IMG/VR virus record: IMGVR_UViG_3300028548_001574
Coordinates: 1-28,838 of that record
Strand: one strand, 5' to 3'
DNA length: 28,838 nt
DNA from: a virus
The notes beneath the pieces were generated by a model, which saw only the letters and a program-made list of their open reading frames with translations, was not told the origin of the DNA and did not search any database. Shown one piece after another: positions 1 through 28,838 of the stretch; the first letter of the stretch is position 1, and each line of letters opens with the position of its first letter. A program made the translations under genes and the position numbers.

Positions 1-161
1 ACCCCATTTTCTTTAGCATTCTTAGCTATTTTGGGGTTGCTCAATGGGTCCGCCAATAGCGACCCCTTGACATCAAACAGAGAGCGCGCTTTGCGCATAA
101 GTTCAGCTTTACTCATAGTTAAATAAGTATCTAATGGTGATAGTTTAGTTTGCATTAACAT
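1..161 (-). CDS. Small early-region protein of unknown function, 3' end cut by window edge
   Basis: An open frame runs from an ATG at 159-161 to the window edge without a stop, giving at least 53 residues. It starts MLMQTKLSPLDTYL, and a second ATG lies two codons in. A MSKAELMRKARSLF segment follows and the visible part ends near NPKIAKNAKENG. The product is basic and probably helical. A GAGG sits about 10 bases before the first ATG, inside the CGAGGTATAACC leader that also precedes two other small genes here. The stop codon of the upstream gene (167-169) lies within this leader, so translation is probably coupled. No family is recognised. Its place as the sixth tiny ORF after the terminus-like region suggests an early host-takeover or DNA-metabolism accessory gene, but that is inference from position alone. 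Confidence 0.6.
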   Translation of the reverse strand, partial: MLMQTKLSPLDTYLTMSKAELMRKARSLFDVKGSLLADPLSNPKIAKNAKENG

Positions 162-166
162 AGTGG

Positions 167-388
167 TTATACCTCGGTTGTTGTTGTTGTATTTTGTAAT
201 TGCTCAATATTGATAGCACTTTCAAAACTACAAGAATTCAAATAATTATTTATAGTCTCGATTGTCATTATTGACGTGTAGCATTTACCATGGTCAAACC
301 CACCAAACATATTGGGCGCACCTTTATAAAACGTCTTTACTTTGAATTTACCGTCTTTACGCTGTTTACCTATGATTTCAATTTTCAT
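167..388 (-). CDS. Small early-region protein of unknown function (73 aa)
   Basis: The ORF encodes 73 residues starting MKIEIIGKQRKDGKFKVKTF. The lysine-rich, beta-like N-terminus is followed by a GGFDHGKCY segment, and the C-terminus is a run of five threonines before EV, encoded by an ACA/ACC triplet run. The start is supported by AGGAGCAAGA just upstream, a string shared with the gene starting at 753. Two hairpins (407-421 and 427-440) separate it from the gene upstream. No membrane segment or known domain is seen. It belongs to the cluster of six small ORFs downstream of the repeat region, where T7-like phages keep early genes. Function is unknown. Confidence 0.65.
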   Translation of the reverse strand: MKIEIIGKQRKDGKFKVKTFYKGAPNMFGGFDHGKCYTSIMTIETINNYLNSCSFESAINIEQLQNTTTTTEV

Positions 389-406
389 TTGGTCTTGCTC
401 CTAGTG

Positions 407-440
407 CCAAGTGCCGCTTGGTCGGTGGGGCCGTAGCCCC
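407..440 (-). other. Double hairpin between early ORFs (possible RNA processing site)
   Basis: Two adjacent inverted repeats fill the gap between the genes ending at 448 and starting at 388: CCAAG/CTTGG (407-411 with 417-421) and GGGGC/GCCCC (427-431 with 436-440, four-base loop). Neither is followed on the minus strand by a U tract, so they do not look like classic terminators. T7 early genes are separated by RNase III-cleaved hairpins. A processing or mRNA-stabilising role is an inference from that precedent. Confidence 0.5.
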
Positions 441-447
441 GTTATTG

Positions 448-753
448 TTATGCTTTTACTAAAGCATTTAAATATTTATTTAAAATATACTTTGGGACTA
501 ACGCCCCACCATCAAATTCTTTGGGTAGTTCACCACTTTTAAGGTAAGCATATTGTCTATCAAGAAGCCCCTCGTCTTGATTCCCTTCCATCCTCACAAG
601 CACTAGAACGGGCTTGCAATTAAAATCTTCAACATAGCTTTCAGTGCGTGACCTTTTAATCGCCTCTACAACACTCATTTGTTGGGTTTCGTGAATATCC
701 CCATAAGAATCGGTGTCCTCAATTGTCCATTCATAATCTACTGTATTAGTCAT
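448..753 (-). CDS. Small acidic early-region protein of unknown function (101 aa)
   Basis: The ORF encodes 101 residues starting MTNTVDYEWTIEDTDSYGD. The N-terminal half is acidic; a hydrophobic strand PVLVLVRMEG follows, and the C-terminus is basic and helical (YILNKYLNALVKA). There is no signal peptide or membrane segment. The start has a good ribosome-binding site, AAGGAGCAAGA, four bases before the ATG, the same sequence block as used by the gene starting at 388. The stop at 448 is followed by two hairpins. Small acidic early proteins of T7-like phages often bind and inhibit host enzymes, but no specific homology is seen, so function is left open. Confidence 0.65.
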   Translation of the reverse strand: MTNTVDYEWTIEDTDSYGDIHETQQMSVVEAIKRSRTESYVEDFNCKPVLVLVRMEGNQDEGLLDRQYAYLKSGELPKEFDGGALVPKYILNKYLNALVKA

Positions 754-765
754 AATCTTGCTCCT

Positions 766-978
766 TTAAAGTTTATATTCAATCAATCGGCCTTTACTCA
801 TAGCCTGACCATGATTTAGTAAAGCACTAGCTAAGTTAATAGTAGAGTCGCTATCACTAGAAAAGCCTACAATATAACTGCATGGCCCTCTCAACCAGTG
901 CCCTATAGATTTAGGCGTTTTAATTGGACGTGCATAAGCTATACCATCGACATAAACTGCTTTATTTGCTCTTAACAT
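766..978 (-). CDS. Small early-region protein of unknown function (70 aa)
   Basis: The ORF encodes 70 residues starting MLRANKAVYVDGIAYARPI. The sequence mixes short beta-like stretches with a GPCSYIVGFSSDSDS segment and ends GRLIEYKL. It has no membrane segment and no recognised domain. Its leader, CGAGGTATCACCC, directly precedes the ATG and is nearly identical to the leader of the gene starting at 161. Upstream of that lies a run of CAA triplets, again shared with that gene. A strong hairpin at 1031-1060 sits between this gene and the one ending at 1069. It is part of the unknown small-gene cluster. Confidence 0.6.
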   Translation of the reverse strand: MLRANKAVYVDGIAYARPIKTPKSIGHWLRGPCSYIVGFSSDSDSTINLASALLNHGQAMSKGRLIEYKL

Positions 979-991
979 GGGTGATACCTCG
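979..991 (-). promoter_or_regulatory. Shared translation leader CGAGGTATCACCC
   Basis: This block directly precedes the ATG at 976-978. Close copies precede the starts at 161 (CGAGGTATAACC, 165-176) and 1320 (CGAGGCCTTAACC, 1321-1333). GAGG is the ribosome-binding core. The conservation extends several bases past the Shine-Dalgarno core, which suggests either recent duplication of leaders or a common regulator acting on these mRNAs. Confidence 0.5.
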
Positions 992-1030
992 TTTGTTGTT
1001 GTTGTTGGTTATTTAAATTAATAACTCAAT

Positions 1031-1060
1031 CAAAGGCCCTGAAACTATCAAGGCCCTTTG
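1031..1060 (-). other. Strong intergenic hairpin among early ORFs
   Basis: CAAAGGCCCT (1031-1040) pairs with AGGCCCTTTG (1051-1060): ten positions with one mismatch around a ten-base loop. On the minus strand the following bases are AT-rich (TTGAGTTATTAATTT) but not a continuous U tract. It could be a weak terminator, an mRNA-protecting structure or an RNase III-type processing site between the genes ending at 1069 and starting at 978. Confidence 0.55.
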
Positions 1061-1068
1061 TTGAATAA

Positions 1069-1320
1069 TTAAGATTCCCTATCAGCAAAATCAATAACGC
1101 AATCAATAAAACCATTATCAAATTGGGACCCAAAATAATGACCATGTAAAAACATGCCATTTGCATGCACCCAATTAACATAGTGATTTTCATAACGTTT
1201 ACACATCACAATCCAATACTTTTCCGCATGAATGTATTTAGTGTGGATAATTTCAATGTCCATATCATTGGCTAATTCGTAATAACTTTTATTTTCGGTT
1301 GTTGCTGTTGTAGTAGTCAT
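1069..1320 (-). CDS. Small early-region protein of unknown function (83 aa)
   Basis: The ORF encodes 83 residues beginning MTTTTATTENKSYYELAND. The N-terminal threonine run is encoded by ACT/ACA triplets. The rest is rich in His, Tyr and Trp (AEKYWIVMCKRYENHYVNWVH, then HGHYF), a composition suggesting a compact globular fold. No metal-binding spacing is convincing and no membrane segment is present. The leader CGAGGCCTTAACC ends at the start codon and is related to the leaders before 978 and 161. The upstream gene stops at 1335, 14 bases before this start, so the two are probably co-transcribed. Function is unknown. Confidence 0.6.
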   Translation of the reverse strand: MTTTTATTENKSYYELANDMDIEIIHTKYIHAEKYWIVMCKRYENHYVNWVHANGMFLHGHYFGSQFDNGFIDCVIDFADRES

Positions 1321-1334
1321 GGTTAAGGCCTCGC

Positions 1335-1628
1335 TTATGATGTTGGAAAGTTAATAAATAGTGGTGATATTGCAATCATCACAATGGTTAATGGTGCAAT
1401 GATGCTAGCCATAGCCACTATATAAGTAGGTGTTTGTTGTACAGGTTGGTTGGTTCTGATTATCTTAGAGCGAGCTTTAAGCTTGCGTTTGGTCCTAGTA
1501 ACAATAAGGGCCTGCAATTCATCTCGTTGCTCAATCATGCGGCTATCGTATGGTGTTGTTACTGTACCGGTAGATAGTGGCATTTGTAGGTTGTAGTTTT
1601 GTGCAATTCCGAAGGTTTTAATAATCAT
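1335..1628 (-). CDS. Small protein with C-terminal membrane segment, first ORF after the terminus-like region (97 aa)
   Basis: The ORF encodes 97 residues starting MIIKTFGIAQNYNLQMPLS. A basic middle (TRTKRKLKARSKIIR, about residues 44-58) is followed by a hydrophobic stretch (about residues 69-92) ending shortly before the C-terminus, consistent with a tail-anchored inner-membrane protein whose basic region faces the cytoplasm. AAAGGA precedes the ATG by about 10 bases. It is the first ORF transcribed after the repeat-rich region, the position of the earliest genes in T7-like genomes. Early membrane-active proteins are known in phages, for example superinfection-exclusion or host-inhibition factors; no specific family is recognised here. 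Confidence 0.6.
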   Translation of the reverse strand: MIIKTFGIAQNYNLQMPLSTGTVTTPYDSRMIEQRDELQALIVTRTKRKLKARSKIIRTNQPVQQTPTYIVAMASIIAPLTIVMIAISPLFINFPTS

Positions 1629-1689
1629 CTGGTCCGTCCTTTAAAAGAAAAATAAAAACAGCTTATAGGAATAATAGATTCAGTACAAT

Positions 1690-1749
1690 AACTATTTAAG
1701 TAACAACAACTATTTAAGTAACAACAACTATTTAAGTAACAACAACTAT
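1690..1749. repeat. 18-base tandem repeat, three copies plus a partial one
   Basis: Three identical 18-base units, AACTATTTAAGTAACAAC, lie end to end at 1690-1707, 1708-1725 and 1726-1743, followed by a six-base partial copy. The unit contains the AT-rich core TATTTAAGTA and a CAACAA tail. It sits between the candidate early promoter and the first early ORF, so it would lie in the 5' leader of the early transcript or overlap further promoters. Confidence 0.95.
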
Positions 1750-1786
1750 ATCGTTATAGTATTTAATACAGTTCGTTTAGTTTACA

Positions 1787-1814
1787 TATATAAGGTGGTC
1801 AATAGGTTGGTCAA
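1787..1814 (-). promoter_or_regulatory. Candidate sigma70-type early promoter
   Basis: On the minus strand TTGACC (1809-1814) is followed after 16 bases by TATATA (1787-1792). The first hexamer matches the -35 consensus at five of six positions and the second matches the -10 consensus at four of six. Because the -35-like hexamer is part of the 12-base repeat, every repeat copy carries one. The location upstream of the small early ORFs fits transcription by host RNA polymerase. No transcript evidence is available from sequence alone. Confidence 0.35.
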
Positions 1815-1868
1815 TAGGTTGGTCAATAGGTTGGTCAATAGGTTGGTCAATAGGTTGGTCAATAGGAA
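1797..1868. repeat. 12-base tandem repeat, six copies
   Basis: The unit GGTCAATAGGTT recurs six times starting at 1797, 1809, 1821, 1833, 1845 and 1857; the last copy differs at its final two bases. On the minus strand the unit reads AACCTATTGACC and carries a TTGACC word. Arrays of short direct repeats flank the terminal repeats of T7 (a 7-base unit there), so a packaging, terminal-repeat or initiator-binding role is plausible. Further CAATAG words at 2145, 2157 and 2181 may be decayed copies. Confidence 0.95.
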
Positions 1869-1999
1869 AATCAAAAACGATAGTTTAGCCATTGATAGGG
1901 AAAACAATCGGACCATCTTAAAGCTATCAATAAGGCCATCAAAAGAACTATTAGAGGCTGCTATCCTCTTTTTAAATGAGGCTCTGCAGGCCCTGCAAT

Positions 2000-2037
2000 G
2001 GACCCTTAGACAATCCCTAGGACATTGGCTAAGGTCC
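2000..2037. repeat. 38-base imperfect palindrome centred on CCTAGG
   Basis: The arms begin GGACC(C)TTAG at 2000 and end CTAAGGTCC at 2037. Inner arms CAAT/ATTG flank a central CCTAGG at 2016-2021. Pairing is near-complete apart from a single-base bulge on each arm and a few mismatches. No U tract follows in either direction, so a simple terminator is unlikely. A protein-binding dyad or a terminase or replication-linked structure in the terminus region would fit. Confidence 0.75.
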
Positions 2038-2191
2038 TCTCAAGATTCTGATAGGTAAGAGGGGGGTTTCCGCCTGCCCCGATACGTAATCACCCTCTCA
2101 TAGTTTTTCGCCAAAACAAAAGTTGGGAAAACTCATGGACAATTCAATAGACAATCCAATAGCCCTACATAAAGGATAACCAATAGACTAC

Positions 2192-2260
2192 TCTCAGAGA
2201 TAATCTTAGAGATATGGTGTTGTAGTTTAATCCACAAACATCACATCTCAGAGATAATCT
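2192..2260. repeat. Paired 15-base direct repeats with internal dyad
   Basis: TCTCAGAGATAATCT occurs at 2192-2206 and again at 2246-2260, exactly 54 bases apart start to start. Each copy contains the small palindrome TCTCAGAGA. A spacing of about five helical turns would place two bound proteins on the same DNA face. The pair lies just downstream of the terminase stop in the transcription direction. Confidence 0.85.
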
Positions 2261-2322
2261 ATAGAGGTAATCCCTAGTATTCCCCCTAGGTGCAACCTTT
2301 GCTATTTAGTCCTATCTTAGAG

Positions 2323-3972
2323 TTAAATCCACTTGTCAGACTGTCTGGTATAACCCACAGCATGGTCCATAAACCTCTCAATTTCTCTGTTGAAAGCTTC
2401 TGCTTTTTGCATTGTAGCTAAAGATTCACTGTCAGCATCCATCTGTTCTGTCCAATAGGCGACAGCCATACTCAGAGCGTCCAAGCGGTCATCATGGATG
2501 ATTGCTCCTCTGTCTCTGGTAAGTCTAGTCATCTGGTAGAACAAACTGTAAGAAGGTTCTGGTGCGCTGTCGTAGTCTTCCTTGATGAGCTTCTCATCGA
2601 CTACCAAACGGTGCTGCATCATCACAGGTTCAAGTGTATCTATAATCCTCATCTCTTTCTGAGTGGAGTGACGGACTTCTTCTATAGATACCTTGTGGAT
2701 TCTGTTAAGTATGGGAGTCAATAACTTCACATACATGCCATCACCAAAGTTACTCTCTACAATCACCATGTTCACTGACTCTTGCTTGGCAACAGTAGCT
2801 AAACTTGTAAGTGTCTTGTCCGAGTAACCACCCGTGAAGCCACCTACGCGAGTGACATATAGATAACCATTGAGCATCTTTACAACAGCGTAGGCTGTCT
2901 CGTCTTTACCACGACCAGAGGGGTCAATGGAAAGTACTGAGCCTGTGAAGTCCATCATGTCGTCAGACATCCACATGGGTCTATAGAACTTGTCCCCAGT
3001 GAACCCTACGATAGGCACATTCTCTACTATCTGTGAGGGACCAGAAGCCCATGCTAGGTCTGCCCAACCTTTCTTAGGGTTCAACGCAGTCACCATCAAA
3101 TCTGATAGCTTTAGTGGGTACTTGTCAGCGTCTGCTAGTGTTGTGTCCAGCATAAACTGCAGGGCAAAACCTGCTTTACCATAGGATGCTTCACGCTCCA
3201 TAAGGTCTTCTTTAGTAAACCTGTCAGGCTCTGTAGGTAACCCCTCATTAGAGGCCCTATGAAGCTCTATAAAGGGTGCTAATCTACCCTGATACATTGC
3301 TGATTGTTTGTCTGTAGGGTAGCGAGAGGGCCATACTCGTATCTCATAGCCACGTTCTGGTAGCAGGTTGTATATGGACATCTCAGTCTGGGGCGTGCCT
3401 AGGTAAATAACACGACCATTAGGCTTTAATACAGCATCAAACTCTTTGATTGCCTCTGATAGTTTGTCTCGCATAGTCTGAGTAGCAGAGTTGTTTGTAA
3501 CCTCTACGTCATCAGCAATTATAGTGTTAGCACGGGACCCTGTAAGCTGACCTGAGATACCCACGGACTTAACCGAGGGAGAGTGGTCAGGCATGGAAGG
3601 TCCAACATCAAATGCAATGACAGAATCACGTTGCCCATTCTTTGTGCGCAGGTGTGATAGCAGTTCAATCTCATTGATAAGTCTTTTGGTAAAGGTAGAG
3701 AAGGCATCAGCACGTTCTTTAGAAGCTGATACAACTAATATCTTATGTTGAGGTTCACAGTACAATAACCACACTACATAAGCCGAGGTAATCCAAGACT
3801 TTCCGATACCACGGAAGGCTTCAATGACACAACGCCTAGGTCCTACTTGGAGATAGCTCCCCATGTCGTACTGGATGGGTGTGGGGTCTGGTAAATTGAG
3901 TGTCTTCCATACGATGTATAGGAACTTACGGAAGTCTTTCTTGATAGGGTCATTCACTACAGGTGTAGTCAT
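2323..3972 (-). CDS. terL: Terminase large subunit (T7 gp19-like)
   Basis: This 549-residue protein is the DNA-packaging motor: an ATPase that drives DNA into the procapsid through the portal and a nuclease that cuts concatemers. The Walker A-like P-loop is AFRGIGKS (residues 52-59) and the Walker B is IIADDVE (151-157). The RNase H-like nuclease domain shows SIDPSGRGKDE (D350), VIVESNFGDG (around E407) and DDRLDAL (D498), the usual three acidic positions. Length is close to T7 gp19 (586 residues). The start ATG at 3972 follows the small subunit stop at 3980 by only a few bases. It is the last gene before the repeat-rich region, as terminase is near the right end of T7-type genomes. Confidence 0.95.
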   Translation of the reverse strand: MTTPVVNDPIKKDFRKFLYIVWKTLNLPDPTPIQYDMGSYLQVGPRRCVIEAFRGIGKSWITSAYVVWLLYCEPQHKILVVSASKERADAFSTFTKRLINEIELLSHLRTKNGQRDSVIAFDVGPSMPDHSPSVKSVGISGQLTGSRANTIIADDVEVTNNSATQTMRDKLSEAIKEFDAVLKPNGRVIYLGTPQTEMSIYNLLPERGYEIRVWPSRYPTDKQSAMYQGRLAPFIELHRASNEGLPTEPDRFTKEDLMEREASYGKAGFALQFMLDTTLADADKYPLKLSDLMVTALNPKKGWADLAWASGPSQIVENVPIVGFTGDKFYRPMWMSDDMMDFTGSVLSIDPSGRGKDETAYAVVKMLNGYLYVTRVGGFTGGYSDKTLTSLATVAKQESVNMVIVESNFGDGMYVKLLTPILNRIHKVSIEEVRHSTQKEMRIIDTLEPVMMQHRLVVDEKLIKEDYDSAPEPSYSLFYQMTRLTRDRGAIIHDDRLDALSMAVAYWTEQMDADSESLATMQKAEAFNREIERFMDHAVGYTRQSDKWI

Positions 3973-3979
3973 GCGTTAC

Positions 3980-4210
3980 CTAATGGTTAAGTGGGAGTTC
4001 GTCTTCATCAAAGTCAGGAAGAGCGTGGATAAGGTTTTCTAGAGGATTGCCTTGTGTGGGTACACCATCAACACCATTGTCTTTTAGAAATTGACGGGCC
4101 ACGTTAAGGATACTTGCAGATGTTTCACCTGATTGGACTTCTGTTAATAATTGATTGGCTAACTCTTGGTGCAAGTCAGCCATGATTGCTTCTAGTTTGG
4201 TATTACTCAT
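3980..4210 (-). CDS. terS: Terminase small subunit / DNA maturase A (T7 gp18-like)
   Basis: The ORF encodes 76 residues starting MSNTKLEAIMADLHQELANQ. It is helical, with a C-terminal acidic tail (DFDEDELPL). The QLLTEVQSGETSASILNVAR and QFLKDNGVDGVP segments resemble the small DNA-maturase subunits of T7-like phages (gp18), which recognise the concatemer and load the large subunit. It overlaps the upstream holin gene by four bases (ATGA), indicating translational coupling, and directly precedes terL. It is somewhat shorter than T7 gp18 (89 residues). The call combines sequence resemblance and position. Confidence 0.8.
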   Translation of the reverse strand: MSNTKLEAIMADLHQELANQLLTEVQSGETSASILNVARQFLKDNGVDGVPTQGNPLENLIHALPDFDEDELPLNH

Positions 4211-4599
4211 TTAGTTAGTCCTTTTGTTTTCTCATAGGAGCGTAAACCGCCTAGACCTAGGAGGGACATTACGAGTGTTGTTAGTTCTGCTGATTGAATA
4301 GAAGGAAGTTCTGCTGGTAGTGCAAAGTAAGCGTTGATGAGTCCAGCAAAGGGAAGGATAAGGAACTGATAGCCTAGGCCAACAGCGCAAACCCAACCAA
4401 TCGCAGGTCGCCAACCAGCCACCCACACCGACTTATGCTTGGCAGATTCTATATTAGCCATTGCTTGAAGTATGTGTGGTTTCTGGAGAAGTTGTTCAAC
4501 CTTTAGAGCAGCATTCGCTCTCTCTTCATCTGAGGTGAACAGGTCATCAAGGCCATTCATTACACTCCCTGCAATCCCTGCAAGGGGGTTGATAGACAT
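4207..4599 (-). CDS. Holin with three membrane segments (3TM holin family)
   Basis: From the ATG at 4597-4599 the product has about 130 residues, starting MSINPLAGIAGSVMNGLDDL. A soluble charged helix (about residues 20-50) precedes SVWVAGWRPAIGWVCAVGLG, which with the next hydrophobic stretches forms two to three membrane segments; the tail GLRSYEKTKGLTK is basic. The WRPAIGWVC signature is typical of the 'holin of 3TMs' family first described for gene-transfer-agent release. An upstream in-frame start at 4677 would add 26 residues encoded by the GTATAC array, but AAGGAAA just before 4599 supports the shorter form. It would permeabilise the inner membrane to time lysis. It is followed by terS with a four-base overlap. 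Confidence 0.8.
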   Translation of the reverse strand: MSINPLAGIAGSVMNGLDDLFTSDEERANAALKVEQLLQKPHILQAMANIESAKHKSVWVAGWRPAIGWVCAVGLGYQFLILPFAGLINAYFALPAELPSIQSAELTTLVMSLLGLGGLRSYEKTKGLTK

Positions 4600-4632
4600 A
4601 ATGTTTCCTTGTTTAAGTTTCTTATACGTTAC

Positions 4633-4677
4633 AATGTATACTGTAATGTATACTGTAATGTATACTGTAATGTACAT
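4633..4677. repeat. 12-base tandem repeat with GTATAC palindromes upstream of the holin
   Basis: The unit AATGTATACTGT is repeated at 4633-4644, 4645-4656 and 4657-4668, followed by a nine-base partial copy ending at 4677. Each full unit carries the palindrome GTATAC. The array fills the gap between the gene ending at 4687 and the holin ribosome-binding site. Twelve-base periodicity of dyads suggests an operator or promoter array controlling lysis and packaging genes. A TATAAG word on the minus strand just downstream could be a -10 element, though no good -35 partner is seen. Confidence 0.9.
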
Positions 4678-4686
4678 TCTTAGTTG

Positions 4687-4914
4687 TTAAGTCCCCATCC
4701 ATCTGGACAGGACTGATGTGCCGACACCACCTAGCCCTATAGACAACAGCATGGCTCCAGCAAGGAATCCCTTACCTTTAACAAGTTGTTTTTCTAGGTC
4801 GTTGATGCGGTTGGATAGTGTGACTGTTATTTCATTTAATGTTTCGACTTGATTGCCCAGTGTTTCTACTAGGGTCACTAAGCGTCCTGCATCATAGTCC
4901 GTCATTTGGGACAT
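4687..4914 (-). CDS. Small coiled-coil/membrane protein beside the holin (lysis-associated, XhlA-like architecture)
   Basis: The ORF encodes 75 residues starting MSQMTDYDAGRLVTLVETLG. Residues about 10-45 form an amphipathic coiled coil (VETLNEITVTLSNRINDLEKQ) and about 48-67 a glycine-rich membrane segment (GFLAGAMLLSIGLGGVGTSV), followed by a short WMGT tail. This N-terminal coil plus C-terminal membrane anchor is the layout of XhlA/hemolysin-type phage lysis accessory proteins and of some antiholins. The neighbour is the three-helix holin, supporting a lysis role. Family membership is not certain from sequence alone. Confidence 0.6.
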   Translation of the reverse strand: MSQMTDYDAGRLVTLVETLGNQVETLNEITVTLSNRINDLEKQLVKGKGFLAGAMLLSIGLGGVGTSVLSRWMGT

Positions 4915-4919
4915 GAGTA

Positions 4920-5366
4920 TTAACCTCTATAGTAGATTGCGATTCCGAACAGTAAGCCCATAGCAAGTATCATGCAGACACCAATGTTGATTGCTAACTG
5001 TAAGTCTTTCTGTAACTTGGCTGCTTGCCTAGCATTCTTTTTTCTTAGAGCCAACTCTTCTTCTTTGCGTTGTCTATGCCATTCGGCTTCAAAGCGAACA
5101 AAATCTGTCCAACCGCCAAGTCGGCTTTTTTTCATATGCCACTCAAGATTGGCCCTCTGGATTCTTTGTTGCTCTTGGTATTGAAAGGCTTCTAAGGCTG
5201 TGCCTTTACTACTACTGTCCCCTGCTTTTTTCTGAACTTCATGTGTCGCTGAGAAATAGTCAGTAAGTGAGCTACCCATGTCGTATATGGACTTGCCGTT
5301 CTTGAATGCGGTGGACACCACCTTATACAGACTATTGGCAATGGCGATTTCCGCTAACATAGCCAT
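4920..5366 (-). CDS. Coiled-coil protein with C-terminal membrane anchor, unknown function (148 aa)
   Basis: The ORF encodes 148 residues starting MAMLAEIAIANSLYKVVSTAF. A hydrophobic N-terminal helix is followed by a charged central region (about 65-120) rich in Arg, Lys, Glu and Gln (NLEWHMKKSR, RQRKEEELALRKKNARQAAK), likely coiled coil, and a C-terminal membrane segment (about 128-145, INIGVCMILAMGLLFGIAIYY). Similar short proteins occur between the tail fibre and lysis genes of marine podoviruses. It could be a structural or a lysis accessory (spanin-like) protein, but no spanin lipobox or signal peptide is seen. GGAGG sits right before the ATG; the start overlaps the preceding small ORF by 13 bases. 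Confidence 0.65.
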   Translation of the reverse strand: MAMLAEIAIANSLYKVVSTAFKNGKSIYDMGSSLTDYFSATHEVQKKAGDSSSKGTALEAFQYQEQQRIQRANLEWHMKKSRLGGWTDFVRFEAEWHRQRKEEELALRKKNARQAAKLQKDLQLAINIGVCMILAMGLLFGIAIYYRG

Positions 5367-5542
5367 AACCTCCTGCTATATTCTAGGGTTTCGTAAGGTT
5401 TAGTTGATGGTTGTACTACTAGATAGTCGATGGGTCGTTGGGCTATTGAAGACACCTGTGGCTCTATGATTAGAGCCTTCCCCTCTGGGAGAAGGGAAGT
5501 GCTTTGGTGAACTAGGGGCAGCCCTGTTGGGCTAGACCACAT
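5354..5542 (-). CDS. Hypothetical small protein (62 aa)
   Basis: The ORF encodes 62 residues starting MWSSPTGLPLVHQSTSLLP. It is proline-containing with no membrane segment and ends SRRLWLC. The ATG at 5540-5542 follows the TAG of the 26-residue mini-gene immediately, and its end overlaps the next gene by 13 bases, so it would fit a coupled string of small genes. The ribosome-binding site (AGAAG) is modest and the composition is not strongly diagnostic, so it could still be a chance frame filling a spacer. Confidence 0.45.
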   Translation of the reverse strand: MWSSPTGLPLVHQSTSLLPEGKALIIEPQVSSIAQRPIDYLVVQPSTKPYETLEYSRRLWLC

Positions 5543-5623
5543 CTACTTCTTCTTTGGTTTCTTGGTAGGTTTTGCTGGGGGACGGCCCTTAGTTGAGCCG
5601 TATGTTCCTTTGCCTTGTGGCAT
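5543..5623 (-). CDS. Very small basic protein, 26 aa (MPQGKGTYGS-type phage peptide)
   Basis: The ORF encodes just 26 residues: it begins MPQGKGTYGS, continues TKGRPPAK and ends in a lysine-rich tail KKPKKK. AGGAGAG lies five bases before the ATG at 5621-5623, a strong ribosome-binding site, and it is followed without a gap by the next small ORF. Short peptides with the MPxGKGTYGS start and a basic tail recur in tailed phages and usually sit among tail or lysis genes. Their function is unknown; the basic tail suggests nucleic-acid or membrane contact. It is short enough to be missed by default gene-length cut-offs. Confidence 0.75.
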   Translation of the reverse strand: MPQGKGTYGSTKGRPPAKPTKKPKKK

Positions 5624-5633
5624 AATTACTCTC

Positions 5634-6533
5634 CTATGCTTCCAGTGCTTCAATCCGCGTAATTAACTCTTGGATTGTTGCGGTTAATAGTGGAACCAAT
5701 TTAGCTTGGTCAATGCCCTGCATATCTGGCACAGAGCGTGTACCCATGACTGCTGCCTCTGTGTCGGTAGCTGGAGTGACTTCATACTCTTCGTCACGCA
5801 TGGCATCTTTAGTGCCTGTAACTGCTTCTGGTACAACCTCTGCTAGTTCATGCGCTATAAAGCCATTGACGTTGCCGCCAGCAATCCAATCAAAGTTACA
5901 AGGTTTGAGTAGCTTAGTCTGTGCTGTTGCACCTGACATTGGTGTGACGTTTTCTTTAAGGCGATAGTCTGAGGATGTAACAAAGTTTGTCTGGCTACCA
6001 GATACAGAAACACCGCCAACCACTGAATTTGCAGCAGTTCTACACGCAAGATGGTATTGTCCACTGGTGTTAAATGACCTTGTTTCCACAATGATGTTGG
6101 TATTATCACGCCTGATATTTACCAGACCGCCAACAGGGGCCGCAACATTAGGTGCTATGCTTACACCACCAGCATTATCAATAGTCATAGCATTAGTCCA
6201 GCTTATCGCTGCGCCTGCTGTGCCTGATGCTGCTACTTTGAAATGGTGAGCACCCGCTTGTTGAATGTATTGGCTGGCTGCTTTGGTTTCTATATATTTA
6301 TTACCAGAGTTATTTATAGCGTTAACACTTATGTCTAACTCGTCATCACCTTGATTGTACCAAGATAGGTTAGACGTAGACCCTAGCTGTAACATATTAC
6401 TAGCAGTTGTTGTTAATAGCGCAGAGCCAACACCTACGTTGCCTGTGAATACTGGACTAGCCAAAGGAGCCTTAGCAGCTAGATTAGCGTCAATCGTCTT
6501 GAGGTCTTCTACCCCATCTCTTGCCTTGCTCAT
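5634..6533 (-). CDS. Tail fibre/spike protein with C-terminal S74 intramolecular chaperone
   Basis: This 299-residue protein has a short N-terminal helix, then beta-rich GNVGVGSALLTTTASN-type repeats typical of trimeric fibres (about 25-185), then the peptidase S74 chaperone domain: SSDYRLKENVTPM (S188, D189) through GFIAHELAEVVPEAV and the terminal coiled coil TATIQELITRIEALEA. In this family the domain assists trimer folding and then cuts itself off just before the serine, which would release about 112 residues. A good ribosome-binding site AGGAGAG precedes the ATG; the upstream gene ends at 6535. It probably forms a receptor-binding or decorating fibre attached to the gp17-like fibre or the tail. 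Confidence 0.85.
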   Translation of the reverse strand: MSKARDGVEDLKTIDANLAAKAPLASPVFTGNVGVGSALLTTTASNMLQLGSTSNLSWYNQGDDELDISVNAINNSGNKYIETKAASQYIQQAGAHHFKVAASGTAGAAISWTNAMTIDNAGGVSIAPNVAAPVGGLVNIRRDNTNIIVETRSFNTSGQYHLACRTAANSVVGGVSVSGSQTNFVTSSDYRLKENVTPMSGATAQTKLLKPCNFDWIAGGNVNGFIAHELAEVVPEAVTGTKDAMRDEEYEVTPATDTEAAVMGTRSVPDMQGIDQAKLVPLLTATIQELITRIEALEA

Positions 6534-6534
6534 C

Positions 6535-6765
6535 CTACTCTCCTGCTGGCATCAAAGCCTTCAACGCTGCTGCATCACTAGCCGCATCCATAGACACTTG
6601 CAAGGCTGCATCGTTAGTACGGATAACTTCCCTAGCTGCTTCGGCTGCTGTAGATTCAGCAGGAATAGTAGCTTTAATGTCTAGTGGTGCAAAGGCTGCA
6701 TTGCGTGATACTCGTCTGGCATCGTGTGCGATTACTTTTGCTTTGGTCATGTCTACAGTAATCAT
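6535..6765 (-). CDS. Small tail-region protein of unknown function (76 aa)
   Basis: The ORF encodes 76 residues starting MITVDMTKAKVIAHDARRVS. The N-terminal MITVDxTKAKxIAHDxRR and FAPLD segments, followed by an alanine-rich helical tail (AADAAALKALMPAGE-like), match a small protein commonly found in phage genomes next to tail fibres and next to the type of gene immediately upstream here. Its role is not established; a fibre assembly or structural helper is often assumed. It overlaps the upstream gene by four bases (6762-6765). Confidence 0.65.
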   Translation of the reverse strand: MITVDMTKAKVIAHDARRVSRNAAFAPLDIKATIPAESTAAEAAREVIRTNDAALQVSMDAASDAAALKALMPAGE

Positions 6766-6974
6766 TCGCCTACTCCGTCTGTTAAAGTATCTGCATCAAC
6801 TACCCACGCATTGCGGAAAGTTCGTTCTGAGGGTACAACATCGTCAGCTACAATCTTGTAAGCCAAGCCCGTTGGTACATCTTTAGCGGCTGTCTCTGCG
6901 TCACTAAGTGTGCAATTAGCTGCTGGTGTAATTACGCAAACATTTCCGTCTGCTTCTTGATAAATGATTTTCAT
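6762..6974 (-). CDS. Small tail-region protein with ERTFRNAW motif (70 aa)
   Basis: The ORF encodes 70 residues starting MKIIYQEADGNVCVITPAAN. The segments AAKDVPTGLAYKIV and VVPSERTFRNAWVVD are the hallmark of a small protein widespread in tailed phages, normally paired with the protein encoded just downstream. Together the two occur near tail-fibre genes, suggesting a joint role in tail-fibre assembly or attachment, not proven. It follows the third small tail paralogue by 14 bases and overlaps the next gene by four bases. Confidence 0.65.
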   Translation of the reverse strand: MKIIYQEADGNVCVITPAANCTLSDAETAAKDVPTGLAYKIVADDVVPSERTFRNAWVVDADTLTDGVGE

Positions 6975-6988
6975 TATTGTTCCTTAGT

Positions 6989-7366
6989 TTATGAGCTAAA
7001 TACTGTTAGGCCAACGCCATACATATCAAACACAGTATTATTATATGACCTTATAACAAACCCCCCAACACTTCCCACGAGCTTTTCATTCTCTGTGACT
7101 TCCCAACTAAATAAGCCATTTCCAGCTGATTGATTGGTGTGTGAGGCATGAGTTACAGTGCAATAATTAGTATTAGGCATGTTGGTTGTAAAGTTAGCTG
7201 TATAATCACCTGTGCCATTATCAGTAATACTGCTAATATTATAAGAGCTACGAATAGCCACATTACCTGTACCATTAAAGTTTACCCAAGCCTTTGCCAG
7301 CCTAGTGCTAGTGTTAGAACTACCAACTGTATCAAAGTTGTCACTTCCTCTTATCGTTGATGCCAT
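6989..7366 (-). CDS. Small beta-rich tail protein, tandem paralogue 3
   Basis: From the ATG at 7364-7366 the product is 125 residues, starting MASTIRGSDNFDTVG; AAAGGAA upstream supports this start over an ATG 11 codons earlier that would overlap the previous gene. The core AWVNFNGTGNVAIRSSYN, then ISSITDNGTGDYTANFTTNM, is shared with the gene at 7742-8122 and, more distantly, with the one at 7383-7742. Predicted structure is beta-strand rich. These proteins lie right after the tail fibre gene and are likely distal fibre or receptor-binding subunits. The C-terminal half (HASHTNQSAGNGLFSW) is unique and might carry receptor specificity. Confidence 0.7.
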   Translation of the reverse strand: MASTIRGSDNFDTVGSSNTSTRLAKAWVNFNGTGNVAIRSSYNISSITDNGTGDYTANFTTNMPNTNYCTVTHASHTNQSAGNGLFSWEVTENEKLVGSVGGFVIRSYNNTVFDMYGVGLTVFSS

Positions 7367-7382
7367 TTGTTTGTTCCTTTGT

Positions 7383-7742
7383 TTATAAGCCGAATACAAC
7401 TAAATTCATTAAAGCATCTGCATAAGCATTATTAGCTTGATTCATATTAGCGGTAATTACTGAAGTAGCAGCATGATTAGACACAAATGAATTGCCATAG
7501 TTATCATCTGAGCATACTGTTGCGTGATTGCCACTTGACAGAGCCGTAGAGAAATTTATCCGTGTAGACCCTGTACCTGTATCAGTAACACTGCTTACGC
7601 CATAACTACCATCAATAGCATGGTCAGCTTGACTCCATTTACACCAAACTTTTGCCATACGCTTATCTAACGCTGGGATACTTGGAGGAGTTGTTGTGCT
7701 TCCGTTACTGTGGAGGAGCGTGTTAGCTTTGATTGTGGACAT
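7383..7742 (-). CDS. Small beta-rich tail protein, tandem paralogue 2 (diverged)
   Basis: The ORF encodes 119 residues starting MSTIKANTLLHSNGSTTTPP. It keeps the N-terminal IKAN motif of the preceding gene, then RMAKVWCKWSQADHAIDGSY and GVSSVTDTGTGSTRINFSTA, the same fold signature in a diverged form (VWCKW in place of AWVNF). Its start overlaps the stop of the upstream paralogue by one base (TAATG). A role as a small fibre subunit is inferred from similarity to its neighbours and from its location after the gp17-like fibre. Confidence 0.7.
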   Translation of the reverse strand: MSTIKANTLLHSNGSTTTPPSIPALDKRMAKVWCKWSQADHAIDGSYGVSSVTDTGTGSTRINFSTALSSGNHATVCSDDNYGNSFVSNHAATSVITANMNQANNAYADALMNLVVFGL

Positions 7743-8122
7743 TATGCTTGGCCTCCTAGAATTAGTACCGACACAGTAGGAGCGTCATAAATGCTGTTGT
7801 TAGCATAGACCACGTTGTATCTACAGCTAGATGTTGTAGGGGGGGAGGATTCATAGGGCTGACTTAGGCTTCTTAAACTTGCAGTACCAGCCCCTGCAAA
7901 ACCTGCTGATGCATAGTTAATATTAGCCATAGAAGTAGCAAAAGTAACTGTATAATCACCAGTACCATTATCAGTAATACTACTCACATTCTCAGAGTCA
8001 CGGATAGCTACCGTACTCTCACCATTAAAATTCACCCACGCTGTCGGTATCAACTGCTGTGACTTCACTGTCGGTATGCCACCTGCGACATTGGTTATGT
8101 TATTTGCCTTAATGACGCTCAT
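7742..8122 (-). CDS. Small beta-rich tail protein, tandem paralogue 1
   Basis: From the ATG at 8120-8122 the product is 126 residues, starting MSVIKANNITNVAGGIPTVK. The core AWVNFNGESTVAIRDSENVS, SITDNGTGDYTVTFATSM closely matches the gene at 6989-7366. The start overlaps the stop of the tail fibre gene (ATGA), and GGGTGA serves as ribosome-binding site; a GTG four codons upstream is a less likely start. The N-terminal SVIKANNI resembles the collar motif found at the C-termini of several phage fibres, so it may attach to the gp17-like fibre. Confidence 0.7.
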   Translation of the reverse strand: MSVIKANNITNVAGGIPTVKSQQLIPTAWVNFNGESTVAIRDSENVSSITDNGTGDYTVTFATSMANINYASAGFAGAGTASLRSLSQPYESSPPTTSSCRYNVVYANNSIYDAPTVSVLILGGQA

Positions 8123-9546
8123 ATAATCACCCACGTTGACCCAGAATCTATAGTAATCACCCTGTTTGCAGCCACAGTTATTGGGCCTACGGACGAACCA
8201 TTTTGGTTGTTAAATGTAATGTTCTCGTCAATGACTTTTGCATTGACTCTGATGACACTGTTGGTTCCCAAGCTAGGCCCACCTTCTGACGCTGAGATAG
8301 ATTTAAAGCGTCCATTAGCCTCAGACTTGGTATAAGCAGAGTCGATAGGCTCAAACCTAGCGTCAGCCGCAGACTTTGTGTAATGGTCAGCTAGTGTAAA
8401 TGTGCCAAAGCCTTGGATAAACACTACGTCACCAACAGCCGCAGCTATGGCTAGTACAACAGCATTGCCGTTAGTAGCCGTGTAATCGGCAGTGTCTAAA
8501 CGAATACCATTTAAAAATACTTGAAGATGACCAGCATCGTATGTCGCAGAAAAGCTTGTCTGACCTGCGGTAGCTGTATGCTGAACCGCATTTTCTACAC
8601 CATTTACCGATGAACCAGCATTGGCAAATGCAGAGCCGTTGTAAACTTTCATTGTGCTTGAGGAAGTGTCGAACCATAAGTCACCTGTGCTTGGTGATGC
8701 AGGTGCGCCTGATTGGGATACATATTGGCCTGTGAAGGAGGCTAAAGAAGACGCTGCGTTATTGGCAGATGTAGTTGCTTGAGATGCTTTTGTATTTGCT
8801 GTAGAAGCACTAGAGGCTGCTGCTGTGGCTGAGTTAGCACTAGCTGTTGCACTGTTTGCTGCTGCTGTGGCTGAACTAGCTGCTTGACCTGCTTTAGTGG
8901 TTGATATAGCTGCCTGAGCAGCCGATGTATTTTTACTTGCTAAAGCTGCTGTAGCTGAGTTTGCACTAGCTGTTGCACTGTTGGCTGCTGCCGTGGTTGA
9001 ACTAGCTGCACCAGATGCAGAGTTAGCACTAGCTGTAGCAGAGTTAGCTGAAGCGGTAGCAGAAGAGCTAGCCTCAGCAGCCTTGGTAGTTGCAATACTT
9101 ACTGAAGATGTCTGTGCTGTTTCTACCCAGTTCTTAGTGGCAGCATCTTGTGCTGAAGTCGGGTCAGCTACATTCTTAATGCGCTTAGTTGTTGCATCGT
9201 AAGTCTGGTCGAAGACTAAGGGAAGTGCATTGGCAGAAGCGTCAAATGCTTCTTGTGATAAATTAAATAATTGGTTACTGTCAGCATCAAGTGCTGATTC
9301 TGTTAGCAAAGCACCATCTACAAAATCAACAACTCGCGCTGTTCTTGTGGTTGTTCTTCGCACTGTTACGGATGCCCCAGAAGCTGGTGCTACCGAAGTC
9401 TGGACTCTGCTTGAGTCTAGAAATGTAAAGGTAACAGCAACATTATTAACTTTTACACTAACGTCTGCTGGTTGCAGATAACTAAAAGTTAAATTGAATA
9501 CTCTGTTGCTGCCATTACCAGTGTAATTCACAAAGGATAAGGCCAT
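8119..9546 (-). CDS. Tail fibre protein with T7 gp17-like N-terminus and heptad-repeat shaft
   Basis: The 475-residue protein starts MALSFVNYTGNGSNRVFNLT. Residues 1-145 form the T7 tail-fibre N-terminal domain that docks on the tail (SYLQPADVSVKVN, TTRTARVVDFVDGALLTE, LDADSNQLFNLSQEA). Residues about 160-270 are almost only Ala, Ser, Thr and Asn with a seven-residue period (SATASAN repeated), a coiled-coil shaft. Then come GDLWFDTSSSTMKVYNGSAF, a beta domain (HLQVFLNGIRLDTADYTATN) and two short HYTKSAADARFEP / AYTKSEANGRFKS repeats. It should form a trimer binding the tail and the receptor. It is the first gene after the 9586-9601 terminator. Confidence 0.9.
   Translation of the reverse strand: MALSFVNYTGNGSNRVFNLTFSYLQPADVSVKVNNVAVTFTFLDSSRVQTSVAPASGASVTVRRTTTRTARVVDFVDGALLTESALDADSNQLFNLSQEAFDASANALPLVFDQTYDATTKRIKNVADPTSAQDAATKNWVETAQTSSVSIATTKAAEASSSATASANSATASANSASGAASSTTAAANSATASANSATAALASKNTSAAQAAISTTKAGQAASSATAAANSATASANSATAAASSASTANTKASQATTSANNAASSLASFTGQYVSQSGAPASPSTGDLWFDTSSSTMKVYNGSAFANAGSSVNGVENAVQHTATAGQTSFSATYDAGHLQVFLNGIRLDTADYTATNGNAVVLAIAAAVGDVVFIQGFGTFTLADHYTKSAADARFEPIDSAYTKSEANGRFKSISASEGGPSLGTNSVIRVNAKVIDENITFNNQNGSSVGPITVAANRVITIDSGSTWVII
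8757..9090. repeat. Degenerate repeats encoding the fibre shaft heptads
   Basis: The DNA shows many near copies of GCTGTTGCACTGTTTGCTGC-like words spaced by multiples of 21 bases, reflecting the seven-residue SATASAN protein period. Such arrays can gain or lose units by recombination and so alter shaft length. Confidence 0.8.
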
Positions 9547-9585
9547 TATAATTCTCTATGTTTAAATAAGGGGGGATAAAAGAAA

Positions 9586-9601
9586 CCCCTCGATTGAGGG
9601 G
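9586..9601 (-). terminator. Intrinsic terminator after the gp16-like gene
   Basis: CCCCTC (9586-9591) pairs with GAGGGG (9596-9601) around a GATT loop. On the minus strand the stem is followed by TTTCTTTTAT, and on the plus strand by CTTGGTTTTTT, so it may act in both directions. It separates the internal-core gene ending at 9636 from the tail fibre gene starting at 9546, which suggests the tail-fibre and lysis genes have their own promoter or rely on readthrough. Confidence 0.75.
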
Positions 9602-9635
9602 CTTGGTTTTTTGAAAGTTAGTGCCAGGATTTTAC

Positions 9636-12600
9636 TTAACGTGCATATTTAACTTCACGCTTCTTATCGTCAAGAACATCATAAAGTTCTCTGAACGCAT
9701 CGGACTCATCAAGCAGCCTGCTCTTGGCTTTCTTTCTGTATTTTTTAATAATCTCCGACAAGATTCCGATATGAGGTGAGTCAACATCAAGGTAAGGTGA
9801 TTTAGGTTTATTCTGGTAATGGTCAGAAGTTATTTTATCGTACAAAGCTTCTTCAAGAGTCATGCCTCTTATAGTAACTTCACCTATAAACCTGTTGTAC
9901 TTTGCGTACACAGATTCAGTTTCATTCCTATCATAAACCTCACGATAATCTTTGCGGCCTGCACTTAGATTCCTTGGTGGCGGACCTAACAACCCATCTT
10001 TATCTTGCACAACTCGCAAGTCATAGATTTCTGTCATAACAGTTTGCGCTACACTTGATTCATCTGCACGAACATTAGGTTGCTTAAATAGATTCCACCC
10101 ATCATTAGGCTTCAACAGAGGCTGACCTGTAATGTCATACTGCGCCCCAAGTTCTTGGGACCATCCATCTAACTTACGCTGTACCTTCTCTAATAAGTCC
10201 GTAGCTTCACGAACATTAGGGTCAGAGTTCATCTGGTTCAGTGCGTTAGGAACAAAGGATGTGACTGCAGCTTGTCCTGTGGTTATAAGTTTGTCGTCCT
10301 CGCCAGCCATTAACTTCATCCAATCATTTATAGCAGAGAAGTAAGCTTTATTAAGTATGCTTTGAACTAAAGCAACTTGCACAGCCTCAACAACATGAGC
10401 AGTTCCATCTTGAAACTTCTCTGGGTCCATCTTCCAAATGTAATGGGAGTTAGCCATAACGCCCATGACAGTAGAGAAAGGTTCAATCTTTGCATAAGGA
10501 ATCCACTTACCAGCAATCTTAACTGAGTAGGGTTTATTTCCTGCCTCTATCCAAGCTTGCTGCATCTTGTAGTCACTAGGACCACCACCAGTTAATTCAC
10601 CAGATTCAGCTTTGTACCATAAGTATGTACCTGCCATAGCTCCAACTTTCTTACGCATGCGTAGTTTAGCTATCTGAACTTCATCACCTGACCTAAGTAT
10701 TGCATCTTGCTTTGCAGATATAAATCTCATAACAGGAATGCCAAATATAGATTCAGGTATAGGTGCGTACTGCAGTGCATAGGAAATAGAGTTAACTGGT
10801 GCGCGTCTAAATGGAAGTATAAACGCACCAGCACCACCGCCTGCTCCAGCTATGCCATTAACTGTTTTACCTACAAGACCAACAAGTTCTTCAGTGAAAG
10901 TCTCCATGCGTATCTCACGCATAATAGCTTCACCTAACTTTGCATCAGCCTTTCCTTGGGGTGTACCCGTATCATCAACTGTTCTAACTGCACCATGCTC
11001 ATCAAACATTCTAGCAATGTGTTGCTGTATATATAACTCAGCTTCAGCACTCCCTTCTTTAAAGGCAACCTTTCCTTGTTCAGCAGCTTTCATCTCTAAT
11101 TTCTTAGCTTCAACTATTGCGTCAGCAAATGCTAAAGAATGAGCGCGTGTAAATTTATGTTGTTCATCCAATGCCATAAGCACAGTGTGTGCGTAGCCTG
11201 TGATGTTCTCATAAATAATACGCTTCTTAGACTTACCTTTGTTGCCTCTAATGTTTGCACTAGACTCCATGTGAGTTACGTTAGGGTCAGTAAGATGAAC
11301 GCCAAGCCTTACAGCTTTCATTGCTTCTTTCCAACCTTGCAAGTAATACTGCATGTTGCCAGAGTATTGTGCTAATGCTCTAGCACGGGCTAACTTATCA
11401 GCACCCTGTGATTTTCTTGATGCCTTGGTTAATCCAAAGTTATATCGGCTTGCATATTCAAGTGCAGGCTCATAAATCATATGGAGATGGTTAGACACAG
11501 CAGCCATTGTCATGGTGGTTAATCCCCCCAACATTGAACCAGCACGGACGCGGTTTATCTCAGCGATAACACGCTTAACTCTAGAGGGAACTAAAGCCTC
11601 TTTAGCTGTTCTAGGATTCTTAATCCTTCCGCTTTCAAGGCCATCTATAATAGAGTTAACCAACGCCTTTATAACAAAAGGACCATTGCCATTAGCTATA
11701 GCTTCTATTGCATTTGCATCTAGTTCAGGCAGTAACACTTCAGCTTCAGCTTCCGCAATTGCTTCCTCCGCACTTTGCTTACCAGCAACCTGTGCATCTG
11801 GGTCCATACCGCCACGAATTAAACTATCGTCTGATATAGCCATAGCCCTTCTTGAGCCTAGGACTCTGGAAGCACCTGCAGATTGGTCGATGGTTAGGGG
11901 AACAAGTTGGTTAATCATTTGAACTACTTTAACTAACTCACCTTGCTCTAAACCACTTAGGCCACCTTCTTCTTTATGCTTGTAAGCAAGCTCTTTCATT
12001 TTTTCAAATGTCCAAACATGCAAATCACGGGTAGCTTTAATTCGGTTTACAATAGCAGCCATTTCAACTACATCACCCCTAAGACTCTTAACGATTTCAG
12101 TTAAGTCGCCACCCGTAGCTTCTGCTAATTCTTTAGCAGCTATCTTACCTTCCTCTGTTACTTCATCCAGAGTTTTAGTTTCAAGTGGGTTCATCTTTCG
12201 ATGTTGCTCAGAACGCTCTAGAACTAAGTTCTTAGTGTCCTGCGCTGTCTTCATTCGGTTGATGTTGTAGGGCATTTCCTTAGTGTTAGATTCATCATAC
12301 ATCTTAGGCTTTTCATCAAGTGATTTACTTTCACCTTTAGGTCGCCTAGGCTTTTTAGTTGGTTCAAACTTAGCATTTACTACTAGGTCACCATCTAAAT
12401 CCAAATCTTTGTTTTTAGCAGACTCTTTTATGTCAGCCTTAACAGAAGCCCCCATCTCTTTGATTTCTTCAACTGACTTATTAGGGAACACACCGCGCAA
12501 GAAACGCATGTACTCACTATGAGATTTAGACTCACCTTTACCAGCTACAATATATAGTGCTTTATCAACATCACTTTCAAACTTAACATCGTAAGAATTC

Positions 12601-13883
12601 TCACCATAGTTATAGCGAGGCTTTGCTCCTGCTAATCCTTTGGGCATAACTGTTGTTGGCTTTAACTCTTCAACAACAGATTCACCTGAATCATCTGCGC
12701 CTTTGGCAGCAGCAGATGCTAGTTCTTCAGCATAGTCTTCCTCAATGTTACGAGATATAAATGCCAAGTCACCTTCAGGGATGTCATCACCAAGCTCACC
12801 GACCATCTCATCAAAGTAATCATCATCAGACACTGTGTCTAAGTCATCAACAAATTCACTGGTTTCATCAACCTGTGTTGGTGCAGCCTCAATGACTTCA
12901 TCAACAGATTCATCACCAAGTTCAACAACCTCATCAGCTACAGGTGTGGCTTCATCAACAACCTCGTCAACAACCTCATCAGCATTTTTAGATAAACCTT
13001 TGGATGCTGCACGAAGAGTGAGTGCTGTTAGTCCACCAATAATTATATAACCACCAGCCGCACCACCCGCAGTGTAGGCTGCTGTTTCTAAATAGTCATA
13101 GTTATCTCGCTGGCCTGTCTCAACATCTATCTTCTGGTTGAGTAGGTTGTCAGCACCCATGTAAGCACCAACCTCAATAGCTCCTACTGTGCCTGCACCT
13201 TTTGTGGTTTTAAGAAGTGAACGGACCAATGCACCTGCAGCAGGTTTTAAAGCAATCTTAGAGAGTGTATTAAGAACAAAGCCCAAGCCTACATAAGTAG
13301 TCATGTCGGTGGCTAAACCTTCAACAGCACGACCAGTAGTCTTCCATGAAGTAGGTAGTTCCTCATAGTTAGCCATAAGGCGAACAAGGGACTGCTGTTC
13401 TTCATCAGACCAATCAGCAACACTAAACGCTAGTTCACCTGTCTTAACCATGTTCCAGCGTGTAGTGCCTAACCAATCTAAACTCTCGCGTGTGAAATCA
13501 CCATCGCTTAATGATTGGATATGCTGTGCTTGGTAATCTGCTTCTGAAGCTTTCTCAGCACCTAGAGTTGCCTCTATGCTCTCTAGACTACGAGCAGGCA
13601 TTCCTTGTGCCATCTCTGAAGCAATGTGTTGTCCTTGAGTTTCAGACTGACGCTGTGGTGCTTTAATAAACTTACTGGCTAACACCCTAGAATCAGCTAT
13701 AGACTGAGCATCAGCGTGGAAAGTTTCCTCGTTGTAAACAGTTGAAGTATTTTGTTTAGGTGTTATGTAAGGTGAAACATAGGTGCTTTCTAATTCAGGA
13801 ACATCACCTACTTCTTCTTTTTTCTTAGGGCCAATATATGGTGATACATAATTAGGGTCATACTTGGTTGTTGTTGTAGCCAT
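9636..13883 (-). CDS. Internal virion protein / DNA ejectosome protein (T7 gp16-like)
   Basis: At 1415 residues this is the largest gene, similar in size and position to T7 gp16 (1318 residues), the inner-core protein ejected into the cell to form the DNA channel. The N-terminus has two copies of a YVSPYIxPK motif (residues 12-20, 35-43). Residues about 196-222 and 268-290 are hydrophobic and could insert into the membrane. A strongly acidic stretch follows (302-372, DEVVDEVVDEATPVADEVVE onward). The rest is helical and charged. The lytic transglycosylase domain found at the N-terminus of T7 gp16 is not apparent. It follows the gp15-like gene by three bases and is followed by a terminator. 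Confidence 0.8.
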   Translation of the reverse strand: MATTTTKYDPNYVSPYIGPKKKEEVGDVPELESTYVSPYITPKQNTSTVYNEETFHADAQSIADSRVLASKFIKAPQRQSETQGQHIASEMAQGMPARSLESIEATLGAEKASEADYQAQHIQSLSDGDFTRESLDWLGTTRWNMVKTGELAFSVADWSDEEQQSLVRLMANYEELPTSWKTTGRAVEGLATDMTTYVGLGFVLNTLSKIALKPAAGALVRSLLKTTKGAGTVGAIEVGAYMGADNLLNQKIDVETGQRDNYDYLETAAYTAGGAAGGYIIIGGLTALTLRAASKGLSKNADEVVDEVVDEATPVADEVVELGDESVDEVIEAAPTQVDETSEFVDDLDTVSDDDYFDEMVGELGDDIPEGDLAFISRNIEEDYAEELASAAAKGADDSGESVVEELKPTTVMPKGLAGAKPRYNYGENSYDVKFESDVDKALYIVAGKGESKSHSEYMRFLRGVFPNKSVEEIKEMGASVKADIKESAKNKDLDLDGDLVVNAKFEPTKKPRRPKGESKSLDEKPKMYDESNTKEMPYNINRMKTAQDTKNLVLERSEQHRKMNPLETKTLDEVTEEGKIAAKELAEATGGDLTEIVKSLRGDVVEMAAIVNRIKATRDLHVWTFEKMKELAYKHKEEGGLSGLEQGELVKVVQMINQLVPLTIDQSAGASRVLGSRRAMAISDDSLIRGGMDPDAQVAGKQSAEEAIAEAEAEVLLPELDANAIEAIANGNGPFVIKALVNSIIDGLESGRIKNPRTAKEALVPSRVKRVIAEINRVRAGSMLGGLTTMTMAAVSNHLHMIYEPALEYASRYNFGLTKASRKSQGADKLARARALAQYSGNMQYYLQGWKEAMKAVRLGVHLTDPNVTHMESSANIRGNKGKSKKRIIYENITGYAHTVLMALDEQHKFTRAHSLAFADAIVEAKKLEMKAAEQGKVAFKEGSAEAELYIQQHIARMFDEHGAVRTVDDTGTPQGKADAKLGEAIMREIRMETFTEELVGLVGKTVNGIAGAGGGAGAFILPFRRAPVNSISYALQYAPIPESIFGIPVMRFISAKQDAILRSGDEVQIAKLRMRKKVGAMAGTYLWYKAESGELTGGGPSDYKMQQAWIEAGNKPYSVKIAGKWIPYAKIEPFSTVMGVMANSHYIWKMDPEKFQDGTAHVVEAVQVALVQSILNKAYFSAINDWMKLMAGEDDKLITTGQAAVTSFVPNALNQMNSDPNVREATDLLEKVQRKLDGWSQELGAQYDITGQPLLKPNDGWNLFKQPNVRADESSVAQTVMTEIYDLRVVQDKDGLLGPPPRNLSAGRKDYREVYDRNETESVYAKYNRFIGEVTIRGMTLEEALYDKITSDHYQNKPKSPYLDVDSPHIGILSEIIKKYRKKAKSRLLDESDAFRELYDVLDDKKREVKYAR

Positions 13884-13886
13884 TGT

Positions 13887-15824
13887 TTACTCCGTAAGGC
13901 TGGCCTTATAAGTTGATAGCCTTAAAGGAGGGCCATATTCTTCATGGTAACGGGCGAATGCGCCATCACCAAATTGTAAATCAAACATTTCTGCGTTAGT
14001 CTTTCCTACTAGGAGTTCTTCTTCTAGAGATTTAGCATCCTCTAAAGTGAATTCCTTTGCTGGATTAAACAAAGCAGCCCTTCTCATAACATCTTCGATA
14101 TTGGCATGAATTATGTCGGTAGGTAATTCACCAGACCAATGCGTCAAACCAGATGTTCCTATTGTAGAGTCGGTAACATAGTTTGCTACAGAGCCCCCTA
14201 TATTCATTTTGCTATCGCCAACAGAACTATTTTCAGAAGTCTTTATTGCTGCATTTACACCAAGCTTGTAGGCCTTGTACGCAGTATCTTCTTCTGCTCT
14301 TTCATCAACTAACTCTTTGTAATTAGTGTCCATGACATTCTTTACATGTTCCGACATTGATTGCATTTGATTAGTAGAAGGAGCCACAGCACCTTCATCA
14401 GCGTAATGTTGTTCTATAAGCTTATTGAATTCATCATTCCATTTACCAGTAAGCTCTGCTTTTAAAGCAAGTCCACCTCTGTCAAATTCATCTTCCATTT
14501 TAACAATGCTTGAAACCCATAAACCTCTGGGCTGTGTGTTCAGTAGGTTGTTAATTAATGGAGCAGCTTGCTCAATTCCTTTAAGCATGGCTTGCACTTC
14601 TTTTAATCTAGAAGGATGAATATTCTCGTTAGCAACTGCTTTCATTAATTCAGCATATGAAGCAACAATATTGGGGTTTTGGCGATTTGCCATAAGTGCT
14701 GTAGAGAAACTAATAAATGCCATCTCTTGTGGCTTACTCTCTGTTCCACCTGTAAGTTTATTAACAGCGGTCATGGTTGCCTGTATCTTTTCAGGAGTCA
14801 TGTCAGCGTTGTCAACTAGGTATTGAATTGTATCTGGAGTAAGTTGAGTGACTCGGTCTTCAGTATCAGTCAATGAAGTTATAAAGTCAGAGTATGCGAC
14901 CTTTGCTGCTTTTGCTCTTGCTTCTTTCTGTGCAGCAGCGTCAGCAATTGCCTTGCTGTTAATCTTAGAATCTGCAGCATATTCTGCCATAGCGATTGCT
15001 TCAAATGCTTCAGGTCTTAACTCACCATTCTTCCCCTTGGCGTACCTGACTAGCTTTGCCATGTGGAGATACCTTTCAGCATTCTCAGGGTCATTGCCAG
15101 CAGCCATAGCCAGTAATGATTCAAAGACAGCTTTGTTAGCCTGACCTTTTGTAAGTGGAGTTGTTTGTGACATATCAACAGCTAATGAATCCATAGCTTT
15201 AATTCGGTCATTGAACGCTTGGGGCGGCAATGGCTGACCCATTTCATCATTGATTATTTTTTGATGCACGATACCATCGACACGCATTGACAAATGGGTC
15301 ATGGTTTCATCCATAGCTCTTTTGTCTATGTACTCCATATGCCTTTTCTGCATGTCTGCTTTTGCTGCCACAAGGATGTCACTAGCACCAGCTATCAAGA
15401 ACTGACTGCCACCACCACCTTCCATAGATGACATTAATGAACCAAACTGTTCCTTTAAATAAGGCTCTATATCTGTGCCATTGTCATTTGAACCAAGTAG
15501 AAATTCCTGAAAATCAGATTCAAGTTTTGGTAAAGATTCACGGGCGAACTGTTGACCACGATTTTCTAACCGAGTCGCAATGTAATCAGGACGTGTGCTA
15601 GAAAACCCAACACGATTATGAAGGTCTTTAGGACCCTCTGATAAAGCCTCAGTAACTGCTTCAATCTCCGCATTCTTTATAGCGCGGTCATTGTCAGTTT
15701 TATCAATAGAGTTAAGAAGCAGGCCTATAGCCCTTGCGTTCTTTTCTAACTCAGGTCTAACGTAAGTATCCATTGCCCTAGCTGAAGAGTTTAGTTGAGT
15801 TACTTGAAGTTGACGTTCAGCCAT
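13887..15824 (-). CDS. Internal virion protein (T7 gp15-like)
   Basis: The 645-residue product starts MAERQLQVTQLNSSARAMDT. It is almost wholly helical and rich in Ala, Glu, Lys and Asp, with no membrane segment, as expected of the middle ejectosome protein gp15 (747 residues in T7). The N-terminus is typical of the class (ERQLQVTQL... RAMDTYVRP). Order gp13-gp14-gp15-gp16 is preserved. Its start overlaps the gp14-like stop by one base (TAATG), and it ends three bases before the gp16-like start. It probably forms the periplasmic tunnel during DNA ejection. Confidence 0.75.
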   Translation of the reverse strand: MAERQLQVTQLNSSARAMDTYVRPELEKNARAIGLLLNSIDKTDNDRAIKNAEIEAVTEALSEGPKDLHNRVGFSSTRPDYIATRLENRGQQFARESLPKLESDFQEFLLGSNDNGTDIEPYLKEQFGSLMSSMEGGGGSQFLIAGASDILVAAKADMQKRHMEYIDKRAMDETMTHLSMRVDGIVHQKIINDEMGQPLPPQAFNDRIKAMDSLAVDMSQTTPLTKGQANKAVFESLLAMAAGNDPENAERYLHMAKLVRYAKGKNGELRPEAFEAIAMAEYAADSKINSKAIADAAAQKEARAKAAKVAYSDFITSLTDTEDRVTQLTPDTIQYLVDNADMTPEKIQATMTAVNKLTGGTESKPQEMAFISFSTALMANRQNPNIVASYAELMKAVANENIHPSRLKEVQAMLKGIEQAAPLINNLLNTQPRGLWVSSIVKMEDEFDRGGLALKAELTGKWNDEFNKLIEQHYADEGAVAPSTNQMQSMSEHVKNVMDTNYKELVDERAEEDTAYKAYKLGVNAAIKTSENSSVGDSKMNIGGSVANYVTDSTIGTSGLTHWSGELPTDIIHANIEDVMRRAALFNPAKEFTLEDAKSLEEELLVGKTNAEMFDLQFGDGAFARYHEEYGPPLRLSTYKASLTE

Positions 15825-16300
15825 TAGGTAATAACTCCTTTCTGTGCGGTGTCATATTTGTAATATGTATCGGCAATTTCTAAACCTGTTGTAAAAAAGT
15901 TTGGGGCTGCTTTCATTCTGCCTTGTGACTGAACTGCATAACCTTGCATTTCATACTGCTTCTGCTGGATGTCCATTGCGTAGTTCTGGTTCACGTTATC
16001 TTTGTTACGAGCTTCTATCGCTTGCTGGTCGCGTACTATTCTGTTAACTAATGAGCCACCCATGCCTTCTGTACGCGCATAGGCAGATGCTTGGTTTTGT
16101 TTAGCAACAATAGTGTCTTCAAACAAAGCATCACTCATAGATGCTTGTGATTGTAATTGGGCTAAACGAGTCTGTTTAATTTTCTGGTGGTAGTCTTTTA
16201 CTGACGCTGTATTTTGAGCTTGTGTTTGTTTTGCCTTCTCGTCATACGCCATTAAAGAAGTACCGACACTAAGTACCATCATGGTAGTGGGGTCACACAT
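15824..16300 (-). CDS. Internal virion protein (T7 gp14-like)
   Basis: The 158-residue product starts MCDPTTMMVLSVGTSLMAYD. The MCDPTTM start and short hydrophobic N-terminal helix followed by a long Gln/Ala/Lys-rich helix (YHQKIKQTRLAQLQSQASMS, AIEARNKDNVNQNYAMDIQQ) are the usual pattern of gp14-like proteins of podoviruses, which form the outer-membrane pore of the ejectosome. It is shorter than T7 gp14 (196 residues). It overlaps the upstream gp13-like gene by eight bases and the downstream gp15-like gene by one base. Confidence 0.75.
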   Translation of the reverse strand: MCDPTTMMVLSVGTSLMAYDEKAKQTQAQNTASVKDYHQKIKQTRLAQLQSQASMSDALFEDTIVAKQNQASAYARTEGMGGSLVNRIVRDQQAIEARNKDNVNQNYAMDIQQKQYEMQGYAVQSQGRMKAAPNFFTTGLEIADTYYKYDTAQKGVIT

Positions 16301-16763
16301 TGTTGTTCACCTTTACGAATTCATAGAATGGTGCTTTACCTACCCCATACTCTGGGTCTAGATAAATAAATTTAAAGCCAAGCCATTTTAGCCATCTAAT
16401 AGCTTTGTGATTCTCAGCATGTACATAATTAACAAGGACATCATGTCCCTTGGATACTGTTTCTAGCCAGTGCTTACATTCATTTGTAAACTCCCTAGCG
16501 TGTCTATATATACCTGAACTGCCGAGCATCCAAGGTATGCCAACTCCTTTATCAATAGCATCAACTACACCAAACATTGCAAAGGGAACATCCCACTCAT
16601 CAACAGCCACATATGGCTTCTCTGAGGCAATCATAGACATGGTCAGTGCTGTCACTGGACCATGCCCACAAGAGAGCTTTAACTCTTCTTTATCTGCCTG
16701 ACGTAAGCGAGGGCCTAACGTATTACAATCATTCAATTTTGCAGGCCTAACGCTTATTGTCAT
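16293..16763 (-). CDS. GNAT-fold virion-associated protein (T7 gp13-like, DUF2833)
   Basis: The 156-residue protein starts MTISVRPAKLNDCNTLGPRL. The opening (xIxVRxAxxxDxxxLxPRLRQADxxE) and HGPVTALTMSMIASEKPYVA, then WDVPFAMFGVV, match the DUF2833 family that includes T7 gp13, a small protein needed for correct internal-core assembly. The fold resembles GNAT acetyltransferases; a late segment HAENHKAIRWLKWLGFKFIY is like the GNAT motif B region. No catalytic activity is implied. It lies between the gp12-like tube protein and the gp14-like core protein, the T7 position. Confidence 0.75.
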   Translation of the reverse strand: MTISVRPAKLNDCNTLGPRLRQADKEELKLSCGHGPVTALTMSMIASEKPYVAVDEWDVPFAMFGVVDAIDKGVGIPWMLGSSGIYRHAREFTNECKHWLETVSKGHDVLVNYVHAENHKAIRWLKWLGFKFIYLDPEYGVGKAPFYEFVKVNNNV

Positions 16764-18983
16764 TTAGATTCTCCTAGATTTTGTTGTGTAATAACCTGTC
16801 CATTCTGCTGATTGGAAGGCTGATGGGAAGTGTGTAGCATTGCTTACTTTTATCGACACTCTGTCATTTTTAGATTGTATAGGAAGAGAGAAAACACCTG
16901 ATGTAATGTCTACCTTTCCAAGCGTCTGAACTCCAATGGGAGGTCCTAAGAAAGCATAAGAATGCGAGACACCTTGAGATGTTGTTGTCACGTTAAAGCG
17001 ACCACTGTCCTCAAATAGCAATTTAAATTCACGAAGCTGTAAGCGTCCTGACGTGTCTGTTAACTGACTACCGCCAATGCCTTGGGTTCTTCTGTACTGT
17101 GTTGAGAATGTATACTCCATTGTGTAGGGATAACCTACATATTGAGTACCATCCACAGTCACTAGAGACTGCCCTGTTGCTGCTGTGCTTCCTGCTTTAA
17201 GAGAGTCTAGGTAAACCATAGAACCAGCAGAAGTAACTTCAGGAGATTCCTGTAGCTGCATCTTCTCTAGCATTATTGAAGCTCCCCTCTGTATAAGAAA
17301 GAAAGCTGTAGATTCAATTACTGAAAGGTTTAAGATTCTGTCAGCATTTGGGAATTCCCATTTGGACCAACTCATCTGTAATGATTGACCATCACGTCTA
17401 AGATACTTATAGACATAACAAGTAGGCTTTGAGTGAACACCATCGGTAAGAACAAATAACATGTCTTCGTTTGTGCTGCTAACTAAGTTTGTTGCAGTTC
17501 CCTTTATATAGCGAGATACATTGAGGGTCGCATCAACAGCAACATTAGATGAAGTATCTGCCTGTACAAAGTATTCTCTAACGCCTGTATACCCTTCTCT
17601 GTTAGTGGCAAAGTAAACATACTCACCAGCACCAACTGGACTTGCTTGTAAACTAGATTCATATTCAGTCGTCTGATTTATGGACACAGTTGCTGGTGTC
17701 AGAGCGTCACCTGCATTCAACATGAACTGGGTTTGGTCTGAGAACAGAAGCAGAGTCTCGTTAAACGGAATCGCGTGGCGAAGTATAGATACTTTAGTAT
17801 GGCTTACAGATACATCAATAGGGTCAGTGTCTAAAATAGAAGTGACAGTCTCAGGGTAAAACTTAAAGTATTCACCTGACCTACTAAGAATTACATTCTC
17901 ATCAGAGATAAAACCTAAACGATTTCTATGGAAGAACACATCGTTTATTTTTCTACCGATAAAGCTTGGGTCTGGTGAGGAATTAAAGTCACCAACAGAA
18001 CGGCCCTCCCATGCATTGTTAGTAAATGTAAATGTGCCATTAGCATTGCTTACTAACTTCCAAGGAAGAGTTGTGGCTGTGATTGTTGTGTCGTGTGTTT
18101 GCCTAACAGTTTCTTGCCAGTATCCTGATGAATCATTATCTTCAACATACTTAATATAGTAATCATCAGAGTCAGAACTACCTTCACCTGCTACACGGAT
18201 TATCATGTTGGGAAATGCCCTTGCTGGCAAATCAGATATTTTCTGTACGCTCTTTCTTATGCCAATAAGTGCTTGGTTCCCTGATGAATCTTCAGTCCTT
18301 AAACTAAAGTCTGCTCCAGTTAATCTTGTTATTCTTATAGTAGAGCCATTACGATGGATACTATATAAAGAGCCATTAGCGTTTAAATTAGAATTTAACT
18401 GGGTCCGTAGTTGTTCTGCAATGTTGTCAGTCTGCAATGTGGCTTTATCAGTCGCACTTGTTGTATATGCGGCTTTTTGCTGTCCGTCTATAAATACCCG
18501 ATAGACGCTTGCATAGTTACCTTGCTTAACATGTACAAGAGCATCTGAAGTTTCAGACGTGTATTGGCTTGCTGTTACAGATGTAGTAATAGACTTGTTT
18601 AATATAAAAGTATGGTCAGCCACTGTGACTGCTTTAAAGTCAGTCAATGGACTTCCAGAAGATAGGTAAGAATAACCAGCAGGTTTGTTTACTGTCTTTT
18701 CTGTGCCATTAAAATCAAACACCCGTATGTTGCTGTTGTCAGCAATTACAATGTAACGCTCTGTAATATCACGATTGATAACGTGTATAAAATAGTTACC
18801 ATTTGCTTGTGCATTAGTTAATAAAGTTGCTAAGTGTTGGGTTGGTGGTCTTTTACGCAAACCACTGATGATTGAACTGAAAGCGTTTATTTGTTCTTCA
18901 CCTTGCGAGTTAAGACGAACACTTGCAGATTGTTGTGAAACGCCATTGGCTATATTGGGAATGGAACTGCTTACAAGTGACAT
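16764..18983 (-). CDS. Tail tubular protein B / tail nozzle (T7 gp12-like)
   Basis: The 739-residue beta-rich protein starts MSLVSSSIPNIANGVSQQSA, the characteristic opening of gp12-like nozzle proteins (SxPNLxxGVSQQ). Other typical segments are IISGLRKRPPTQHLATL, the INDVFFHRNRLGFISDENVI stretch and PFNETLLLFSDQTQFML. It is close to T7 gp12 in length (794 residues). Six copies should form the distal tail nozzle that docks to gp11 and carries the fibres. The ribosome-binding site GAGGTAA precedes the ATG; the gp11-like gene ends three bases upstream. Confidence 0.92.
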   Translation of the reverse strand: MSLVSSSIPNIANGVSQQSASVRLNSQGEEQINAFSSIISGLRKRPPTQHLATLLTNAQANGNYFIHVINRDITERYIVIADNSNIRVFDFNGTEKTVNKPAGYSYLSSGSPLTDFKAVTVADHTFILNKSITTSVTASQYTSETSDALVHVKQGNYASVYRVFIDGQQKAAYTTSATDKATLQTDNIAEQLRTQLNSNLNANGSLYSIHRNGSTIRITRLTGADFSLRTEDSSGNQALIGIRKSVQKISDLPARAFPNMIIRVAGEGSSDSDDYYIKYVEDNDSSGYWQETVRQTHDTTITATTLPWKLVSNANGTFTFTNNAWEGRSVGDFNSSPDPSFIGRKINDVFFHRNRLGFISDENVILSRSGEYFKFYPETVTSILDTDPIDVSVSHTKVSILRHAIPFNETLLLFSDQTQFMLNAGDALTPATVSINQTTEYESSLQASPVGAGEYVYFATNREGYTGVREYFVQADTSSNVAVDATLNVSRYIKGTATNLVSSTNEDMLFVLTDGVHSKPTCYVYKYLRRDGQSLQMSWSKWEFPNADRILNLSVIESTAFFLIQRGASIMLEKMQLQESPEVTSAGSMVYLDSLKAGSTAATGQSLVTVDGTQYVGYPYTMEYTFSTQYRRTQGIGGSQLTDTSGRLQLREFKLLFEDSGRFNVTTTSQGVSHSYAFLGPPIGVQTLGKVDITSGVFSLPIQSKNDRVSIKVSNATHFPSAFQSAEWTGYYTTKSRRI

Positions 18984-18986
18984 AGA

Positions 18987-19565
18987 TTACCTCGTTAAGA
19001 TTCGGGAAACGTCAGTGTTACCTGTCAGAATGTTATAGTCAGCATTCTCAGATTCCATAAGCCTCAGTGTTGTAAGGGCTTGATACTCATCATCCCTGTT
19101 CATAGAGTGAAGAGTTTCAGAACCTAATACTCGGTCTTGGAATATACGGGCAGCCCGTATAGCAATGTAATGACGTGCGGCTTCTGTAATTTCATCGAAA
19201 GCCAGTAATACAATCAGGCTGCATAGCACTGTTTCTGTAAATGTATATGTGTGGTTCTTGCGGTCATATGCGCGCAGTCCACGTTGTACTAACTCAATTT
19301 TATAAGATGCCGCAGTTGTGTCCACGGCTAAAGTGTTAACAGGCAGAGATAACATACTGTCTTGGTCAGGGATAAGTGGATAGTCGTGTTCAGTGTTAAA
19401 GTTCCACCCTTGTGACTGCACTTCACGGCTTATATCTCTCAAAATAGAGACTGCAGTAAGCGCATCCGCAGAAGTCATATTGACTAATGTGTTTACAGGT
19501 GCTTCACCAATTACATTCAACATGGTGTTGACTGCTTCTAGTTCAGTCGTGAGATTTAATGACAT
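18987..19565 (-). CDS. Tail tubular protein A / tail adaptor (T7 gp11-like)
   Basis: The 192-residue product starts MSLNLTTELEAVNTMLNVIG. The opening (ELEAVNxMLxxIGEAPVNTL), LRDISREVQSQGWNFNTEHD and YDRKNHTYTFTETV segments, and the C-terminal RAARIFQDRVLGSETLHSMN helix are standard features of gp11-like adaptor proteins, which form a 12-mer ring between portal and nozzle. It is similar in length to T7 gp11 (196 residues). It is the first gene after the capsid terminator, with ribosome-binding site AAAGGA just downstream of that terminator. Confidence 0.92.
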   Translation of the reverse strand: MSLNLTTELEAVNTMLNVIGEAPVNTLVNMTSADALTAVSILRDISREVQSQGWNFNTEHDYPLIPDQDSMLSLPVNTLAVDTTAASYKIELVQRGLRAYDRKNHTYTFTETVLCSLIVLLAFDEITEAARHYIAIRAARIFQDRVLGSETLHSMNRDDEYQALTTLRLMESENADYNILTGNTDVSRILTR

Positions 19566-19584
19566 ACCGAGTCCTTTAAAAAGT

Positions 19585-19610
19585 AAAAAAAAGGGAACCG
19601 AAGTTCCCTT
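19585..19610 (-). terminator. Strong intrinsic terminator after the major capsid gene
   Basis: On the minus strand an eight-base stem AAGGGAAC/GTTCCCTT (19603-19610 with 19591-19598) encloses a TTCG tetraloop and runs directly into a T tract (19585-19590 and beyond). This is a textbook rho-independent terminator. Its place right after the capsid gene parallels T7, where a terminator follows gene 10 to lower expression of the tail genes compared with capsid protein. Confidence 0.93.
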
Positions 19611-19631
19611 GTGACTAACTATAAGAAGTTC

Positions 19632-20567
19632 TTAGTTAATCTTAATTTCAATTGCAGATTCTGGGCGTAGGATGCCACTGCCCATTGCATACTTAGCAAC
19701 GAACAAAGTACCTTGACGACGAATGTCGTACTCAGATTCAAGTGCAAGGTCCATTAACTTAACAGTACCAATAGCAGAAGCATGGAATACCACAGCCTTA
19801 GTCTTCTGGAAGTCACCGTGGTAAGTGTTGTTCTCACCTGTAACAGCAGATTGGTTACCAGTAGGTAAGTGGTTAGACATTACAATAGCAATACCAGCTA
19901 CACGGATTACCTTGGCATCAGCATAGACACCAGCACCACCCCAATCTTTGTTCATGATTGTAGTGTCTTGTGCTAGCTTGTAGTACATGGCTGGAGATAC
20001 AACAGCAACACGTCCATCAGTTGGAATGTCTTTAGCATCCATTGCTTCAGCAGCTTCAAACAAAGCAGCGATGATTAATGCTGCAGTGTTGTAGTTAGCC
20101 TTAGAAATCTGAAGGCCAGCTTTGCCAGAACTTGTGATAGTCTCAGAACCACGGGCAGCTTGTACTACCATGCGCAGAGCGTTCTTATCAAAGGTGTTAG
20201 CCAATGCATTACCTAACTCTGAAGTGTAGGTTGCGCGAACATCGTAGTGGTTGCGAGCCTCATCAATATTACTTATGAAGGCAGGTGCTACAAGCAACTC
20301 ATCGACAGTGATGACTTTCTCAGCGTGTTTAACAGCACCACCAAGAATCTCAGCACCAACCACATGGTAAGCTGCAGCAGCAGTACCCATGACAGGGAAG
20401 GAAGCTGACTTGCCGTTAGTGATAGTACGGGTCTGGTGTAAACCCATCATGATGTTCTTTTCTTCGAACTGGGTGATTACTTCACCAGCGAATAATTTTA
20501 GAAATAAAGCATCAGTGGCGTTTGCGCCATTGACTTGTCCAATGCGTGATACAGTTGCATTACTCAT
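19632..20567 (-). CDS. Major capsid protein (T7 gp10-like)
   Basis: The 311-residue protein starts MSNATVSRIGQVNGANATDA. The LFLKLFAGEVITQFEEKNIM segment, RTITNGKSASFPVMGTAAAA, VDELLVAPAFISNIDEARNH and DGRVAVVSPAMYYKLAQDTT are characteristic of T7-like capsid subunits of the HK97 fold. Length is near that of T7 gp10A (345 residues). It assembles into the icosahedral shell around the scaffold protein encoded just upstream. No slippery sequence for a gp10B-like frameshift product is apparent near the stop. A 173-base gap upstream and a strong terminator downstream suggest separate control for high expression. Confidence 0.93.
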   Translation of the reverse strand: MSNATVSRIGQVNGANATDALFLKLFAGEVITQFEEKNIMMGLHQTRTITNGKSASFPVMGTAAAAYHVVGAEILGGAVKHAEKVITVDELLVAPAFISNIDEARNHYDVRATYTSELGNALANTFDKNALRMVVQAARGSETITSSGKAGLQISKANYNTAALIIAALFEAAEAMDAKDIPTDGRVAVVSPAMYYKLAQDTTIMNKDWGGAGVYADAKVIRVAGIAIVMSNHLPTGNQSAVTGENNTYHGDFQKTKAVVFHASAIGTVKLMDLALESEYDIRRQGTLFVAKYAMGSGILRPESAIEIKIN

Positions 20568-20740
20568 TTTTTAATACCTTGTAAAGAGGATTGAAGTTTC
20601 AAGTTTGTTTATTCTTGAGGCTCCAGCACTCAATAACTTCCCACAGCGTTGTCCCCCTCAAGGGCGCAGTTTCTTTGTCATTAATAGCTTTGGGCTTTTG
20701 GAATAGGTTGCCCCCCTGTTAGTTGAGGGGCTTTGCTGTG
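20568..20740. promoter_or_regulatory. Structured gap upstream of the major capsid gene
   Basis: This 173-base gap is long for this compact genome. It contains an inverted repeat CCCCT/AGGGG (20713-20717 with 20726-20730, eight-base loop) without a U tract on the minus strand, and AAGG ahead of the capsid ATG. In T7 the capsid gene has its own strong promoter here. No convincing sigma70 promoter is seen, so a phage-specific promoter or mRNA processing site is the likely content, by inference only. Confidence 0.4.
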
Positions 20741-21535
20741 TTACAGAATTGATGAATTGGAAAGTTTATTCTGTACACTGTTACGGAATGCTGGGTCCTT
20801 CGAATAACGAGGGTCCCTCATTGCTTCCGTTAATTGAGCTACGCTTTCAAATCGTCCGCCTGCATTTGCAGAAGCAGTGTCACCACTAATTAACTTAGGG
20901 TCACTGCCATTGACGGCTTGGTAACGAGCTTTTAAACCATGAACAGACATTTGAATCTGGTCAATATTTCCACTGTTCATGGTCTTGTTGTAGGCATCTA
21001 CTTCACCAGCGTTCAGGTTCGTACTTGCCCATTCCATCATGCTTCCGTAAGCTTCTTCACCACCAACGCTATTGAACATAGTCGTGCGTTGAGATGTGGC
21101 AAGTTGCTCTTGGCCTGCGATGTACTGGTCTACGACTTCACGGGGAATTCCTGACTTAGCCAGTGATTCATAGGTGTCTGGTGACAGGCTTTGATTTGAT
21201 TGGTACTCCGATTGGAGTGCTTCATAATCTATACCTGCACTTTCGCTAACTTCTGGTGCATCATTGGTTGGAATTTCAGTGTCAGAACCTTCAGCTTTGT
21301 TGATAGCTTGCTCGGTTCCTCCTGACATCTTCTTCTCCAACTCAGCATAAGATTTAGCTAAGTCTTCAGGTGTCTTGAACTTTTCAGGTAACCACTCAGG
21401 CCTATCAACTTCTGGAGTTTCAAGGTTGTCCTGTACAGGTTCAGTTGTTGCGCCTTCCGCCTTCGCCACCATTGCATCAATATGCTCTTGTGAATCAGGT
21501 TGTGGTTCTTGCTTAATTGTTACTGTTTCTACCAT
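20741..21535 (-). CDS. Capsid assembly scaffold protein (T7 gp9-like)
   Basis: The 264-residue protein starts MVETVTIKQEPQPDSQEHID. It is acidic and rich in Glu, Ser, Ala and Gln, with a mostly disordered N-terminal half including PEWLPEKFKTPEDLAKSYAE, the hallmark of podovirus scaffold proteins, and a helical C-terminus ending QNKLSNSSIL. It is expected to drive procapsid assembly and then exit. Its length is a little below T7 gp9 (307 residues). Its start overlaps the portal stop by one base (TAATG), and the capsid gene follows after a 173-base gap. Confidence 0.9.
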   Translation of the reverse strand: MVETVTIKQEPQPDSQEHIDAMVAKAEGATTEPVQDNLETPEVDRPEWLPEKFKTPEDLAKSYAELEKKMSGGTEQAINKAEGSDTEIPTNDAPEVSESAGIDYEALQSEYQSNQSLSPDTYESLAKSGIPREVVDQYIAGQEQLATSQRTTMFNSVGGEEAYGSMMEWASTNLNAGEVDAYNKTMNSGNIDQIQMSVHGLKARYQAVNGSDPKLISGDTASANAGGRFESVAQLTEAMRDPRYSKDPAFRNSVQNKLSNSSIL

Positions 21536-23082
21536 TACTGTTCTACATTTCCTTGGGGTTGTTGTTGAGCCATCATCTGCTCTTTAACAGCATCAAACGC
21601 TTGAGGTGCTAACTGCTCACCTGTCTGTTGCATCTGTTGTTGTTGCATCTGTTGTTGGATTTCTTCGTCTGTCTTAATCAAGCCCTTCATATCAATACCT
21701 AATGATGTACCAACACGGGATATATAATCTCCAATGTTCATGTACTTCATTAAAGTCTCTGGGCCTAACTGACCAAGCTGTTCCAACATGGCTGCTAGTT
21801 TATTTAAATCATGTCCACGACCAAGTGCTTCAAGGCCAGTGGTGATTGTGGGTTGTACAATACCTTTAGGCAGAGAAGGAACCTTGCGCTGCTTCTGCAT
21901 TTGTAAAAGCAATCTGTTTACTAAAGGTAGCTGAAATTCCTGAGACAAGATTGAGTAGATACCACCGAGGGCATCTTCTAATTCACCTGCCATGTATCGG
22001 ATTTCTTCAGCAGTCACACGTTCAGCATTGCGCTGTACAGATGAGTTCATCAGGAATGCATAAGCTAGACGCTCTTTGATTTCCTGTGCTGTCTGGAATG
22101 CAATCTGAAAGTCACCTTGCTTTTGTACTTGCAAGGTACTTACGTCATTAGCATCACCTTCACGGATTGCTCCATTTGGTGCTTCAGCTAACACACGCGC
22201 ACGGGTTGTTCCATTTGGCCGAACTAAGAATAGGACCTTAGCTGCTGCTGCGGAGCCTTCCACAATTGCTTGAGTCAGAGTTTCTAGTGACCGTAAGTCG
22301 CCTAGATACTCTTCAACATAACCGCGTCCCCAAGATTCCCCGTCAATGCGAGAGAGTCGTAAAGGTATCCAAGGTGTCTTATCTAAAGGATAAGTGCCTT
22401 CTGAATCTGGCACAGGTTTACCCTTGAGTTCTTGGTACACTTTCCAAGTCTTTCCATCACGGACGACACGGGTGTATAAAACCACTGATTCATGCCCATA
22501 ACCATCTTCTTTGGTTGGGTCAATATCACACAACATCTGAAGTTCAGGTGTCAGTGCTTCAGGGGAGATGTCTTCTTTGGTAATCATCTCTAAAGGATTA
22601 CCCATCGGGTCGCGCTTGATTACATATCTGTCAATGTGGAACACACGCATACCACCTTTCTCAGGTAAATATAGCAATACGTTTCCAGCAACTAACAGAT
22701 GTTTCAATGCTTCAAAGGTAGCAATGCGGACAGAACTGGATTCAATCTCAGACATCACTGCACGTTCTATAGAAGACAGAGCCTCTTCCACTTGCGCTCT
22801 AGCACCCTCTTGTTGGGTGAGTTCCTGTAACTTAAAATCATCCACAGTGAGGCGGAAGAATGGTGAGTTAGGTGGGACAAGTGCCAGCAGTAACTTGGAG
22901 GCGAGGTTGTTTACACCACGCGCACCAATACCTTGAAAAGGTGTATCGAACTTACTGCTAGAACTGTGTCCTGAATCAGGGACTAGAGTAGGGAGAGTTA
23001 GCTTACTGCATTCTCTCGCTCTCGTAAGGAAGGGGTCACGTTCTGTCTCCAACTTTTCATATCGTTGTTGGATAGAGGTCAT
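21535..23082 (-). CDS. Portal protein (head-tail connector, T7 gp8-like)
   Basis: The 515-residue protein starts MTSIQQRYEKLETERDPFLT. Typical T7-family segments are GIGARGVNNLASKLLLALVP, NSPFFRLTVDDF, the ILVAGNVLLYLPEKG-like strand and SWGRGYVEEYLGDLRSLETL. The C-terminus is glutamine-rich (EEIQQQMQQQQMQQ). Twelve copies form the ring at the unique capsid vertex through which DNA enters and leaves. Length is close to T7 gp8 (536 residues). The ribosome-binding site is AGGA near the ATG, six bases after the previous gene ends. Confidence 0.95.
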   Translation of the reverse strand: MTSIQQRYEKLETERDPFLTRARECSKLTLPTLVPDSGHSSSSKFDTPFQGIGARGVNNLASKLLLALVPPNSPFFRLTVDDFKLQELTQQEGARAQVEEALSSIERAVMSEIESSSVRIATFEALKHLLVAGNVLLYLPEKGGMRVFHIDRYVIKRDPMGNPLEMITKEDISPEALTPELQMLCDIDPTKEDGYGHESVVLYTRVVRDGKTWKVYQELKGKPVPDSEGTYPLDKTPWIPLRLSRIDGESWGRGYVEEYLGDLRSLETLTQAIVEGSAAAAKVLFLVRPNGTTRARVLAEAPNGAIREGDANDVSTLQVQKQGDFQIAFQTAQEIKERLAYAFLMNSSVQRNAERVTAEEIRYMAGELEDALGGIYSILSQEFQLPLVNRLLLQMQKQRKVPSLPKGIVQPTITTGLEALGRGHDLNKLAAMLEQLGQLGPETLMKYMNIGDYISRVGTSLGIDMKGLIKTDEEIQQQMQQQQMQQTGEQLAPQAFDAVKEQMMAQQQPQGNVEQ

Positions 23083-23088
23083 ATCGTC

Positions 23089-23313
23089 CTACTTCTTTGG
23101 AATGTTAGTGCCAGAAGCAGCAGTACCACCTACAGCACGGGCAATCCGCAGTGAGCTAGTTCCTTTCTTTTTGGCATTATATTTACTACGGGCACTGCTC
23201 ATCTCATCATCACCAATCCTGACTGATGCTGGTGCTAAGTCTGCTGGTGGTGGAGGTGGGGGTGCTGGTGGAATAGCTGCTGCTGCAGGTGCGCTTGGTG
23301 TTGGGAAACACAT
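23089..23313 (-). CDS. Small proline-rich virion assembly protein (T7 gp7.3-like)
   Basis: The 74-residue product starts MCFPTPSAPAAAAIPPAPPP and contains a run of prolines (about residues 16-23). Its C-terminal KKGTSSLRIARAVGG, then ASGTNIPKK, resembles the GKKSLSVARSSGGGINI end of T7 gp7.3, a small tail protein needed for adsorption and tail assembly. The position directly before the portal gene matches gene 7.3. The call rests on the C-terminal motif and synteny. Confidence 0.7.
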   Translation of the reverse strand: MCFPTPSAPAAAAIPPAPPPPPPADLAPASVRIGDDEMSSARSKYNAKKKGTSSLRIARAVGGTAASGTNIPKK

Positions 23314-23318
23314 ATATG

Positions 23319-23510
23319 TTAATGCTCCATTTTCTCTGTTTCATTTTGGGCGTCATAGTTCATCCTTAATAAACGGATAACATGAACAGCACCAACTCTG
23401 TGAAATATTTCACGTTCACTTTCTTCAAGACGGGGAACGCAGTCGGGGATTATTTCTTCTAGATACTCAAGGAGTTCTATTGGAATAAAAGGGAAATTAT
23501 TTTCTGTCAT
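23319..23510 (-). CDS. Small conserved phage protein of unknown function (63 aa)
   Basis: The 63-residue product starts MTENNFPFIPIELLEYLEEI. The FPFIPIELLEYLEEIIPDCV, PRLEESEREIFHRVGAVHVI pattern recurs in small podovirus proteins located just before the portal region. Its function is unknown. It is acidic and helical, and AAGAAGGG serves as ribosome-binding site. It falls between PhoH and the gp7.3-like gene with only short gaps, and is likely to be expressed with the head genes. Confidence 0.65.
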   Translation of the reverse strand: MTENNFPFIPIELLEYLEEIIPDCVPRLEESEREIFHRVGAVHVIRLLRMNYDAQNETEKMEH

Positions 23511-23522
23511 TGTAGACCCTTC

Positions 23523-24251
23523 TTATGGTGCAACCATTGATTGACTTTTATCAAATGCCTCAATCCACATCTTACATTCTTTGCTCCGAACAACATCAGC
23601 AATGCCAAATTCAATGACAGGCACAGGTAAGTTATAGCGTTGAGCAAGTTGAATAATTGTAGCGAGTCCACTTGTTTGACGGATGTCAGATTGTTTAATG
23701 TCACCATTGATTACGATGCGGCAGTTCTCACCAATTCTGGTGGTGAACATCTTCATCTCTTCTGGTGTTGTGTTCTGTGCTTCATCCATGATTACGAATG
23801 CATCACTAAACGATGAGCCACGCATGGTTTCAAACGGAGCAACAACAATTGCACCACGTCTAATAGCGTTCTCATACGCCCCACCCATGCAGTTCTTCAG
23901 CACTTCTACCACTGGTGTAGTCCAAGGAGCCATCTTCTCTTCTATAGTGCCAGGAAATGACCCTAAACTTCTTGACGAAGGGACATTTGGTCGAGTGAGA
24001 ATTATCTTATTGATGGTTCCTTGCATGTAAAGCTGCGCTGCCATAGTGCTGGCGATGTAAGTCTTACCTGTTCCAGCACAGCCCAAGCTTATGGTCTGAG
24101 TGAAGTTGTTAATAGCTTCAATGTACCTTGCTTGCATTTTATTTTTCGGCTGGAGTGCTGTGCGTGTTGTCCGTTCTTCCATAAACTTCTCTTTAATTTC
24201 ACGCTTTGGTTTTAGCTTACGTTGTTGACGTGGCATGTTTACCATCCCCAT
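23523..24251 (-). CDS. phoH: PhoH-like P-loop ATPase
   Basis: The 242-residue protein has Walker A GCAGTGKT (residues 57-64), the RPNVPSSRSLGSFPGTIEEK segment, and Walker B VIMDEAQN (153-160), followed by GDIKQSDIRQTSG, all standard for the PhoH family. PhoH proteins are common in marine phages; the bacterial members respond to phosphate starvation or act in RNA metabolism, but the phage role is not settled. The first 25 or so residues are basic. The listed ATG overlaps the nrdB stop by 13 bases; an in-frame ATG at 24236 (MPRQQRK), preceded by GGGGATGG and just after the nrdB stop, is an equally good start. Confidence 0.92.
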   Translation of the reverse strand: MGMVNMPRQQRKLKPKREIKEKFMEERTTRTALQPKNKMQARYIEAINNFTQTISLGCAGTGKTYIASTMAAQLYMQGTINKIILTRPNVPSSRSLGSFPGTIEEKMAPWTTPVVEVLKNCMGGAYENAIRRGAIVVAPFETMRGSSFSDAFVIMDEAQNTTPEEMKMFTTRIGENCRIVINGDIKQSDIRQTSGLATIIQLAQRYNLPVPVIEFGIADVVRSKECKMWIEAFDKSQSMVAP

Positions 24252-25192
24252 GAGTCACCAGACATTCCATCTGCTGAGTAATCTGTAACACGACCCTCAA
24301 AGAAATTCTTAAAGGAGTCACCATTTAAAACCCAATCCAACCAAGGCAGTGGATTAGATTCCACATCCCAGTTAGGCTTGAGTCCTAAGTTTGTTAAACG
24401 TCTATCTGCGATGTAGCGTATATATTCTTTAACTTCGACTTTAGTGATACCTTCCATAGGACCAAGTTCAAACGCCAAATCAATAACTTTATCTTCAAGC
24501 GTAACCGCAGTCCGATACATATCGTAGATAGACTGTTTAAATTCATCAGTAACGACCTCTGGGTTTTCAGTAATGTATTGACGAAACAGCGCAGTCATGC
24601 CATCAACATGCATTGTCTCATCACGAATAGACCATTCAACAATCTCACACATGCCCTTCAACTTTCCAAAACGCTGAAAGTTAAGGAGCATTACGAAAGC
24701 ACTGAACAGGCTCATGCCTTCATTACATACAGTTTGAGCAATAGCTTTTGCTAGACCCTCTTTAGTGTCGGGGTCAAATTTCTGCATGAACTCAAGCTTG
24801 TCAGACATTGCTTCGTACTCAAGAAACGCGGTGTACTCAGACTCTGGGAATCCAAGGGTGTCGTTGAGTAGTGCATAAGAGCGCATGTGTATAGTCTCTC
24901 TATGTGCAAAAGAGAGCATCATCATTCGTGCCTCATTGTTTTTAATACGAGGCAAGAACACATCCACATAGCTACCCCCAACTATCACATCTGACTGTGT
25001 AAATAGACGGAGGATTTGGGTGATAAAGTTCTTCTCAGTTGGGGTAATCTTTCCTGACTTCCACTGAGATACATCTTCATTAAGGTCACACTCCCACTCA
25101 CCCCAGTGCAGCTTGTCATGCTCAATAGCTTGAGTAACAAAGCTGGCATAGTTAAAGGGTTTAAAAGAAGGTGATGCAGTTAATAAACTCAT
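24239..25192 (-). CDS. nrdB: Ribonucleotide reductase small (radical-generating) subunit, class I
   Basis: The 317-residue protein carries the di-iron centre and tyrosyl radical used with NrdA to make deoxynucleotides. All expected ligands are present: D68 (TQSDVIVGG), E99 and H102 with radical tyrosine Y106 (RETIHMRSY), E158 (CNEGMSLF), and E192/H195 (RDETMH). The spacings match the E. coli D84-E115-H118-Y122 set. It is shorter than E. coli NrdB (376 residues), as is common for phage versions. The C-terminus ends GDSWGW, presumably the NrdA-docking tail. It directly follows nrdA with a three-base gap and precedes phoH. Confidence 0.95.
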   Translation of the reverse strand: MSLLTASPSFKPFNYASFVTQAIEHDKLHWGEWECDLNEDVSQWKSGKITPTEKNFITQILRLFTQSDVIVGGSYVDVFLPRIKNNEARMMMLSFAHRETIHMRSYALLNDTLGFPESEYTAFLEYEAMSDKLEFMQKFDPDTKEGLAKAIAQTVCNEGMSLFSAFVMLLNFQRFGKLKGMCEIVEWSIRDETMHVDGMTALFRQYITENPEVVTDEFKQSIYDMYRTAVTLEDKVIDLAFELGPMEGITKVEVKEYIRYIADRRLTNLGLKPNWDVESNPLPWLDWVLNGDSFKNFFEGRVTDYSADGMSGDSWGW

Positions 25193-25195
25193 TTT

Positions 25196-26956
25196 CTATC
25201 CTTGGCATGAAAGGCATTCATCATCATCGGCATAGTCCTTGAGAGCGACACGGGTCGGCTTAAAGCTTACTGTGTCCGCCTTCGCTCCAGCACTTGTCCT
25301 TAGATAATATAATCCTTTAAGTTTCTTATTGAAGGCACGGAGATGTACCTCGTTAACGTAAGCTTTGTCTGTCCCTGCAGGGAAGAATAGGTTTACACTC
25401 TGGCCTTGACAGATAAATGATTGACGCTCTGCTGCATGGTCTATTACCCATCGTTGGTCTAGCTCGAAAGCTGTCTTGTATATTTCTTTATCCCACTCAT
25501 CCATCCACTCAAGGTGTTGCACAGAACCCTCATGTAGAATGATTGAAGTCCACTGCTCTTCTATCCAAACTTTAGATTTATCCTTCCATGTGTATGCATA
25601 GTCAAAGATTACCTTTTCAAGGTAAGGGTTGACGACAAGGTGCGCTCCGACACGGGTGCGGTGTGTGAATGCATTAGACTTCAGAGGTTCTATAGATGCA
25701 GAGCAACCAGCAATGATTGATGAGTTGGCGTTAGGTGCGATAGCTAACAAGTGACTATTACGAACACCATCAACATCAGGACAAGAGCCACGCTCACGGG
25801 CCAGCCTTATAGTGGCTGCTGTGGCTTGGGATTTGATGTGGGTGAACATCATAGTGTTGTAGCTGGTAGCCATGACAGACTGCCACGGTATCTTTGCGCG
25901 TTGTAAAGCACTGTGGAATCCCATTGCACCTAGTCCAAGACTGCGTTCTTGTGTGGCACTGTAGACCGCCTTACTAAGTTCTTTAGGGGCGTGTAGGCAG
26001 AAGAAGCTAATCACGTTATCAAGCATCTCTATAAGGTCAGAGACCATACTGGTATCCTTCCAATGCTCGTAATGTTCTAGGTTCACACTAGACAAACAAC
26101 ACACTGCTGTTCGGTCTTCAGATGTGGGCAGATGAATCTCATTGCAGAGGTTAGAACCATGTATCTTTAGGCCCTTCTCCTTCATGGCTGGTGGCAGATG
26201 CCTGTTGGCTTCATCAATGAAGTTAAGGTAAGGCTCACCAGTGCGGAAGCGAGTGTCAATAAGACGCTCCCAAAGTCCACGGGCCTGTACAGTTTCACGG
26301 ACAGTTAAATCTTTAGGGTCAATTAAGTCCCACTCACCACCAGCCATTACCGCATCCATGAATGCATCAGGGATGTTGACAGCGTTGTGTATATTGAACG
26401 CCTTGCGGTTGGGGTCACCACCCGTAGGAACACGGATGTTGATAAACTCAATGATGTCAGGGTGGCTTATATTCATGTATGCCGCGTAGGAACCTTTGCG
26501 AGTCTTACCCTGACGATACGCAGTCATGTCTGAGTCTACTGTCTTTAAGAAAGGAATAGGTGAAGGAGCAACGTCACTAACAGAACGCACGTCAGACCAA
26601 TGCCCACCCACTCCACCACCCTTAACTGAAAGCCATCTAAGTTCTGTTGTGTGTCCGATAAGACCATCCAAGGAATCAGGCACATAACCAAGGAAACAAC
26701 TAATAGGAAGTCCACGAACCTTCTCTCCTTGCGCTGGGGCATTTGATAATAGTGGGGATGAGAACATGAACCAACCCTTGCTGGCGTAGTCATAGATTCT
26801 CTGGGCTAAGTCAAAGTCATTACGACAGTATGCAGTTGCTGCTCTGGCATATGCATCTTGTGGGTCCTCACCTTCACGACAGTAGTAGTCACTGAGAAGT
26901 GTTGAGGCTTGGTCGGACAGTAATTTGTTACGGCTGTAATCAACTACAATGCTCAT
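25196..26956 (-). CDS. nrdA: Ribonucleotide reductase large (catalytic) subunit, class I
   Basis: From the ATG at 26954-26956 the product has 586 residues, starting MSIVVDYSRNKLLSDQ; GGAG seven bases upstream supports this start over one 13 codons earlier. Catalytic residues are present: C87 (ISCFLG), N269, C271 and E273 (GSNLCNE), C286/C287 (AVCCLSS), the radical-transfer tyrosines Y550/Y551 (GLYYL), and a C-terminal CLSC (C581, C584) for re-reduction. It is much shorter than E. coli NrdA (761 residues), and no N-terminal ATP cone is visible, so activity-site dATP inhibition is probably lost. It overlaps the redoxin gene by 17 bases. It reduces ribonucleoside diphosphates for phage DNA synthesis. 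Confidence 0.95.
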   Translation of the reverse strand: MSIVVDYSRNKLLSDQASTLLSDYYCREGEDPQDAYARAATAYCRNDFDLAQRIYDYASKGWFMFSSPLLSNAPAQGEKVRGLPISCFLGYVPDSLDGLIGHTTELRWLSVKGGGVGGHWSDVRSVSDVAPSPIPFLKTVDSDMTAYRQGKTRKGSYAAYMNISHPDIIEFINIRVPTGGDPNRKAFNIHNAVNIPDAFMDAVMAGGEWDLIDPKDLTVRETVQARGLWERLIDTRFRTGEPYLNFIDEANRHLPPAMKEKGLKIHGSNLCNEIHLPTSEDRTAVCCLSSVNLEHYEHWKDTSMVSDLIEMLDNVISFFCLHAPKELSKAVYSATQERSLGLGAMGFHSALQRAKIPWQSVMATSYNTMMFTHIKSQATAATIRLARERGSCPDVDGVRNSHLLAIAPNANSSIIAGCSASIEPLKSNAFTHRTRVGAHLVVNPYLEKVIFDYAYTWKDKSKVWIEEQWTSIILHEGSVQHLEWMDEWDKEIYKTAFELDQRWVIDHAAERQSFICQGQSVNLFFPAGTDKAYVNEVHLRAFNKKLKGLYYLRTSAGAKADTVSFKPTRVALKDYADDDECLSCQG

Positions 26957-27173
26957 GTATCCACTCCGTTGTTTCGCGTATACCTTTGAACCCAATAAGA
27001 GTCGCTCCAGTTTCTGTGTTAATTACTGTTGGTACACTACGGACTTTGTAGTGGATGGCTGCATCAATGTCCTTGCCTATGTCAATTTCATCGTAGTCAA
27101 CCTCTTCATGGTTAAGGACACTACTGACTGCTTTACAAGGCTGACACCCTTCTGTATAAAATTTTATAATCAT
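26940..27173 (-). CDS. Glutaredoxin/thioredoxin-like protein (NrdH-type redoxin)
   Basis: The 77-residue protein starts MIIKFYTEGCQPCKAVSSVL. The CQPC active site (C10, C13) follows a first beta strand, and VRSVPTV holds the cis-proline (P48); a TGATLIGFKG segment ends the fold. The small size and location right before nrdA, with overlapping reading frames, argue that it reduces the C-terminal cysteine pair of NrdA. Whether it draws electrons from host thioredoxin reductase or glutathione cannot be told from sequence. The ribosome-binding site is weak, so translation may be coupled to the upstream gene ending ten bases earlier. Confidence 0.88.
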   Translation of the reverse strand: MIIKFYTEGCQPCKAVSSVLNHEEVDYDEIDIGKDIDAAIHYKVRSVPTVINTETGATLIGFKGIRETTEWIHEHCS

Positions 27174-27182
27174 AATTATTTC

Positions 27183-27410
27183 TCAGTCGTACTTCTGGTG
27201 CTGGAGTTCAAGCCATAGCTCTGCGTAATGGATAATCTTTTTAACATCAGATTCAAACTGCCCCTTGTGTGGAGCGCGAGTTGCATACTTCACGATGTTG
27301 CCAGCGATGAAGTCCAGTTCATTCTTCATAATGTATTCGATAGGCTGAATGGGATGAACGTAATGGTCACCACCTTCTTGGCGTGTACTTCCTAGGTTGG
27401 TGGGTTCCAT
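27183..27410 (-). CDS. DUF3310 (SaV-like) small protein, possible nucleotide kinase or MazG-related helper
   Basis: The 75-residue product starts MEPTNLGSTRQEGGDHYVHP. The GGDHYVHPIQPIEYIMKNEL, DFIAGNIVKYATRAPHKGQF, DVKKIIHYAELWLEL pattern is that of DUF3310, common in phages and often labelled nucleotide kinase-like. Conserved His, Glu and Lys side chains in two helices resemble a minimal MazG-type fold. The activity is not established. It overlaps the exonuclease stop by 19 bases and sits among nucleotide-metabolism genes, consistent with a role there. Confidence 0.8.
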   Translation of the reverse strand: MEPTNLGSTRQEGGDHYVHPIQPIEYIMKNELDFIAGNIVKYATRAPHKGQFESDVKKIIHYAELWLELQHQKYD

Positions 27411-28129
27411 AGTGGAGGCTCCTCTTGGTCAGGGATTAAGTCTTCAATGCGTAGGATACGAGCGCAACGTGCTTGAACTAAGGCATCATCAACAGATAGC
27501 CCTGCCTTTTCATAGGCAGATACAACAGCAGGCCAATAGCCAGACTGAGCAGCATCAAGAATCTTGTCAGCTTTAACTGGGCCAACTTGAGGACATCCCT
27601 TATAGTTGTCAGCAGTGTCACCTGTAAGAACTTGGGAATAGAAATAGCGGTCTGCCATCTCTGTGGTAACAGTAACCACACCCCTGTCTGAATGACGTGG
27701 GTTGTACAGTTGACATGGCACACACAAGAAGTCCTTGTCTTCAGATACAATGATTGTTTCTGGGTCATCAGTGGCTGCAATACCAATCAAGTCATCAGCT
27801 TCATAAGGCTCATTGAGTTCAGCATCGTAGGCATTAACCAACCAATCCTTTAGCGCACCTAGAGTCATAGGCTTACGAGTATCCTTACGATTAGCCTTGT
27901 AAGAATCTAAGATGTCAGTGCGGTAGTTCTTTTTACCGGTAAGAAACACACGCATAACTTTGCAGTCTGTAGCATTCTGAATGGATGTTAACGAATCTTG
28001 CATGTGGCGTTGACCATCAGCTTCAGATGCATGAAGGGTCCACATATCCTCACCCCACTTGGTGGCAACCTCAGTTGCAGCAGCAGCTTGGAATGCTAAG
28101 ATGTCTCCATCAATCAGTAATGTCTTCAT
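27392..28129 (-). CDS. 5'-3' exonuclease (T7 gp6-like, FEN/PIN fold)
   Basis: The 245-residue protein starts MKTLLIDGDILAFQAAAATE. Acidic metal-binding residues are visible: D7/D9 (LIDGDIL), D112/D113 (YEADDLIG), D131/D133 (SEDKDFL) and D171/D174 (LTGDTADNYKG), followed by a helix-three-turn-helix-like GCPQVGPVKADKIL. This is the FEN-family pattern of T7 gp6 and polymerase I 5'-3' exonucleases. It would remove RNA primers and help degrade host DNA to feed nucleotides to the phage. Its length is less than T7 gp6 (300 residues). It overlaps both neighbouring genes by about 20 bases. Confidence 0.9.
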   Translation of the reverse strand: MKTLLIDGDILAFQAAAATEVATKWGEDMWTLHASEADGQRHMQDSLTSIQNATDCKVMRVFLTGKKNYRTDILDSYKANRKDTRKPMTLGALKDWLVNAYDAELNEPYEADDLIGIAATDDPETIIVSEDKDFLCVPCQLYNPRHSDRGVVTVTTEMADRYFYSQVLTGDTADNYKGCPQVGPVKADKILDAAQSGYWPAVVSAYEKAGLSVDDALVQARCARILRIEDLIPDQEEPPLWNPPT

Positions 28130-28301
28130 CGTCTTCTCCTTCTCTAGAATTACGGGCAGTAATTACACGAATGCCATGACGAATAGCCACGTCTTGTTCT
28201 TGCCAATCTAGGTATGCATTCATAGCAAAGCTAAAGGCTAAAGATATAGAAACCACAGTGAAGCTTAGGCAAACAAGTACCATCATTAATGTTTCAATCA
28301 T
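28110..28301 (-). CDS. Small membrane protein of unknown function (63 aa)
   Basis: The 63-residue product starts MIETLMMVLVCLSFTVVSIS. Residues about 5-28 form one hydrophobic segment, followed by a WQEQDVAIRHG segment and a very acidic C-terminus (SREGEDDEDITD). It is predicted to sit in the inner membrane with a soluble tail. It overlaps thyX by eight bases at its start and the exonuclease by 20 bases at its end, so it is embedded in the nucleotide-metabolism operon. No family is recognised. Confidence 0.6.
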   Translation of the reverse strand: MIETLMMVLVCLSFTVVSISLAFSFAMNAYLDWQEQDVAIRHGIRVITARNSREGEDDEDITD

Positions 28302-28838
28302 TGGTTAAAGCCTCCCAGCTTTGAGGGTAAAGTTCGCTTAGTATTTTTGAGACTGAACCTGCCAACACTTGTATTTCCTGTTGAGCATGAGGGTCCATGC
28401 GTTGCTTACAGAACCTAGCGTAGGCAGACAGCGAGCCTGTCCAATACCAACTGACCTCCATTCCTTGGGGCAACAACAGACGTGCTTGTTCAGGACACAT
28501 GCCACCATCAATAGCCATCTGATATGAGTCTAAGCACATGGTGTTTACAGTTTGGAAATGCCTGCGCCAATACTTGTCACCTGTTGGGTGCATGTCCTCA
28601 CCACTACCCTGCTTGATAGAACCTTCTGGGTGCTTGCGGAACTGTCGAGGTATGAAGAACTTAGGTGATGAACTAATGTATCGCCTGCTCTCTTCGTTCT
28701 CGGTGAAACCAACCTTGTGTTTAAAACACTGAGTGCGGATAGGAACTGGAGCAGTCATGCGAAGGGTTATAGATGTGTGTGAGAATGGAGTCCAGTGGTT
28801 GTGCTTGGCTAGATACTTAATCAAGCCTGAATCTCTAC
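28294..28838 (-). CDS. thyX: Flavin-dependent thymidylate synthase ThyX, 5' end cut by window edge
   Basis: The frame is open to the window edge, and the first visible residues RDSGLIKYLAKHNHWTPFSH match the ThyX segment before its first conserved His, so the true start lies outside the window. The flavin/dUMP-binding signature appears as FKHKVGFTENEESRRYI in place of the cellular RHR-x7-S pattern, a variant with KH that I recall from other phage ThyX proteins. Later segments PQGMEVSWYWTGSLSAYARF and CKQRMDPHAQQEIQVL carry the substrate-binding Arg and the active-site region. The enzyme makes dTMP from dUMP with FADH2 and methylene-tetrahydrofolate. It sits upstream of the exonuclease and reductase genes in one operon. 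Confidence 0.92.
   Translation of the reverse strand, partial: RDSGLIKYLAKHNHWTPFSHTSITLRMTAPVPIRTQCFKHKVGFTENEESRRYISSSPKFFIPRQFRKHPEGSIKQGSGEDMHPTGDKYWRRHFQTVNTMCLDSYQMAIDGGMCPEQARLLLPQGMEVSWYWTGSLSAYARFCKQRMDPHAQQEIQVLAGSVSKILSELYPQSWEALTND

Follow-up and report, generated by a model that had tools for sequence, protein, structure and literature searches.

A 694-bp gap behind the terminase gene of a T7-like marine phage very probably holds its genome ends

Among the closest known counterparts of the region reported here is that of T7, whose 160-bp direct repeat has its left end in the sequence aaaaatctgagtgacta|TCTCAC, followed by CCCCC 25 bases in. Beside this repeat stands the motif CCTAAAG, at spacings that are mostly 12-13 bases or multiples of these, and the flanking copies go by the names SRL and SRR. 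The T7 early control region has strong host promoters immediately beyond the repeat, and promoters for the phage RNA polymerase, phiOL and phiOR, stand near the ends. Direct terminal repeats are also recorded for Pseudomonas phage LUZ100 (244 bp), in which the host promoter P1 is annotated as beginning 112 bp beyond the repeat, and for the integrase-bearing phages HTVC019P (162 bp) and Pasto (271 bp). Cyanophage P-SSP7 was assembled as a circle and thought to be permuted, and was then shown to possess a 206-bp direct terminal repeat when its ends were mapped by Sanger sequencing (PMC3350473). In T7-like phages, terminal repeats are routinely lost or put in the wrong place by assemblers (PMC3350473, PMC10438801), the merging of repeat copies during assembly has been described for przondoviruses (PMC10438801), and the way in which the second repeat copy is made is not fully understood (PMC3350473).

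The window (the whole stretch of DNA that was analysed, 28,838 bp) is an entire linear IMG/VR virus record and derives from a T7-like marine phage whose main genes all lie on the minus strand. Its T7-like genes encode TerL, TerS, a holin, tail fibres, a tail protein, the major capsid protein and the portal, as well as PhoH, both ribonucleotide reductase subunits and an exonuclease. Judged by TerL, the closest isolate is LUZ100 (61% identical), and Rhizobium, Roseobacter and Pelagibacter phage isolates are also near. TerL is the last late gene ahead of a gap of 694 bp (1629-2322), which is the longest of the window, the second-longest measuring 173 bp. The preliminary description had located this spacer between TerL and a run of tiny ORFs on the same strand, and this arrangement was confirmed, the small ORFs being on the minus strand as well. 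From TerL towards the early ORFs, the features of the region are as follows.

2323-3972, minus strand: large terminase (TerL) of the T7 gp19 type (phrog_38, E 3e-120)
2180-2280, minus strand: long imperfect hairpin with paired 15-base repeats (z -4.8 against shuffles)
2145-2186, minus strand: upstream short repeats CTATTG at 2186-2181, 2162-2157 and 2150-2145 (spacings 24 and 12)
2059-2131, minus strand: conserved core with the predicted left cut site (78% identical to the divergent relative L003)
2090-2091, minus strand: predicted left cut, ...TGAGAGGGTG^ATTACG..., with a C6 run at 2066-2061 (top matrix score of the window)
1897-2090, minus strand: predicted direct terminal repeat of 194 bp, its left end well supported and its right end weakly
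1998-2035, no strand: 38-base imperfect palindrome (z -0.43 against shuffles)
1796-1866, minus strand: 12-bp tandem array, CCTATTGACCAA x5.9 (100% matches, score 142)
1785-1814, minus strand: weak candidate early promoter at the array end, TTGACC-N16-TATATA (relaxed scan, 9/12 matches)
1685-1749, minus strand: 18-bp tandem array, ATAGTTGTTGTTACTTAA x3.6 (97% matches, score 123)
1335-1628, minus strand: first of the small early ORFs past the spacer, 97 aa (retained in relatives; without PHROG match)

Alignment of the recorded left ends of T7, T3, Syn5, phiKMV, HTVC019P and Pasto (the ends of the last being a PhageTerm annotation) revealed one common layout, A-rich-TCTGAG-N6-cut-N24..26-C5/6. 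Nine bases separate the cut from the G of GAG or GAA in T3, Syn5, HTVC019P and Pasto, where the C run follows 24-26 bases later, and eight bases separate it from the G of GAG in phiKMV. The window can be written in the same layout, as gaaaaactatgagagggtg|ATTACG with CCCCCC 24 bases in, which would set the cut between 2091 and 2090. A cut-site matrix built from the same six phages scored 19.4 at 2090 on the minus strand, the maximum of the window across both strands (runner-up, 15.7), and the next-best cut-like sites fall inside genes. On the strength of this match, we predict with high confidence that the left physical end of the genome lies at 2090.

The matrix was evaluated against other recorded ends. 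In leave-one-out runs the true end was the top match, to the base, in T7 and HTVC019P, and outside the training set it was likewise exact for P-SSP7 (206 within its end segment). In LUZ100, also outside the training set, the top match lay 12 nt from the annotated repeat start (37087-37100 of the record, upstream of the annotation); the C-run spacing at this site agrees with the other phages, and the annotated terminal repeat of LUZ100 may be slightly short. The prediction was 6 nt off in BB8 and 3 nt off in phiKMV, despite the presence of the latter in the training set, and the end of SP6, which does not fit the layout, was not recovered. RHEph01 was set aside, as the 512-bp repeat at its ends is remote from TerL and may be due to the layout of the record.

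A TerL search of viral contigs returned 80 loci, and the 67 in which TerL is followed by 600 bp or more formed the survey set. In 56 of these 67 loci the best site was found on the coding strand, 0-1500 bp past TerL, compared with 6.1 expected by length; because the loci are related to one another, they were clustered at 75% TerL identity, and the same placement was obtained in 17 of 21 clusters. Some of the failures (L014, L017) display a variant of the cut site that is visible by eye. Among TerL matches in bacterial genomes, the site follows TerL in Marinobacter similis and in a few contigs, but not in the others. In the complete M. similis chromosome the layout appears 526 bases after TerL (TerL at 6001-7632 of the segment), and this locus is a T7-like prophage in which the repeat occurs once. 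The contig ends of near-complete relatives do not coincide with the predicted genome ends.

Conservation within the gap points to the same position. The near-identical contig L002 is 99% identical to the window over the spacer region, and alignment of the spacers of eleven relatives left a single shared conserved block, GGCGAAAAACTATGAGAGGGTGATTACGTATCGGGGCAGGCGGAAACCCCCC, which is largely intact even in L003, whose flanks have diverged (26-57% identity in the rest of the gap, against the 78% of the core). A comparison among related phages had been suggested in the preliminary description, and it singles out the core that holds the predicted cut as the best-conserved block of the gap. The entire spacer gave no meaningful match when compared with phage isolates.

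Short repeats accompany the predicted cut on both sides, with three copies of CTATTG upstream of it and six downstream in the window. The upstream stretch has a 12-base periodicity (z 4.0) and would, by analogy, be the counterpart of the T7 repeats ahead of its terminal repeat, while the 12-bp array at 1796-1866 constitutes the downstream short repeats and is similar to SRL of T7. In the surveyed loci, of which 36 were analysed upstream of the predicted cut and 32 downstream, self-matching is highest at lags of 11 and 12 and shows an echo at 22-24; the combined periodicity Z is inflated by the relatedness of the loci, but a control stretch inside TerL, which is equally related, is without an 11-12-base periodicity. 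T7, T3 and the window phage show strong sharing of a motif between the two flanks of the cut, which is only weak on average; a repeat motif common to both flanks in every phage was rejected.

Both tandem arrays mentioned in the preliminary description proved to be near-perfect, and they have the two highest tandem-array scores of the window. The 12-bp unit is present in 7.9 copies in L002 against 5.9 in the window, so its copy number is variable between relatives. The 18-bp array belongs to the leader that precedes the first early ORF, and its 3.6 copies compare with 2.6 in L005 and about one in L008-L010. Elsewhere in the window, a perfect 12-bp tandem array (AATGTATACTGT x3.5, 4633-4674) coincides with the beginning of the putative holin gene or immediately precedes it.

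Overall, three hallmarks of T7-type ends are found in the window: a region with the large terminase gene on one side and the early genes on the other, the left cut-site layout, with the window maximum at 2090, and short-repeat arrays on either side of the predicted terminal repeat. Taken together, these sequence features indicate that the spacer very probably contains the ends of a genome packaged in the T7 manner. The preliminary description had assigned to the spacer both the physical ends and early control; the cut layout, the conserved core and the flanks with a 12-bp period speak strongly, if indirectly, for the first, and the second is plausible, by analogy, from the position of the spacer and from the promoter beyond the LUZ100 repeat.

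The resemblance to T7 comprises the position after TerL, the left cut layout, the C run 24-25 bases inside the repeat and the short repeats on either side, which have a 12-13-base spacing and one common motif. In contrast, the repeat unit (CCTAAAG in T7, CTATTG or the 12-bp unit in the window) and the length of the repeat (160 bp and a predicted 194 bp, respectively) differ, no T7-like promoter was found in the window, and the contig has one repeat copy. LUZ100 has the same gene order and left-site layout and, ahead of the cut, short repeats spaced by 12 bases (CCTCAAG units), but it is GC-rich, its annotated repeat starts 12 bases inside the matrix-predicted site, and its host promoters have been mapped, whereas none in the window is convincing. 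P-SSP7, another marine T7-like phage whose ends were hidden by circular assembly (PMC3350473), fitted the left layout exactly in a blind test, although it is a distant relative and its right end reads CG|ACCTGTT instead of CCCT|AT. Finally, HTVC019P and Pasto have the left layout in common with the window and also carry short repeats beside the terminal repeat, but these are built from other units, and HTVC019P is without the T7-like right-end motif.

The right end is less sharply defined. Those recorded for T7, T3, Pasto and Syn5 read TCCC(T/C)|ATCTGTT, a motif that is absent in the true members HTVC019P and phiKMV. Between 100 and 500 bp below the predicted left cut of the window, the motif is best matched by TTTTCCCT^ATCAATGG at 1897/1896, with a score of only 1.4. 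A cut at this point would generate the predicted repeat of 194 bp, which is contained once in the contig and falls within the 127-414 bp spanned by the terminal repeats of related phages, and the 12-bp array would start 30 bases beyond it. We somewhat favour, from this sequence match, a right end near 1897. A different right cut, combined with a left cut at 2090 in the spacer, has a considerable though smaller than even chance; the repeat would then not be 194 bp long and would possibly extend into the 12-bp array. The low score, the wide range of repeat lengths and the several relatives in which the right-end motif scores best at another position are compatible with this alternative, whereas TTTTCCCT^ATCAATGG agrees with the TCCCT^AT core that T7, T3 and Pasto share, scores highest in the interval and lies just ahead of the array, as in T7.

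It is much less probable that the spacer is an early regulatory region only, with the arrays serving as operators or promoter elements, the hairpin as a late terminator, and the ends situated elsewhere. The spacer does lie upstream of the early ORFs, a strong hairpin follows the last late gene, and the host promoters of LUZ100 are located just past its repeat. The TTGACC-N16-TATATA sequence adds weakly to this picture; it is the sole pair found by the relaxed scan (1814-1787) and is not kept in all relatives. However, a standard sigma-70 scan detected no pair on the coding strand (2 pairs overall, with 4.8 expected), and the promoter-like pair listed in the preliminary description is not exceptional. 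Furthermore, no promoter-like motif is common to the spacer and the other gaps of the window (the one shared motif above shuffles resembles a leader or ribosome-binding stretch), and the conserved core resembles known cut sites, not promoters; the next-best cut-like sites of the window lie within genes.

The paired 15-base repeats of the preliminary description (TCTCAGAGATAATCT at 2192-2206 and 2246-2260) were recovered and belong to a hairpin of ~90 nt. Folded as RNA, 2180-2280 reaches -36.6 kcal/mol, and 0 of 200 shuffles were equally good. The stem is kept in close relatives, where its bases are mostly invariant and show little covariation, and it may correspond to a late terminator, an RNase III site or a DNA hairpin; an Rfam scan gave matches far below the cut-offs, in which animal microRNA models fitted the hairpin. 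A hairpin ahead of the cut was discarded as a family-wide feature (z only -0.6 in T7 and -1.0 in LUZ100). The 38-base palindrome is likewise present as described, but it folds like its shuffles, similar ones exist elsewhere in the window, and it was dismissed as a special signal.

Least probable of all is headful packaging of a permuted genome, with the spacer as a pac site plus regulatory repeats and no terminal repeat: the contig crosses the junction unbroken, as a permuted genome would, but TerL is by family match of the T7 gp19 and not the P22 type, related phages end in direct repeats at fixed positions, the window contains the fixed-cut layout, and P-SSP7, likewise believed permuted from a circular assembly, has a 206-bp repeat (PMC3350473). 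Of the two origins that the preliminary description had offered for the contig, a circularly permuted or a circularised assembly, the P-SSP7 precedent (PMC3350473) and the gene order of the relative contig G013 support the latter, while the terminase type and the cut layout argue against the former.

Under the preferred reading, a T7-type genome-end region, replication would yield head-to-tail concatemers whose units are joined via one copy of the repeat, predicted at 1897-2090. We infer that the terminase would recognise this region and cut between 2091 and 2090 at a left site composed of an A-rich block, TGAG, six bases, the cut, 24 bases and six Cs, the second cut being made at the right site near 1897/1896. 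The repeat would be copied, so that both ends of every packaged genome carry it. The flanking repeats spaced by 11-12 bp (CTATTG here) would probably serve packaging or replication proteins as an array of binding sites in helical phase. That the contig spans the junction could reflect either the collapse of two repeat copies by the assembler or the sampling of concatemeric, circular or integrated DNA; the late end would run into the early end because a short-read assembler merges the two copies. The order in G013 is TerL, spacer, small ORFs, transcriptional regulator, integrase and RNA polymerase, an arrangement that resembles LUZ100 and HTVC019P. The RNA polymerase, tyrosine-type integrase and transcriptional regulator of this contig (G013:8000-20000, 1048-5497) are encoded upstream, an arrangement also known from temperate members of the T7-like phages. 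The window phage, too, may be a member of this temperate clade, and any integrase region of its own would fall outside the window.

T7-type genome ends, the kind to which we assign the spacer, are already known. Beyond this locus, we lean towards the idea that one cut-site grammar, together with arrays phased at 11-12 bp, marks the genome ends of most Autographiviridae, the sequence of the array unit changing between lineages. No description of this grammar was found in open papers (the scope of the search did not extend to the older T7/T3 subscription literature), and its family-wide character may be new. If true, the ends of T7-like viruses could be called from metagenomic contigs without reads. 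Such a sequence rule for the cut would allow true ends, gene order and packaging sites to be assigned in many uncultured marine phages, and it would provide a concrete starting point for finding the protein that reads the phased arrays and for working out how a second copy of the repeat is produced.
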